A stretch of DNA of 64,000 bases from Virgibacillus necropolis. GTDB lineage: Bacteria > Bacillota > Bacilli > Bacillales > Amphibacillaceae. The notes beneath the pieces are model-generated. The model saw only the letters and a list, made by a program, of their open reading frames with translations. It searched no databases and was not told where the DNA came from. The stretch lies in assembly GCF_002224365.1 (NCBI RefSeq), contig NZ_CP022437.1, positions 1,922,001 to 1,986,000 on the forward strand, written 5' to 3'. Both the position numbers and the translations under genes were made by a program. Of the stretch, positions 1 through 64,000 are shown piece by piece. Each line of letters starts with the position of its first letter. Positions within the stretch are counted from its first letter, which is position 1.

Positions 1-1044
1 TCCATTTCGAATATCGGCCAATGCAGCATCGAGTGCCTTATATGCTGTATTTGATTTTGGTGATAAACAAAGTTCAACAATAACGACTGACAATGGTATG
101 CGTGCTTCTGGAAATCCTAACCGTTCCGCTGCCTGAATTGCGGCTACAGCTCTTGGGCCCGCTTGGGGGTTGGCAACTCCAATATCTTCATAGGCACATA
201 CAATCATACGCCTTGCTATGCTATCTAAATCGCCAGCTTCAATTAATCTCCCTAAATAATGTAATGCTGCATTAACATCGCTACCGCGAATAGACTTTTG
301 AAAGGCGGATAAGACATCATAATGTGCATCACCATTTTTATCATGTGAAAAGCTTTTCTTTTGCATACATTCTTCAGCTGCACTCAATGTGAGATTGACT
401 CGGTTATTCGTATCTTTTGGCGTAGAAAATACAGCAAGCTCTAGTCCATTTAATGCTGAACGCATATCACCATTTGCTGCTTGGGAAAAATGCTCTAGCG
501 CTTCATCCGTAAGATTCACATCGTAATCTCCTAATCCCATGTCATCATCTTTAATTGCTCGATTGATTGCTATTTTAATGTCTGAAGGAGTTAGTGCATG
601 TAGTTCAAAAAGATGGCAGCGGCTTCGAATAGCTGGATTAATAGAATGGTATGGATTACTTGTTGTACATCCTATTAATGTGATTAAATCGCTTTCTAGA
701 TATGGTAATAAGAAGTCCTGTTTTGCTTTGTCTAGACGATGAACCTCATCAAGGACTAATACAACCTGTCCAGTCATTTTAGCTTCTTCCACTACAATTT
801 CCATATCTTTCTTTTTATCTACTACTGCATTTAGCATTTTAACCGGTATACCCAAACTTTTCCCCAATGCAACAGCCATAGAAGTCTTGCCGGTTCCTGG
901 TGGCCCAAAAAGAATCATGGAAGCTAATCTTTCTGCTTGGATCATCCTGTTTATAATTTTACCTTCGCCAACAACATGTTGTTGACCAATTACTTCACTA
1001 ATGTGTGTAGGTCTCATGCGATATGCTAATGGTTTTTGTTTCAT
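1..1044 (-). CDS. rarA: replication-associated recombination protein A, AAA+ ATPase (3' end cut by window edge)
   Basis: The minus-strand frame is open from an ATG at 1044 to the window edge, giving 348 codons of a protein usually about 420 residues long. It shows Walker A GPPGTGKT near residue 47, Walker B LVLDEVH near residue 97, and a sensor-1-like segment GCTTSNP. This is the RarA/MgsA/WRNIP1 clamp-loader-like family, which acts at stalled forks and single-strand gaps. It is divergent from cymR, as yrvN and cymR are in B. subtilis. The C-terminal tetramerisation region lies outside the window, so an intact end cannot be judged. Confidence 0.93.
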   Translation of the reverse strand, partial: MKQKPLAYRMRPTHISEVIGQQHVVGEGKIINRMIQAERLASMILFGPPGTGKTSMAVALGKSLGIPVKMLNAVVDKKKDMEIVVEEAKMTGQVVLVLDEVHRLDKAKQDFLLPYLESDLITLIGCTTSNPYHSINPAIRSRCHLFELHALTPSDIKIAINRAIKDDDMGLGDYDVNLTDEALEHFSQAANGDMRSALNGLELAVFSTPKDTNNRVNLTLSAAEECMQKKSFSHDKNGDAHYDVLSAFQKSIRGSDVNAALHYLGRLIEAGDLDSIARRMIVCAYEDIGVANPQAGPRAVAAIQAAERLGFPEARIPLSVVIVELCLSPKSNTAYKALDAALADIRNG

Positions 1045-1234
1045 GTTATCGTCCCTTTATAAAAGATTATCGTATGTTTTTTTAAAAATAGTGATGGTGA
1101 TATCTGTACGGTGCAACATATCCACTATTCATGCTATAATATCATGTGTCAATAACTAATTCTTGTAATATGATAACTAGAATAATTTAATTTCTACTAA
1201 TAAAAGTAGTACAATACCAATAGAGGTGTAAAGC

Positions 1235-1654
1235 ATGAAGATTTCTACAAAAGGAAGATACGGCCTTACCATTATGATTGAACTTGCGAAACAGTATGGA
1301 AAAGGACCTGTATCACTTAAATCAATAGCACGTGAAAAAGATTTATCAGAACATTATCTAGAACAGCTAGCTTCACCACTCAGAAATGCCCGTCTTGTGA
1401 AGAGTGTTCGCGGTGCATATGGGGGATATATGTTGGCAGCTGAACCTAAAGAAATAACTGCAGGAGACATTATTCGCGTATTGGAGGGACCAATTACGCC
1501 TGTTGAAGGTATCGAAGAGGAAGATGCAGCTAAACAAGCCTTATGGTTACGGGTCCGTGATGCTGTGAGAGATGTATTAGATACCACAACATTAGAAGAC
1601 TTACTGCATCATGATAATGATCAATATCCAGAGTCATATATGTTTTATATTTAG
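1235..1654 (+). CDS. cymR: Rrf2-family transcriptional regulator, CymR-like
   Basis: A 139-residue protein with an N-terminal winged helix typical of Rrf2 regulators (KISTKGRYGL start, recognition helix around LSEHYLEQL, wing around GAYGGY). B. subtilis CymR represses sulfur and cysteine genes when complexed with CysK, and the same role is inferred here. It lacks the Fe-S cysteine triad of IscR, as expected for CymR. The ATG follows GAGGTG with good spacing. The cysteine desulfurase gene starts 16 bases after its stop, which fits a sulfur-metabolism operon. Confidence 0.9.
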   Translation: MKISTKGRYGLTIMIELAKQYGKGPVSLKSIAREKDLSEHYLEQLASPLRNARLVKSVRGAYGGYMLAAEPKEITAGDIIRVLEGPITPVEGIEEEDAAKQALWLRVRDAVRDVLDTTTLEDLLHHDNDQYPESYMFYI

Positions 1655-1670
1655 AAGGGAAATGTTTACC

Positions 1671-2819
1671 ATGAATCAGATATACTTGGATCATGCTGCT
1701 ACCACTCCGATGGCCACAGAAGTGATAGATGCAATGGTACCAGTTTATTCCGAGGTGTTTGGGAATCCATCAAGTGTGCATGCGTTTGGTAGAAAAGCTC
1801 GCCATGTACTAGACCAAGCCCGAAGAGTATTTGCCAAGAGTATACATGCAGATGAAAAAGAAATTGTTCTAACCAGTGGAGGTACTGAGGCAGATAATCT
1901 AGCGCTTATTGGAACTGCACTAGCAAATAAACAAAAAGGGAATCATATTATTACAACTGTTCAAGAGCATCATGCAGTCCTTCATGCAGCTGAACATTTA
2001 GAAGGCAATGGATTTGAGGTTACGTATTTACCTGTTTATGAAGATGGGAAAATAGCTGTTCAGGACTTACGGAATGCATTAACAGACAAAACGATCGTTG
2101 TCTCTATTATGACCGTTAATAATGAAACTGGAATAATTCAGCCTATACATGAGGTTGGCGAACTCTTGAACGACCATCAAGCATATTTTCACACAGATGC
2201 AGTACAAGCATATAGTCTGTTAACAATTGATGTAAAAAAAGATTATATTGATTTGTTGACAGTGAGCTCCCACAAAGTTAATGGGCCAAAAGGGATAGGA
2301 TTTTTATATATAAATAAAAGTGTGCAAGTGAATCCGTTGCAATTTGGTGGAGAACAAGAGCGTAAACAGCGTCCAGGAACAGAAAATGTCGTTAGTGTAG
2401 TGGGCTTTCAGCATGCGGTTCAACTTTTAATTGAGCAGAAAGAAAAACGAAGAGAAACATATACAAGCTACAAAAAATTGTTTTTAGAAACATTAGAACA
2501 AGCTGGAGTTAATTTCGAAATAAATGGGGAGCAATCAGATGCAGTCCCATCCATTATTAATATAAGTTTTCCAGGGACAAATGTTGAGTCGTTGTTAACA
2601 AACTTTGATTTGTCTGGAATAGCAGCATCAAGTGGCAGTGCGTGTACTGCTGGTTCTGTTGAGCCATCACACGTATTAAGTAAAATGTACGGAGCAAATA
2701 ATGATCGAACAACAAATTCGATTCGGTTTAGCTTCGGTCTTCATAATAAGAAAGAGGATAGTATAGAAGCGGCTGAACGTATCGCTTCTATTGTTAAACG
2801 ATTAATCTCTTTACAATAG
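1671..2819 (+). CDS. cysteine desulfurase, IscS/NifS family (YrvO-like)
   Basis: A PLP-dependent class V aminotransferase fold enzyme of 382 residues that takes sulfur from cysteine and passes it as a persulfide. The PLP lysine is in SSHKVNGPKG (about K202) and the sulfur-carrying cysteine in SSGSACTAG (about C325). I chose the ATG at 1671, giving MNQIYLDHAATTP, because it has the AAGGGA ribosome site; an upstream in-frame ATG at 1611 would overlap cymR. It sits directly before mnmA, as yrvO does in B. subtilis, so its likely main job is to feed sulfur to tRNA 2-thiouridine synthesis. Confidence 0.93.
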   Translation: MNQIYLDHAATTPMATEVIDAMVPVYSEVFGNPSSVHAFGRKARHVLDQARRVFAKSIHADEKEIVLTSGGTEADNLALIGTALANKQKGNHIITTVQEHHAVLHAAEHLEGNGFEVTYLPVYEDGKIAVQDLRNALTDKTIVVSIMTVNNETGIIQPIHEVGELLNDHQAYFHTDAVQAYSLLTIDVKKDYIDLLTVSSHKVNGPKGIGFLYINKSVQVNPLQFGGEQERKQRPGTENVVSVVGFQHAVQLLIEQKEKRRETYTSYKKLFLETLEQAGVNFEINGEQSDAVPSIINISFPGTNVESLLTNFDLSGIAASSGSACTAGSVEPSHVLSKMYGANNDRTTNSIRFSFGLHNKKEDSIEAAERIASIVKRLISLQ

Positions 2820-3944
<1,125 letters not shown>

Positions 3945-3971
3945 AATTATAAAGATTTTTGAACGACCTAT

Positions 3972-4018
3972 AAAAGGGGATCTCAGTTCCATTTACCAAA
4001 TGGATTTGGATCCTTTTA
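3972..4018 (+). terminator. weak hairpin after mnmA
   Basis: An inner stem CCATTT/AAATGG (3989-4003) sits inside an imperfect outer stem that ends in a short T run. It may attenuate rather than fully end transcription before the TPR gene. Confidence 0.4.
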
Positions 4019-4092
4019 CTTACATAGCGTACAAGGAATAAAAGTATAAAAAATTCTAAGGAAATCTCTATAAGAAATGTGTGGTGTTTTAA

Positions 4093-4761
4093 GTGGATAA
4101 AATGCAACAAGCAATTGAATTCATGCAAGAACAAAAATTCGAGGAGTCAGCCAAGCTATTCACTGAAATTATTGAAGAACAACCTAATGACCCAATTGGT
4201 TATATTAATTTTGGAAATTTATTAATTCACCTTCATGAGCTACCCCGTGCACAACGTTTCTTTGAAAAAGCAATCGAATTAGATGAGTATGCTGCAACAG
4301 CTTATTATGGATTAGGTAATGTGTATTTAGAAGAGTCTATTTATACTAAAGCACAAGCAAATTTTCAAAAGGCGATTGAGTTAGGTTTAGAAGAAGGTGA
4401 TGTATACTACATGCTTGGTATGACACTGCAAAAACAGGAACAAATGAAGCTTGCATTACCATATCTTCTGCGAGCAACGGAACTCGAACCAAATGACGGT
4501 GAAATTGCTTTTCAATATGCCTTATCACTTGCTCAAAGTGATCATATAAATGAGGCAAAAGATGCATTTGAACGTGTTTTAACATTGAATAGTGAGCATA
4601 GTGATGCACATTATAATCTGGGAGTTATTGCTCTATATAATGACCAAATAAACAATGCTATGACACATTTTGAAACAGCATTGTCTATTCAACCTGGTCA
4701 TGAGCTTGCAGCAAATGGTAAAGAACAAACACAAATATTACTTGACCAAAACAAAAAGTAA
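4093..4761 (+). CDS. tetratricopeptide repeat protein (YrrB-like)
   Basis: A 222-residue soluble protein made almost wholly of about six 34-residue TPR units, for example segments with the pattern A-x-AYYGLGNVYLE and DAHYNLGVIAL. There is no signal peptide or membrane segment. TPR arrays bind protein partners; B. subtilis YrrB occupies the same position between trmU and recD2, and its partner is not established. The start is a GTG after GTGGTG; an ATG at 4102 is an alternative. It ends 18 bases before recD2 and is probably co-transcribed with it. Confidence 0.8.
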   Translation: MDKMQQAIEFMQEQKFEESAKLFTEIIEEQPNDPIGYINFGNLLIHLHELPRAQRFFEKAIELDEYAATAYYGLGNVYLEESIYTKAQANFQKAIELGLEEGDVYYMLGMTLQKQEQMKLALPYLLRATELEPNDGEIAFQYALSLAQSDHINEAKDAFERVLTLNSEHSDAHYNLGVIALYNDQINNAMTHFETALSIQPGHELAANGKEQTQILLDQNKK

Positions 4762-4779
4762 GATAGTGAGGTTGTTTTG

Positions 4780-7110
4780 ATGGAACACACCACGCAATCG
4801 AGGGAACTTGATGTACAAAAATATATTAAAGGAGAGCTTCTGTACACCATTTTTCATAATGCTACAGAGCATTTTTCGATTGCAAAAATAAAAGTGCTTG
4901 ATACAAATGAACAGATACAGGATAAAGAAATTGTCGTAAAGGGCTATTTTTCTAACCTTCAGGAAGCAAAGGACTATATTTTTTATGGGCAAATGGAACG
5001 ACATACTAAGTTTGGTCTTCAATATCAAGTTACTTCTTATGAATCTGATATACCAGATACTACAGATGGATTAATTGCATATTTATCGAGTGAATTATTT
5101 CACGGAATTGGTAAAAAAACAGCTAGTAAAATAATTGAGCATTTAGGTGAAAACGCGATATCACAAATACTAATAAATCCAGATGTTTTAAAAGATGTTC
5201 AAGGATTGAAACCTGATAAGGCTGAGCTATTAGTAAAAACATTACAAGAAAATGAAGGCTTTGAGCATGTAGTTGTGTACTTAGCGAAGTTCGGAATTGG
5301 GTTAAAGCTTGCTCAGAAAATATATCAAGTCTATAAGGACCAATCGATTGAAATGCTTCAGAAGGATCCGTATCGATATGTATTTGATGTGGAAGGTTTC
5401 GGATTTCAAAAAGCGGATGAAATTGCTGGATTAAATGGACTATCACTGACACATCCGAACCGTATAGGTGCAGGGTGTCTCTTTGTTATGCAAAAAAGCG
5501 TGCAGGATGGCAATGTATACTTGCCAGTAAACGAATGTATAACAAACGTTATTCAATTATTAGGGAAAACTAATACTGAGTTGGATAAGGAAACGGTCAA
5601 AAATCAACTGGAATCACTAAACACAGATAAAACGATGATTATCCAGAATGCTAACGTTTATTTACCTTCTTTATATTATGCGGAAGATGGATTTGCTTCA
5701 CACGTGAAGCGATTGATTACCAAGCCTATGGAACACGAGACACCACTTGCAGAAATGATGAAAATAATTGGCGATATTGAAGAGGCGGAAACATTAAGCT
5801 ATGGAAAAGAACAATTCCACGCCATTAATCAATCATTGCACGCTAAATTAATGATTGTAACCGGTGGACCTGGAACTGGGAAAACGACAGTTATAAAAGG
5901 AATAGTAGATGCATATGCAGCAATCCACGATGTTTCTATTGACCCAAAGGATTATGAGAAAAAGTCTGATTATCCGTTTGTTTTGACTGCACCAACTGGA
6001 CGTGCGGCAAAACGATTAAAAGAATCAACTGGACTACCAGCAGTTACTATTCATCGATTACTCGGTTGGGATGGAAATAATGGATTTGATAAAGATCAAA
6101 ACGAGCCATTGTCAGGTAAGTTTTTAATTGTTGATGAGTTTTCTATGGTAGATATTTGGCTTGCAAATAGTTTGTTTAAAGCAATTCCTGATGATATGCA
6201 AGTCCTATTAGTTGGTGATGAGGACCAGCTTCCTTCTGTCGGACCTGGCCAGGTACTCAGTGACTTATTAGCAAGTCAATCGATTCCATTAGTAAGTCTG
6301 AACGAAGTGTATAGACAAAAAGAAGGATCCAAAATTATTCAATTAGCCCATACCATAAAAAATAATGAATGTACAACTGAGACGCTTCAAAACGATAAAG
6401 ATTTTAGCTTCCTAAAATGTAATGAATTTCATATGATTGATGTAATTACAAAAATATTCTCGCATGCAGAAAAGAAGGGTATTGATCTGAAAGATATACA
6501 GGTTTTAGCGCCGATGTATCGTTCACAAGCAGGAATAACGATTATTAATAAAACACTACAAACAATTGTAAATCCAAAAACGAAGACCAAACGTGAGGTA
6601 AAGATATATGACACCATATTCCGAGTAGGGGATAAAGTACTCCAATTGGTTAATCAACCGGAAGACGGTGTTTCTAATGGAGATATTGGAGAAATTGTAG
6701 CAATCTTTTTTGAGGATGAAAATAAGGAAAATGTGGAACAGATTGTTGTGACGTATGAAGGTAAAGAAGTAGTTTATGAACAAAAGGATTATACAAACAT
6801 AACACATGCTTATTGCATTTCCATTCATAAATCACAAGGAAGTGAGTTTCCAATTGTCCTGTTGCCTGTAGTATCAACCTATCATCGAATGCTACGTAAA
6901 AATCTACTATATACAGCTATAACGAGAAGTAAGCAATCCTTAATTATCTGTGGAGAAATACAAGCATTTTTGCGAGGGGTAAACACCATGGATACAAACA
7001 AAAGGTATACTAGTCTAGTAAACCAATTGCATGAACGATTACCAAATAAAATAGAAGAAGTAACGGAAGACATTACGGAAGGAGAGATTAGTCCTTACGA
7101 TTTTATGTAA
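4780..7110 (+). CDS. recD2: ATP-dependent helicase RecD2 (RecD-like)
   Basis: An SF1B 5'-3' DNA helicase of 776 residues. The N-terminal half has tandem helix-hairpin-helix segments (roughly residues 100-200), the mark of RecD2 as opposed to RecBCD-associated RecD. Walker A GGPGTGKTT is near residue 364, the DEF(S)MVD motif near 449, and the C-terminal YTAITRSK motif near 712. RecD2 acts in repair and replication-fork maintenance in bacteria with AddAB. The ATG at 4780 is preferred to the TTG just upstream because AGTGAGG is 8 bases ahead. Confidence 0.92.
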   Translation: MEHTTQSRELDVQKYIKGELLYTIFHNATEHFSIAKIKVLDTNEQIQDKEIVVKGYFSNLQEAKDYIFYGQMERHTKFGLQYQVTSYESDIPDTTDGLIAYLSSELFHGIGKKTASKIIEHLGENAISQILINPDVLKDVQGLKPDKAELLVKTLQENEGFEHVVVYLAKFGIGLKLAQKIYQVYKDQSIEMLQKDPYRYVFDVEGFGFQKADEIAGLNGLSLTHPNRIGAGCLFVMQKSVQDGNVYLPVNECITNVIQLLGKTNTELDKETVKNQLESLNTDKTMIIQNANVYLPSLYYAEDGFASHVKRLITKPMEHETPLAEMMKIIGDIEEAETLSYGKEQFHAINQSLHAKLMIVTGGPGTGKTTVIKGIVDAYAAIHDVSIDPKDYEKKSDYPFVLTAPTGRAAKRLKESTGLPAVTIHRLLGWDGNNGFDKDQNEPLSGKFLIVDEFSMVDIWLANSLFKAIPDDMQVLLVGDEDQLPSVGPGQVLSDLLASQSIPLVSLNEVYRQKEGSKIIQLAHTIKNNECTTETLQNDKDFSFLKCNEFHMIDVITKIFSHAEKKGIDLKDIQVLAPMYRSQAGITIINKTLQTIVNPKTKTKREVKIYDTIFRVGDKVLQLVNQPEDGVSNGDIGEIVAIFFEDENKENVEQIVVTYEGKEVVYEQKDYTNITHAYCISIHKSQGSEFPIVLLPVVSTYHRMLRKNLLYTAITRSKQSLIICGEIQAFLRGVNTMDTNKRYTSLVNQLHERLPNKIEEVTEDITEGEISPYDFM

Positions 7111-7186
7111 AACATGTATATTTTAGATTTATTTGGGCAAGCATAACCTAATAATGTATAGCCATTTTAAAGGAGTTATGTAGGTT

Positions 7187-7375
7187 ATGGAATGCCCAAA
7201 TTGCAATCGAAAAGATTTAGGGAAAATAGGCTCTCAGCAATATTACTGTTGGAACTGCTTTATAGAAATAACGGTAGTAAATGAGGAAGTGAAAATTCAT
7301 CAGATTGAGTCAGATGGATCGCTGAGTTCATTAAATGATTTGTTCACAGATGAAGAACGAAAGATACAATGGTGA
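7187..7375 (+). CDS. small zinc-ribbon protein of unknown function
   Basis: A 62-residue protein beginning MECPNCNRKDLGKIG and followed by YYCWNCFIEI. The two CxxC pairs (CPNC and CWNC) predict a single zinc ribbon; the C-terminal half is acidic with no recognisable fold. It has a strong AAAGGAG ribosome site. Small proteins of this type occur at this place in related Bacillaceae. I cannot assign a function; binding to RNA polymerase, RNA or another protein are all possible for a lone zinc ribbon. Confidence 0.7.
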   Translation: MECPNCNRKDLGKIGSQQYYCWNCFIEITVVNEEVKIHQIESDGSLSSLNDLFTDEERKIQW

Positions 7376-7424
7376 AGAATGGTTTTAATTCGTAATTTAC
7401 TTTTAAAACTAAGGAGCGCCATTT

Positions 7425-8519
7425 ATGTTTAAAGAAAAAAACCCCTTACATATTTTATATTGGCTAATAATAGGTATTTTGACTTTCTTATTAGTTTATC
7501 TTTTTATAAAACTGTTCCCCTTTTATGGAACTGTTTTTTCCTTTTTGTGGAGTGTATTTTTCCCTTTCTTCTTTTCCTTATTTATTGCGTATTTACTTTA
7601 TCCGATAATGCAAAAGATTCACTCGTTTAACATTCCAAAAGGATTAGCGATCTTAATTATTTACGTGTTATTCTTAGGAGGAATAATCTTTGCAATTAAT
7701 CGTATTTACCCGCTATTTCTTCGTCAGTTAACAGAGCTAAGCGATCAATTACCGCAATTTATTTCAACCTACAAAAATTGGATTTATCAAATTTATGAAT
7801 CAACTGCCTTTTTACCAGAAACAGTTCATGATAAGATGGACAACTTGTTCCAGCAAATAGAGACAAGGATGGGAAATTTAGTCTCAAAACTTATAAACTC
7901 TATTACAAAGATTTTTGATATCATTGTTGTCGTTACGGTGATTCCAGTACTCGTTTTTTACTTTCTAAAAGATAAAAAACGAATAAAAGATTGGTTGAAG
8001 AAATGGATTCCATCAACCTATCATCATCGAGCACATGAAATACTGTTCTCGATTGATAAAAGCTTAGGTAATTATATACGTGGACAATTGCTTGTAAGTC
8101 TTTTTGTGAGTATCGCTACTTTTACCAGCTATTATTTTCTGGATCTCAAGTATGCTTTGGTTTTAGCAATTATTATGGGATTTACTAACTTTATTCCTTA
8201 TTTTGGCCCAATAATTGGCGCATTACCAGCTCTTGCAATCGCATTAACCGTGTCGACTAAGCTTGCCGTCTTTGTATTGATAACCGTTTTTGTTATACAA
8301 CTAATTGAAAGTAATTTCCTTTCTCCATTTATTGTTGGGAAAAGTATACACATTCATCCAATAGCAATTATTTTTGCTCTGCTAGTTGGTGGACAGGTTG
8401 GTGGTGTGGTAGGCTTGTTACTAGCAGTCCCATTACTAACAATAACGAATGAGATTGTAAGGCAATTTCGAAAAAGTACTGAAGCTAGACAAGTTACTAA
8501 GAAAAATACTTCTGATTGA
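7425..8519 (+). CDS. AI-2E family transporter (permease), YrrI-like
   Basis: A 364-residue integral membrane protein with about eight hydrophobic segments: two at the N-terminus, an extended soluble or amphipathic region around residues 85-150, then a C-terminal cluster containing GFTNFIPYFGPIIGALPA, the family hallmark. The family (PF01594) is named for E. coli TqsA, but substrates vary widely and some members exchange sodium and protons. No substrate can be inferred here. Its stop codon overlaps the -35 element of the alaS promoter. Confidence 0.85.
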   Translation: MFKEKNPLHILYWLIIGILTFLLVYLFIKLFPFYGTVFSFLWSVFFPFFFSLFIAYLLYPIMQKIHSFNIPKGLAILIIYVLFLGGIIFAINRIYPLFLRQLTELSDQLPQFISTYKNWIYQIYESTAFLPETVHDKMDNLFQQIETRMGNLVSKLINSITKIFDIIVVVTVIPVLVFYFLKDKKRIKDWLKKWIPSTYHHRAHEILFSIDKSLGNYIRGQLLVSLFVSIATFTSYYFLDLKYALVLAIIMGFTNFIPYFGPIIGALPALAIALTVSTKLAVFVLITVFVIQLIESNFLSPFIVGKSIHIHPIAIIFALLVGGQVGGVVGLLLAVPLLTITNEIVRQFRKSTEARQVTKKNTSD

Positions 8520-8544
8520 CATATCAATGTATATTACTTATACT
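8516..8544 (+). promoter_or_regulatory. sigma-A promoter for the alaS T-box leader
   Basis: TTGACA (8516-8521), a 17-base spacer and TATACT (8539-8544). This is close to consensus. Transcription would start near 8551, upstream of the T-box. Confidence 0.75.
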
Positions 8545-8550
8545 TAACTC

Positions 8551-8870
8551 AATTAAAAATCTCTAAGGATTTGAGCTTCGCCATCCGCTACTAAAATGGG
8601 GCGAATGACGCATAATAATTAGTATATGAAAAAATGTTGAAGGTTCTAAGTACATGCTACTCTACTTATAAGAGAGGGATTTCCGTTGGCTGAGAGGAAT
8701 CCCACTTGAAAGAGTCATGGAAAGCTAAACTGGAGTATGGTTAATACCCATCGGTTTCAAACCGTTACCATGATTAAGTGATGAACAATTGATTGTTGTT
8801 GTTCATAATTAGGGTGGTACCGCGATAAAATCTCGTCCCTGCAATTTGCAGTGATGGGATTTTTTTGTTG
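8551..8870 (+). promoter_or_regulatory. T-box riboswitch (tRNA-Ala sensing) controlling alaS
   Basis: The T-box core AGGGTGGTACCGCG is at 8811-8824, followed by a terminator hairpin and T run ending near 8867. A stem III hairpin (AACAATTG...) precedes it. A candidate specifier codon GCT (alanine) lies at 8724-8726 in the context GGAAAGCTAAAC, which matches the downstream alanyl-tRNA synthetase gene. An F-box-like CCGTTA is at 8762. Uncharged tRNA-Ala would stabilise the antiterminator and allow alaS expression. Confidence 0.9.
8829..8867 (+). terminator. T-box-controlled intrinsic terminator
   Basis: A long hairpin with arms AAAATC and GATTTT, closed by CTGCA/TGCAG, and followed by seven T residues. 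It is the off state of the alaS T-box. Confidence 0.85.
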
Positions 8871-9020
8871 TCGCGAACTCCAAGGAGCCACAGCTAGATA
8901 TGAAAAGTGAAGGCGACTGGTCTGGAGTGACACGCATAAGCAAGGGACCGTAGAGAACGTGTTCTTCGTGCTCGAAGTGTCCATTGCTTATTCGCGAACT
9001 CCAAGGAGCCACAGCTAGAT
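8871..9020. repeat. structured element with 29-bp direct repeats between T-box and alaS
   Basis: An identical 29-base sequence beginning TCGCGAACTCC and ending CACAGCTAGAT occurs at 8871-8899 and 8992-9020. Between the copies lies an inverted repeat, ATAAGCAA...TTGCTTAT with GGGAC...GTCC. The AGCTAG-type ends and ATAAGCA stems resemble the palindromic element at 14236-14356. It adds about 150 transcribed bases between the T-box terminator and the alaS ribosome site. Confidence 0.8.
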
Positions 9021-9046
9021 CTTAAGAAAATAGGAGGACAAAAGTT

Positions 9047-11689
9047 ATGGAACAATTATCATCTGCTGACGTAAGACAAATGTTTATTGACTTCTTTATA
9101 GAAAAAGGACATCGTGTGGAGCCAAGTGCATCACTAGTACCAAATGAAGATCCCACACTGTTGTGGATTAATAGTGGTGTTGCTACATTGAAAAAATACT
9201 TTGATGGACGCGTAATACCGGAAAATCCACGATTGGTAAATGCGCAAAAGTCGATTCGGACGAACGATATTGAAAATGTTGGTTTTACTGCACGTCACCA
9301 TACATTCTTTGAAATGCTCGGAAATTTTTCAATTGGTGATTACTTTAAAAAAGAAGCAATTGAATGGGGTTGGGAATTTTTAACGAGTGATAAATGGATA
9401 GGATTTGATCCAGAACTTTTAGCGGTAACCGTTCATCCAGAGGACGATGAAGCATTTGACATTTGGTTAAAGGACATTCAGATACCAGAAGAACGGATTA
9501 TCCGTTTAGAAGAAAATTTCTGGGATATCGGAGAAGGGCCAAGTGGACCAAATACAGAAATTTTCTATGATCGTGGGGAAAAGTATGGTAATGATCCAAA
9601 TGACCCGGAATTGTATCCAGGTGGAGAAAATGACCGGTACCTGGAAATATGGAATTTAGTATTTTCACAGTTTAATCACAATCCTGATGACACGTATACA
9701 CCATTACCAAAGAAAAATATTGATACAGGTATGGGACTAGAACGAATGATTTGTGTAATCCAGGATACCCCAACAAACTTTGAAACAGACCTATTTATGC
9801 CAATCATCAAAGAAGCAGAGGAATTTGCTAATGTAACGTATGGCAAAAGTAGTGAAAGTGATACCGCCTTTAAGGTAATTGCTGATCATATTCGGACCGT
9901 TACATTTGCTATCGGGGATAGTGCAATTCCTTCAAATGAGGGACGCGGCTATGTATTACGTAGATTGTTACGTCGAGCAGTTCGCTTTGCGAAACAAATT
10001 GGTATTGAAAAGCCATTCATGTATAAATTGGTTCCAATAGTAGGCGAAATCATGAAGGACTTTTATCCAGAGGTTTTAAAACAACAAGAACATATACAAA
10101 AGGTTGTCAAATTGGAAGAAGAACGTTTTCATGAAACATTGCATGATGGATTAGAGATACTTAATCATATTATAAATGAAGAGAAAGCTAAAGGGAGTAA
10201 AGTATTTCCAGGTAAAGAAGTTTTTCGCTTATATGACACTTATGGTTTTCCTAAGGAATTAACAGAGGAATATGTAGAGGAAGAAGGCTTCACAATTGAT
10301 GAGCAGGCTTTCGAAAAAGAAATGCAAAATCAACGTGACCGAGCTCGAAATGCACGACAAAAGGTTGATTCCATGCATGTTCAAGATGAAATCCTCAGCA
10401 AAGTAGATCATGCAAGTGATTTTGTTGGATATAATCACATTGAAACACAAACTACTATTACGCAGATGATTATCGGTAAAGAATTTGTTAATACGTTGAA
10501 AGCTGGGGATGAAGCGTTTGTATTTTTGCAAGAAACGCCATTTTATGCAGAGAGTGGTGGACAGGTTGCAGATAAAGGATGGATCTACACTGGAAATGCT
10601 TCCATGTATGTAGAAGATGTTCAAAAGGCACCTAAGGGGCAACATATTCATCGTGTTGTAGTAAAAGAGGGGGATTTTCAGCTTGAAGATCAAGTCTCAG
10701 CTACTGTAGATCGTAATTTCCGTAATGCTATTATTAAAAATCACACGGCTACACACTTGTTACATCAGGCTTTAAAAGACGTTCTAGGAGACCATGTTAA
10801 TCAAGCAGGATCGCTAGTGACGCCTGAAAGATTACGTTTTGACTTTTCCCACTTTGGTTCCATTTCAGATGAAGAAATAAAGCAGATTGAAACAAAGGTT
10901 AATGAAAAAATTTGGATGTCGCTACCACTTTTAATTGAACATAAAAAAATTAATGAAGCAAAAGAAATGGGTGCAATGGCCTTATTCGGCGAGAAATATG
11001 GCGATATTGTTCGGGTTGTTCAAGTTAGCGACTATAGTATCGAGCTTTGTGGTGGGTGTCATGTAAAGAATACAGCTGAAATTGGTTTATTTAAAATCAT
11101 GAATGAAACTGGAATTGGAGCGGGCACACGTCGCATTGAAGCAGTTTCTAGTAAACATGCTTACCATTTTATTAATAAAAAAATGGGAACACTAAAAATG
11201 ACAGGGCAATTATTAAAAACCAATCAAGAAGATGTACCTGAAAAAATTAAAGGAATGTTTAACGATATAAAGATAATGCAGAAAGAAAATGAATCTTTAC
11301 GTGCGAAGCTTTCTAATCTTGAAGCATCATCGATTCTAGAGGAAGTAAAAAATGTTAATTCGGTACCTTTATTAGCAGAAAAAGTGAATGTGAAGGATAT
11401 GAATCAATTGCGTGGAATGGTAGACGATATTAAACAAAAACTAGGAACTGGTATGATCCTATTAGCTACGGATAACGATGGAAAGGTCCAATTAGCTGCA
11501 GGTGTATCAAAGGATTTAATTGAAAAAGGTTTACATGCTGGTAAATTAATTAAAGGAGCTGCACAGCTTTGTGGTGGAGGCGGTGGAGGCCGTCCAGACA
11601 TGGCCCAAGCAGGTGGGAAAGACCCAAGTAAAATTAATGACGCCCTAGCATACGCTACTAATTATGTAAAAGAAACATTAAAAAACTAG
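9047..11689 (+). CDS. alaS: alanine--tRNA ligase
   Basis: Class II aminoacyl-tRNA synthetase of 880 residues, the usual bacterial length. The N-terminal catalytic domain begins with the family's [10 protein letters not shown] and [14 protein letters not shown] signatures. The editing domain carries zinc ligands HTATHLLH (about residues 566-570) and CGGCH (about 667-671). The C-Ala domain ends with a glycine-rich [15 protein letters not shown] segment. The ribosome site is AGGAGG. Expression is predicted to be controlled by the alanine T-box upstream. Confidence 0.97.
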
Positions 11690-11784
11690 TTATTAGGTAT
11701 TTATGATAGTAAAAAAAGATATAATAATAATTACAAACATGTTAATATGATAGAAGAAGCCAAAACCTGGAATGAGGTGTCACT

Positions 11785-12048
11785 ATGAGCTCTATTGATA
11801 AGACAATGAAATTTAATTTTTCGGAAGAACCATTTGATCAGGATATTAAAGAAATTCTGTTCACAGTCCACGGGGCACTTAAGGAAAAAGGGTATAATCC
11901 GATTAATCAAATTGTGGGTTATTTATTATCTGGTGACCCTGCGTATATCCCAAGACACAATGATGCGCGAAATTTAATTCGGAAGCTTGAAAGAGACGAG
12001 TTAATTGAAGAATTGGTTAAATTTTATTTAGAACATCAAGAGGAATAG
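11785..12048 (+). CDS. ireB: IreB family regulatory phosphoprotein (UPF0297)
   Basis: An 87-residue protein with the family signature KFNF near the N-terminus followed by [18 protein letters not shown] and [15 protein letters not shown]. In Enterococcus, IreB is phosphorylated by the PASTA kinase IreK and negatively affects cephalosporin resistance; in B. subtilis (YrzL) the role is less clear. It is followed after 3 bases by ruvX and then the DUF1292 gene, a triad conserved in Firmicutes. The kinase link here is inferred from the family only. Confidence 0.88.
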
Positions 12049-12051
12049 TAA

Positions 12052-12465
12052 ATGAAAATAATAGGGTTAGATGTTGGTTCAAAAACGATAGGCGTTGCTG
12101 TTAGTGATGCACTAGGCTGGACAGCACAAGGTATTACAACTATCAAATGGAATGAGAATGATCGAAAGTCGGCCGACGCGGAATTGAAAGCAATTATTGA
12201 GAAGCATGAAGCTGAAAAGATAGTGATCGGCCTTCCAAAACACATGAATGGAGACATAGGTGAACGAGGAGAAGCATCTATTGCATATGCTAAACATGTG
12301 GAAAAGGTACACAACATACCAACAGACCTATGGGATGAGCGATTAACAACAGTAGCTGCTGAGCGGATTCTTATAGAAGCAGATATGAGTAGAAAAAAAA
12401 GAAAGAAAGTAATTGATAAAATGGCGGCTGTAATGATTTTGCAGGGTTATTTAGATAAAAAATAA
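12052..12465 (+). CDS. ruvX: Holliday junction resolvase RuvX / pre-16S rRNA nuclease YqgF
   Basis: A 137-residue RNase H-like fold protein. The N-terminal catalytic aspartate is in [15 protein letters not shown], the second acidic site in [11 protein letters not shown], and the C-terminal one in LWDERLTT. The family is linked to 16S rRNA 5' maturation in E. coli and to Holliday junction cleavage by homology; which activity dominates here is unknown. It lies 3 bases after ireB, so the two are probably translationally coupled. Confidence 0.92.
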
Positions 12466-12481
12466 TTGAAGGAGTGACGGA

Positions 12482-12769
12482 ATGGCACTAGATGAAAAAG
12501 AACGCATTGTAATACCAGATGAAAATGGAGAAGAACATTTATTTGAGGTATTATTTACATTTGATGCTGATGAAACAGAACAATCGTATATTGCAGTAGT
12601 ACCTGTCGAACAAAAAGATGACGAAGAAGTAGAAGTTTACGCTTTTCGTTATGAAGAAAAAGACGCAGATGATAATGATTTGTCTCTATTCCCAATTGAG
12701 TCTGACGAGGAATGGGAAATGGTTGAAGAAATGTTAAATACGCTTGCGGATGAGGAAATGGAGCAGTAA
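12482..12769 (+). CDS. DUF1292 domain-containing protein (YrzB-like)
   Basis: A very acidic 95-residue protein (many Glu and Asp) with the DUF1292 pattern: an IVIPDENGEEHLFEVLFTF strand pair, then YAFRYEE and a C-terminal EEWEMVEEMLN helix. It is the third member of the ireB-ruvX-yrzB cluster. Its function is unknown. GGAGTG is 6-8 bases before the ATG, and two hairpin terminators follow it. Confidence 0.85.
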   Translation: MALDEKERIVIPDENGEEHLFEVLFTFDADETEQSYIAVVPVEQKDDEEVEVYAFRYEEKDADDNDLSLFPIESDEEWEMVEEMLNTLADEEMEQ

Positions 12770-12790
12770 GGATTAAAATTAAGGTATAAC

Positions 12791-12823
12791 AAAAGCTGGT
12801 GTCTGTTGGACATCGGCTTTTTT
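12791..12823 (+). terminator. terminator of the alaS/ireB-ruvX-DUF1292 cluster
   Basis: Stem AAAAGC...GCTTTT with wobble-paired inner arms around a TGTT loop, followed by six T residues. Confidence 0.8.
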
Positions 12824-12863
12824 ATGTATATAAAAGATTTTTAAGTAAGTCAGCCAGTATAAG

Positions 12864-12909
12864 AAAACTCGGCATTCGCTAGTAAAGACGAGGCGAATCC
12901 CGAGTTTTT
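12864..12909. terminator. second hairpin with A and T flanks (possibly bidirectional)
   Basis: AAAACTCGG (12864-12872) pairs with CCGAGTTTT, and inner ATTCGC pairs with GCGAAT. The inner sequence resembles a hairpin near 8578-8612, so it may also be a small repeat. Confidence 0.55.
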
Positions 12910-13004
12910 AAACGATTTTCGACACTAAAAAACCTAATTCGCTTTAAATCATAGATATTCTAGCGAGTTTTTAGTATAATATAGCGGACGAAAGGAGTTA
13001 GTTT

Positions 13005-14123
13005 ATGTTCAAGAAGAAAGGGCCAGGCAGTTATACGGACAACCTAATAAAGCGAAATGAAGATGCAAAATCTGTTCGTAAAATTGTGACGATTGTTATC
13101 ATATCGTTAATTTTAATTCTCCTGGTAGGGGGAATATCTGGATATATGTATGTTAAATCAGCACTTCAACCAGTAAATCCTGAAAGTGAAAAAGAACTTA
13201 AAGTTGAAATCCCAATGGGGTCTTCTACGTCTGATATAGCGTCAATCTTGGAAAGTGAAGGAATTATTAAGGATGCACGTGTATTTCGCTTTTACATAAA
13301 ATTTAAAAATGAATCAAATTTCCAAGCAGGTAATTACACGTTTTCTCCTTCCATGACATTAGATGAAATAATAGAATCACTAAAAAGTGGAAAGGTTTTA
13401 GAAGAACCAAAATATAATGTTACAATTCCAGAAGGTAAAACAATTAATCAAATGGCGGAGATTTTCTCAAAACAATTATCGTTTAGTAAAAAAGACTTTT
13501 TAAATAAAGTGAATAATGTAGATTATATTGAGTCATTAATCGAAAAACATCCATCAATATTAACAAAGGAAATTTTGAATCCAGATATTCGTACACCTTT
13601 GGAAGGATACTTATTTGCTGCTACCTACAATTTTTATGATGAAAAGCCTAATGTAGAAGCTGTCGTCAAAAAAATGTTAGACAAGACCGTTAAAGTAGTC
13701 ACACCACATTTAGATGATATCTCGGCACAGGATCTTACCGTGCATGAAGCGTTGACGATGGCATCTTTATTGGAAAATGAAGCAAAAACATTTGAACAAC
13801 GTAAGAAAATCGCTGGTGTTTTTTACAATCGTTTAGAAGAGGGTATGCCTCTGCAAACAGATCCTACCGTATTATATGCTCTAGGGGGTCACAAGGAAAA
13901 GGTCTTATTAAAAGATTTAAAAGTAGAGTCTCCATATAACACATATCACATAAATAAATTACCAATAGGACCTATTTCAAATTTTGCTGAAAGTTCTTTA
14001 AAGGCAGCTCTTAACCCAGAGGAATCCAAAAATCTCTTTTTCCTCCATGACAGTAAAGGAAATATTCACTATTCAGAAACCTACGAGAAACATTTGCAGT
14101 TAAAAGAAAAGTATATAAACTAG
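13005..14123 (+). CDS. mltG: endolytic transglycosylase MltG
   Basis: A membrane-anchored murein lytic enzyme of 372 residues that cleaves nascent glycan strands. One N-terminal transmembrane helix (about residues 30-50) follows a basic cytoplasmic tail. A LysM-like segment precedes the YceG domain. The conserved active-site region is ASLLENEAK (about residues 252-260), followed by FYNRLEEGMPLQTDPTVLYALG. The B. subtilis counterpart is yrrL in the same place. It probably has its own promoter, since a TATAAT is seen at 12975. Confidence 0.93.
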   Translation: MFKKKGPGSYTDNLIKRNEDAKSVRKIVTIVIISLILILLVGGISGYMYVKSALQPVNPESEKELKVEIPMGSSTSDIASILESEGIIKDARVFRFYIKFKNESNFQAGNYTFSPSMTLDEIIESLKSGKVLEEPKYNVTIPEGKTINQMAEIFSKQLSFSKKDFLNKVNNVDYIESLIEKHPSILTKEILNPDIRTPLEGYLFAATYNFYDEKPNVEAVVKKMLDKTVKVVTPHLDDISAQDLTVHEALTMASLLENEAKTFEQRKKIAGVFYNRLEEGMPLQTDPTVLYALGGHKEKVLLKDLKVESPYNTYHINKLPIGPISNFAESSLKAALNPEESKNLFFLHDSKGNIHYSETYEKHLQLKEKYIN

Positions 14124-14161
14124 ATTAGGAAACAGATTACGTATGGGCTAGGGGATTAAAT

Positions 14162-14200
14162 TTGGAAGTGTGGATGAAAATTCACATTTCCCATTTTTTT
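14162..14200 (+). terminator. terminator after mltG
   Basis: GGAAGTGTG pairs imperfectly with CACATTTCC, and the hairpin is followed by a run of eight T residues. Confidence 0.7.
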
Positions 14201-14235
14201 TGAAAGCAAAAAAAGTATAAAGTTTTGGCGATTAT

Positions 14236-14356
14236 CTGTCTAGCTCCAGCGCCTAGACACTCGAGACATAAGCAGCTCGCTTCCGTGTGAGCAAAGCACT
14301 CACACTGCACCGCTCTGCTTATGCTTGTCGTGTCTTTCAAGGCGCTTGCGCTTTTC
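14236..14356. repeat. palindromic intergenic repeat, family C
   Basis: Nested inverted repeats lie over about 120 bases: AGCGCC/GGCGCT outermost, then GACAC/GTGTC, CATAAGCAG/CTGCTTATG, and GTGTGAG/CTCACAC around a short loop. No protein is encoded. The element begins with TCTAGCTCCAGCGC, whose complement resembles the GCTGGAGCTAGAC end of the element at 18724-19037. Confidence 0.85.
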
Positions 14357-14386
14357 TTATTAACTGGATAAAAAGGAGCAATTGAC

Positions 14387-15025
14387 ATGAATGATGACCT
14401 GTTGAACCAATATTTACTTGGAACAATACCAGCAAGTGAAGAATGGGTAAGTAAATTAGAATTATACGCAAAAGAACATCATGTACCCATTATGGATCCG
14501 GTAAGTATGCATTTTTTGCAACAACTTATTCGAATTCATGAACCAGCCCATATTTTGGAGATAGGTACAGCAATTGGTTATTCAGCTTTACGAATGCTTC
14601 AAGCAAATCCAAATGCATTTATTACGACTATAGAACGTGACGCGGAACGTTTTAATTATGCGTTAGATGAAATTAAATCACAAGATAAATTAGAGCGGAT
14701 TAATGTGGTATATGGTGATGCCCTTGAAGTAGCTGAAAAGATAACCGGCCAATCCTCCTTCGATTTGATGTTTATTGATGCAGCTAAGGGCCAATATAAA
14801 CGACTTTTTGAATTATATAGCCCTTCCATCCAAAAAGGTGGATTAATTATATCTGATAATGTATTATTCAAAGGGTATGTTGCGAACCCTAGCGATGATA
14901 ATCCGCGATCCACAAAAATTGCAAACAAAATTAAAAATTATAATAATTGGTTAATAAACAATGAGAACTTTCATACAACGATTGTTCCGATTGGCGATGG
15001 AATAGCCATAAGCATCAAAAGATAG
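14387..15025 (+). CDS. trmR: O-methyltransferase, TrmR-like (tRNA 5-hydroxyuridine methyltransferase)
   Basis: A 212-residue class I SAM methyltransferase with motif [16 protein letters not shown], an acidic IERD motif II and [10 protein letters not shown]. subtilis TrmR (YrrM) makes 5-methoxyuridine at tRNA position 34 and lies between mltG and udk, as here. The two hydroxylation genes that follow it in B. subtilis (trhP1/trhP2, yrrN/yrrO) are absent, so the 5-hydroxyuridine substrate must come from elsewhere. Other O-methyltransferase substrates cannot be excluded by sequence alone. Confidence 0.83.
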
Positions 15026-15048
15026 AGTCAAAAGGAGTGCACAGAAAT

Positions 15049-15687
15049 ATGCGAGACAAGCCAGTAGTTATTGGAGTGGCTGGAGGTAGTGGAAGTGGTA
15101 AAACTACAGTTACACGGTCTATATGTAAACGATTCTCTGACAAAACAATTCTTGTGATTGAACAGGACTATTATTATAAAGATCAAAGCCACCTGCCTTT
15201 TGAAGAACGATTAAATACGAATTATGATCATCCCCTAGCATTTGATAATGATCTTTTAATTGATCATTTAAACTACTTAATGAATAAAGAGTCGATTGAA
15301 AAACCGATCTATGATTATAAAATGCACACACGTTCAGAGGAATCTGTTGTGGTGGAGCCAAAAGAAGTAATTATTTTAGAGGGAATTTTAATTTTAGAGG
15401 ATCCACGTTTAGTTGATCTGATGGATATAAAGGTTTTTGTTGATACCGATGCAGACATTCGAATTATACGCAGAATGATGCGCGATATTAAAGATCGTGG
15501 AAGGTCACTTGACTCCGTAATTGATCAATATGTAAATAATGTTCGCCCTATGCATTTACAATTTGTTGAGCCAACAAAGCGGTATGCTGATATTATCATC
15601 CCTGAAGGTGGACAAAATCATGTGGCTATTGATATAATGGCTACTAAAATTGAAAACATATTGGCGAAAAATCACACAAAGCAATAG
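15049..15687 (+). CDS. udk: uridine kinase
   Basis: Phosphorylates uridine and cytidine in pyrimidine salvage. It is 212 residues long with P-loop GGSGSGKTT near residue 13, the lid region RDIKDRGRS, and the conserved YDHPLAFD substrate-binding segment. The ATG at 15049 gives the normal length; an in-frame GTG at 15037 is part of the AAAGGAG(TG) ribosome site. It starts 23 bases after trmR. A GC hairpin near 15774 probably ends the transcript. Confidence 0.95.
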
Positions 15688-15773
15688 TGGGTAATGGAAC
15701 TAGAAATAGTGAAAAAGTATTGAAAATTTAAATAGAATCTGCCATATTAGGATTAGAACATATTTATTTTATC

Positions 15774-15803
15774 GGGCACACAATCCAGTGTTGCTCATTT
15801 TTA
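15774..15803 (+). terminator. probable terminator between udk and greA
   Basis: GGGCACAC pairs with GTGTTGCTC (one bulge) and is followed by ATTTTTA. Confidence 0.5.
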
Positions 15804-15842
15804 TATGTTGTTTCTTATTGTAGATAAAAAGGAGTGTTTTTA

Positions 15843-16319
15843 ATGGCTGTAGAGAAAAGCTATTATATGACTGAAGAGGGAAAATCGAAGTTAGAGAAAG
15901 AATTACATCATTTAAAAACAGAACGCAGACAAGAGGTAGTAGAACGTATCAAAGTGGCTCGTGACTTTGGGGATCTTTCTGAGAATTCAGAATATGACGC
16001 GGCTAAGGATGATCAAGCTTTTGTAGAATCGCGTATTTCTCAAGTGGAAAAAATGATTCGTAATGCAGTAATTATAGAAAATGATAACGATAATCCAGAC
16101 ATCGTTTCACTTGGTAAATCTGTAACATTTCAAGAATTACCAAGCGGAGAAGAAGAGACATATACAATTGTCGGTAGTGCAGAAGCTGACCCATTTGACG
16201 GCAAAATTTCAAATGACTCTCCTATGGCAAAAAGCCTTTTAGGTCACCAAAAAGGTACAGAAGTAACAGTAGTAACGCCTGGTGGAGATATACAAGTTAA
16301 AATTGTTGGTGTGAATTAA
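15843..16319 (+). CDS. greA: transcription elongation factor GreA
   Basis: A 158-residue factor that stimulates cleavage of backtracked RNA by RNA polymerase. The N-terminal coiled coil includes the tip region [18 protein letters not shown], which carries the acidic residues that reach the polymerase active site. The C-terminal domain ends with [16 protein letters not shown]. The ATG at 15843 follows AAAAGGAGTG. It is monocistronic, closed by a strong hairpin. Confidence 0.96.
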
Positions 16320-16334
16320 TATAACTGGGTATGT

Positions 16335-16364
16335 AAAGGCGAGATAAAGCTATCTCGCTTTTTC
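16335..16364 (+). terminator. greA terminator
   Basis: Perfect stem GCGAGATA/TATCTCGC around AAGC, followed by TTTTTC. Confidence 0.85.
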
Positions 16365-16370
16365 TATTTC

Positions 16371-16431
16371 TTAGAAAACTTGGCTTATCGCCAAGCCTTA
16401 ATGGTGAAAGTCTTAGTTGCACTTATGCAGT
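16371..16431. repeat. short hairpin repeat, family E (copy 1)
   Basis: A 60-base unit containing the perfect stem CTTGGC/GCCAAG. It matches, in inverted orientation and with few differences, the sequence at 48717-48773. Confidence 0.75.
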
Positions 16432-16557
16432 AAGAAAGGATTTATACTTCTTAACTGCTAAAAAAAATTAGTCAATATGGTTCATTTCTAGCTTTACGCA
16501 TTAAATAGAATAGAAAATATGATATTATAATAGCATGCGTGAGGGAGGGAATGTAAG

Positions 16558-17283
16558 ATGAAAGATCCTAATAAAAATTCAAGGATAGATAAATTTGACA
16601 AAAGACGAAAAAATACCAAATCTATTTCTCTTTTTCTAATTTTAGGTGGCATATTAATTATCTTTTTGCTTGGTCTATTTCTCTTTGGTGGGAATGAAGA
16701 AACAGATAGTGGACAACCTTCTACCGAATCAACGAGTGAAAAGAATGCAGGCGAAAGTAACGATGAAGCTACAAAAGATGAAACGAATAATGATGAAAAA
16801 ACATCTGATGAAAATAGTGAATCAACAAAAGATGATAGTACAAATTCAGGTGATTCGTCTGATGATCCTAATGCAGAAGATGAGCAAAGCAAAAAGAATG
16901 ATGATACCAAAACCGAAGAAAGTGAAGACAATAACGAACTAGAGAAAGAAACAGTTGAAGTGCCTGATGAGCCAAACGTGAAGGAAGCATATACTGCAAA
17001 TTGGAAGCCTATTGGAACAGAACAAGAAGGTCCACATACCACTCAATTTGATACAGAGACTCAAGACTGGAAAGAAATGGAAAAGGCTATACGCTTAGCT
17101 ACTGGTCTGCAAGAGGGAAATATGATAACTGAGATGATTGAGAATGGTGGAGATCAAAAAGTAATAGGAACTGTTACAGATCAGTCACAGGAGAATGTAT
17201 ATCAAGTAAATCTTACTTGGGTTGAAAACGAAGGTTGGAAACCAACAATGGTAAAAATACTAAAAGAAAATCCTTATGACTGA
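16558..17283 (+). CDS. yrrS: DUF1510 family protein (YrrS-like), membrane-anchored
   Basis: A 241-residue protein with a basic cytoplasmic start, one transmembrane helix (about residues 25-43), then a low-complexity acidic linker of Asp, Glu, Ser, Asn, Thr and Lys (about 48-140). A folded C-terminal domain follows with WKPIGTEQ, DWKEMEKAIRLATGL and NEGWKPTMVKIL, the DUF1510 pattern. The domain should lie outside the membrane. B. subtilis yrrS is co-expressed with the penicillin-binding protein gene pbpI in the forespore; pbpI is not present beside it here. Its function is unknown. Confidence 0.82.
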   Translation: MKDPNKNSRIDKFDKRRKNTKSISLFLILGGILIIFLLGLFLFGGNEETDSGQPSTESTSEKNAGESNDEATKDETNNDEKTSDENSESTKDDSTNSGDSSDDPNAEDEQSKKNDDTKTEESEDNNELEKETVEVPDEPNVKEAYTANWKPIGTEQEGPHTTQFDTETQDWKEMEKAIRLATGLQEGNMITEMIENGGDQKVIGTVTDQSQENVYQVNLTWVENEGWKPTMVKILKENPYD

Positions 17284-17315
17284 TATAAAGTTTAATTAAA
17301 AGCGGGGGCATATTA

Positions 17316-18005
17316 ATGACAATCGGAATAATTGGGGCGATGGACGAAGAGGTAGCGCTCTTAATAGAAAATATGTCAGAGAAGAAAGAACAAACAATTG
17401 CAAATTGCTTGTTTGTTACGGGGGAGATGAATGATAAACAAGTCGTTTTATTAAAATCGGGAATTGGGAAAGTTAATGCTGCAATGGCCACCACTATTCT
17501 TCATGAACGGTTTAATCCAGATTATGTTATAAATACAGGATCTGCTGGCGGATTCACACCAGAATTGGATATCGGGGATATTGTTGTGTCTTCTCAAGTT
17601 GTTCATCATGATGTGGATGTAACAGCATTTGATTATGCTTATGGACAAGTTCCAGGAATGCCTGCAATGTTTGCAGCAGATCCAAAACTTATTTCAATAG
17701 CTACAAATGCAGTTAAATCGCTCACTGTTGCTTCACGAGAAGGTATTATTGCAACAGCAGACACATTCATGGCGGACCCTGTCCATGTAAAACGTATAAA
17801 GGAAAAGTTTCCCGCCATGATTGCAGCGGAGATGGAAGCAGCCGCAGTAGCGCAGGTCTGTTTTCAATATGATAAGCCGTTTGTCATTATCCGGGCGCTT
17901 TCTGATATAGCAGGAAAGGAATCCTCCATATCATTTGATACATTCATAGAAAAGGCAGCAAAAAACGCAGCTAGCTTAATTATGAAGATGATTAAAGATC
18001 TATAA
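17316..18005 (+). CDS. mtnN: 5'-methylthioadenosine/S-adenosylhomocysteine nucleosidase
   Basis: Hydrolyses MTA and SAH to adenine plus the thioribose compounds, recycling products of SAM-dependent reactions. It is 229 residues with the family motifs GIIGAMDEEVALL, GSAGGF, EMEAAAVAQVC and the catalytic aspartate in ALSDIAG. In B. subtilis mtnN is followed by mccA-mccB for reverse transsulfuration; here it is followed by a terminator and no mcc genes, so its setting is reduced. Confidence 0.95.
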   Translation: MTIGIIGAMDEEVALLIENMSEKKEQTIANCLFVTGEMNDKQVVLLKSGIGKVNAAMATTILHERFNPDYVINTGSAGGFTPELDIGDIVVSSQVVHHDVDVTAFDYAYGQVPGMPAMFAADPKLISIATNAVKSLTVASREGIIATADTFMADPVHVKRIKEKFPAMIAAEMEAAAVAQVCFQYDKPFVIIRALSDIAGKESSISFDTFIEKAAKNAASLIMKMIKDL

Positions 18006-18020
18006 ACATTATTGTTTAAT

Positions 18021-18066
18021 AAAAGCCCTCCATTTCATGGTACAATCCATGTTGGAGGGACTTTTT
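18021..18066 (+). terminator. mtnN terminator
   Basis: AAAAGCCCTCCA and TGGAGGGACTTTT form the stem, with inner CATGG/CCATG, followed by T residues. Confidence 0.85.
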
Positions 18067-18146
18067 ATATACAAAGGTATTTAAATAAAACAAATCTTTA
18101 TATATACTTAAACCATTATGAGTAAAAACAATAGGAGGGTACTAAC

Positions 18147-18716
<570 letters not shown>

Positions 18717-18723
18717 GTTTTTC

Positions 18724-19037
18724 AAGAAAAGCGCAGGTGCCTGTTTAGCGACGTATGGACTGCGCCCGTGCAACACGGGTGGTTCGATTTTGCCGCGCAA
18801 AGCGGCGGTCTTAATCGAACATTCTCTGCAGGAGATTAGATGAACTTGACTTATCGCTCACAAAGGCGAAAGTCAAAGTGAATCTTATGCTGTGATGAAG
18901 TGAAAAGGAAACACGCACCTTCATAGGGGGTGTGCCGACCTGAGCACAAGCCCGCTTTTAGTCGGCCTTCCTTCTAACATCCGATGTTGACTTATCGTCC
19001 GGAGGTAAGGGAAGTCCACTAGTCGCTGGAGCTAGAC
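18724..19037. repeat. structured intergenic element, family B (copy 1)
   Basis: A 314-base non-coding element dense in hairpins: CCCGTG/CACGGG at 18765-18779, GTTCGATT/AATCGAAC at 18782-18820 enclosing CCGC/GCGG, ACTTGACTT/AAGTCAAAGT, and GCCGAC/GTCGGC. Its ends match those of the element at 49718-49978: AAGAAAAGCG and ACGTATGGACTG at the left, GGGAAGTCCACTAGT and AGCTAG at the right. Base composition is richer in GC than the neighbours. Confidence 0.8.
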
Positions 19038-19054
19038 AATAATTCTTACAAACA

Positions 19055-19094
19055 GGCTAATTTCTCAGTAAAACACTGATAAATTAGCCCCTTT
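19055..19094 (+). terminator. hairpin terminator after the B element
   Basis: GGCTAATTT (19055-19063) pairs with AAATTAGCC (19081-19089) and is followed by CCTTTTA. The remaining stretch 19095-19282 shows no gene or clear signal. Confidence 0.6.
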
Positions 19095-19282
19095 TATCTT
19101 CCAGTTACTTAACTTCATTGGTAAATGAGTGGGTGAAAAACATGTAAGAAGTGTTACATTTTAATAGCCGTATTTATCCTATATTTATTCTGGTTAGTGC
19201 TTTATGGTTAAGAATTGTTCTAGATGTATATGATACACTCCAAAAGATCACACGAGGATTCTTTTGAGGGTGATTAGTATAA

Positions 19283-19999
19283 TTATCCTTTTCTCCTGTT
19301 TGGATTTTCTTGTTTAAAGTACTCATGAAATACTTTCATTAAAGCACGCTTTTCAATACGTGACACATAGCTTCTAGATATGTTTAATTTTTTTGCAATT
19401 TCACGCTGTGTCATTTCTTGATAATTATTTAACCCATAGCGATAAATAATTACTTCTCTTTCTCTCTCGTCTAGGATTGAAAAGTATTTCTTCATCTTAT
19501 CGAGTTCCATATGTAATTGAATATACTCAATTACATCCTCTGATTCTGATTCTAAAATGTCGATTAAGCTTATTTCGTTTCCTTCTTTGTCTTGCCCAAT
19601 AGGGTCATGCAAGGAAACATCTTTTTTGACTTTTTTTAAGGCACGTAAATGCATCAAAATTTCATTTTCTATACATCGAGCTGCATAAGTGGCTAGCTTA
19701 GTTCCTTTATCAGGTGAATAGCTCTCAATCCCCTTTATTAATCCGATTGTTCCGATGGAAATTAAATCTTCCATATCCTCACCAGTATTTTCAAATTTCT
19801 TGACAATATGTGCAACTAAACGAAGGTTATGTTCAATTAACTTATTCCTAGCATTTTCGTCTCCGGTTTTCATTTCTTTAATATACTTGGCTTCGTCTTC
19901 TGGAGGAAGAGGCTGTGGAAAGGCATGGTTTTTTACATAGGATACAAAGAAGAGCGTTTCTTTAATTAACAAAGCAAGAACGCTTAAAATACTCGACAA
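19283..19999 (-). CDS. sigK: RNA polymerase sporulation sigma factor SigK (uninterrupted)
   Basis: The late mother-cell sigma factor, about 238 residues. A hydrophobic N-terminal pro-sequence (about the first 20 residues, ending before [14 protein letters not shown]) would be removed by SpoIVFB. Region 2 has [18 protein letters not shown] and [17 protein letters not shown]; region 4 has [24 protein letters not shown] chose the TTG at 19999, 8 bases after GGAGG; an in-frame GTG at 20008 overlaps that site. Unlike B. subtilis, the gene is intact with no skin-type insertion. Confidence 0.94.
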
Positions 20000-20102
20000 A
20001 TTATACACCTCCCTGAGAGTTTCTGCTAGGCAATGGCCTATAATTCATCTATATGAGCGAAGACGTACTTTTGTGTATGTCCTATGTAAGAAGGTAAAAA
20101 TA

Positions 20103-20137
20103 AAAAAAGCGACTTATCATTCAAGTCACTTTTTCCT
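20103..20137 (-). terminator. terminator of the mrp operon
   Basis: On the minus strand AAAAAGTGACTT pairs with AAGTCGCTTTTTT, overlapping the mrpG stop codon. Confidence 0.75.
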
Positions 20138-20512
20138 CGCTGTTTCTTTCATACTTTTTTGTAGTGCTTCTTCATATTCATCGTTTTGATTATTTGTTAA
20201 AGGCTTTACTTCTTTCCGATGTGCTGCTCTAGAAATCATATGCCCAGAAACCGGAACAGTTAGAAAAGTGAATAGTATCGCCAATAACAATTTGCCACTA
20301 ACAATCGAATGGGCTACATATAAATACAAAAATGTACCGATTAAAATTCCTGAAATACCGAGTGTTGAGGCTTTTGTCGCAGCATGTAAGCGAGTATATA
20401 CATCCGGAAAACGAACAACACCTATTGAGCTGGATAAAAGAAAAAACGAACCCGAAAGAATAAAAAAGCTGATGATAATGTTTAGGATGATATTAGTCCA
20501 AGTTTCGATCAA
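20126..20512 (-). CDS. mrpG: Na+/H+ antiporter Mrp subunit G
   Basis: A small subunit with three hydrophobic helices and the family segment GVVRFPDVYTRLHAATKASTLG. It is part of the hetero-oligomeric Mrp complex that exports sodium in exchange for protons. I chose a TTG at 20512 with AAGGGTG upstream, giving 128 residues and a 20-base overlap with mrpF; an open frame extends to 20542, so the start is uncertain. It is the last gene of the operon, with the terminator at its stop. Confidence 0.9.
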   Translation of the reverse strand: MIETWTNIILNIIISFFILSGSFFLLSSSIGVVRFPDVYTRLHAATKASTLGISGILIGTFLYLYVAHSIVSGKLLLAILFTFLTVPVSGHMISRAAHRKEVKPLTNNQNDEYEEALQKSMKETARKK

Positions 20513-20804
20513 TGATAACACCCTTTTCAAGAAATTTTGCAATAGCTAACGTACCGATAAATAACAGAATTCCTATCAACAAGATTACATCGTTAAAATT
20601 AGTGGAACTAAGTATAATAGATAGCAATGCTGCAAGTCCCATTAGGCCCATTCCAATTGTATCTAATGCAACAGCGCGATCTGCATTAGACGGCCCAATT
20701 AGCATTCGATATAGAAGCAAGACCAGTGAAATTGCAATACCAATCACAGACAAAATGGTAGAGAATTTAAGTATATGTTCTGAAAGATTTAGAAGTTCAT
20801 TCAT
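20493..20804 (-). CDS. mrpF: Na+/H+ antiporter Mrp subunit F
   Basis: A 103-residue protein with three transmembrane helices and the MrpF signature YRMLIGPSNADRAVALDTIG in the first cytoplasmic loop. The start ATG overlaps the mrpE stop (ATGA), which indicates translational coupling. The length is normal for the subunit. Confidence 0.93.
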   Translation of the reverse strand: MNELLNLSEHILKFSTILSVIGIAISLVLLLYRMLIGPSNADRAVALDTIGMGLMGLAALLSIILSSTNFNDVILLIGILLFIGTLAIAKFLEKGVIIDRNLD

Positions 20805-21277
20805 CGTGTAACCTCCATTATTGCTTTCTCAAAGGTATTTTTGATCTCAGCAATTGCTTCATCGATATCATCTATATCCATTGCATGTATATAAAGATGT
20901 GTATTGTCATCTGATATAGCAACTGTTAATGTACCTGGTGTTAATGAGATTAAGTTAGCTAGTAGGGTAATTTCCCAATTACTCTTTAATGTTGTTGGCA
21001 TCGCAAATATACCTGGTTCAATATCAAGCTTCGGTTTATAAACTAATTTAACAATATCCATATTAGCTGTAATTAATTCTTTACAAAACAGAAGAATTAG
21101 CTGAAGGATTTTGAAAAATCGATTCAAATAAAATGAATCAGGAATAAAACGATTCAGTAATAAAAGTAATAGGATTCCAAGAATGTATCCGCCAATAAAG
21201 CTTGCGGTATTATATGTTTCTTGTAAAAACATCCACATTACTGCAATCATTAAATTAATAACAATTTGAAATGTCAT
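20801..21277 (-). CDS. mrpE: Na+/H+ antiporter Mrp subunit E
   Basis: A 158-residue subunit with two or three N-terminal transmembrane helices and a soluble C-terminal domain containing LLANLISLTPGTLTVAISDD, the subunit's hallmark. It starts a few bases after mrpD and overlaps mrpF by 4 bases. Confidence 0.92.
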   Translation of the reverse strand: MTFQIVINLMIAVMWMFLQETYNTASFIGGYILGILLLLLLNRFIPDSFYLNRFFKILQLILLFCKELITANMDIVKLVYKPKLDIEPGIFAMPTTLKSNWEITLLANLISLTPGTLTVAISDDNTHLYIHAMDIDDIDEAIAEIKNTFEKAIMEVTR

Positions 21278-21283
21278 AGTAAT

Positions 21284-22765
21284 TTACTCCTTTAATACAG
21301 CATCAATATATACTTCGGGATTAAGTAAATAAGTCGAAATATCTTCAACTGTAGGATAAATGAACTCTGCACCTATTCCTAGAATAACAGAAAAGGATAA
21401 TAAAAAGATAACTGGTCCGATTAACCCTTTTGTAGATTTTCTATCCACTTCATATGCCGGATTTTTCTCACCCCAAAATCCCTTGATAAAGATTTTCATA
21501 ATAGAATATAAAATCAATAAGCTAGATAGCAAAGCAATGATAACAATGGCAATTTCATCATCAGCCAGTGCACCTTTTAATAATAATAATTTGCCTATGA
21601 ACCCACTGAAAGGCGGGATACCAGCAAGGATAAATGCTGCAACAAATAATAGCCATCCAAGTACCGGATAGTAATGGATTAAGCCACCCATTTTTCGTAA
21701 GTCAGTTGTACCAGCTACATAAGCAATTGCACCAACTAGTAGAAATAAAGCACACTTGATGATCATATCATGTAGAAGATAGTAGACTGAACCGCTCATC
21801 GCATCTTGATTAAATACACCAATACCCATAATGATAAAACCAATAGCTGGAATGATGTTATATGCAATAATGAGCTTTACATTATTTGTTGATAAGGCAC
21901 CAAGTATACCAAATACCATCGATAGACCAGCAATCCAAATAAATGCTTCATGTGTTAGGTCAAGTTTGTATACAAATATCAATGAAAATACTCGTAATAT
22001 GGAATATATACCTACTTTTGTTAGCAAGGCACCGAATAAAGCTGAAACAACCGGGTTTGGTACAACGTAAGATTTTGGCATCCAGTAATACAATGGAAAT
22101 AATGCAGCCTTCGTAGCAAAAACGAAGAATAATAAAGCTCCAATTGCAGTTAGTATTCCTTGTTGATCCGATTCTTGAACACGTTCAGCAATGTGGGCCA
22201 TATTTACTGTGCCGACAACGCCATATAAAAATGCAACAGTTGTTACAAATAATATAGAAGAGAAAAGGTTTATTAGTACATATTTAATGGATTCACGAAG
22301 TTGTATCTTGCCTCCACCTAAAACGATTAAAGCATAGGAAGCCATTAAAAGTACTTCAAAAAATACGAATAGATTGAATAGGTCTCCTGTTAAAAAAGCA
22401 CCTGAAACGCCTGTTATTAAGAAAAACATAAAAGAATAAAAATAATGTTGTTCTTGTTTTAAGGTCATGGAATGTGGTGCATAAAAAGCACAGGCCGTTA
22501 AAATAATATTCGTTGTTAATACAAGAATAATTGCTAACGGGTCGGCCACTAGAATAATACCATACGGGGCAGGCCAATTTCCCGTTTCCAGTATAATTGG
22601 ACCATTCGTTACAACTTGCCATGTAATATAGGCAACTACTGATAAACTAGTAATGGAAAAAACTTTCGTCAATGTTCTTACCAAATTTACCTTTTTTGGG
22701 AAAAAGGCCAGGATTACGCCAGCTAATAATGGTATGATGATTGGCAATACTGCTAAATTACTCAT
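21284..22765 (-). CDS. mrpD: Na+/H+ antiporter Mrp subunit D
   Basis: A 493-residue polytopic subunit (about 14 helices) homologous to the NuoM/NuoN proton-channel subunits of complex I. The conserved glutamate is in FFEVLLMASYALIVLGG and the central lysine in TKAALFPLYYWMPKSY. The start overlaps the end of mrpC by 8 bases. The length and motifs are normal, which suggests a functional subunit. Confidence 0.94.
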   Translation of the reverse strand: MSNLAVLPIIIPLLAGVILAFFPKKVNLVRTLTKVFSITSLSVVAYITWQVVTNGPIILETGNWPAPYGIILVADPLAIILVLTTNIILTACAFYAPHSMTLKQEQHYFYSFMFFLITGVSGAFLTGDLFNLFVFFEVLLMASYALIVLGGGKIQLRESIKYVLINLFSSILFVTTVAFLYGVVGTVNMAHIAERVQESDQQGILTAIGALLFFVFATKAALFPLYYWMPKSYVVPNPVVSALFGALLTKVGIYSILRVFSLIFVYKLDLTHEAFIWIAGLSMVFGILGALSTNNVKLIIAYNIIPAIGFIIMGIGVFNQDAMSGSVYYLLHDMIIKCALFLLVGAIAYVAGTTDLRKMGGLIHYYPVLGWLLFVAAFILAGIPPFSGFIGKLLLLKGALADDEIAIVIIALLSSLLILYSIMKIFIKGFWGEKNPAYEVDRKSTKGLIGPVIFLLSFSVILGIGAEFIYPTVEDISTYLLNPEVYIDAVLKE

Positions 22766-23096
22766 TTTCGTTACCCCTTAATTGATCCATGTTATCTGTT
22801 TCATTATCATTTGCGGCTCTATATGCTAACGCCAAAAGTAAGCTTGTAATACCAAAGCTGATTACAATGGATGTTAAAATTAACGCCTGTGGCAATGGAT
22901 CAGTGTAATCTGTAACCCCTTCTTTTAGAATAGGAGAACTTCCACGTTTTAACTTTCCCATGGTTAATATAAATAAATGCGCTCCATGGGACAGAAGGAC
23001 CGTCCCAATAATAATCCGTAGTAATTGCTTTTGAAGGAGGTTATAAATACCGGCAGCGAACAATAATCCAGCAAGAATACAAATGATTATTTCCAT
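22758..23096 (-). CDS. mrpC: Na+/H+ antiporter Mrp subunit C
   Basis: A 112-residue, three-helix subunit homologous to NuoK, with LLSHGAHLFILTMG and TDPLPQALILTSIVISFG. Its ATG abuts the mrpA stop codon with no spacer, and its GGAGG ribosome site lies inside the mrpA coding end. In the usual mrpABCDEFG order mrpB would lie between mrpA and mrpC; there is no room for it here. Confidence 0.93.
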   Translation of the reverse strand: MEIIICILAGLLFAAGIYNLLQKQLLRIIIGTVLLSHGAHLFILTMGKLKRGSSPILKEGVTDYTDPLPQALILTSIVISFGITSLLLALAYRAANDNETDNMDQLRGNENE

Positions 23097-25433
23097 TTAC
23101 TCCGCCTCCTTTTTTCGCTTAATTTTAACGAGACTATAGATCGCAAGTGCTGCAATTCCTAAAACGGTAATTTCAAATAGCGTATCAAGCCCACGCATAT
23201 CTACTAAGATTACATTAACAACGTTATGCCCACCACCAAGTGAGTAAGAGGTTTTTAAGAAGTAATCTGCAATAGAATCAAACCAATCACTACTGTGAGC
23301 GGAAATCCCGATCAAAGTCATCATCAAACCAAATCCTAGAGAAATAATAGCGTTAACTAATTTTGTTTTCCCCGATTCTTTAATAGCTTGTAATTTTGGT
23401 AAGTGGAAAAAGCATAGTAGGAATAATGCTACAGTTACCGTTTCAATAACCAGTTGTGTTAATGCTAAATCTGGTGCCCGATAAATAACAAACAGAAGCG
23501 AAACGCCGTATCCAACAACACCTAAGATAAGAATCGCAGCTATATTATTCTTGGCAAAAATAGTACCAAGTGCTGCAATAATCATAACGACTACCACAGA
23601 AACTTCTACAACAGTAACATCTGCGAGATCATCAAATTGTATGTTTAATCCACCTGTTAACGCCATTATAGTTAAAGTGACGATCGCAGTAGTACTAAAA
23701 ATAATGGCTACATAAAGTCTTAGCGAACCATTCATGTAAAAGCCTGTAACGTTATTCGCGTACACATCCAATTTGCTTACACTTATATCGTATATTTTAT
23801 TTAAGCTCATTCTACCAGGTAAGAAACTATATACTTTACGCCATTTTTTACGTGTAAGGAATAATAGTGTTCCAACCCCTACTACGATTAAGGACATGAT
23901 AAATGCAGGGTAGTTCCATCCATGCCAGTATTTAACATGTTTTTCAATTGACTCACCTTTGACTGCTTCAGCCGCATGCGCTAAAAAGGTCCCATTAACT
24001 AAGTTAGGAAATAGCCCAATGATAATAACTAGTGCTACTAGGATGATGGGTGAAAGCAACATACCGATTGGAGCTTCGTGAGGCTTTTTAGGTAGACTCT
24101 TTTCTTTTTTCCTACCTGCAAATACACCAAAAAAGAAGTACATCGAATAGACAAATGTAAATATACTACCAAAAACGGCTAGCGCAGGAATGATATCAAT
24201 TAGAAAATTAGCAAACGCCCCGACATTTTCATTTAAACCGAGACTAGATTCGAAAAATAACTCTTTACTATAAAATCCATTTAAAAATGGTAGGGGAACA
24301 CCAGCCATTGAAAATGTACCAAATAATGCTAGCGTAGCGGTAATTGGCATAAATGTCAGTAAACCACCTAATTTACGGATATCACGAGTTCCGGTTTCAT
24401 GATCAACAATACCTGCAACCATGAATAAGCTACCTTTAAAAGTTGCGTGATTTAGAATGTGGAAAACAGCTGCAAATACCGCTACTTTCGTACCAAACCC
24501 AAGCATGGCCATGATCATACCTAACTGACTTATTGTGGAAAATGCAAGTATAGCCTTTAAATCCGTCTGCTTTACGGCCATATAAGACCCCCAGCATAAC
24601 GTAACGATACCTGCGATACTTACAATAATAAAGAACCATTCATAGCTAGCGAAAATAGGTGAAAACCGTGCTACCAAAAATAGTCCAGCTTTTACCATGG
24701 TTGCTGAATGAAGATACGCACTAACTGGAGTTGGTGCTTCCATCGCATCTGGTAACCAAATATGGAATGGGAATTGAGCAGACTTGGTAAATGCACCGAG
24801 TAATATAAACCCTAGTATTAATGGAAGATAGGAACTTTCTAAAATAACATCCTTTTGATCAATCATTGCCTGGATACTTGTTGTATCTGTAATGACAGAT
24901 AATAGAATGAATCCACCAAACATACTTAATCCACCAAAAATAGTAATAAGCATAGATTTAAGCGCACCATAGCGAGAACGCTCATTAAAATGCCAATAAC
25001 CAATTAATAAGAAGGAGGATATAGACGTTAGCTCCCAAAATGTATACATAACAAAAACGTTATCTGACAGGACAACACCAAGCATTCCCGCCATAAATAA
25101 AATTAAATAAACATAAAAATGTCCTAATCGTTCCGTTTTATCTAAGTAATAGATAGAGTAAAGGACAACTAACGCTCCAATTCCACTAATTAATAATACA
25201 AAAAGTAAACTTAATCCATCTAAGTAAAAATCAAAATTGATGGATAGGGAAGGGATCCAGCTGTAGGTTTGCCTGACAGGTGAAAAGGTAGAACCAAGAA
25301 ACTGAATAAAATAAAGAAAGATTACGAAAGGAACAAAAAAGACAACTATTCCTGTATGTATTTTATGTTTGATTTTGCTTAAGAATGGAATTAAGCAGGC
25401 AATTAGAAGTGGAAGTAATACTGCAAAAATCAT
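23097..25433 (-). CDS. mrpA: Na+/H+ antiporter Mrp subunit A
   Basis: The large 778-residue subunit, homologous to NuoL. The antiporter core shows FWELTSISSFLLIGYWHF, SAQFPFHIWLPDAMEAPTPVSAYLHSATMVKAG and a HILNHATFKG motif. The C-terminal extension has the MrpA-specific segments APDLALTQLVIETVTVALFLLCFFHLP and GGGHNVVNVILVDMRGLDTLFEI. This end matches the normal MrpA C-terminus and is not a fused MrpB. It is the first gene of a six-gene operon lacking mrpB. Confidence 0.95.
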   Translation of the reverse strand: MIFAVLLPLLIACLIPFLSKIKHKIHTGIVVFFVPFVIFLYFIQFLGSTFSPVRQTYSWIPSLSINFDFYLDGLSLLFVLLISGIGALVVLYSIYYLDKTERLGHFYVYLILFMAGMLGVVLSDNVFVMYTFWELTSISSFLLIGYWHFNERSRYGALKSMLITIFGGLSMFGGFILLSVITDTTSIQAMIDQKDVILESSYLPLILGFILLGAFTKSAQFPFHIWLPDAMEAPTPVSAYLHSATMVKAGLFLVARFSPIFASYEWFFIIVSIAGIVTLCWGSYMAVKQTDLKAILAFSTISQLGMIMAMLGFGTKVAVFAAVFHILNHATFKGSLFMVAGIVDHETGTRDIRKLGGLLTFMPITATLALFGTFSMAGVPLPFLNGFYSKELFFESSLGLNENVGAFANFLIDIIPALAVFGSIFTFVYSMYFFFGVFAGRKKEKSLPKKPHEAPIGMLLSPIILVALVIIIGLFPNLVNGTFLAHAAEAVKGESIEKHVKYWHGWNYPAFIMSLIVVGVGTLLFLTRKKWRKVYSFLPGRMSLNKIYDISVSKLDVYANNVTGFYMNGSLRLYVAIIFSTTAIVTLTIMALTGGLNIQFDDLADVTVVEVSVVVVMIIAALGTIFAKNNIAAILILGVVGYGVSLLFVIYRAPDLALTQLVIETVTVALFLLCFFHLPKLQAIKESGKTKLVNAIISLGFGLMMTLIGISAHSSDWFDSIADYFLKTSYSLGGGHNVVNVILVDMRGLDTLFEITVLGIAALAIYSLVKIKRKKEAE

Positions 25434-25493
25434 CTAATTGGATTCCTCCTTGAAAAGTATGTAATTGTTATTTTTAAAAAAAGAAACTATTAA

Positions 25494-25651
25494 AGTGCGT
25501 GTTCAAAAAGTCGCCGAATTAGAAATAAGAAGGTCGAGACATGAGAGTTTTGAGGACCGAAACGTATGCCCTTAATACGTGAGGACCAGAAAAAACCGAG
25601 TAACGAAGAGATTCGCCATTTATCATTTGGTGACTTTTTGAACTTCCTCTT
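25494..25651. repeat. inverted-repeat-bounded element, family A (copy 1)
   Basis: A 158-base element whose ends are inverted: GTGTTCAAAAAGTCGCC at the left and GGTGACTTTTTGAAC at the right. The inner part contains GAGAGTTTTGAGGACCG and CTTAATACGTGAGGACC. Other copies lie at 35346-35435 (short, inverted) and 48382-48719 (long). It encodes no protein and fits a MITE-like sequence. The remainder of 25434-25824 shows only a possible mrp promoter area and the sda terminator. Confidence 0.85.
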
Positions 25652-25761
25652 AAAATAAGTATAAGCGGTATTTAAATTTTGTGATAGTGGTTTTGAAAAT
25701 TCTTATCAAAAATAGTAACCCTCCAAAGATAGCTTATCATAAGTACGATTTTGGAAAAATA

Positions 25762-25797
25762 AAAAACCCTTATCATTCACAAAAATGACAAGAGTTG
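25762..25797 (-). terminator. sda terminator
   Basis: On the minus strand CTTGTCATT pairs with AATGATAAG and is followed by a run of T residues. Confidence 0.75.
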
Positions 25798-25824
25798 CTC
25801 GGGGAGAAGTGTGTATGATGATCA

Positions 25825-25965
25825 TTAACCTGAGTATTCCAATTTATGGGTCAGTCTTCTTTTGTGGATTTCTTTTTCAATTAAATAAATAAAGTCAGGG
25901 CTTAGCTTCAATTCATGTGCTTTATAGAAAGATTCCAATAATAATTCATCAGATAAGTGATTCAT
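25825..25965 (-). CDS. sda: sporulation histidine kinase inhibitor Sda
   Basis: A 46-residue protein, [20 protein letters not shown] and onward, ending KLEYSG. It matches the Sda helical hairpin pattern (LSDELLxESxxKAxExxLxxDFIxLIExEIxxR). Sda binds the dimerisation domain of KinA and KinB and blocks phosphorelay activation when replication is disturbed. The ATG at 25965 follows AGGAGG. DnaA-box-like sites lie about 90-190 bases upstream, matching the known DnaA control of sda in B. subtilis. The gene is too short to be found by a length-limited ORF search. Confidence 0.92.
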
Positions 25966-26053
25966 GAATACAGCCCTCCTTGAATGAATTTATACTTTGT
26001 TATGTTGAGTAAGTTTAATTTACCACGAATACCCCAGTAGGACAAGGTCCGAG

Positions 26054-26152
26054 TTATCTACAAGAGCCTGTAGATAACTTGTGCATAAATAGAAATAAAT
26101 TGTCGTATAAGCCGTTTTATAAGCTTTTTTCATGTTAACAAAGTTATCCACA
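26054..26152. promoter_or_regulatory. cluster of DnaA-box-like 9-mers upstream of sda
   Basis: TTATCCACA at 26144-26152 is a consensus DnaA box. TTATCTACA (26054-26062), TGTAGATAA (26069-26077) and TGTGCATAA (26080-26088) are one-mismatch boxes, the first two facing each other. They lie in the gap between divergent sda and yqeG. DnaA-dependent sda transcription as a replication checkpoint is established in B. subtilis; the role here is inferred. Confidence 0.75.
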
Positions 26153-26350
26153 ATGAGAAATATGAAAGAATTTGTCGAACGGTTTTTCGAATTATCACCG
26201 TATTTTGCTATAGATAGGGCTTTCATGGAAAAGACAAATTTCGCTAGCACTTATATATGTGTTAAGTTATTATAGGATTACTATATAATAGGACATTCCA
26301 TAAAGAGGAAAAGTAAAACTAGGTTTGACAATAACAAAGAGGTGTATACG

Positions 26351-26866
26351 TTGTTAAAGAAATTTTTACCAAATGAACATGTGAAAAGTGTTTTTGATAT
26401 TCAACCTGCTTCACTTAAACAAAGAGGAATTAAAGGTGTCATAACAGACCTGGATAATACGTTAGTGGCTTGGGATGTTAAGGATGCAACCCCAGAAATT
26501 GTAAACTGGTTTAAACAAATGAAGGAATATGATATTAAAGTAATGATTATTTCCAATAATAAACAAGAGCGTGTAAAAATCTTTTCGGAACCACTTGATA
26601 CACCTTTCGTATTTAGTGCACGAAAACCTTTGAGTCGCGCTTTTAAGGTAGCCGCAAAACAAATGGGAATAAAAAAAGAGAATATCGTTGTAATTGGTGA
26701 TCAACTTTTAACCGATGTATTAGGAGGGAACTTTGCGGGTTTTTACACAATACTTGTCCTTCCTATCGTACAAACCGATGGAAAAGTAACGCGGTTTAAT
26801 CGTAAAATAGAACGACGAATACTAAACTATATGAGAAGAAAAGGTAAGATAACTTGGGAGGAGTAA
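26351..26866 (+). CDS. yqeG: YqeG family HAD IIIA-type phosphatase
   Basis: A 171-residue HAD-superfamily protein. Motif I is ITDLDNTLVAWD (the nucleophile aspartate and the +2 aspartate), motif II IISNN, and motif III/IV KPLSRAF plus VVIGDQLLTDVLGG. Substrates are unknown; related enzymes include phosphatidylglycerophosphate phosphatases. The start is a TTG at 26351, which gives MLKKFLP as in relatives and lies 6 bases after GAGGTG. It heads the ribosome-assembly and nadD operon, and its stop almost touches the yqeH start. Confidence 0.88.
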   Translation: MLKKFLPNEHVKSVFDIQPASLKQRGIKGVITDLDNTLVAWDVKDATPEIVNWFKQMKEYDIKVMIISNNKQERVKIFSEPLDTPFVFSARKPLSRAFKVAAKQMGIKKENIVVIGDQLLTDVLGGNFAGFYTILVLPIVQTDGKVTRFNRKIERRILNYMRRKGKITWEE

Positions 26867-26868
26867 TT

Positions 26869-27969
26869 ATGGAAGATATATATTGTCAAGGTTGTGGTGC
26901 AGCCATTCAAACAGCAAATCCAGACGAGGTAGGATTCACCCCTGAATCTGCCTTAATCAAGGAGATTGTATTATGTCAGCGCTGCTTTAAATTAAAGCAT
27001 TATAATGAAATCCAGGATGTTTCCGTTACAGATGACGATTTTTTGAAAATGGTTAGTGAAATACGAGATGTAGAAGGTTTAGTTGTACATTTAATTGATA
27101 TATTCGATGTTAATGGAAGTATGATTCAAAGTTTGGCACGTATCATAGGTGATAAGCCGATTATATTAGTAGGAAATAAGGTAGATTTATTACCTAAATC
27201 AACAAATAAACAAAAGCTGATAAATTGGCTAAAGAAATCTGCTAAAGACGCTGGAATTAAAGTTAAAGACGTATACCTTATCTCATCGATTAAAGGTCAC
27301 GGTATGGATGAATTAAAGGAAGCAATAGAAACAATGAGGGATAATCAGGATGTGTATGTTGTAGGAACAACAAATGTTGGAAAATCTACGTTTATTAATC
27401 GGCTTATTCAACAGTCAACTGGTGACAAAAACGTTATTACCACATCCTATTTTCCTGGTACGACACTTGGATTCATCGAAATTCCATTAGACGATCATTC
27501 CGTATTAATTGACACACCGGGTATCGTTAACAAGCAACAAATGGCGCATTACGTTTCAAAAAATGATTTGAAAATTATTACCCCTTCAAAAGAGATTAAA
27601 CCGAGGGTGTTCCAATTAAACAACCAACAAACATTGTTTTTTGGTGGACTAGGACGAATCGACTTTATAAAAGGAGATAAACAGTCCTTTGTTTGTTATT
27701 TTTCTAATCACTTATCAATCCACCGTACAAAGCTTGAGAATGCGGGTAAGCTTTATGAAGAGCATGTGGGTGAGCTTTTATCACCACCAGATGAAACTAC
27801 CCGTACAACGTTACCTGGTCTAGTACAAAGCACGTTTAAAATTAGAGAAGAAAAAATGGATGTTGTTTTTCCTGGCTTGGGATGGGTTATGATACCTGAA
27901 GTTAACACGACAGTTGTTGTGCATAGCCCGAGAACCGTAGCCGTTTCAATTAGGCCATCATTAATTTAA
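26869..27969 (+). CDS. yqeH: ribosome biogenesis GTPase YqeH
   Basis: A circularly permuted GTPase of 366 residues needed for 30S assembly. An N-terminal zinc finger (CQGCG and LCQRC) precedes G4 (NKVDLLPK, about residue 103), G5 (SSIKGHG), then G1 (GTTNVGKST, about residue 165), G2 and G3 (DTPG). This order is the permuted arrangement. The ATG at 26869 follows GGAGGAG, with 2 bases between it and the yqeG stop. Confidence 0.94.
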   Translation: MEDIYCQGCGAAIQTANPDEVGFTPESALIKEIVLCQRCFKLKHYNEIQDVSVTDDDFLKMVSEIRDVEGLVVHLIDIFDVNGSMIQSLARIIGDKPIILVGNKVDLLPKSTNKQKLINWLKKSAKDAGIKVKDVYLISSIKGHGMDELKEAIETMRDNQDVYVVGTTNVGKSTFINRLIQQSTGDKNVITTSYFPGTTLGFIEIPLDDHSVLIDTPGIVNKQQMAHYVSKNDLKIITPSKEIKPRVFQLNNQQTLFFGGLGRIDFIKGDKQSFVCYFSNHLSIHRTKLENAGKLYEEHVGELLSPPDETTRTTLPGLVQSTFKIREEKMDVVFPGLGWVMIPEVNTTVVVHSPRTVAVSIRPSLI

Positions 27970-27983
27970 GGGGGAGTGCAGTA

Positions 27984-28823
27984 ATGGGGTATCGTTTTGG
28001 ATTGATTGGGTATCCAATCAAACATTCTTTATCACCTTGGATACATGAAAAATTCTTACAAAAAGCTGAACTTCAAGGTGAATATAATTTATATGAAATA
28101 AAAGCTAACGAATCTTTTGCTAAAAAAATAGACGAGCTAAAGAAAGAAAACCTTAATGGGTTTAATATAACCGTGCCATATAAAAAGACCATCATTCCTT
28201 ATTTAGATGAATTGGATAAAAAAGCAGCAGCAATCGGTGCAGTAAATACGGTTGTATGTGAAAATGGAAAATGGATTGGCTATAATACGGATGGTGATGG
28301 GTATCTGAGATCATTAATTAAAGCTTATCCATTAGTGGGACAAGATAAGAATAATAAGATTTTAATTCTAGGGGCTGGTGGTGCTGCTCGAGGTATACTC
28401 TATACTCTTTCTTGCAATGGATATCAACAAATTGATTTAGCGAATCGAACCGAAAATGCGGCAAGAGAGCTAAAGACATTATATGAAATGCAGAACACAA
28501 ACCTATTATCGTTACAAGAAGCCGAAAATGCAATGAGTGATTACGATATTATTATTCAAACGACATCAGTTGGGATGAAATCAACGGATGGTCATGCTAT
28601 TGTTAAGGTTAATGGACTATCTGAGAAGAATATAGTAAGTGATATTGTTTACCAACCTGTGACAACCAATTTTTTACGAAACGCCAAAAACGAAGGTGCT
28701 AGGATTCATTACGGACATACTATGTTACTATACCAAGCGCAATATGCTTTTGAGTTATGGACTGACGTACGTGTAGAAATAAATGAAATGGAACAGGAAT
28801 TACTCGAACAATTGGAAGGATGA
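27984..28823 (+). CDS. aroE: shikimate dehydrogenase
   Basis: Reduces 3-dehydroshikimate with NADPH in aromatic amino acid synthesis. It is 279 residues with the N-terminal substrate site (PIKHSLSPWIHEKF, NVTVPYKK-like NITVPYKKTI), the Rossmann motif GAGGAARG near residue 131 and NRT, the NADP-binding triad. The ribosome site is GGGGGAG. It is encoded within the yqeG operon, as in B. subtilis. Confidence 0.95.
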   Translation: MGYRFGLIGYPIKHSLSPWIHEKFLQKAELQGEYNLYEIKANESFAKKIDELKKENLNGFNITVPYKKTIIPYLDELDKKAAAIGAVNTVVCENGKWIGYNTDGDGYLRSLIKAYPLVGQDKNNKILILGAGGAARGILYTLSCNGYQQIDLANRTENAARELKTLYEMQNTNLLSLQEAENAMSDYDIIIQTTSVGMKSTDGHAIVKVNGLSEKNIVSDIVYQPVTTNFLRNAKNEGARIHYGHTMLLYQAQYAFELWTDVRVEINEMEQELLEQLEG

Positions 28824-28827
28824 TTAG

Positions 28828-29118
28828 ATGTTAACTGGAAAACAAAAACGTTTCTTACGAGCAAAAGCAAACCAATTAAAACCTATTTTTCAAGTAGGTA
28901 AAGTAGGCGTAAACGATAACATGGTTGAGCAAATCTCGGAGGCATTGGAAAAGCGAGAATTGATAAAAATAAGTATTTTACAAAACTGTATGGAAGAGAA
29001 GGATATCGTTGCATCTGAATTGGTAGAAGGTTCCGATGCAGAGCTAGTCCAGATTATTGGAAACAACATTGTTTTGTATAAAGAATCACGAGAAAACAAA
29101 CATATTCAATTGCCATAA
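28828..29118 (+). CDS. yhbY: ribosome assembly RNA-binding protein YhbY (CRM domain)
   Basis: A 96-residue single CRM domain protein with LTGKQKRFLRAKANQLKPIFQVGKVGV at its start and the GxxG-type loop typical of the family. YhbY associates with pre-50S particles in E. coli; the B. subtilis counterpart is yqeI. It starts 4 bases after the aroE stop. Confidence 0.9.
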   Translation: MLTGKQKRFLRAKANQLKPIFQVGKVGVNDNMVEQISEALEKRELIKISILQNCMEEKDIVASELVEGSDAELVQIIGNNIVLYKESRENKHIQLP

Positions 29119-29129
29119 AGGAGTGTATC

Positions 29130-29708
29130 ATGAAACGTGTAGGGATTTTAGGCGGAACATTCGACCCACCGCATTTAGGCCATTTAATAATTGCTGAAGA
29201 GGTACGACTCGCATTGGGGCTAGAAGAAATATGGTTTATTCCTTCACAGGAACCTCCACATAAGAGTAGAGCGTTCATAAGCGCGGATGATCGTGTTGAA
29301 ATGGTCCGAAACGCACTTAAAGGTAATCCTTTTTTTAAATTGAATACAATAGAAGTAGAACGTCTAGGTAAGTCATATACATTTGATACACTAAACATAT
29401 TAAGAAATGAGCATCCTGACGTCTCTTTTTATTTTATAATTGGTGCAGACATGGTGGAATATCTACCTAAATGGTACAAGATAAGTGAATTGATGGAAAT
29501 GGTTTCTTTTGTTGGGGTGAAAAGAATTGGCTCTAGGTTGGATACTCCTTATCCAATTGAGCTAGTGGATATTCCGTATATCGAAGTTTCTTCTACCATG
29601 ATTCGAGAGCGGATAGTTAAAAATGATTCGATTAAATACTTTCTTCCCGAGGCAGTTATACGTTATATAAAGGAGAAGCGATTGTATGAGGAAAGAAGAA
29701 GCAATTAA
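29130..29708 (+). CDS. nadD: nicotinate-nucleotide adenylyltransferase
   Basis: Transfers AMP to nicotinate mononucleotide in NAD synthesis. It is 192 residues with the nucleotidyltransferase motif GGTFDPPHLGH near residue 8 and the second motif VSSTMIRER near residue 155. It overlaps yqeK by 23 bases. Genes for NAD synthesis and the HD hydrolase YqeK are adjacent in most Firmicutes. Confidence 0.95.
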   Translation: MKRVGILGGTFDPPHLGHLIIAEEVRLALGLEEIWFIPSQEPPHKSRAFISADDRVEMVRNALKGNPFFKLNTIEVERLGKSYTFDTLNILRNEHPDVSFYFIIGADMVEYLPKWYKISELMEMVSFVGVKRIGSRLDTPYPIELVDIPYIEVSSTMIRERIVKNDSIKYFLPEAVIRYIKEKRLYEERRSN

Positions 29709-30261
29709 AGTCGTCCAACCAGCTTTAACTAAGGAACGATTTGATCATACCTTACGAGTAGCTGAAACAGCAGTAAAGTTGGCGGATTTGTACAAAGTAT
29801 CAACTGAAAAAATGGAGCTTGCGGCGATATTTCACGATTATGCAAAATACCGACCATTAGAAGAGATGAAAGAAATTATCGTGAGCAGCCACTTACCGAA
29901 TGATCTGTTAGATTATCATCATGAAGTTTGGCATGGACCTGTTGCTTCAGTAGTAGTAGAAGAACAGTTTGGCATTTTTGATCAAGAAATAAAGGACGCC
30001 ATACGTTATCATACAACGGGCAAAACGAATTTTGGGACATTTGAAATGGTTCTTTTTCTTGCTGATTATATTGAACCTGGAAGAGCATTCCCAGGTGTAG
30101 AGAAGGTTCGAAATATGGCATATGAGGATTTAAATCATGCGTGTCTGATGGTATCACACAATACAATACAATTTCTACTATCTAAAAACGCAACAATTTA
30201 TCCAGATTCAATTCATGCATACAATTATTTTTTAACAAAATTAAATGGGGGTTTTAATTAA
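29686..30261 (+). CDS. yqeK: bis(5'-nucleosyl)-tetraphosphatase (symmetrical) YqeK
   Basis: A 191-residue HD-domain metal hydrolase that splits Ap4A into two ADP. The metal ligands are visible as an N-terminal H in RFDHTLRV, the HD pair in AAIFHDYAKY, the H of WHGPVA, and the segments IRYHTTG and FLADYIEPGR. The frame starts inside nadD and stops next to the rsfS start. Confidence 0.92.
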   Translation: MRKEEAIKVVQPALTKERFDHTLRVAETAVKLADLYKVSTEKMELAAIFHDYAKYRPLEEMKEIIVSSHLPNDLLDYHHEVWHGPVASVVVEEQFGIFDQEIKDAIRYHTTGKTNFGTFEMVLFLADYIEPGRAFPGVEKVRNMAYEDLNHACLMVSHNTIQFLLSKNATIYPDSIHAYNYFLTKLNGGFN

Positions 30262-30618
30262 ATGAATAGTAATGAAATTGTACAATTAGCAGCAGAAGCA
30301 AGTGATGATAAACGAGCCGAAGATATCATTGCTTTAGATATGAACGAGGTTTCATTAGTAGCAGATTACTTTTTAATTTGTCATGGTAGTAACGAAAGAC
30401 AGGTTCAAGCAATCGCTCGGGCAATCAAGGATGCTGCCGAGGAAAAAGGCATTTCTGTAAGACGATTGGAAGGTTATGAACAAGCAAGGTGGATACTAGT
30501 TGATATTGGTGATGTCGTTTGTCATGTTTTTCATAAAGATGAACGATCGTATTATAACCTAGAACGTTTATGGGGCGATGCCACGCGGGTATCATTAACT
30601 GTAGGGCAAGAGGGCTAA
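30262..30618 (+). CDS. rsfS: ribosomal silencing factor RsfS
   Basis: A 118-residue protein that binds L14 and blocks 30S-50S joining. It shows the family pattern ALDMNEVSLVADYFLICHG, then RQVQAIARAIKDAAEE and ARWILVDIGDVVCHVFHKDER..YYNLERLW. Its ATG follows the yqeK stop directly. The normal length suggests it is complete. Confidence 0.94.
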   Translation: MNSNEIVQLAAEASDDKRAEDIIALDMNEVSLVADYFLICHGSNERQVQAIARAIKDAAEEKGISVRRLEGYEQARWILVDIGDVVCHVFHKDERSYYNLERLWGDATRVSLTVGQEG

Positions 30619-30621
30619 AAA

Positions 30622-31380
30622 ATGGCTTACGAACAAATGGCAAAGCTTTATGACAAGCTTATGGATGAGGCACCATATGATCAATGGGCGGAAATGACTA
30701 AAGAAATAGTGAAGCAATCATCCATTCCTGTAAAACATATAGTAGATTTAGGTTGTGGAACTGGACAAATAACAGCACGACTTGCCAGAAATGGCTATCA
30801 AATGATTGGTATTGACTATTCAATTGATATGTTAAGTTACGCTGAACAAAGAGCAAGTGAACAAAACCTTTCTATTCAATGGATTAACCAGGACATACGC
30901 GAGACTGACGGTATTTCGCAAGTGGACGCAGTGGTAAGCTATTGTGATGTTATCAATTATATAACAACTGAGGAAGAACTGACTTTGGTTTTTGCTAATG
31001 TTGCGAACATGTTAAAGGATGATGGAATGTTTATATTTGATGTTCACTCCTTGCATCATGTCGAACACGAGCTAGTAAATCAAACATTTTCAACAGTAGA
31101 GGATGATGTGTCGTCTATCTGGTTTTGTACGCCAGGTGAAGAAACGGGTGAAATGTTTCATGATCTTACCTTTTTTGTTTCAAACGCTAAAGATTCCTAT
31201 TCAAGATTTGATGAATATCATCACCAAAAAACATTTTCTATTGAGGTATATCGGAAACTTTTAGAGCAAAATGGATTCCAAATTCGAAATATATATGGTG
31301 ATTTCTCGTTGAAAAAGGAAAGTCTCCATGAAAAAACTCAGCGGATTTTCTTTATTACAGAAAAAAGATCGATAAAATAA
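30622..31380 (+). CDS. yqeM: class I SAM-dependent methyltransferase (YqeM-like)
   Basis: A 252-residue methyltransferase with motif I VDLGCGTGQITARLA (about residues 42-56), an acidic GIDYS motif II and a DVHSLHHVE post-motif region. The substrate is unknown. It is the last gene of the operon and its stop codon lies inside the terminator stem. In B. subtilis comER follows on the other strand; here a repeat occupies that place. Confidence 0.85.
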   Translation: MAYEQMAKLYDKLMDEAPYDQWAEMTKEIVKQSSIPVKHIVDLGCGTGQITARLARNGYQMIGIDYSIDMLSYAEQRASEQNLSIQWINQDIRETDGISQVDAVVSYCDVINYITTEEELTLVFANVANMLKDDGMFIFDVHSLHHVEHELVNQTFSTVEDDVSSIWFCTPGEETGEMFHDLTFFVSNAKDSYSRFDEYHHQKTFSIEVYRKLLEQNGFQIRNIYGDFSLKKESLHEKTQRIFFITEKRSIK

Positions 31381-31405
31381 AATTTTGTCGATCTTTATTT
31401 TTTTA
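31364..31405 (+). terminator. terminator of the yqeG-yqeM operon
   Basis: AAAGATCGATAAAAT pairs with ATTTTGTCGATCTTT, then a T run. The yqeM stop codon lies in the 5' arm and loop. Confidence 0.85.
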
Positions 31406-31507
31406 GAAGGATTTAATCATTACATGTCGAATTATTGTATTAAGCTTATTTTTACTTCAATAAACCTCCACTAGACTCCAGTTATACAGACCCCAGTTAT
31501 TTAAAAA

Positions 31508-31728
31508 GAGGCCACTAAAAAAGTTAAACTAAGTACAAAATATGTGGATCTGCCATCGCCCCCTCGAATATACTACGCTTTCCGCGGGCGAGTGTCGAGC
31601 CTCCTCGGACTGCCGTCCTGCGGGGTCTCGCCGATCTCTTACTTCCCGCAGGAGTCTCCGTATATTCGAGGGGGCTAAGTTAAGATGAAAAGTAAAATTT
31701 TTAAATCCACCACTTTTTCAGTGGCCTC
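31508..31728. repeat. large palindromic repeat, family D (copy 1)
   Basis: A 221-base element with exact terminal inverted repeats GAGGCCACT/AGTGGCCTC. A GC-rich core has CTCGAATATAC/GTATATTCGAG and CTTTCCGCGGGCGAG opposed to CTGCGGGGTCTCGCC. It is largely self-complementary. A second copy lies in the opposite orientation at 62346-62570. It fills most of the gap 31406-31752, in which I see no gene. Confidence 0.9.
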
Positions 31729-31752
31729 ATTTAAAAAGGAAGTGTACCCCCA

Positions 31753-32334
31753 ATGATTAATCTTGCCAAGAAAAACTTATTCTTCATTGTAATTGGAATA
31801 GCTGCAGTATTATTTTTATTTGTATTCAATGATAAGCCAGAACAAGAGAATACTGTAGATGTAAAGCCGATAGAAGCAGCAAGTATAAAAGAGCCTGCAA
31901 CTGTTCAAGAAACAACAGATGCGTATGTTGATGTGAAAGGGGAGGTGAAAAGTCCTGGTGTATATGAAGTTTCTGTGGGTTCTCGTGTAGAAGATGTTAT
32001 CACCCTTGCTGGCGGATTCACCGAAAAAGCTAATCAATCTGTTATAAATTTAGCACAAAAAGTTCATGATGAAATGATCATTTTGGTACCAAAAGCTGGT
32101 GAATTAGTTGATGTGAAAACTGAAGGATCAACTAACTCCACAAAAATTAACTTAAATTATGCCAAGCAAGAAGAAATTGAACAATTAAATGGTATTGGAC
32201 CATCAAAAGCACAAGCAATCATTCAGTATCGCGAAGAAAATGGTTTATTTCAGACGATGGAGGATGTTTTAAACGTACCAGGTATTGGTGAGAAAACGCT
32301 TGAAAACATGAAGGAAAGTATTCAAATTCCATAA
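31753..32334 (+). CDS. comEA: ComEA, DNA-binding competence protein
   Basis: A membrane-anchored DNA receptor for transformation, 193 residues. One N-terminal transmembrane helix (about residues 8-26) is followed by a SLBB domain (YVDVKGEVKSPGVYEV, about 57-110), a short Ser/Thr linker, then paired helix-hairpin-helix motifs (INLNYAKQEEIEQLNGIGPSKA and VLNVPGIGEKTLENM). It binds double-stranded DNA outside the membrane and passes it to ComEC. All domains are present. Confidence 0.94.
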   Translation: MINLAKKNLFFIVIGIAAVLFLFVFNDKPEQENTVDVKPIEAASIKEPATVQETTDAYVDVKGEVKSPGVYEVSVGSRVEDVITLAGGFTEKANQSVINLAQKVHDEMIILVPKAGELVDVKTEGSTNSTKINLNYAKQEEIEQLNGIGPSKAQAIIQYREENGLFQTMEDVLNVPGIGEKTLENMKESIQIP

Positions 32335-32397
32335 TGTAAAAATTCACTCGCTGGGAGTTATACTGCCCATAACTGCGATAAAGATTGACGAAAATAA

Positions 32398-32425
32398 TTT
32401 ACAGCATGTAGACTTATTTTATACT
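32398..32425 (+). promoter_or_regulatory. possible sigma-A promoter for comEB
   Basis: TTTACA (32398-32403), a 16-base spacer and TATACT (32420-32425), 25 bases before the comEB start. Confidence 0.4.
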
Positions 32426-32449
32426 TATAAATAAAAGGTGGGAATTAGT

Positions 32450-33019
32450 ATGGAACGAATTTCATGGGACCAATATTTTATGGCACAAACCCATGTATTA
32501 GCATTAAGAAGTACGTGCGAACGATTAACAGTAGGCGCAACTATTGTACGAGATAAGCGAATTATAGCAGGGGGATACAATGGGAGTGTTTCTGGAGATT
32601 CACATTGTATTGACGAAGGTTGTTATGTCATTGATGGTCATTGTGTTCGAACAGTGCATGCAGAGACGAATGCACTCTTGCAATGTGCAAAATTCGGAGT
32701 TCCAACAGAAGGTTCTGAGATGTATGTGACCCATTTTCCTTGTCTGCAATGCTGTAAAACCATCATTCAAAGTGGGGTAAAAACGATATATTATGCTGCC
32801 GACTATAAAAATGACCCATATGCTGTTGAGTTATTTAAAAATTCCGGCGTTCACGTGAAAAAGGTTGAGCTTGAATATAATGCAGTTGATGTAAATCCTA
32901 AGGAAAAGGCTTCATATGTAGCGTCACTATTAAGCAAACTCGAAGGTACCTCAATCGATAATAGTCAATTAGAGGGATATAGAAATGAAGCCGAGCGACT
33001 GTTTAATGTTCAAAAGTGA
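32450..33019 (+). CDS. comEB: ComE operon protein 2, dCMP deaminase family
   Basis: A 189-residue zinc-dependent cytidine/deoxycytidylate deaminase family protein. The HAE motif is VHAETNALL (H70, E72) and the PCxxC motif is PCLQC (C98, C101). An added cysteine cluster (SHCIDEGC, DGHC) is typical of the family. It is not needed for competence in B. subtilis in spite of the name. I chose the ATG at 32450 because it follows AGGTGGG. Confidence 0.93.
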   Translation: MERISWDQYFMAQTHVLALRSTCERLTVGATIVRDKRIIAGGYNGSVSGDSHCIDEGCYVIDGHCVRTVHAETNALLQCAKFGVPTEGSEMYVTHFPCLQCCKTIIQSGVKTIYYAADYKNDPYAVELFKNSGVHVKKVELEYNAVDVNPKEKASYVASLLSKLEGTSIDNSQLEGYRNEAERLFNVQK

Positions 33020-33034
33020 TAGGGTATAACAGGT

Positions 33035-35332
33035 ATGAAAGGATACTGGCACTTTTTAGCGCTCTCGGTAGTATTAAGTATTTTGACGGTTACTTTTGAT
33101 AAGAAGAGTTTTATTATTGTTTTATTATTATGGTTATATTATCTATATCAACATAAGAAGATTGGCCTTGGATCTGTATTTTTATCGCTAGTATTTTATA
33201 TTGGGTTTTGCAGTTATATCCCTTCGATTGAAGATAACAAAGACAACCTATCCGCCATGGAACAGGCTATTAATGGAGAAATAGAAGGAACCATTAGTAG
33301 TCCTGTTAAAACATCGGCTAAAAAAATAGAATTTGTGATACAAGAAAGAACGTCAAACCATAAATTGCTTGTATCCGTATTTAAACAAGAAAAAGAAGAA
33401 TGGAACAAAAATGCGTTTAATCAATTAAAACATGGTGCGACTTGTCATTTAACAGGCTTAATGGAGCTACCAGACCAAAGCAGGAATCCTGGTCAATTTG
33501 ATTATCGTTCCTACTTGCAAACAAAAGGTATTTCGTATCAACTCACCCTCTCTTCGTTAGAAAATATTACATGTGAAGGTTCATCTTACCTCAATTCTAT
33601 TTTTGAAACTCGATTATCCCTCATTAATTTTGTAATCTCAAAAACAGATCCATACACAGCAAAATGGTTGTCAGCACTTATTTTAGGTGACGATTCTCAT
33701 TTAGATAAAGAGACTATAGAATTGTTCCAGAAATGGAACTTATCTCATCTTCTAGCAATTTCTGGATTAAATGTCGCCATAATCATTGCCATTACCTATT
33801 TTCTTTTAATAAAATTAAATTTATTTACTAAGGAAAAAGCACAATGGTTGATGATAGTTATCTTGCCCCTTTATGCTTTAATTGCGGGAGGTGAACCATC
33901 AGTATGGAGAGCGTGTTTAATGGTATTCGTATTAATTAGCTTACGAAAATTAAATACAGTTTTTACTTTAACAGATGGATTAAGTATTATCTTTCTATTA
34001 ATGATTCTGTTTGATAAATTTATCGTTTACCACATTGGTTTTCAGCTTTCGTTTTTGGTGACGTTTGGATTGCTACTCTCAGCAAAATGGATTGCTTCAA
34101 CACAGTCTTCATTAATGATTAGCCTACAAATAAGTTTCATGGCACAAATGATGATTATACCACTGCAATTGGCTTATTTTTACACCTTTCAGCCCTTATC
34201 AATGCTAGTAAACGTTATTATAATACCGTATTTCTCCTTTTTTGTAATACCCATTATGTTTATTATTCTGCTGCTGTCTCCTTTCTCAAACACGATACTA
34301 AGCGTGCTAAATACCATTTTTGAATCGACTAATCAAGCTGTTATTTATTTTATTCACGTGTTGGATCAAGTTGCCTACTTTCCATATATATTGGGGCCGC
34401 TTCCATTTATGGTTGTTTTACTTTATTATGTATTATTTTTATTACTAATGGATGCTGTGCAACGCGAAAAAAAGATGCGTGCTATGAAAATTGGTCTGTT
34501 AACAGTCTGTCTGATAACTTTTATTGCAATAAAACCATACTTATCACCATATGGGACAGTAACCATGTTAGATATCGGACAAGGAGATAGCTTCATAATT
34601 GAACTTCCGTACCGAAAAGCTGTTTTCTTTATTGATGCAGGTGCAAAAATGTCTTTTGAAAATAAAGAAGCAACGGATATGAAATATGAACAGGTTATCA
34701 AGCCTTTTTTATATGCAAATGGAATCGCTAAAATTAACGCCTTATTTGTTACCCACGAGGATGTCGATCACGTTGGCAGTGCTCCGTTTTTGTTAGAGGA
34801 TTATAAAGTTGATCGTGTCTTCTTAAGTGATTATTACCAATTACCTAGTGAAACAATTAATAAATGGAAACAAAAAGGTATCCTTGTACAGCGACTACAA
34901 GCGGGAAATGAAATTGATTTTCATGGTTATCCTATACAAATTTTGTCACCGCATACAGATAAAAAAGAAACCAATGCAAATTCACTTGTCCTGCATATGA
35001 ATTTAGGAGGTCTTGGCTGGCTCTTTACAGGAGATATTGATAAACAAATAGAAAAGGAATTAGTAAAAAAATATCCTGGTTTGACATTTGATGTACTAAA
35101 AGTTGCACATCATGGCAGTGACACCTCTACAGATAAATCTTTTATCGAACAGTATAAGCCGAAATATGCTTGGATTTCGGTAGGGGAGAATAATTCTTAT
35201 GGTCATCCAACTAAGGATGTGTTAGACGTGCTTGAGGACGAAGGAACAAGGATTTTTAGAACGGATCAAGATGGTGCGGTTGAGTATCATTTTAAAAAGG
35301 AGACAGGAACATTTTTGAAATACTTACCATAA
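33035..35332 (+). CDS. comEC: DNA internalization channel ComEC/Rec2
   Basis: The inner-membrane channel for transforming single-stranded DNA, 765 residues. Two or three N-terminal helices are followed by a DUF4131/OB region (about 70-190), a Competence domain with several helices (HLLAISGLNVAI, about 240-245, is the hallmark), and a C-terminal metallo-beta-lactamase domain with THEDVDHVG (about residue 570) and VAHHGSDTS. The zinc-binding HxDxDH is intact. With ComEA complete, the uptake machine looks whole in this window. Confidence 0.95.
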   Translation: MKGYWHFLALSVVLSILTVTFDKKSFIIVLLLWLYYLYQHKKIGLGSVFLSLVFYIGFCSYIPSIEDNKDNLSAMEQAINGEIEGTISSPVKTSAKKIEFVIQERTSNHKLLVSVFKQEKEEWNKNAFNQLKHGATCHLTGLMELPDQSRNPGQFDYRSYLQTKGISYQLTLSSLENITCEGSSYLNSIFETRLSLINFVISKTDPYTAKWLSALILGDDSHLDKETIELFQKWNLSHLLAISGLNVAIIIAITYFLLIKLNLFTKEKAQWLMIVILPLYALIAGGEPSVWRACLMVFVLISLRKLNTVFTLTDGLSIIFLLMILFDKFIVYHIGFQLSFLVTFGLLLSAKWIASTQSSLMISLQISFMAQMMIIPLQLAYFYTFQPLSMLVNVIIIPYFSFFVIPIMFIILLLSPFSNTILSVLNTIFESTNQAVIYFIHVLDQVAYFPYILGPLPFMVVLLYYVLFLLLMDAVQREKKMRAMKIGLLTVCLITFIAIKPYLSPYGTVTMLDIGQGDSFIIELPYRKAVFFIDAGAKMSFENKEATDMKYEQVIKPFLYANGIAKINALFVTHEDVDHVGSAPFLLEDYKVDRVFLSDYYQLPSETINKWKQKGILVQRLQAGNEIDFHGYPIQILSPHTDKKETNANSLVLHMNLGGLGWLFTGDIDKQIEKELVKKYPGLTFDVLKVAHHGSDTSTDKSFIEQYKPKYAWISVGENNSYGHPTKDVLDVLEDEGTRIFRTDQDGAVEYHFKKETGTFLKYLP

Positions 35333-35345
35333 TGTAGCTAATAGA

Positions 35346-35435
35346 TGATGTTCAAAAAGTCACCAAATGATAAACGGCGAATTTCTTCGTTGCGAAGTTT
35401 TTGTTTCTAATTTGCCGACTTTTTGAACACGCACC
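35346..35435. repeat. short inverted copy of family A
   Basis: A 90-base copy in the opposite orientation to 25494-25651. It keeps both ends (GTTCAAAAAGTCACC and CCGACTTTTTGAACACGC) and lacks the middle. It follows comEC by 13 bases. Confidence 0.85.
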
Positions 35436-35454
35436 AATAGATGAATCGCAATTT

Positions 35455-35487
35455 AAAAAGAGACTGTCAGCGTTCAGTCTCTTTTTC
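35455..35487. terminator. bidirectional terminator between comEC and yqzM
   Basis: AAAAAGAGACTG pairs exactly with CAGTCTCTTTTT around an 8-base loop, with A and T flanks on both sides. Confidence 0.85.
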
Positions 35488-35526
35488 ATCACTAATTTAT
35501 AGGTGATTATATGTAGCTTTTTATTA

Positions 35527-35658
35527 TTATCCAAAGAATTTAACCGCTACTCCAATGAAGAAAATTACAGCAAAGAATACAAATGAGTAGACAAATCCTA
35601 GACCAGAATCCACTACATCATTAGTTTTTGACTGGACGTCTTTTTCAAATTCGTTCAC
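35527..35658 (-). CDS. yqzM: small membrane protein YqzM
   Basis: A 43-residue protein on the minus strand with a charged N-terminus (NEFEKDVQSKTNDVVDSG) and one transmembrane helix (SFVFFAVIFFIGVAV). The GTG at 35658 follows GGAGGGA and gives a length and start like B. subtilis YqzM, which lies in the same place between comEC and holA. Longer frames from upstream ATGs would lack a ribosome site. The function is unknown. Confidence 0.85.
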   Translation of the reverse strand: MNEFEKDVQSKTNDVVDSGLGFVYSFVFFAVIFFIGVAVKFFG

Positions 35659-35935
35659 AACTATCCCTCCTATATCATACTTAGTATAAAATAAATGCTC
35701 AAAAAAATCCATGAAATTATTTGCACCAATTTTAGTAAGAGTTAACATCTATACTTTTTACTTTACTGGTTAATCTAAAATTAATCAAATATCGTTTGTC
35801 AAATAGACGCCTGGGACTATTTGGCTAACGTTTATATAAATGAGGGGATCTCCTAGTAAGATTCCCTCTAAAATTCCTTGCTATTCGGCCTTTTTCACTT
35901 TAGGATAATGTATATACGTAATTGGAGTGATTGAG

Positions 35936-36982
35936 ATGTCTTATCTTGAAATAGCACAAAAAATAAAAAAAAATCAACTGGCACCAACCTATTTGTTATA
36001 TGGAACAGAATCGTATTTTATACAGGATATAAAGAAGCAGTTAACAAATGCAATTTTACCTGATGGGGATATTGAAAATTTATCTACATATGATCTAGAT
36101 GAAACTCCTATTCAAGAGGTTATTTCTGACACGGAAACCTATCCGTTATTTGGAGAAAGAAAATTAATTATTGCCCATAACCCTTCTTTTTTAAAGGCAA
36201 AGCCAAGTAAATTGCCATTCGAACATGATCTAGACCGGTTACAGTTCTATATAGAAAACCCTGTTGATTATGCAACGATTATTTTTATAGCTGAATATGA
36301 AAAAATTGATGAACGGAAAAAAGTAACAAAAGTAATCAAAAAAAATGCTGCCATTGCCAAATGCGATCCCATCAAAGAACACGAGCTGTCGAAGTGGATT
36401 AAAACAATTGCTAATGACTATCATATAACAATTGAACCTAAAGCTTTTGATGTTATTGAAACAGAGCTACAAGCAAATCTTCATCTATTACAGAATGAGA
36501 TGATGAAGTTCGCATTGTATGTTGGAGAAGGTGGTAATCTAACGAAAGATGATGCAGAAATGCTTATATCTCATACATTAAACAATTCGTCTTTACGATT
36601 GGTAGACGCTGTTATAGAACGGGATATACGTAAAGCAATCACTATTTACCGGGATCTACTGAAAATGAAAGAAGAACCAATTGCTATGGTTGCACTTTTA
36701 GCCTATCAATTTCGTACCTTATTGCGTGTTAAACTTTTAAAGCAAAAAGGGTACAGTCAAGCCCAGATACAGAAACAACTTGGAATTCACCCGTTTGTTG
36801 TTAAAATTGCTTTATCTAGAGAAAGTAAATTTACCATTGAGCAATTATCATCATATATCGATAAATTAACGAATGCCGATGCAGATATGAAACAAGGTAG
36901 GATGGAGAAAGAACTTGCATTTGATTTATTACTATATGATTTAACCAATTCAAGAAGCCAAGTGACTAAAAGCAGTATATAG
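35936..36982 (+). CDS. holA: DNA polymerase III subunit delta
   Basis: The clamp-loader subunit that opens the beta clamp, 348 residues. It has the delta-family N-terminus (PTYLLYGTESYFIQDIKKQL), an AAA+-like fold without a functional Walker A, and a C-terminal collar domain (LVDAVIERDIRKAITIYRDLL). The ATG at 35936 follows TTGGAGTGA. It converges with rpsT at a shared terminator. Confidence 0.93.
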   Translation: MSYLEIAQKIKKNQLAPTYLLYGTESYFIQDIKKQLTNAILPDGDIENLSTYDLDETPIQEVISDTETYPLFGERKLIIAHNPSFLKAKPSKLPFEHDLDRLQFYIENPVDYATIIFIAEYEKIDERKKVTKVIKKNAAIAKCDPIKEHELSKWIKTIANDYHITIEPKAFDVIETELQANLHLLQNEMMKFALYVGEGGNLTKDDAEMLISHTLNNSSLRLVDAVIERDIRKAITIYRDLLKMKEEPIAMVALLAYQFRTLLRVKLLKQKGYSQAQIQKQLGIHPFVVKIALSRESKFTIEQLSSYIDKLTNADADMKQGRMEKELAFDLLLYDLTNSRSQVTKSSI

Positions 36983-37002
36983 AATAATAATATAACAAAC
37001 TA

Positions 37003-37031
37003 AAAAACGATCCTATTATGGGATCGTTTTG
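37003..37031. terminator. shared terminator of holA and rpsT
   Basis: AAAACGATCC pairs with GGATCGTTTT around TATTAT, A-rich on one side and T-rich on the other. It can serve both convergent genes. Confidence 0.85.
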
Positions 37032-37044
37032 TGTTGGTCATATA

Positions 37045-37311
37045 TTATGCGCTTAGGTTATTAACCATTTTTGATAAGCGTGATTTTTTGCGATTACCAT
37101 TATTTTGATGGACAATCCCTTTTTGTACTGCTTTGTCAATTTTCTTGGTTGCTTGTTGAAGAGCAGATTTTGCATTATCCACGTCTTTTGCATCAACAAA
37201 TTGTTCAACACGTTTAACTTGTGAACGCATATCTGATTTATATGACTGGTTTAAGTCATGTTTTTTCTGATTAACACCTACACGTTTAATTGCAGATTTA
37301 ATATTAGCCAT
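37045..37311 (-). CDS. rpsT: 30S ribosomal protein S20
   Basis: An 88-residue basic protein, MANIKSAIKRVGVNQKK, with the usual helix-rich pattern ending RKKSRLSKMVNNL. It binds 16S rRNA near the base of the 30S body. The ATG at 37311 has an AGGAGGTG site; an upstream start in frame would not be needed. It is convergent with holA. Confidence 0.97.
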   Translation of the reverse strand: MANIKSAIKRVGVNQKKHDLNQSYKSDMRSQVKRVEQFVDAKDVDNAKSALQQATKKIDKAVQKGIVHQNNGNRKKSRLSKMVNNLSA

Positions 37312-37359
37312 TATTTCACCTCCTAAAAACAACGATTCCTATCTGAGTGAACCAATGAT

Positions 37360-37388
37360 ATTTTACCAGAGCGGGACACTGTTTTCAA
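37360..37388 (-). promoter_or_regulatory. sigma-A promoter of rpsT
   Basis: On the minus strand: TTGAAA, a 17-base spacer, TAAAAT. It lies about 50 bases before the rpsT start. Confidence 0.65.
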
Positions 37389-37482
37389 TAGCTTTATTAT
37401 CTACTCGGTGAATTTGTATGATTTTGACCTTTATTGTGAAGTCTAAGAGTAAGTAAAAAAAGTTTTGGAGGTTATGAATTAT

Positions 37483-38580
37483 ATGGCGAAATCAAATGAG
37501 GAATTTCAAGTGCGCACAGATTTAGCGATTGAAGCGAAGGACATGTATGTCGAACAAGAAGATACGCAAGTTGACCAAATGAAAGGCATTAATATAACAG
37601 AACGCATGGAAAATGATATCAAAATTTCATATGTGGAAATAGATAAAACCGGAGCAAAGATTATTGATAAAAAACCTGGAACATACGTCACCCTTTACGC
37701 AGATGGTGTAAAACGACAAGATACGAAACGTCAGGAAAATGCTTCAGGACTGTTAGCAAAAGAATTAGAACAATTATTGGAGAAAAATCAATTATCAACA
37801 AATGCGAGATGTTTAATTGTTGGTTTAGGTAATTGGAATGTAACCCCAGATGCCCTTGGACCAATGACAGTTGAAAAAATACTGGTAACAAGCCACCTAT
37901 TTAAATTAGAACATGAATCAGTGGCAGATGGATATCGTTCCGTAGCTGCGGTCACACCGGGTGTTATGGGATTAACTGGAATGGAAACAAGCGACATCAT
38001 TTTTGGTATTGTTGAAAAGTTCAAACCAGAATTTGTAATTGCAATTGATGCACTAGCTTCACGATCTATCGAACGAGTAAATGAAACGATACAGCTTTCA
38101 GATGCAGGTATAAATCCAGGTTCTGGAGTTGGAAACAAACGGAAAGAAATAAGTAAGGATACATTAGGAATTCCAGTTTTTGCAATCGGAGTCCCGACTG
38201 TCGTGGATGCCGCAACCATTACAAGCGATACGATAGATTTCTTGTTAAAGCATTTTGGGAGAGAATGGCGCGAAAAGGATAACCCATCAAAATCTCTAGC
38301 CCCAGCGAGTATGACATTTGGTAATAAAAAGTTTAATGAAGAGGATTTACCAGATGAAGAAAAAAGAAATACATTTTTAGGAATAGTCGGAAATCTATCA
38401 GAAGAGGAAAAGCGTTCATTAATTCGAGAGGTTCTGACACCTATTGGCCATAATTTAATGGTAACACCAAAAGAAGTTGATGGCTTTATGAAGGACATGG
38501 CACATGTTGTAGCTACTGGAATTAATGCTGCGCTCCATGAAACCGTTGATGTTACGAATTTTTCCTCTTATACAAGATAA
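37483..38580 (+). CDS. gpr: GPR endopeptidase (spore germination protease)
   Basis: An aspartic-type protease of the A25 family that degrades small acid-soluble spore proteins at germination; it is made as a zymogen and self-processed. It is 365 residues with the family segments [11 protein letters not shown] (region of the processing site), [31 protein letters not shown] and [18 protein letters not shown] chose the ATG at 37483, 11 bases after GGAGG; an ATG at 37474 is only 2 bases from that site. Confidence 0.95.
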
Positions 38581-38624
38581 TAAAAATGACAATACTAATC
38601 AAATGAAAGATTAGGTTCTAGTTT

Positions 38625-38668
38625 CTGAAGACAGGTCATAGATTTACTATATATGTCACTGTCTTCAG
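38625..38668 (+). other. inverted repeat just before the spoIIP ribosome site
   Basis: CTGAAGACAG (38625-38634) pairs exactly with CTGTCTTCAG (38659-38668); the 3' arm touches the GGAAGGATGG ribosome site of spoIIP. No T run follows, so a simple terminator is unlikely. Confidence 0.65.
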
Positions 38669-38681
38669 GAAGGATGGAACA

Positions 38682-39845
38682 ATGAACCTTGATAAAAAAA
38701 CCAATCGCTTTCCTTTTTATAAAAAAGGTGGATTGTATATCCTTTGTATCGTATTACTATTTGTTTCGATAGGAGCGTTAACTACCATTGCTCCTGCCTA
38801 TCGATTTTCTTCAAAAACACTTACGGAGTGGACTAGTAAGGTAGAAAGTACAACATTTTTATATTTACTAGGAATGGAGAATAGGGCATTTCAAGAGGCG
38901 TTTCCAAAGGACAATTCACTCCCAAAACTATCAAATACATTATTTGAATTAACGACAAGCGTTAAACCGCATGATGTTAGAAGTCTATTAGGTCGAGAAC
39001 TACCAGGATTTTCTGCTTTTAATAATAAAATAATTGTTGCGGGTGAAGGGACAAACTATACTAATCTTCCTATAGAATCTCCTCCGCCACTCGATGATAT
39101 ATTAAAAGACAGAAAAGCGGAAGTTAATGAACCTACTAAACCAGAAAATGAAAATACAGAGGAAAAAGAAGAAAAACCAGTAGAAGAAAATGTTGTTTTT
39201 ATTTATAACACACATAACAGAGAATCATTTTTACCACATTTACCAGAAGTGGATGACCCAGATTTAGCCTTTCATGGGGAAGTTAATGTTACTAAGGTAA
39301 GTGATAGGTTTGCAGAATCACTTGAGGAAAACGGAATTGGAGCAATTGTTGACCATACAGATTTCACGAAAGTGTTACAACAAAAAGACATGGAAAGGTA
39401 TCAATTCTATGATATATCGAGAAATGCTGTAAAAGAGGCATTTGCTTCTAACAAAAATTTGAAATATGTCTTTGACATCCATCGAGATGCTCAACCTAGA
39501 GACATAACAACAACAACTATCAAAGGAAAGTCATTTGCTAGACTAGCAATTGTTGTTGGTGGAGAAAATGCTGATCACGAAGAAAATTTAAAGTTTGCTA
39601 CTGAATTAAATGCTTTAATTGATGAAAAATATCCTGGACTAAGTAGAGGAATTATAATAAATGAAGGACCTGGAAATAATGGTGTTTACAATCAGGACTT
39701 GTCAGAAAATGGATTGATATTTGAATTCGGTGGTTACGCCAACACTTTAGAAGAGTTGTATCGCACAGCAGACGCACTAGCAAAAGTATTTAGTGATTAT
39801 TATTTTAATGCCGAAAAAGTTTCGACTGAGGCAAAGGAGGAATAG
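38682..39845 (+). CDS. spoIIP: stage II sporulation protein P
   Basis: An amidase/endopeptidase that, with SpoIID and SpoIIM, dissolves septal peptidoglycan during engulfment. It is 387 residues: an N-terminal transmembrane helix (about 17-37), a linker rich in Glu and Pro (about 140-170), then the SpoIIP domain with YNTHNRESFLP and DIHRDAQPRD, whose histidines are the zinc site, and a late GLIFEFGG (conserved Glu). In B. subtilis it also follows gpr. Confidence 0.95.
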   Translation: MNLDKKTNRFPFYKKGGLYILCIVLLFVSIGALTTIAPAYRFSSKTLTEWTSKVESTTFLYLLGMENRAFQEAFPKDNSLPKLSNTLFELTTSVKPHDVRSLLGRELPGFSAFNNKIIVAGEGTNYTNLPIESPPPLDDILKDRKAEVNEPTKPENENTEEKEEKPVEENVVFIYNTHNRESFLPHLPEVDDPDLAFHGEVNVTKVSDRFAESLEENGIGAIVDHTDFTKVLQQKDMERYQFYDISRNAVKEAFASNKNLKYVFDIHRDAQPRDITTTTIKGKSFARLAIVVGGENADHEENLKFATELNALIDEKYPGLSRGIIINEGPGNNGVYNQDLSENGLIFEFGGYANTLEELYRTADALAKVFSDYYFNAEKVSTEAKEE

Positions 39846-39848
39846 ATC

Positions 39849-40139
39849 ATGAAGTCTATTGTTATATTACTACTGTTACTACTATTTTTCGTATCAGGAA
39901 TGCTATTTGGAGTAGAACGTGATCAATTGGAATTCACCTCACCTAAAGTCGAAACTATTGATGTGAACAAAGTTAGTGAATCACAAGAAACTATTTCACC
40001 ATTAAGTGAAAATAATGAGTACAAACAAGCTCCAGATCACTTTACACAAAAAATGGCATCATTTATCGAGGGAATTGTAAAAGGATTCTACGAGATTATC
40101 GTCCAATTGCTTTATCAAGTTGTTCAGTTGTTTTACTAG
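39849..40139 (+). CDS. DUF3679-type small membrane protein (YqxA-like)
   Basis: A 96-residue protein with one hydrophobic N-terminal helix (IVILLLLLLFFVSGMLFGV), which may be a signal anchor, a polar middle and a C-terminal amphipathic stretch (FIEGIVKGFYEIIVQLLYQVVQ). B. subtilis yqxA lies in the same place after spoIIP and is expressed in sporulation. The similarity is in position, size and topology more than in sequence. It starts 3 bases after spoIIP, so translation is probably coupled. Confidence 0.7.
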   Translation: MKSIVILLLLLLFFVSGMLFGVERDQLEFTSPKVETIDVNKVSESQETISPLSENNEYKQAPDHFTQKMASFIEGIVKGFYEIIVQLLYQVVQLFY

Positions 40140-40148
40140 TAGATTATT

Positions 40149-40203
40149 TCCCCCTCTCTTTTGGTACGAAAGTTTAAACTAAAGGAGAGGGGGATTTATT
40201 TTT
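40149..40203 (+). terminator. terminator of gpr-spoIIP-yqxA region
   Basis: TCCCCCTCTCTTT pairs with AAAGGAGAGGGGGA, then TTTATTTTTT. Confidence 0.85.
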
Positions 40204-40206
40204 TGA

Positions 40207-40235
40207 TTGATTGTAATGTGTTCAATTGCTATAAT
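40207..40235 (+). promoter_or_regulatory. sigma-A promoter of lepA
   Basis: TTGATT (40207-40212), a 17-base spacer and TATAAT (40230-40235), about 75 bases upstream of lepA. Confidence 0.65.
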
Positions 40236-40308
40236 CATCCTAGTAAACGACGTTAAAATTAACACTTTATTTCAAGAGTGGCAAAAATTGTAGGAGTGAA
40301 CATCACTA

Positions 40309-42117
40309 ATGGTGAAAAAAAAACGCAACGTTCGTAATTTTTCAATCATCGCACATATTGACCATGGTAAATCAACCTTGGCAGATCGAATATTAGAAAA
40401 TACAAAAGCATTAACACAACGCGAAATGAAAGAGCAGTTTCTTGATGCAATGGATTTAGAACGCGAACGTGGAATTACAATAAAATTAAATGCAGTACAA
40501 TTAAGTTATACGAGTAAAGCTAGTGAAGAATTTATTTTTCATTTAATTGACACGCCAGGACATGTCGATTTTACATATGAGGTTTCACGTAGCCTTGCAG
40601 CATGCGAGGGAGCAATTCTAGTTGTAGACGCAGCACAAGGTATTGAAGCGCAAACACTAGCTAATGTTTATTTGGCATTAGATAACGAATTAGAAATTAT
40701 TCCCGTTATTAATAAAATTGATTTACCAAATGCAGACACAGACCGAGTTACCCAGGAGCTAGTAGATGTGATAGGCATTGATCCGGATGATGTTATTTTA
40801 GCATCAGCGAAGGATGGAATCGGAATTGATGAAATTCTTGAAAGGATTGTAGAAGCAATACCTGCTCCTGCAGGGAAAGCTGATAATCCCTTGCAGGCGC
40901 TTATCTTTGACTCGCTTTATGATGCCTATCGTGGTGTAGTTGCTTATGTTTGTGTTAAAGAGGGATCTGTTAAGGTCGGCGATAAAATTAAAATGATGGC
41001 GACTGGAAAAGAATTTGAAGTCAATGAAGTAGGGGTTTTCTCACCAAAACCATTGAAAAAAGATGAATTAACGGTAGGGGATGTTGGGTACTTAACGGCT
41101 TCAATTAAAAATGTTGGTGATACCCGTGTTGGTGACACAGTTACACATAGCCATAATCAAGCAGAAACTGCTTTGCCAGGTTATCGCAAGTTAAATCCAA
41201 TGGTTTTCTGTGGGTTGTTCCCGATAGATTCCAATGAATATAACGACCTTCGTGAGGCGCTAGAACGACTTGAGTTAAATGACTCCTCACTTCAATATGA
41301 TCCGGAGACATCCCAAGCATTAGGGTTTGGCTTTCGCTGTGGTTTCCTAGGGTTATTACACATGGAAATTATACAAGAAAGAATTGAACGAGAATTTAAC
41401 ATTGGTTTAATTACTACAGCGCCAAGTGTTATCTATGAAGTAGAGAAGGCTAACGAAGAAATTATTGAAATTGATAACCCATCAGACCTTCCAGATCAAC
41501 AGTCTATTACTGAAATTCGTGAACCTTTTGTAGAGGCAACTATTATGGTTCCAAATGACTACGTTGGGACAGTAATGGAGCTTTCTCAGAAAAAGCGCGG
41601 ACAATTTGTTGACATGGAATACCTGGATGATATCCGCGTGAATGTCATTTATCATATCCCTTTATCTGAAATTGTATATGATTTCTTTGACCAATTAAAA
41701 TCACAAACAAAAGGCTATGCATCATTTGATTACGAATTGATTGGTTATAGAGTGTCAAATCTTGTTAAAATGGATATTTTGTTAAATAATGAAACGATAG
41801 ATGCACTATCAATTATTGTTCATAAAGATTTTGCCTACGATCGAGGAAAACAAATTGTGGATACATTAAAAGAATTGATACCACGACAACAATTTGAAGT
41901 GCCTGTACAGGCTGCAATAGGAAACAAAATTGTAGCTAGATCGACCATCAAAGCGATGCGAAAAAATGTACTTTCTAAATGTTACGGTGGGGATATTACA
42001 CGTAAACGGAAGTTGTTAGAGAAACAAAAAGAAGGTAAGAAACGAATGAAAATGGTAGGATCAGTAGAAGTACCCCAAGAAGCGTTTATGGCCGTTTTAA
42101 AAATAAAAGAAGATTAA
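40309..42117 (+). CDS. lepA: translation elongation factor 4 (LepA)
   Basis: A ribosome-binding GTPase of 602 residues. It has G1 AHIDHGKST near residue 15, G3 DTPGHVDF and G4 NKIDLPNAD, then the EF-G-like domains and the LepA-specific C-terminal domain ([39 protein letters not shown]). In B. subtilis it is followed by hemW, as here. The ribosome site is TAGGAGTGA. Confidence 0.97.
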
Positions 42118-42222
42118 TGGTTGAATTTAACAGGAGGGTGAACTTTATCGAGTGTCTTTACACCCGAAGAGTTTGTCCCTTTTCTTTTTCGTTTTTCACT
42201 ATTGATTAAGAGGTGAACTAAT

Positions 42223-43380
42223 TTGATACAATCCGTTTATATACATATCCCATTTTGCCAGCAGATATGTCATTATTGTGACTTTACGAAGTTTTTTTAT
42301 AATGAAAAATTAGCAGATGAATACATGGAAGCTTTAGCGAATGAAATTAGAACAAATGTAGATGGTATGAAAACGTCTGTGAAAACTATATTTATTGGTG
42401 GTGGGACACCAACAGCACTTAACTTGAATCAACTGGAACTGCTATTTCAAGTAATTGATGAAAGATTTGATGTGGATGGCTGCTTGGAATATACGATTGA
42501 AGCTAACCCAGGGGATTTTGATGAAGACAAGGCTAAACTATTAAAAAGCTACGGTGTAAATCGCGTTTCATTAGGTGTACAGGCATTTGATAACCAGCTA
42601 TTGGAAGATATTGGTAGACTTCATAAAATTAAGGATGTTTACGATACAGTAAATTTATTAAAAAAGCATGGAATTCATAATATAAGCATTGATTTAATTT
42701 ACGCTTTGCCAAATCAAACGGTGGAAGGCTTTGAAAAGTCCCTACAAGAAGCAATTAAATTCGATTTACCACATTATTCAACTTATTCGTTGCAAATTGA
42801 ACCAAAGACGGTTTTCTATCAGCGTCATAAAAAGGGTAAATTACATCGTCCACCACAAGAGGATGAAGTGCGCATGTACCACATTTTAAGAGATACGATG
42901 AAAAAGAATGGTATTCAGCAGTATGAAATCAGTAATTTTGCGAAACCGGGTTATGAAAGTAAGCATAATTTAACCTATTGGAATAATGACTATTATTATG
43001 GTTTTGGTGCAGGGGCTCACGGTTATTTACCAGGGAAAAGAACAGGAAATATTCGACCACTTCCAGCGTATGTGAAACAGGCCATGAAAGACGGTCATCC
43101 AATCTTGTCGACGGAAGAAATTGGATTAAAGGAAATGGTTGAGGAAGAAATGTTTCTAGGCTTACGTAAGCGTGAAGGTGTTAGTAAACTAAAATTTGAA
43201 CAAAAATTTTCAGTCTCTGTAAAGGAACTATATGGGGATGCAATTAAGCAATTAGTGGAAAAAGGTTGGTTATACGACAGGGCTGATGAGATCTCATTAA
43301 CTCCAGAAGGGATCTTGTTTGGTAATAATGTTTTTGCCCAATTTTTATTAGAAGATGAAAATGTAAGCCATCTACGTTGA
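42223..43380 (+). CDS. hemW: radical SAM family heme chaperone HemW
   Basis: A 385-residue radical SAM protein with the cluster motif CQQICHYC (C12, C16, C19) directly after YIHIPF. It lacks the fourth cysteine (CxxxCxxCxC) that marks true HemN coproporphyrinogen dehydrogenase, which supports HemW. Other segments are FIGGGTPTALN and RVSLGVQAFDN. HemW binds heme and passes it to proteins. The start is a TTG at 42223 with AGAGGTG before it. The -35 of the hrcA promoter overlaps its stop. Confidence 0.92.
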   Translation: MIQSVYIHIPFCQQICHYCDFTKFFYNEKLADEYMEALANEIRTNVDGMKTSVKTIFIGGGTPTALNLNQLELLFQVIDERFDVDGCLEYTIEANPGDFDEDKAKLLKSYGVNRVSLGVQAFDNQLLEDIGRLHKIKDVYDTVNLLKKHGIHNISIDLIYALPNQTVEGFEKSLQEAIKFDLPHYSTYSLQIEPKTVFYQRHKKGKLHRPPQEDEVRMYHILRDTMKKNGIQQYEISNFAKPGYESKHNLTYWNNDYYYGFGAGAHGYLPGKRTGNIRPLPAYVKQAMKDGHPILSTEEIGLKEMVEEEMFLGLRKREGVSKLKFEQKFSVSVKELYGDAIKQLVEKGWLYDRADEISLTPEGILFGNNVFAQFLLEDENVSHLR

Positions 43381-43405
43381 CAAAAAAATAAGGATTTGGT
43401 AATTT
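43377..43405 (+). promoter_or_regulatory. sigma-A promoter of the hrcA operon
   Basis: TTGACA (43377-43382) overlaps the hemW stop codon; after 17 bases comes TAATTT (43400-43405). The CIRCE operator begins 10 bases downstream of the -10. Confidence 0.7.
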
Positions 43406-43415
43406 ATTAGTAGAA

Positions 43416-43442
43416 TTAGCACTCAACGATGAAGAGTGCTAA
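43416..43442 (+). promoter_or_regulatory. CIRCE operator (HrcA binding site)
   Basis: TTAGCACTC, nine bases, GAGTGCTAA: an exact match to the CIRCE consensus. It lies between the promoter and the hrcA start, so HrcA should repress its own operon until heat shock. Confidence 0.97.
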
Positions 43443-43456
43443 CAGAGGTGATCATC

Positions 43457-44488
43457 ATGTTAACAGAAAGACAATTATTGATCTTACAAGTCATTATTGA
43501 TGATTTCATCCAGACAGCACAACCAGTTGGTTCGCGTATTTTGTCAAAAAAAGAAAGTATCTCCTTTAGTTCCGCTACCATACGAAATGTCATGGCTGAT
43601 CTTGAGGATTTGGGATACTTACAAAAGACGCACTCATCGTCTGGAAGAATTCCATCTGAAAAAGGCTATCGTTTTTATGTGGATAATTTAGTATCTGCTG
43701 AAGGGATACCTGACGAAGTTAATGTCATGAAGCATGTGATCCAAGATGGGATTTTTGAATTCGAGCAAATCGTTCAAAAGTCCGCGCAGGTGTTATCTGA
43801 TTTAACAAATTATACATCGATTATTTTAGGGCCAGAAGTATTCGAGACAAAATTAAAGCAGTTACAAATTGTTACTTTATCAGACCATACTGCTGTAGCG
43901 ATATTGATTACGAATACAGGACATGTCGAGCATCGCTCATTTACGATCCCTGGTGAAATGAATGCATCAGATCTTGAAAAAATGGTTAATATTTTAAATG
44001 ATCGATTATACGGTGTTCCAATTGTACATTTACATGATACGTTAAACACAGAAATAGTTTCACTAATGAAGATGTATGTGAATGACTTCGAACGATCATA
44101 TGACTATTTGAAATCTGCATTCTTTAGCGAACAACCTGTAAAGCTCTACTTTGGTGGGAAAACGAATATTTTAATGCAACCAGAATTTAAAGATATTGAT
44201 AAAATTCGTTCGTTTTACTCCATGATGGAAAAAGAAGATGAGATAGCCAATATGCTAAAAACATCGACAGAAGGTATAAATGTCTCAATTGGTCATGAAA
44301 ATAAAGTAGATGCTATAAAGGATTGTAGTTTAATAACAGCTACTTATCACCTAGGACAAGATCAACTTGGTACGATTGCCTTACTCGGACCAACAAGAAT
44401 GGAGTATAGAAAGGTAATCACTCTGCTACATGCATTGTCTAATGAAATGACAGAAGCATTATATATGTGGTACAAAAACAATGAATAG
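43457..44488 (+). CDS. hrcA: heat-inducible transcription repressor HrcA
   Basis: A 343-residue repressor. The N-terminal winged helix contains ERQLLILQVIIDDFIQTAQPVGS and the recognition region SSATIRNVMADLEDLGYL; the C-terminal domain includes YFGGKTNIL. Its folding depends on GroEL in B. subtilis. The ATG at 43457 follows GAGGTGATC. CIRCE lies immediately upstream. Confidence 0.96.
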   Translation: MLTERQLLILQVIIDDFIQTAQPVGSRILSKKESISFSSATIRNVMADLEDLGYLQKTHSSSGRIPSEKGYRFYVDNLVSAEGIPDEVNVMKHVIQDGIFEFEQIVQKSAQVLSDLTNYTSIILGPEVFETKLKQLQIVTLSDHTAVAILITNTGHVEHRSFTIPGEMNASDLEKMVNILNDRLYGVPIVHLHDTLNTEIVSLMKMYVNDFERSYDYLKSAFFSEQPVKLYFGGKTNILMQPEFKDIDKIRSFYSMMEKEDEIANMLKTSTEGINVSIGHENKVDAIKDCSLITATYHLGQDQLGTIALLGPTRMEYRKVITLLHALSNEMTEALYMWYKNNE

Positions 44489-44515
44489 TTGCTGGTCTCG
44501 CTATACGGAATACCT

Positions 44516-44535
44516 TGATGGGGCTATCCCCATCA
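44516..44535 (+). other. hairpin between hrcA and grpE
   Basis: TGATGGGG pairs exactly with CCCCATCA around CTAT, followed by CTTCTTT. It could be a weak terminator or a stabilising or processing structure for the downstream grpE-dnaK message. Confidence 0.65.
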
Positions 44536-44622
44536 CTTCTTTATGTAATAGGTAATAGTTTATTTAAGTAGGGTTTAATGATATAGTCTAAAATGGTGAA
44601 TTTTTCTTAGGAGGTGTTAAGC

Positions 44623-45195
44623 GTGGAAGAACAAAATAAAAATGATACAGCAACAAAGGATAAAACAGAAAGCGTTGAGCCAGAGGAAATGGAAATTAAT
44701 GATCCAGAAGAACACCTTGGTTCAGATGAAGGTAAAATGGAAACACTGAAAGAGGAAATAGAACAATTAAAAAAAGAAAAAGATGAAAACTATCAAAAAA
44801 TGCTACGTATTCAAGCGGAATTTGATAATTTCAAAAAACGTACATTGCGTGAAAGAGAAACAGCAAATAAATACAAATCACAGGATATAGTAAATGAACT
44901 ACTTCCTGCTATTGATAACTTTGAACGTGCCCTTCAGGTAGATGTATCAGAGGCCGGGGAAAGTTTTGTAGAAGGAATCTCGATGGTATATCGTATGCTG
45001 AAAGATGCACTAAAAGCACAAAATATAAAAGAGATTGAAACAGTAGGGAAAGAATTTGATCCCAATCTACATCACGCAGTAATGCAAGTTGAAGATGACG
45101 AAGTAGAATCAAATACGGTTGTAGAAGAAATGCAAAAAGGATATATACTTGAAGATCGTGTTATTCGACCAGCTATGGTCAAAGTAAATAAATAA
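44623..45195 (+). CDS. grpE: nucleotide exchange factor GrpE
   Basis: The exchange factor for DnaK, 190 residues. An acidic disordered start (to about residue 45) is followed by a long coiled coil (LKEEIEQLKKEKDENYQKMLRIQAEFDNFKKR) and a C-terminal beta domain with DPNLHHAVM. The GTG at 44623 follows AGGAGGTG with 6 bases of spacing. The acidic N-terminus is longer than in E. coli, as is common in Gram-positives. Confidence 0.95.
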   Translation: MEEQNKNDTATKDKTESVEPEEMEINDPEEHLGSDEGKMETLKEEIEQLKKEKDENYQKMLRIQAEFDNFKKRTLRERETANKYKSQDIVNELLPAIDNFERALQVDVSEAGESFVEGISMVYRMLKDALKAQNIKEIETVGKEFDPNLHHAVMQVEDDEVESNTVVEEMQKGYILEDRVIRPAMVKVNK

Positions 45196-45228
45196 AAGAA
45201 TAGGTAAAGTAGTGAAGGAGGAAATTGA

Positions 45229-47073
<1,845 letters not shown>

Positions 47074-47089
47074 GTAATAATCTGTAACA

Positions 47090-47132
47090 AAAAAAGTCAA
47101 AGTCAGGAATTCCTTGGCTTTGACTTTTTTTC
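47090..47132 (+). terminator. terminator between dnaK and dnaJ
   Basis: AAAAAGTCAAAG pairs with CTTTGACTTTTTTT. It should lower dnaJ expression compared with dnaK. Confidence 0.85.
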
Positions 47133-47190
47133 TTGTTTGAAAAATGATATGATAAAATTTATGCTATAGTGTCGGGAGAGTGATGTACAA

Positions 47191-48309
47191 GTGAGTAAGC
47201 GTGACTATTATGATGTACTTGGCGTTGGTAAAGATGCGTCAAAAGAAGAGATAAAAAAAGCTTATCGAAAATTAGCTAGAAAATATCATCCAGATGTAAA
47301 TAAAGAAGCAGATTCGGCTGATAAATTTAAAGAAGCAAAAGAAGCATACGAAGTGTTAAGCAGTGAACAGAAGCGCGGACAGTATGATCAGTTTGGCCAT
47401 TCTGGTCCACAAGGCGCTGGATTTGGAGGGGGAGCACAAGAATTCTCAGGTTTTGGGGATATTTTTGACATGTTCTTTGGTGGTGGTGGACGCCGCCGCG
47501 ACCCAAATGCTCCACAGCAAGGTGCCGATTTACAATATACGATGACTTTAGATTTTGAAGAAGCAATTTTTGGAAAAGAAACAGATATTACTATTCCAAA
47601 AGAGGAAACATGTGATACTTGTTCTGGATCAGGTGCAAAACCAGGAACAAAAGTTAATACATGTTCCCATTGTAATGGTTCTGGGCAATTAAATATGGAA
47701 CAAAACACACCATTCGGACGTGTTGTTAATAAAAGAGTTTGCCATTACTGTAATGGAACCGGTAAAATTATTCCTGATAAGTGTTCTACATGTCACGGAA
47801 CTGGTAAAGTGGAAAAAAACAAAGAGATTCATCTCTCAATCCCAGCTGGAATTGATGAAGGACAACAAATTCGCGTTCCTGGAAAAGGAGAAGCTGGTGT
47901 AAACGGTGGTCCATCCGGTGACTTATATGTAGTAATTCAAATTAGACCGCATGAATTTTTCCAGCGTGAAGGCGATAATATTTATTGTGAATTACCAGTT
48001 ACGTTTGTTCAGGCAGCATTAGGTGATGAAATGGAAGTACCCACGGTTCACGGTAAAGTAATGTTGAAAATTTCAGCAGGAACTCAAACTGGTAAGACTT
48101 TCCGATTAAAAGGAAAAGGAGCTCCAAACGTTCGTGGTTATGGTCAAGGCGATCAACATATTAAGGTGCGGATTATCACACCTACAAAACTTTCTGATCG
48201 TCAAAAAGAATTATTACGAGAGTTTAATGATATTGAAGGAAATAAATCGATTGATGAGCAAGAGGGATCGTTTTTCCAACGTTTTAAAAAAGCTTTTAAG
48301 GGTGAATAA
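47191..48309 (+). CDS. dnaJ: molecular chaperone DnaJ
   Basis: A 372-residue Hsp40. The J domain has HPD at residues 33-35, followed by a Gly/Phe-rich segment ([24 protein letters not shown]). Four zinc repeats of CxxCxGxG type are all intact ([32 protein letters not shown]). It begins with GTG and ends directly at a hairpin. The next operon gene, prmA, is separated from it by 480 bases of repeats. Confidence 0.97.
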
Positions 48310-48329
48310 CGGTGTTACTTTAACACCGT
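48309..48329 (+). terminator. perfect hairpin at the dnaJ stop codon
   Basis: ACGGTGTTA pairs exactly with TAACACCGT around CTT. The T stretch that follows is interrupted (CTACATATTTT), so termination may be partial. Confidence 0.45.
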
Positions 48330-48381
48330 CTACATATTTTACACTGATAAAAAAGTATAAATTTTTAGCGGATATCAGTAT

Positions 48382-48719
48382 AAGTGCGTGTTCAAAAGTC
48401 GCCGAATTAGAAATAAGGTCGACAAAGAGCGCAACGTCCTCGAAAATAAAAAACAATTTTCTTCGTGCGATGTTTTTTCAGGGGGAGCTTTCCTTATCCT
48501 GTTGCAAAGTCGACATTAGCACGGCCTGTGCGTCAAGGTCGAGGCACGAGAGTTTTGAGGACCGGACTTGCGCGTGTTGTGCTGACTTCTACGTTGTCCA
48601 CAGGACGTGGACGGTTTTAGTAGAAGTTCCTCTATGTCCTTAATACGTGAGGACCGGAAAAACCGAGCAACGAAGAGATTCGCCATTTATCATTTGGTGA
48701 CTTTTTGAACATCCTCTAT
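48382..48719. repeat. long copy of family A with two insertions
   Basis: The ends match 25494-25651 (AAGTGCGTGTTCAAAAGTCGCCG at left in part, GGTGACTTTTTGAACATCCTCT at right). Relative to the short copy it carries two extra blocks. The first is flanked by GTCGAC and contains CTTCGTGCGATG. The second is a hairpin, ACTTCTAC/GTAGAAGT enclosing GTCCAC/GTGGAC. It occupies most of the dnaJ-prmA gap. Confidence 0.85.
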
Positions 48720-48773
48720 AAGTGCAATAAGGCTTTCGCCATTAATTCTTGGCGATAAGCCAAGTCTTCTAAC
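48717..48773. repeat. short hairpin repeat, family E (copy 2)
   Basis: Inverted copy of 16371-16431, with CTTGGC/GCCAAG stem. It ends about 18 bases before the prmA start. Confidence 0.75.
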
Positions 48774-48790
48774 GAAATGAGTGGGTCTAA

Positions 48791-49762
48791 TTGAAATGGT
48801 CGGAAATTTGCGTGCATACAACGAATGAAGCAATTGAACCAATTTCGAATATACTTCATGAAACAGGTGCCAGCGGTGTAGTGATCGAGGATCCTATTGA
48901 TTTAATTACAGAGCGAGAAGATAAATTTGGTGAATTATATGAGCTTAATAAAGATGAATACCCAGAAGAGGGTGTATATATTAAAGCCTATTTGCATATA
49001 AATAGTTTTTTAGGTGAAACAGTAGATGAAATTAAACAGGCCGTTAATAATTTATTGTTATACGATATTGATATAGGTAGAAATACGATTACATTAACTG
49101 AAATTAATGAAGAAGATTGGGCCACGTCTTGGAAAAAATATTATAAACCGGTTAAAATTTCTAAAAAAATTACAATCGTACCTACGTGGGAAGACTACAA
49201 ACCCAAATCACCTGATGAAATAGTTCTTGAGCTAGATCCAGGAATGGCCTTTGGAACAGGGACTCATCCGACAACAGTACTAAGTATTCAGGGTATTGAA
49301 AGATATATAAAAGAAAACGATGAAGTTATAGATGTTGGATGCGGATCTGGTGTTTTGAGCATTGCTTCTGTATTACTTGGTGCAGGAGAAGTTTCTGCAT
49401 ATGATTTAGATGATATAGCGGTGGAAAGTACAAAGCTTAATGCAAAATTGAATAAAGCAGAGAAAAAAATTAGTGCTAAGCAGAACAATCTATTGGATAA
49501 TGTCAATAAACAATCTGATTTGATTGTATCGAATATATTAGCTGAAATTATTGTTCGATTTATTAAAGAAGCCTGGGATAACCTAAAGCAAGATGGTTTA
49601 TTCATTACTTCAGGAATTATTCAGGCTAAAAAAGACCTTGTAAAGGATCAGCTGCAACAAAATGGTTTTTCTATTATAGAGGTTAATGAAATGGAAGACT
49701 GGGTCTCTATCGTAGCCAAGAAAAGCGAAAGCTGCCGTTCAACAACGTATGGACTGGACTGA
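48791..49762 (+). CDS. prmA: ribosomal protein L11 methyltransferase
   Basis: Trimethylates L11 using SAM. It is 323 residues with MKWSEICVHTT at the start, the substrate-loop region DPGMAFGTGTHPTT and SAM motif I VIDVGCGSGVLSIA (about residues 178-191). The start is a TTG at 48791 after GAGTGGGT. Relatives end at SIxAKK; here the reading frame continues for about a dozen more residues encoded by the left end of a family B repeat, which supplies the stop. The enzyme core is complete, so activity is likely kept. Confidence 0.95.
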   Translation: MKWSEICVHTTNEAIEPISNILHETGASGVVIEDPIDLITEREDKFGELYELNKDEYPEEGVYIKAYLHINSFLGETVDEIKQAVNNLLLYDIDIGRNTITLTEINEEDWATSWKKYYKPVKISKKITIVPTWEDYKPKSPDEIVLELDPGMAFGTGTHPTTVLSIQGIERYIKENDEVIDVGCGSGVLSIASVLLGAGEVSAYDLDDIAVESTKLNAKLNKAEKKISAKQNNLLDNVNKQSDLIVSNILAEIIVRFIKEAWDNLKQDGLFITSGIIQAKKDLVKDQLQQNGFSIIEVNEMEDWVSIVAKKSESCRSTTYGLD

Positions 49763-49978
49763 CCTGTTCAAGATAAAGGAAAGCCAATTAAGGACGTTCG
49801 ACTAAGAGCGCCACGTCCTGTGGCAACGTCGAACTACCCTACATCCTCGAAAAAGAATACCGCTTTTTCTTCGTGCGATGTTTCTCAGGGAAGTATTCCT
49901 TGTCCTGTAGGGCATTGAGCTTGACTTATTGAAGATCAGGGAGGGAAGTCCACTAGTTGTTGGTCGCTGTAGCTAGCC
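49718..49978. repeat. structured intergenic element, family B (copy 2)
   Basis: A 261-base element sharing its ends with 18724-19037 (AAGAAAAGCG, ACGTATGGACTG; GGGAAGTCCACTAGT, AGCTAG). Its centre (49842-49906) matches the first insertion of the A element at 48426-48501, with CTTCGTGCGATGTTT in common. The left end lies inside prmA and the right end is 35 bases before rsmE. Confidence 0.82.
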
Positions 49979-50013
49979 AAAAAAGTATTGAACTAAAAAA
50001 GTGGGTGTTGCAA

Positions 50014-50769
50014 TTGCAACGGTATTTTGTCCCGGAAGGTAATTGGCAGGATGAAAAACTGATAATTTCTGGTGATGATGCACATCATGTAATAAGAGTG
50101 ATGCGCGGGAATATAGGCGATAAAGTGATTTGTAACCATCCGAGTGGATATGCTGTTTTTGGTGAAATAGAATCCATTGATCAGCATAATGTAACAGTTT
50201 TAATTACTGAAAGGTTGCGTGAAACTGTCGAACTACCAGTTCACGTTACGATCGCTCATGGTTTACCAAAAGGCGATAAATTAGAGTATGTATTACAAAA
50301 AGGAACAGAACTAGGCGCATCTGAGTTTATTCCTTTTTCGGCAGATCGATCAGTAGTTAAGTGGGACGAAAAAAAAGCCGCGAAAAAGCTGTCTCGTTTT
50401 GCTAAAATTGTTAAGGAAGCTAGTGAGCAAAGTCACCGAAATCGGATTCCAAACGTTACACCAATAATGAGTATTAATGGCTTAATTGATGAGACAAACG
50501 AATTTGATGTAAAAATTTTTGCTTATGAGAATGAGGCAAAAACAGATCGTTTTGTATCATTCGCTTCCGTTTTGTCACGACTCAAGACAGATCAACAAAT
50601 AGTAGTCTGCATTGGTCCAGAAGGTGGATTTTCGGATAATGAAGTTACGTTATTGAAGAAAAACGACTTTCAATCTGTTCGTCTTGGACCAAGAATTTTA
50701 CGAACTGAAACCGCACCATTATATGTATTAGCAAGTATATCTTATCAATTTGAAGAATTGGGGTGCTAG
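50014..50769 (+). CDS. rsmE: 16S rRNA (uracil(1498)-N(3))-methyltransferase RsmE
   Basis: A SPOUT-fold methyltransferase of 251 residues with an N-terminal PUA-like part and the trefoil-knot motifs IAHGLPKGDKLEYVLQKGTELGASEFIPF, CIGPEGGFSDNE and LGPRILRTETAPLYVLASI. I chose the TTG at 50014, giving MQRYFVPEG as in relatives, 6 bases after AGTGGGTG. A longer open frame back to 49957 runs through the repeat and is not supported. Its stop almost touches mtaB. Confidence 0.93.
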   Translation: MQRYFVPEGNWQDEKLIISGDDAHHVIRVMRGNIGDKVICNHPSGYAVFGEIESIDQHNVTVLITERLRETVELPVHVTIAHGLPKGDKLEYVLQKGTELGASEFIPFSADRSVVKWDEKKAAKKLSRFAKIVKEASEQSHRNRIPNVTPIMSINGLIDETNEFDVKIFAYENEAKTDRFVSFASVLSRLKTDQQIVVCIGPEGGFSDNEVTLLKKNDFQSVRLGPRILRTETAPLYVLASISYQFEELGC

Positions 50770-50770
50770 G

Positions 50771-52117
50771 ATGCCAACAGTAGCCTTTCATACATTAGGT
50801 TGTAAAGTGAATCATTATGAAACAGAAGGAATATGGAATATGTTTAAAGCGCAGGATTATGAGCGCGTGGATTTTGATCGTCAAGCAGATGTCTATGTGA
50901 TAAATACATGTACCGTAACAAACACAGGTGACAAAAAAAGCCGGCAAACAATCCGCCGTGCTGTTAGAAAAAATCCAGAAGCTGTCATTTGTGTGACGGG
51001 ATGTTACGCACAAACATCTCCAGGTGAAATTATGGAAATCCCTGGTGTGGATGTTGTGGTAGGAACACAAAATCGCAAAAAAATGATTGGATACATTGAA
51101 GAACATTTAGAAACGCGCGAGCCAGTAAATGGTGTTACAAATATCATGAAAAACCGCGTATTTGAAGAAATGGATGTACCTGAATTCACAGATAGAACTC
51201 GTGCTTCGTTAAAAATTCAAGAAGGTTGTAACAATTTTTGTACATTTTGTATTATCCCATGGTCACGGGGCTTATTACGTTCTCGTGATCCAAAAGATGT
51301 TGTGATACAAGCACAACGCTTGGTTGATGCTGGTTACAAAGAAATTGTCTTAACTGGGATTCATACTGCTGGTTACGGAGAAGATATGCAGGATTATAAT
51401 TTTGCTAAACTTTTACAAACACTTGAAACAAATGTAACCGGGTTAAAGCGGATTCGTATCTCCTCTATCGAGGCGAGTCAAATTACGGATGAAGTAATTG
51501 AAGTTCTAGATAAATCAGAAAAAATTGTTCGTCATTTACATGTACCATTACAATCTGGGTCTGACACAGTCCTTGATCGTATGCGTCGTAAATATTCCAG
51601 TGATTTTTATTATGAAAAGGTCGAGAAAATTAAAAAAGCATTACCTGGTTTAGCAATTACATCAGACGTAATAGTAGGATTTCCAGGTGAAACGGAAGAG
51701 GAATTCATGGAAACCTATAACTTTATTAAAAAAGTTGGTTATTCTGAATTACATGTCTTTCCATATTCGCAACGTACAGGAACTCCGGCAGCAAAAATGA
51801 AAAATCAAGTAGTTGATGAGATCAAGAATGATCGCGTACATCAGTTAATTGAATTGTCGAATCAGTTGGCGAAAGAATATGCATCTAATTATGAAGATGA
51901 AGTAGTGGAAGTTATTCCAGAGGAACGATCAAAAGACGATGATAATCCTAATATGTTAATAGGATATTCCGATAATTATCTTAAAGTTAGATTTGCAGGC
52001 ACGGATGAAATGATAGGGAAAATTGTACGTGTCAAACTAGCGAAGGCAGGATATCCATATAATGATGGAACGTTCGTACGAATAATGGATGTCGATGCCA
52101 CTTCTAAAATTGTTTAA
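50771..52117 (+). CDS. mtaB: tRNA t6A37 methylthiotransferase MtaB
   Basis: Converts t6A37 to ms2t6A in tRNAs reading ANN codons. It is 448 residues with an N-terminal methylthiotransferase domain (FHTLGCKVNHYE, INTCTVTN, CVTGCYAQ cysteines), the radical SAM cluster CNNFCTFC near residue 153 and a C-terminal TRAM domain. The start at 50771 is one base after the rsmE stop. The B. subtilis counterpart is yqeV. Confidence 0.94.
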   Translation: MPTVAFHTLGCKVNHYETEGIWNMFKAQDYERVDFDRQADVYVINTCTVTNTGDKKSRQTIRRAVRKNPEAVICVTGCYAQTSPGEIMEIPGVDVVVGTQNRKKMIGYIEEHLETREPVNGVTNIMKNRVFEEMDVPEFTDRTRASLKIQEGCNNFCTFCIIPWSRGLLRSRDPKDVVIQAQRLVDAGYKEIVLTGIHTAGYGEDMQDYNFAKLLQTLETNVTGLKRIRISSIEASQITDEVIEVLDKSEKIVRHLHVPLQSGSDTVLDRMRRKYSSDFYYEKVEKIKKALPGLAITSDVIVGFPGETEEEFMETYNFIKKVGYSELHVFPYSQRTGTPAAKMKNQVVDEIKNDRVHQLIELSNQLAKEYASNYEDEVVEVIPEERSKDDDNPNMLIGYSDNYLKVRFAGTDEMIGKIVRVKLAKAGYPYNDGTFVRIMDVDATSKIV

Positions 52118-52125
52118 CCTTTTAT

Positions 52126-52156
52126 TGCCCGGTAATTACCGGGTTTATTTTTTTTT
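52126..52156 (+). terminator. mtaB terminator
   Basis: The perfect palindrome CCCGGTAATTACCGGG (52128-52143) followed by a long T run. Confidence 0.85.
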
Positions 52157-52223
52157 AGCTTTTTATACACGATAATGCTATTATAGTTCAGAGGTATGAA
52201 TAACTTTATAAGAGAGGGCGTAG

Positions 52224-52898
52224 ATGATGACAAGAGATCTTGCAAAATACATTGATCATACGCAATTAAAACCAGATACAACAGAAGAAAAAATAAACAG
52301 CGTTATTCAAGAAGCGAAGGAATATAAATTTGCATCTGTATGTGTGAATCCATTTTGGGTGAAACATTGCTTTAATGAATTAAAAAATACAAATGTAAAG
52401 GTTTGTACTGTTATTGGCTTTCCTCTTGGTGCAACAACGACTGAAACAAAAGTTTTTGAAACAAAAAATGCAATTAATAATGGTGCAACAGAAATAGATA
52501 TGGTGATAAATGTTGGAGCACTGAAATCAAACAATGATTCATTTGTAGAACAAGACATTAGAGAAGTTGTTTTAACTGCAAAAGGGCACGCTTTAACAAA
52601 GGTTATTATTGAAACATCTCTTTTAACTGAGGATGAAAAGACTCGCGCTTGCAAACTCGCAAAAGCTGCAGGTGCTGATTTTGTGAAAACGTCTACAGGA
52701 TTCTCCGGTGGTGGAGCCACAGTAGCAGATGTTAAGTTAATGCGTGAAACGGTTGGACCTGAAATAGGAGTTAAAGCATCTGGTGGTGTTCGTGATTTAG
52801 AAACTACTGAGAAAATGATTAATGCTGGTGCAACACGAATTGGGGCCAGTGCTGGAATCGAAATTTTAGCTGGAAAGCAAGGTTCTTCCGATTATTAA
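52224..52898 (+). CDS. deoC: deoxyribose-phosphate aldolase
   Basis: Splits 2-deoxyribose-5-phosphate into glyceraldehyde-3-phosphate and acetaldehyde in deoxynucleoside breakdown. It is 224 residues. The Schiff-base lysine is in FVKTSTGF (about K154), with other conserved segments [21 protein letters not shown] and [10 protein letters not shown]. An ATG at 52227 is an equally possible start. In B. subtilis deoC lies in another operon; its place between mtaB and rpsU is shared with other Bacillaceae. Confidence 0.95.
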
Positions 52899-52929
52899 AC
52901 GAATAGAATAAAAAACTGCTAAAAATTAG

Positions 52930-52958
52930 TTGACCAGTTTGTGACAATATATTATACT
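52930..52958 (+). promoter_or_regulatory. sigma-A promoter of rpsU-yqeY
   Basis: TTGACC (52930-52935), 17-base spacer, TATACT (52953-52958), about 70 bases before rpsU. Confidence 0.75.
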
Positions 52959-53028
52959 TATTTAAGGCATGTGATATCTATATTTGCCTGAATAATCCTG
53001 TTTTATCTTCGGAGGGAGGGAAATCAGT

Positions 53029-53205
53029 ATGTCAAATACAACTCGCGTTCGTAAAAACGAGTCAATAGAGGATGCTCTTCGTCGATTTAAAAAAAGTGTG
53101 TCAAAAAGCGGTACACTACAAGAATATCGTAAGCGTGAACACTATGAAAAACCTAGCGTTAAACGTAAATTGAAATCGGAAGCTGCTAGAAAGCGTAAAT
53201 TCTAA
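53029..53205 (+). CDS. rpsU: 30S ribosomal protein S21
   Basis: A 58-residue basic protein: [20 protein letters not shown] and on to AARKRKF. The pattern and length are those of Bacillus S21. The ATG follows GGAGGGAGGG. It was missed by a 60-residue cut-off. yqeY follows after 15 bases, the usual pairing. Confidence 0.97.
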
Positions 53206-53220
53206 AGAGGGTGCAATAAC

Positions 53221-53670
53221 ATGACATTACTAGAACAGTTAAATACAGATATGAAACAAGCGATGAAAGATAAAGATAAAGAAAAGCTTGGAGTCATTCG
53301 AATGGTGAAGGCGTCTTTGCAGAATGAAGCGATTAAGCAAGGTAATGATTCACTTTCAGAGGATGATGAATTAACTGTATTGTCTAGAGAGTTAAAGCAA
53401 AGAAAAGATTCCCTCCAAGAATTCAAAGCTGCTGGGCGTGATGATCTTGTATCCAAACTTGATGTAGAAATCAGTGTGTTACAAGCATACATGCCAAAAC
53501 AGTTATCTGAACAAGAATTAGAAGAGGTTGTTCGGAATACAATTCAAGAAGTTAATGCAACATCCAAAAAAGAGATGGGTAAAGTAATGAGTGCTATAAT
53601 GCCTAAAGTAAAAGGTAAGGCCGATGGTTCAAGTATTAATAAGCTTGTACTAAAGCATTTAGACAATTAA
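53221..53670 (+). CDS. yqeY: GatB/YqeY domain-containing protein
   Basis: A 149-residue protein resembling the C-terminal tRNA-binding helical domain of Gat[32 protein letters not shown], then [15 protein letters not shown] and [18 protein letters not shown]. The family may bind tRNA, but no role is proven. It is co-transcribed with rpsU and closed by a very strong terminator. Confidence 0.9.
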
Positions 53671-53695
53671 CACATCACTATAAATGTGAAATTAG

Positions 53696-53732
53696 AAAAC
53701 CCTTGTCGGTACTTACCGACAAGGGTTTTCTA
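53696..53732 (+). terminator. rpsU-yqeY terminator
   Basis: A perfect 15-base-pair stem, AAAACCCTTGTCGGT with ACCGACAAGGGTTTT, around ACTT. Confidence 0.9.
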
Positions 53733-53775
53733 ATTAAAAGTTGGTTTCCTGGTTTAAAATTGTGATACTATCAAA

Positions 53776-53803
53776 ATAGTTACTTTTTAAACATCCTCTA
53801 TAT
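53776..53803. repeat. solo right end of a family A element
   Basis: TTACTTTTTAAACATCCTCTA matches, with two changes, the right end of the A element at 48698-48719. No left end is seen nearby. Confidence 0.5.
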
Positions 53804-53814
53804 GATAAGTTTAA

Positions 53815-53844
53815 TGAAACCAAATAACTAACTAATCCGTATAA
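53815..53844 (+). promoter_or_regulatory. sigma-W-type ECF promoter of nfeD-floA
   Basis: TGAAAC (53815-53820), 17 bases, CGTA (53838-53841) followed by TAA. This fits the sigma-W consensus TGAAAC-N16/17-CGTA. The homologous B. subtilis operon yqeZ-floA-yqfB is a known member of the sigma-W regulon. Confidence 0.8.
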
Positions 53845-53872
53845 CCTAGTAAGCTGAAGGGGGTGATTACGT

Positions 53873-55204
53873 ATGTTGTACAAAAGACTTAGTACATATC
53901 TTGCTTTAGTATTTATCATTATCGTTGGTCTATTGTTTTATGAGAATAATGCAGTTGCCGCCGAATCCTCAGGTGAAGGAGAATCAGTATATATCATTCC
54001 AATTGAGGATACGGTAGAGCAAGGTTTAAAATCCTTTCTTTCAAGAGCAACGGAAACAGCGGAGACCGAGGGTGCTGATTATATTATATTTGAGGTTGAT
54101 ACACCTGGAGGGCGTGTAGATTCAGCTGGTCAAATTGCAGAGATTATACAGAATTTAGAGACACCTACTGTCGCTTTTATAGTTAATAAAGCATTATCAG
54201 CAGGATCATACATTGCCCTGAATACTGATACCATTTATATGAAGCCTCATGCTACTATGGGTGCTAGTGGTGTTATCAACCAGGATGGTACGGCGGCTAA
54301 TAAGAAAGCACAATCGGCATGGTTAGCAGCTATGAAGAGCGCAGCGGAATCTCAAGGAAGGGATCCAAAATATGCAGCGGCTATGGCCGATCCTGAAATT
54401 GACTTACCAGAGCTAGGAGCACCAAAAGGAGAATATTTAACATTAGGACCTAAGTCAGCGGTAGAGGTTGGTTATGCTGCTGGTATAGTGGAGGATCGCG
54501 TAGAACTTTTGAATGAACTAGGGTTGCAGCAAGCCACAGTTGTAGAAATGGAACCGACCTTTACAGAAAAACTAGCCAGGTTTTTTACTAACCCAATTGT
54601 TATACCGATTTTGTTGTCCATTGCTAGCTTGGGTTTAATTGTAGAAATTTTTTCACCTGGATTTGGTATACCTGGTATTTTGGGAATATTGTCATTAGTA
54701 TTATTTTTCTATGGCCATGTTGTAGCTGGTCTAGCTGGAATGGAAGCTATTGTCTTGTTAGTATTAGGTATTATTTTAGTATTAGCTGAATTTTTCGTTC
54801 CAGGCGGAATTGTAGGGGTATTGGGAATTGGTTGTGTTGTAGCCTCCTTGTTTATTTCTGGTCAAGACATTGGACATATGACGATGAGTATTGGAATAGC
54901 ATTTCTTATTTCAATTATCGCTTCTGTTATTTTGTTTAAAAGAATAGGTATGGAAAAAGGAGTTTTCAGGCATATCATCTTAAAGGATAAAACGTCTACC
55001 GAGCTCGGTTATGTTTCAACAGTTAATCGCCTTGAGTTAATTGGACTTGAGGGCAAAGCATTAACACCATTACGCCCTTCAGGTTCAGCAAGTTTTGATA
55101 ATGAACGATTAGATGTAGTTTCTGAAGGTCGTTTTATTCAAGAAGACCAATCGATAAAAATTGTTAAGGTTGAAGGTTCTCGTATTGTAGTTAGAGAAAT
55201 ATAA
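53873..55204 (+). CDS. nfeD: NfeD family membrane protein (ClpP-like protease domain)
   Basis: A 443-residue protein. After a signal or anchor helix (about 8-28) comes a ClpP-class serine protease-like domain: FEVDTPGGRVDSA, NKALSAGSYIAL (Ser), and a Lys-containing helix AWLAAMKSAAE. Then come four or five transmembrane helices (about 235-360) and a C-terminal OB-fold NfeD domain (IGLEGKALTPLRPSG). NfeD proteins pair with flotillins; floA follows here. The role is linked to membrane-domain organisation and envelope stress. Confidence 0.9.
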   Translation: MLYKRLSTYLALVFIIIVGLLFYENNAVAAESSGEGESVYIIPIEDTVEQGLKSFLSRATETAETEGADYIIFEVDTPGGRVDSAGQIAEIIQNLETPTVAFIVNKALSAGSYIALNTDTIYMKPHATMGASGVINQDGTAANKKAQSAWLAAMKSAAESQGRDPKYAAAMADPEIDLPELGAPKGEYLTLGPKSAVEVGYAAGIVEDRVELLNELGLQQATVVEMEPTFTEKLARFFTNPIVIPILLSIASLGLIVEIFSPGFGIPGILGILSLVLFFYGHVVAGLAGMEAIVLLVLGIILVLAEFFVPGGIVGVLGIGCVVASLFISGQDIGHMTMSIGIAFLISIIASVILFKRIGMEKGVFRHIILKDKTSTELGYVSTVNRLELIGLEGKALTPLRPSGSASFDNERLDVVSEGRFIQEDQSIKIVKVEGSRIVVREI

Positions 55205-55231
55205 AACAAATAAAAAATTGGAGGAATGAAC

Positions 55232-56224
55232 ATGGATTTAGATCAATTAATGCCGTTTATTATTATTGGTATTATTTTAATTGTAGTAGTTGTATTGTTT
55301 ACCTTTATCCCAGTTATGCTGTGGATTAGTGCTTTAGCAGCAGGGGTTAAGGTTGGTATTTTCACTTTGGTTGGTATGCGTTTACGTCGAGTAGTTCCGT
55401 CACGTGTAATCAATCCATTGATTAAGGCATATAAGGCAGGTTTAGATTTAACAACGAATCAACTGGAAAGTCATTATCTAGCTGGAGGTAATGTCGATAG
55501 AGTTGTCAATGCATTGATTGCAGCACACAGAGCAAATATAGAGTTGAAATTTGAACGAGGTGCGGCAATTGACCTTGCAGGTAGAGATGTACTAGAAGCA
55601 GTGCAAATGAGTGTTAACCCGAAAGTTATAGATACTCCTTTTATTGCAGGTATTGCAATGGATGGAATTGAAGTGAAAGCAAAAGCACGTATTACAGTTC
55701 GGGCAAATATCGACCGTCTTGTTGGTGGTGCTGGTGAAGATACAGTTATTGCTCGTGTTGGTGAAGGTATTGTAAGTACGATTGGTAGTTCAAACACACA
55801 TGCAAAAGTATTGGAAAACCCAGACAGCATTTCACGCACAGTATTGGATAGAGGGCTCGATGCTGGAACCGCATTTGAAATTTTGTCGATCGATATAGAA
55901 GACATTAATATTGGTAAAAACATCGGAGCTATATTGCAAACTGACCAGGCACAGGCTGATAAAAGTATCGCACAGGCAAAAGCGGAAGAGAGACGCGCAA
56001 TGGCTGTTGCACAAGAACAAGAAATGGTGGCGCGAGTTCAGGAAATGCGTGCATTTGTTGTAGAAGCTGAAGCAGAGGTTCCAAAAGCACTTGCCGAAGC
56101 ATTACGCTCAGGAAATCTTGGTGTAATGGATTATATGAATTATAAAAATATAGATGCTGATACAGATATGAGGGATACAATTGGTAAGCTATCAGAAGAA
56201 AACAATGATGATAGTGATAAATAA
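55232..56224 (+). CDS. floA: flotillin-like protein FloA
   Basis: A scaffold of functional membrane microdomains, 330 residues. An N-terminal hairpin helix ([24 protein letters not shown]) is followed by an SPFH/PHB-like domain ([51 protein letters not shown]) and an Ala/Glu-rich coiled coil ([25 protein letters not shown]). The ATG at 55232 is 7 bases after GGAGG; an ATG at 55226 is too close. Confidence 0.95.
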
Positions 56225-56254
56225 TACCTGTCAACGGAATTCAGGAGGGGTATA

Positions 56255-56719
56255 ATGGAAGCCATCTTTGATACACTTTTTGGAAATATACTCGTACTAT
56301 TAGCTATTGTTGGAGGAATTGTAGGGTTTATAAAAGATAGAAACAATAAAGAAAAAGAATCAACTAAACCATATTCAGTACCCAGACCAACTCAGAAACC
56401 ATCAGGTGGTGGAAATCTAGCTAATCATATGGAGGTAACTGAAGAACAAACGAAAAGCACAGTATCAACTACATCTTTACGTGAGCAATTTGATGCGTCA
56501 ACACATCGGGCTATTGAAGGCGGAGAGCATGATGCAATAGCTGAAGGTATGGTTGGTAAATCATCATCTAGTTCGAATAAGAATAATCGAATGAGAAAGC
56601 AAATAAGCAACAATTTATCAAAACAGGGATTAGTAAATGGAATTATCATGTCTGAAGTATTAGGCCCACCACGAGCAAAGAGGCCATATAGGAGCGTACT
56701 TACAGAACGAAGAAAATAA
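56255..56719 (+). CDS. hypothetical membrane-anchored protein in the floA cluster (YqfB position)
   Basis: A 154-residue protein with one N-terminal helix (GNILVLLAIVGGIVGFI), then a polar, serine-, lysine- and asparagine-rich tail that looks largely disordered, with a basic C-terminus (GPPRAKRPYRSVLTERRK). I do not recognise a domain. It follows floA by 30 bases and is closed by a terminator, so it is probably the third gene of the sigma-W-type cluster, at the place of B. subtilis yqfB. The conserved-looking end LVNGIIMSEVLGPPRAKRP may be a binding motif. Confidence 0.7.
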   Translation: MEAIFDTLFGNILVLLAIVGGIVGFIKDRNNKEKESTKPYSVPRPTQKPSGGGNLANHMEVTEEQTKSTVSTTSLREQFDASTHRAIEGGEHDAIAEGMVGKSSSSSNKNNRMRKQISNNLSKQGLVNGIIMSEVLGPPRAKRPYRSVLTERRK

Positions 56720-56736
56720 TTTAAAAGAAGTTGTTC

Positions 56737-56788
56737 AAAAAGCCTTCCAGGGTAGAGTTTTATACTCAATATACTGGAAGGCTTTTTT
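56737..56788 (+). terminator. terminator of nfeD-floA cluster
   Basis: AAAAAGCCTTCCAG pairs exactly with CTGGAAGGCTTTTT, then T residues. Confidence 0.88.
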
Positions 56789-56843
56789 ATGTTCTTATTT
56801 AAGGCTTTTATTCATAAATATGAGGGGAGAGGAGGTTGCACCT

Positions 56844-57125
56844 TTGTCAAAAAAACACCAACGATTCCTACCTTGGATCATGAATCAATTTGCGCTTCCT
56901 TCTGATATAGTTTCTGACTTACCAAGAGTTACAATACTAGGTCAACTTCATGTATATATAGAAAATCATCAGGGATTAGTTGTCTATTCTGATACAGAAC
57001 TTACATTAAAAACCCGTACAGGATTGATAAAAATTTCTGGATCTGGATTTGTACTTAAAATGATGCTACCACAGGAACTATTACTAGAAGGAACAATTAA
57101 TGATGTAACGTATATCACCGGCTAA
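56844..57125 (+). CDS. yqfC: sporulation protein YqfC
   Basis: A 93-residue protein of the YabP/YqfC family with LPSDIVSDLPRVTILGQLHVYIENHQGLVVYSD and a C-terminal LPQELLLEGTINDVTYI. I chose the TTG at 56844 (SKKHQRF), 8 bases after GGAGG; an ATG at 56820 lies upstream of that ribosome site. In B. subtilis yqfC-yqfD is expressed under sigma-E in the mother cell; a CATAAATA sequence at 56813 could be a sigma-E -10, but I cannot confirm a -35. Confidence 0.9.
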   Translation: MSKKHQRFLPWIMNQFALPSDIVSDLPRVTILGQLHVYIENHQGLVVYSDTELTLKTRTGLIKISGSGFVLKMMLPQELLLEGTINDVTYITG

Positions 57126-57138
57126 AAAGGAGGTAGCA

Positions 57139-58329
57139 ATGAAACAAATACAAGGCTCATTTCTAACAGGTTATGTAACTATTTTGATTGAAGGAAACAA
57201 CCCAGAGCTATTTTTACAGCATTGTGTTGATCATGAGATATTGGTCTGGGATATAAAAAAAGCATCACATACTTCGTGTAAGGGTAAGATAAAATTACAG
57301 GATTTAAGTGAGGTAGAAGCATTACTTAATGATGATATCTATACCATTACAGTAACACATGAAAAGGGTTTACCACTCATTGTAAAAAAACTAATTGGCA
57401 GGAAAGAACTTCTTTTCAGTATAGGTATATGTTTATTGTTAGTTTTGTATTTATCGAATATTATATGGGACATTAAAATTAATGGAGTGCCAAAAGATAT
57501 AGAAAAAAAAATAACCAAACAATTAAACAGTTACGGAATTCATACTGGTGCCTTAGGTTTCTCCATTGATTCCCCAAGTAGCATTCAACAAAGATTACTC
57601 CATGATATTCCTGAACTCTTATGGGTAGGGATAGAAAAAAAGGGGACAACCTTTCAAATTGAAGTTGTAGAGAAAACGATTGTAAAGAAAAAAGAAGTAA
57701 AAGGACCAAGTAATTTGATCGCTACCAAAAAAGGTGTGGTCAGCTATATATATATATCAAAAGGGATGCCTAAGGTAAAAGTTAATGATTATGTTGAGCC
57801 AGGAGATGTACTGGTTTCAGGTAATATTAGCGAGGATAAAGAAGACCCTATTTTAGTTGAAGCAGAAGGTGAAATTATAGCAAGAACCTGGTATGAGGTT
57901 TCCGTTACTGTACCACTTGAAGCGGAATTTCAAGAGTTAACTGGTGAAAAAGATAAAAAACTGTATATAGAATTAGGCGATTTACAAGTGCCATTTTGGG
58001 GTTTTGGATCGAGCGAATTTGAACATGTACAAGCAGATATTAACCGAACACCGATACATTTTTTTAAATGGGAGCTTCCGATTAATATAGTTGAATCCAT
58101 TAACCATGAAAAAACGTATAGAAAAGAAAAGCGCTCAAAAGACGATGCAATTGAAATCGGCATCGAACAGGCTAAAAACGAATTATTATTACGCCTTGAT
58201 AAAAACGCAACTATTATTTCCGAAAAAGTTTTGCAAGAAAGTACTGGTAATGGTAAAGTGAAATTAACCTTATATTTGACGGTAGAAGAAAATATTGTAA
58301 AATCCGTACCTATAAATCAAGGAGATTGA
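57139..58329 (+). CDS. yqfD: sporulation protein YqfD
   Basis: A 396-residue protein. The N-terminal cytoplasmic part includes LLIEGNNPELFL-like ILIEGNNPELFLQHC, then one transmembrane helix (about 92-112) and a large outer domain with the family segments LPELLWVGIEKKGTTFQIEVVEKT and GDVLVSGNISEDKE. In Clostridium a related SpoIVA-class gene order is also seen, but the precise role in spore formation is unknown. It overlaps the phoH ribosome site, so it probably belongs to the same transcript. Confidence 0.9.
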   Translation: MKQIQGSFLTGYVTILIEGNNPELFLQHCVDHEILVWDIKKASHTSCKGKIKLQDLSEVEALLNDDIYTITVTHEKGLPLIVKKLIGRKELLFSIGICLLLVLYLSNIIWDIKINGVPKDIEKKITKQLNSYGIHTGALGFSIDSPSSIQQRLLHDIPELLWVGIEKKGTTFQIEVVEKTIVKKKEVKGPSNLIATKKGVVSYIYISKGMPKVKVNDYVEPGDVLVSGNISEDKEDPILVEAEGEIIARTWYEVSVTVPLEAEFQELTGEKDKKLYIELGDLQVPFWGFGSSEFEHVQADINRTPIHFFKWELPINIVESINHEKTYRKEKRSKDDAIEIGIEQAKNELLLRLDKNATIISEKVLQESTGNGKVKLTLYLTVEENIVKSVPINQGD

Positions 58330-58331
58330 TT

Positions 58332-59297
58332 ATGTCGACTAACCTAAATACAATTGATTTACATTTAACAAATTCAAATGAAGCTTTAGCATTATTTGGA
58401 ACAAACGACAAAAATTTAAAACAGATTGAGGATAAACTTGATGTATCGATTGTAACAAGAGGAGAGAAAGTGAGTGTGTCCGGTTCAGATGATGCAAACA
58501 CTTTAGTTCAAGATATTCTACTATCTTTACTGACCATAATTCGAAAAGGGTTAACAATAGCAGAACGTGATGTAGTTTATGCCATTGAGCTTGCAAAAGA
58601 GGGTAAAATAAATCAATTTGAAACTTTATTTGAAGATGAGATTACAAAAAATGTAAAAGGAAAACCAATTCGAGTAAAAACGTTAGGGCAAAAAAACTAT
58701 ATCGCCGCTATAAAAGCAAACGATCTTGTTTTTGGGATAGGCCCAGCCGGTACTGGAAAAACATACCTAGCAGTGGTAATGGCTGTGCATGCATTAAAAA
58801 ATGGAATGGTAAAACGGATTATTTTAACGCGCCCTGCAGTGGAAGCTGGAGAAAGTCTTGGTTTTCTACCAGGTGATCTAAAAGAAAAAGTAGATCCATA
58901 TTTGCGTCCTCTATATGACGCGTTGCACGATGTTTTAGGTGCTGAGCATACTTTGCGTTTAATAGAAAGAGAAACGATTGAGATTGCCCCACTCGCATAT
59001 ATGAGAGGACGTACGCTTGATGATGCATTTGTCATTTTAGACGAGGCACAAAACACGACACCAGAACAAATGAAAATGTTTCTGACTCGTCTCGGATTTG
59101 GATCGAAAATGGTCGTGACTGGTGATGTGACACAGGTTGATTTACCAAAAGGAGTATCTGGATTGCGAAAAGCAGACCAATTACTATCCAGAGTAAAAGG
59201 AATAGACTTCATACACTTAACACAGACAGATGTTGTAAGACATCCATTGGTACAACGCATCATTGAAGCATACGAAAAATCGAATAAAGATAGTTAA
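58332..59297 (+). CDS. phoH: PhoH family protein (PhoH-like ATPase)
   Basis: A 321-residue protein with an N-terminal KH-like RNA-binding part (about 1-100) and a P-loop ATPase domain: Walker A GPAGTGKTY near residue 138 and Walker B FVILDEAQNTTPEQ near residue 235. PhoH proteins are thought to act as RNA helicases or in RNA processing; ybeY and era nearby are rRNA maturation factors, which fits. The ATG at 58332 is chosen, with CAAGGAG ahead. Confidence 0.93.
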   Translation: MSTNLNTIDLHLTNSNEALALFGTNDKNLKQIEDKLDVSIVTRGEKVSVSGSDDANTLVQDILLSLLTIIRKGLTIAERDVVYAIELAKEGKINQFETLFEDEITKNVKGKPIRVKTLGQKNYIAAIKANDLVFGIGPAGTGKTYLAVVMAVHALKNGMVKRIILTRPAVEAGESLGFLPGDLKEKVDPYLRPLYDALHDVLGAEHTLRLIERETIEIAPLAYMRGRTLDDAFVILDEAQNTTPEQMKMFLTRLGFGSKMVVTGDVTQVDLPKGVSGLRKADQLLSRVKGIDFIHLTQTDVVRHPLVQRIIEAYEKSNKDS

Positions 59298-59302
59298 CTT
59301 AT

Positions 59303-59336
59303 AAATAAGCCCCACCAAGGTGATGAGGGCTTATTT
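59303..59336 (+). terminator. hairpin between phoH and pgpH
   Basis: AATAAGCCC pairs with GGGCTTATT; an inner CACC/GGTG stem closes the loop. The T tract is interrupted, so read-through into pgpH is possible. Confidence 0.6.
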
Positions 59337-59356
59337 CTACTACCTGAGGTGAGTTA

Positions 59357-61498
59357 ATGATGAAACTACGAAACTTTATAAAGTCGTTAGTAGCCCTTAA
59401 AACAAAATGGATTTCAATCGTTGTTCCTATGCTTGTTTTAGGGGTCTTATTTTTTCTCATGACCTTAAATAATGTACATACAGAGACGTATGACATAGAA
59501 CGATTTAGTAGTGCAAATGAGACCATTCGTTCACCAATTACAATTGAAAATGAACAGGAAACAAAACGTAAAACCAGGGAAACGGTTCAATCTGTAGATG
59601 ATCGGTATGATATATCAAAAGAAATAAATGAAGAACAAATTAATTACATAAACGAAATTTTTGATGCAATTGCTAAAGTTGAGGAACAAAAATCAAGTGA
59701 TATTCAGGAATCAGAGCAAGAAGACGGGGCCATTATTTTATCTAGCCAGGAAAAAGTTCAACATCTTCAACAAATTTTATCACCAGAAATTGTAGATTCC
59801 ATAGACAAGGGTGTATTACTTCGTTTAGTGGAAGCATCACCAAATGAGCGAAATGAAGGTGAAAAGGTATTTATTGAATCTTTACGAGAAGTGTTAAACA
59901 ATGGTGTCCGTATGGAAAATGTACAAAGTTCTACAAATGAAGTTAAACAAACGTTAACCTACTCAAAGTTAGATACTGATGTAAGACAAGCATTAATTAC
60001 GTTAAGTGAATTTGCTGTAGTTGAAAATTCTTTTTATGATGTAGAAAAAACGTTAAACGCCAGAAAAGAAGCAGCAAGTAATGTAGATCCAGTCGTTATT
60101 CGTGCAGGGGAAATTATCGTCCGAGAAGGCCAAACTATTACGAATGAATTATATGAAGAGTTAAAGCTGGTTGGATTATTAAATAATGAACGAAATGTTT
60201 ACCCTGTTATAGGATTGGCTTTATTAATTCTATTGATTGTTGGTGTTATTACCTATGAAATGTACCAGTTAACGAAACAGGGCAAGATAGATAATGGCAA
60301 GATTGCATCGATCTTATTAATCAGTTTTATTGTCGTGTTAATGATGAAAGTTGTTAGTTTATATGCAACACAAGTTAATCAGTTATTTTTTGTTGCACCG
60401 ATAGCCACGGGTGTGCTGCTTATCAAGCAACTAATAAATGAACGTTTTGCTATTGTACTTGGTGGATTATATGCCATTCTAGGAAGTATACTATTTAATA
60501 GTCAAATACCTGGGTCTTTAAATGTTGAAGCTGGTATCTATTTCTTCTTTTCCCAGTTAGCAGGGATAATCTTCCTAATGAATGTAAAAGACCGCTTGGC
60601 TATCTTAAAAGCTGGTTTTGGAATGAGTATTGTTAATATTTTAGCTGTATTACTATTTTTATTTCTATCCTTTGAAAAATATACCTTAAGTGACTTATTT
60701 ATTCAAACAGGATTAGGATTTGCAGCAGCAATTCTTTCGGTTGTATTCACGATAGGCTTACTTCCGTTTTTTGAAACGGGATTAGGTATACTATCAGATA
60801 GTAAACTGTTATCGCTAGCAAGTCCAAACCAACCTTTATTACGAAAAATATTAACAGAAGCACCAGGAACTTATCATCATTCTGTAATGGTAGCTAATTT
60901 AAGTGAAACTGCATGCGATGCAATTGGAGCTAATGGTCTTTTAGCTCGAGTAGGCGCTTATTATCATGATATAGGGAAAACAGAAAGGCCACACTACTTT
61001 ATTGAGAATCAATTATCAATAAAAAATCCACATGATTCGATGAAACCAAAGCACAGTGCTGAAATTATTATTAATCATCCATATGATGGGTCAGAAACAC
61101 TAAAAAAGCACAAATTCCCTAGGGAAATAATTGATATCGCAAAAGAGCATCATGGAACAACATTGCTTAAATTCTTTTATTACAAAGAGAAAAAAACTAA
61201 TAAAGCAGTAAAGGAAAAGTCATTTCGATATCCAGGCCCAAAACCAAAAACGAAAGAGGCTGCTATTATTTGTATCTGTGACTCGGTAGAAGCTGCCGTC
61301 CGTTCATTAAAGGAGCCTACTGAAGAAAAAATAGAAGAAATTGTTGCATCGATTATCAATGATCGCTTAATGGATGGCCAACTAGATGACAGTCCATTAA
61401 CATTATATGAATTAAAAGAAATCCATCGCACAGTATGTGAAGCGTTAAAAGGTATTTTCCATTCAAGAATCCAGTATCCAACTAAGGAGGCAAAATAG
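59357..61498 (+). CDS. pgpH: cyclic-di-AMP phosphodiesterase PgpH (7TM-HD)
   Basis: A 713-residue membrane enzyme: one N-terminal helix (about 19-38), a large extracellular 7TMR-HDED domain (about 40-280), seven helices (about 285-480) and a cytoplasmic HD domain with TYHHSVMVANLSE, YYHDIGKTERP and KEHHGTTLLKFFYY. Family enzymes cleave c-di-AMP to pApA. The HD pair and other metal histidines are present. ybeY starts one base after its stop. Confidence 0.94.
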   Translation: MMKLRNFIKSLVALKTKWISIVVPMLVLGVLFFLMTLNNVHTETYDIERFSSANETIRSPITIENEQETKRKTRETVQSVDDRYDISKEINEEQINYINEIFDAIAKVEEQKSSDIQESEQEDGAIILSSQEKVQHLQQILSPEIVDSIDKGVLLRLVEASPNERNEGEKVFIESLREVLNNGVRMENVQSSTNEVKQTLTYSKLDTDVRQALITLSEFAVVENSFYDVEKTLNARKEAASNVDPVVIRAGEIIVREGQTITNELYEELKLVGLLNNERNVYPVIGLALLILLIVGVITYEMYQLTKQGKIDNGKIASILLISFIVVLMMKVVSLYATQVNQLFFVAPIATGVLLIKQLINERFAIVLGGLYAILGSILFNSQIPGSLNVEAGIYFFFSQLAGIIFLMNVKDRLAILKAGFGMSIVNILAVLLFLFLSFEKYTLSDLFIQTGLGFAAAILSVVFTIGLLPFFETGLGILSDSKLLSLASPNQPLLRKILTEAPGTYHHSVMVANLSETACDAIGANGLLARVGAYYHDIGKTERPHYFIENQLSIKNPHDSMKPKHSAEIIINHPYDGSETLKKHKFPREIIDIAKEHHGTTLLKFFYYKEKKTNKAVKEKSFRYPGPKPKTKEAAIICICDSVEAAVRSLKEPTEEKIEEIVASIINDRLMDGQLDDSPLTLYELKEIHRTVCEALKGIFHSRIQYPTKEAK

Positions 61499-61499
61499 T

Positions 61500-61964
61500 A
61501 TGTTTATTGATTTTCACGACAAAACGAATAAAGTAACAAGCGATTATATTGACATGCTGCAACGATTATTGATCTTTGCTGCAGAAAAAGAAGGGATAAC
61601 ACAAGAAGCAGAGGTATCTGTTAATTTTGTATCAAATAAAGAAATACAAGAGCTTAATCGTAATTATCGTGGTCAAGATAAACCGACGGATGTTATCTCA
61701 TTTGCTCTTCAAGAAACAATGGAGGATGAACTTAATATAATAGGAGAGGATATGCCATTAACGCTTGGTGATATTGTTATTTCTATTGAACGCGCGATGG
61801 AGCAAGCGGAGGATTATAACCATACATTTGAACGTGAATTAGGCTTTTTGACGTTACATGGCTTTCTTCATTTATTAGGTTATGATCACATGAGTGAGGA
61901 AGATGAAAAGCAAATGTTTCAAAAACAAGAGGAAATTTTAAATGCGTTCGAACTTAGGAGGTAA
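61500..61964 (+). CDS. ybeY: endoribonuclease YbeY
   Basis: A 154-residue metal-dependent RNase for 16S rRNA 3' maturation and quality control. The zinc motif HGFLHLLGYDH (HxxxHxxxxxH) is complete near residues 120-130; the TDVISFALQE segment precedes it. Its 3' end overlaps dgkA by 23 bases. Confidence 0.96.
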   Translation: MFIDFHDKTNKVTSDYIDMLQRLLIFAAEKEGITQEAEVSVNFVSNKEIQELNRNYRGQDKPTDVISFALQETMEDELNIIGEDMPLTLGDIVISIERAMEQAEDYNHTFERELGFLTLHGFLHLLGYDHMSEEDEKQMFQKQEEILNAFELRR

Positions 61965-62328
61965 ATCGAGAAAAAGAAGATCAATCGGTTTTTCTTTTGC
62001 TTGGAATGGGTTAATGGAAATGATCAAAAGTGAACGTAATTTTCGCATTCATCTAATCGTTACCATTATTGTTATAACGTTAGGAGCGTTAGTGGGACTT
62101 TCTCACTTAGAGTGGATGATCACCACTCTCGTAATCGGAACGGTTCTCGTTGCAGAAACAACCAACACTGCTGTAGAGAAACTTATTGATTATTTAAAAC
62201 CTGATATTCATCCTTCCGCTAAAGTGATCAAAGATATTGCGGCTGGAGCCGTATTAATCGCCGCAATAACCGCATTTATCATTGGGTGTTTACTATTCAT
62301 CCCTAAGGTGTATCATTTATTACTTTAG
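61942..62328 (+). CDS. dgkA: diacylglycerol kinase family protein (undecaprenol kinase type)
   Basis: A 128-residue membrane kinase with three helices, an N-terminal FSFAWNGLMEMIKSERNFRIH and the signature ETTNTAVEKLIDYLKPDIHPSAKVIKDIAAGAVLIAA. In Gram-positives the DgkA homologue phosphorylates undecaprenol rather than diacylglycerol. It overlaps ybeY. In B. subtilis cdd follows, but here a repeat lies between dgkA and era. Confidence 0.92.
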   Translation: MRSNLGGKSRKRRSIGFSFAWNGLMEMIKSERNFRIHLIVTIIVITLGALVGLSHLEWMITTLVIGTVLVAETTNTAVEKLIDYLKPDIHPSAKVIKDIAAGAVLIAAITAFIIGCLLFIPKVYHLLL

Positions 62329-62345
62329 AAACTTGTTCGATTATA

Positions 62346-62570
62346 GAGGAAGCCACTGAAAAAGTGGTGGATTTGAAAAATTTAACTTTTCACCTTAACT
62401 TAGCATCTCGAATATACGGAGACTCCTGTGGGAAGCAAGAGATCGGCGAGACCCCGCAGGACGGCAGTCCGAGGAGGCTCGCCACTCGCCCGCGGAAAGC
62501 GAAGTATATTCGAGGATGCGACGGTAGATCCACATATTTTGTACTATATTTAACTTTTTCAGCAGTCTTG
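62346..62570. repeat. large palindromic repeat, family D (copy 2, inverted)
   Basis: A 225-base inverted copy of 31508-31728. Shared blocks include ATCTCGAATATACGGAGACTC, AGATCGGCGAGACCCCGCAGG and GGCAGTCCGAGGAGGCTCG in part. The terminal repeats are less exact (AGCCACTGAAAAAG and CTTTTTCAGCAGTC). It fills most of the dgkA-era gap; the rest (62571-62768) holds only presumed promoter sequence. Confidence 0.9.
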
Positions 62571-62768
62571 ATTATAGATCAGGTTTTTTAATCAAATAAA
62601 AAACTGGAGCAACAATTGTTTTGAAGCATTTGCACTATCCTCGTACGTTATGTCAAAAATTGCGGTATGCTATTTTCTTTTCAGTTGTTTTGTCGAATAC
62701 GTGAAAGAAGATAGTTTTTATAGTATTATAAGTGTACACAAAAGAAAATACGCTTCGGAGGATCAGAC

Positions 62769-63671
62769 ATGGATAATTCATTTAAATCAGGCTTTATCGC
62801 TATAATAGGACGTCCAAATGTTGGGAAGTCCACTTTTATGAACAAAGTTATCGGTCAGAAAATCGCCATTATGAGTGATAAGCCACAAACTACTAGAAAC
62901 AAAATACAAGGTGTATTAACAGAAAAAGATGCACAGTTGGTTTTCATCGATACACCAGGGATTCATAAGCCTAAGCATCGTCTCGGTGATTTTATGGTTA
63001 AAATAGCTGAGAATACACTAAACGAAGTAGATGCCATTTTATTTATGATTAACGCAAAAGAAGGCTATGGTAAAGGGGATCAATATATTCTAGATCGTCT
63101 GCAGGAAGTTAAGCGGCCTGTATATTTAATTATCAATAAAATTGACCTAATTCATCCTGATGAGCTGTTTCCTTTAATCGAAAAATACAAGGATAAGCAT
63201 AGTTTTGAAGAGGTAATTCCTATTTCTGCATTAGAAGGAAACAATGTTAATCATTTATTGGATGTAGTAAAGAAGAAATTACCAGAAGGACCACAATACT
63301 ATCCTGAGGACCAGGTGACGGATCATCCAGAACGATTTATTATTGGTGAATTAATTCGTGAAAAGGTTTTACAACTAACCCATGAGGAAATTCCTCATTC
63401 AATTGCAGTTGTTATTGAAAATATTGAAAAGAGAGAATCGAACGCAATATTTATTCAAGCAACAATTGTAACGGAACGAAGCACACAAAAAGGAATTTTA
63501 ATTGGAAAACAAGGAAGTATGTTGAAAAATATTGGCAAAAATGCGAGGAAAGACATCGAGTCGTTGTTAGGGTCAAAAGTATATTTAGAGCTATGGATTA
63601 AGGTGAAAAAGGATTGGCGAAATAAACAAACTCAACTCAAAGAATACGGTTTCCGTAGTGACGAATATTAA
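62769..63671 (+). CDS. era: GTPase Era
   Basis: A GTPase of 300 residues for 16S rRNA maturation and 30S assembly. It has G1 GRPNVGKST near residue 15, G3 [11 protein letters not shown]4 NKIDL and a C-terminal KH domain with [42 protein letters not shown]. The ribosome site is CGGAGG. It is followed by yqzL and recO, as in B. subtilis. Confidence 0.97.
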
Positions 63672-63765
63672 ACTTGGTAATATTTATAACTCATGCTTTA
63701 TCAATGTGTGGTCAAAATAATAGTAGTACTTAATCAAACATATTAAAAGAAAGGTGGGGTTTCTT

Positions 63766-63912
63766 GTGGTCGACTTAACCTGGAGATTATTTAGTCATAC
63801 AGGAAACATTGAAACCTATTTATTATGGAAAGAGCTAGAAAGTGATTCAAGTATTCACACTTCCGCGCAAAATGAAAACGAAGTCAATGAAGAAATAAAT
63901 ACAAAAATGTAA
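63766..63912 (+). CDS. yqzL: YqzL family small protein
   Basis: A 48-residue protein, MVDLTWRLFSHTGNIETYLL, then WKELESD and an acidic polar tail. The core LTWRLFSxTGNIETYLLWKELE matches the YqzL-like family, found between era and recO in Bacillaceae. It starts with GTG after AAGGTGGGG. The function is unknown. It is too short for a length-limited ORF list. Confidence 0.88.
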   Translation: MVDLTWRLFSHTGNIETYLLWKELESDSSIHTSAQNENEVNEEINTKM

Positions 63913-63951
63913 TGATAGGTTTTAGCAAGGAGAAAGTAAAGGTGAGACTGT

Positions 63952-64000
63952 GTGCTTGAAAAAATAGAGGGAATTGTTATCAAAACACAGGATTATGGGG
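63952..64000 (+). CDS. recO: DNA repair protein RecO, N-terminal fragment (cut by window edge)
   Basis: The last 49 bases open a frame MLEKIEGIVIKTQDYG, which matches the RecO N-terminal OB-fold start (EGIVLRTxDYGE in relatives). The GTG at 63952 follows AAAGGTGAGA. Its place after yqzL is as in B. subtilis. Nothing beyond residue 16 can be seen. Confidence 0.88.
   Translation, partial: MLEKIEGIVIKTQDYG

Follow-up and report, generated by a model that had tools for sequence, protein, structure and literature searches.

RESULTS

An mrp operon in which mrpA is directly followed by mrpC

The Mrp complex is related to respiratory complex I. The genome of Virgibacillus necropolis contains an mrp operon of six genes that lacks mrpB, which raises the question of whether this antiporter does without MrpB or obtains it from another place. 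The operon lies in a stretch of 64,000 nucleotides that was analyzed as a whole (the window), and coordinates given without a contig or locus name refer to it. The genes and markers at this site are as follows.

mrpA: 23097..25433, minus strand, 778 aa; NCBIfam Na+/H+ antiporter subunit A, 1055.6 bits (cut-off 1028)
mrpC: 22758..23096, minus strand, 112 aa; NCBIfam subunit C, 158.1 bits (cut-off 127)
mrpD: 21284..22765, minus strand, 493 aa; ORF, Pfam, and NCBIfam
mrpE: 20801..21277, minus strand, 158 aa; ORF and Pfam
mrpF: 20493..20804, minus strand, 103 aa; ORF and Pfam
mrpG: 20126..20542, minus strand, 138 aa, TTG start as listed; ORF and Pfam
mrpA-mrpC junction: 23094..23113, minus strand; TAA abuts ATG, mrpB remnant absent
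sigK, sporulation sigma factor, marker of the operon site: 19283..20008, minus strand; NCBIfam SigK, 389.8 bits (cut-off 252)
yqeG-like gene, marker of the operon site: 26342..26866, plus strand; homologue beside the six-gene operon in 15/15 split loci

The gene order A-C-D-E-F-G given in the preliminary description of this DNA was borne out by the ORFs and Pfam: the minus-strand block 20126-25433 holds these six genes in regular order. Its reading of the junction was likewise found in the sequence, where the mrpA stop codon (23097-23099) directly abuts the mrpC ATG (23094-23096) and the ribosome site of mrpC, of the AAAGGAGG type, is placed within the 3' end of mrpA. Pfam gives MrpA a normal C terminus, with MbhD at residues 615-680 and then MbhE at residues 694-771 of 778, and detected no MnhB domain in the protein, so that B is not fused to MrpA, as that description had held, and an A-B fusion was rejected.

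The junction was compared in relatives, as had been proposed, at the loci of those 80 of 221 candidates from named genomes whose MrpC matched best. With mrpC starts placed by homology to the MrpC of the window, the distance between the mrpA stop and the start of mrpC was -1 to +7 nt in 80/80 of these loci, and an MrpB-like ORF was absent from all 80; the claim that mrpB is missing at the junction without a remnant stands. The named split loci include Virgibacillus, Lentibacillus, Oceanobacillus, Gracilibacillus, Halobacillus, and Pontibacillus. The yqeG-like gene adjoined the six-gene operon in all 15 split loci compared from 13 families, and in 8 of the 15 the stretch that was fetched also contained a sigK-like homologue on the other side of the operon. 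Neighboring genes are called tkt, sirA, yneF, yneK, acnA, tlpA, and yqeG throughout, labels that we presume to be correct.

mrpB is located between ccdA and ccdC

A genome-wide search with PF04039, also suggested in the preliminary description, returned two matches in the V. necropolis genome (one contig, C1, 4.34 Mb). The first, at C1:2423471-2423842, is an unlinked gene outside the window, and the second, at C1:1602511-1602885, belongs to a second Mrp operon near C1:1.60 Mb (L004), which is complete and ordered A-B-C-D-E-F-G.

Unlinked mrpB: C1:2423438-2423866 (L003:8439-8867), minus strand, 142 aa; PF04039

The unlinked gene lies ∼479 kb from the six-gene operon of the window, between ccdA and ccdC, neighbors that match the DsbD_TM and CcdC families in Pfam. 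Its product scores 122.2 bits against PF04039 (cut-off 22.5) over profile positions 1-126 of 127. All seven Mrp subunits are thus encoded as separate proteins in this genome. An Rfam search of the window, L003, and L004 at gathering thresholds gave three matches, none of them at an mrp gene.

The same site is occupied in other genomes. The order ccdA-mrpB-ccdC was found in 14/15 loci from 13 families; at the fifteenth (L185 of genome G220), ccdA is gone from the block, and mrpB and ccdC are kept. Thirty of 30 further family loci also had mrpB between ccdA and ccdC. Genomes reached via the named loci had an mrpB match in 50/50 cases, 49 of them full-length at 62-79% identity and one a piece cut by a contig end; these 50 genomes overlap the family sample described below (identical coordinates recur) and are therefore not independent of it. 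Both neighbors were seen in 26 of the 30 named loci that were read, ccdA or ccdC being absent or outside the fetched stretch in the other 4. The genome of the window has a gap of 172 nt from ccdA to mrpB, and the other loci have 15-117 nt, a spacing that fits possible co-transcription of the two genes. Promoter-like sites at both loci were fewer than in shuffled sequences, and L003 had no terminator-like site between 7600 and 10300; these results are compatible both with co-transcription of ccdA and mrpB and with separate transcription.

The six-gene operon and the unlinked mrpB occur together

Joint presence was surveyed in genome samples drawn evenly from larger groups. For the family sample (146 genomes), identity limits of at least 71% for MrpC and at least 61% for MrpB were taken from bimodal distributions among the matches listed. 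MrpC of the window type (71-100% identity) was present in 104/146 genomes and MrpB of the unlinked type in 102/146: both in 101, MrpC only in 3, MrpB only in 1, and neither in 41 (Fisher P = 1.7e-31, a value that ignores the relatedness of the genomes). The two genes were neighbors in 0/101 genomes. They shared a contig in 41 of the 101, lying 256 kb to 3.1 Mb apart when the contig is counted as linear, and lay on different contigs of draft assemblies in the other 60, which hence give no distance.

Inspection of the four mismatches showed that mrpB lies beside ccdA but is cut by a contig end in G044, is frameshifted in place in G071, and is missing from G106, which has the six-gene MrpC type and whose genome is 80% complete; in G144, mrpB is present and mrpC of the window type is in two frameshifted pieces. 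The other MrpC proteins among the matches listed had 47-62% identity to that of the window, and at all 21 such lower-identity loci read (L269 and L271-L290) mrpB was found between mrpA and mrpC.

Wider samples delimit the arrangement. Among 120 genomes of the order, mrpB adjoined mrpC for 79 MrpC matches, and the split arrangement was found in 33 genomes from 13 families, including one of the two genomes of family f8. Identity to the MrpC of the window was at least 65% for split and at most 66% for mrpB-adjacent matches. The MrpC of G249 (54%) is a separate case outside this pattern, and that of G149 (32%) is a weak match in a genome without an unpaired MrpB. In the class sample (111 genomes), MrpC stood beside 58/59 MrpB, the exception being the unlinked gene of the window's genome; 2/60 MrpC were without MrpB, namely that of the window and a weak match in G348 (35%).

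The split arrangement is old and its MrpB remains constrained

In a tree with 26 in-operon MrpBs and a divergent copy from G249, the unlinked MrpBs of 16 genomes clustered together to the exclusion of these (98/97). The joined ACDEFG sequences of the same 16 genomes likewise clustered together, apart from those of 46 seven-gene operons and of G249 (SH-aLRT of 100, by a quick method that does not include bootstrap), and the result was the same when the relic MrpF of G138 was left out; both trees are unrooted. These trees support a probable single origin for both parts, the unlinked MrpB and ACDEFG. The simplest reading would be that mrpB left a seven-gene operon once, because the other sampled families and orders keep mrpB in place. 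The split arrangement is old.

On average, pairs of the 16 split genomes were 67% identical in MrpB, 73% in MrpC, and 63% in MrpA, and pairs of 16 in-operon genomes were 70%, 80%, and 69% identical, respectively. In-operon MrpB has 31 conserved columns; 27 of them are identical in the unlinked protein, and at none of the 31 is another residue conserved there. The corresponding comparison of split with in-operon proteins gave 32/40 conserved columns for MrpC, again with no different conserved residue, and 213/264 for MrpA, with four. The unlinked MrpB retains the PGGGF stretch, which the accessible part of PMC9568556 describes as strictly conserved and located at the putative sodium exit tunnel in the B. 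pseudofirmus structure. According to the accessible parts of PMC7419157 and PMC9568556, MrpB lines the row formed by MrpC, the C-terminal domain of MrpA, MrpF, and MrpG, and touches MrpE of the other protomer in the structures.

mrpB is lost or replaced along with the six-gene operon

By automatic search, 42 genomes of the family sample lacked the six-gene MrpC type, and the ccd block was readable in 22 of these. In 21 of the 22, ccdA was followed by ccdC and mrpB was absent; in the remaining one (G063), a YneK-like gene adjoined ccdA, and both ccdC and mrpB were absent. The other 20 genomes comprise G144, described above, G143, in which the fetched CcdA is placed elsewhere, and 18 genomes with a distant CcdA only (37-47% identity), which have no bearing on joint loss.

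A tree of ccd-block proteins from 30 genomes with mrpB and 22 without it required at least 9 changes in mrpB presence on the best tree, only 5 of which are forced by starred, well-supported branches; these figures are event counts and provide no separate test. Both states were held within six genera (g6, g13, g14, g26, g29, and g38).

Mrp loci were fetched from 19 genomes that lack the six-gene operon. In 8 of the 19, a seven-gene operon occupies the operon site beside the yqeG-like gene, and 7 of these 8 have sigK on its other side. Together with G137, the 8 in-place operons form one clade (100) and so may go back to few events. G138 (L281) has a seven-gene operon followed by relics of mrpE, mrpF, and mrpG. 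Its relic MrpE groups (97) with the MrpEs encoded by the six-gene operons of the window, G006, and G132, the nearest being that of G132, from the same genus, and its ccdA-ccdC block (L218) has no mrpB. A shared function predicts such a replacement by an operon that contains mrpB, with the unlinked mrpB being lost as well.

DISCUSSION

A probable seven-subunit antiporter encoded at two places

We consider it very probable that V. necropolis and its relatives have an ordinary seven-subunit Mrp-type Na+/H+ antiporter encoded at two unlinked places. In an ancestor of these families, mrpB would have left the operon and settled behind ccdA, mrpA thereby coming to be directly followed by mrpC, and MrpB made from the ccd locus would join the complex in the membrane. 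Judged by gene content, mrpB tracks the mrp operon and not ccdA, because intact ccdA-ccdC blocks lack mrpB when the operon is absent and, conversely, G220 retains mrpB in a block that has lost ccdA. From this joint retention and loss, we infer that the unlinked MrpB assembles with the six other subunits. It would be needed for transport in the present complex, and its gene is presumably transcribed with ccdA. A further proposal is that the relocation was kept for the sake of control, with MrpB from the ccd unit being limiting and separately regulated and setting the amount of the Mrp complex or dimer according to respiratory state; we regard this as rather unlikely.

The preliminary description had left three alternatives: that mrpB lies elsewhere, that a second Mrp operon exists, or that the operon encodes a six-subunit variant. 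The first two both hold in this genome, and the third is probably wrong, as an unlinked mrpB accompanies this MrpC type in 101/104 genomes, the misses being the contig end, the in-place frameshift, and the incomplete genome mentioned above. A rival reading is a six-subunit Mrp that works without MrpB, the unlinked protein acting elsewhere, for example with CcdA in cytochrome c maturation, and the lack of mrpB in the operon and its position 15-172 nt behind ccdA are compatible with this, as is the statement, in the accessible part of PMC5703873, that MrpA alone sustains antiport in two named Mrp systems. However, a role beside CcdA does not account for the 21 of 22 readable blocks in which ccdA and ccdC are intact and mrpB is missing when the six-gene operon is absent, nor for G220 (L185), and the unlinked MrpB shares its conserved core with in-operon MrpB. 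We therefore judge this alternative highly unlikely.

It is more improbable still that a second, complete Mrp operon supplies MrpB to the six-gene operon. The genome of the window does have such an operon; however, the unlinked gene is the sole PF04039 match in 73/101 split family genomes, and in the order sample 32/33 split genomes have just one MrpB and one MrpC at an E value of 1e-10, the exception being the genome of the window. In addition, the MrpB of the second operon is a distant relative, with 46% identity to the unlinked one. Since most split genomes have one MnhB, cross-supply was rejected as a general rule. An assembly error across position 23097, or a recent local deletion of mrpB, found no support and has next to no probability given the same junction in 80/80 named loci (the best 80 of 221) and a split found in 13 families.

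Within the order sample, 13 families have kept what would be a natural two-locus version of an obligate membrane complex. Read gene by gene, the pump looks incomplete in many halophilic Bacillales, and if it is indeed split, antiport screens with the operon alone or with single fragments would be expected to miss its activity. This layout allows MrpB to be deleted or retuned with the other six genes untouched, and where a seven-gene operon has taken over the site and the unlinked mrpB has been lost, nature provides a test of how the subunits depend on one another. Among the titles and abstract openings of the open-access literature, we found no description of an unlinked mrpB.

Comparison with known Mrp groups

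The accessible part of PMC5703873 distinguishes clusters of seven genes, clusters of six genes with fused A and B, and irregular clusters; it also reports two mrp clusters in Oceanobacillus iheyensis and states that all Mrp subunits are generally required, with two exceptions named. Like group 1 (mrpABCDEFG; structures 7QRU from B. pseudofirmus and 6Z16 from Anoxybacillus flavithermus), the present system encodes all seven subunit families and has a normal MrpA C terminus, and 138 residues of its unlinked MrpB can be aligned with 7qru_B (E value of 1.5e-41). However, group 1 has mrpB between mrpA and mrpC, whereas here it is unlinked, between ccdA and ccdC. The order A-C-D-E-F-G is that of group 2 (mrpA'CDEFG, with fused A-B, as in Pseudomonas aeruginosa, Vibrio cholerae, and 7D3U from Dietzia), but the present MrpA has no MnhB domain and MrpB is a separate protein. 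Group 3, the cyanobacterial clusters of irregular order, similarly departs from the standard gene set and order, but as described in the accessible part of PMC5703873 its subunits lie within the cluster, whereas here one is chromosomally unlinked and six are in regular order. With the content of group 1 but one gene unlinked, the antiporter described here therefore falls under the cluster definition of none of the three groups.

A second mrp operon without mrpB

The genome G249 (family f35), represented by two stretches (L191 and L190), carries an mrpACDEFG operon that adjoins yqeG-like and sigma-factor genes. In a tree of the joined Mrp proteins, this operon was nested among seven-gene operons. 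The sole MnhB-like protein of G249 matched PF04039 with 81.9 bits, shared about 29% identity with the unlinked MrpB, and formed a very long branch in the MrpB tree. Its gene lies on a different contig from the operon, flanked by peptidase S9 and GTPase genes. G249 is a second case of an mrp operon lacking mrpB, apparently separate from the type found in the window.

In the window's family, the six-gene operon occupies this same yqeG-like/sigma-factor site. Two other f35 genomes, G218 (L251) and G179 (L252), have seven-gene Mrp operons there, and these belong to two different clades in the tree, showing that the site has hosted several Mrp types. Relics of mrpE, mrpF, and mrpG of the six-gene type were observed in G138 of the window's family (L281:8695-9852), where they sit between sigK and an incoming seven-gene Mrp operon.

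Surroundings of the unlinked mrpB and RNA elements

Two further features were observed around the ccd locus of the window's genome:
L003:8244-8438, between mrpB and ccdC, one frame resembling by eye the end of a response-regulator gene
L003:1493-2683, TnpB-like ORF
In the four relatives tested, the mrpB-ccdC interval contains a complete Response_reg gene. The TnpB-like ORF scored 74.1 bits, under the curated NCBIfam TnpB cutoff of 100 bits.

RNA elements were matched in the window:
8628-8843, T-box leader, upstream of an ORF at 9047 that we take to encode alanyl-tRNA synthetase
48569-48636, Bacillaceae-1 RNA
49786-49847, Bacillaceae-1 RNA

Candidate A-B fusions

Within the class sample, seven f50 genomes (G314, G337, G355, G369, G383, G396, and G406) had their MnhB match inside an open frame of 955 to 1,069 residues that directly precedes mrpC. 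This arrangement suggests that the long frame is an A-B fusion of the Group 2 type within the class.
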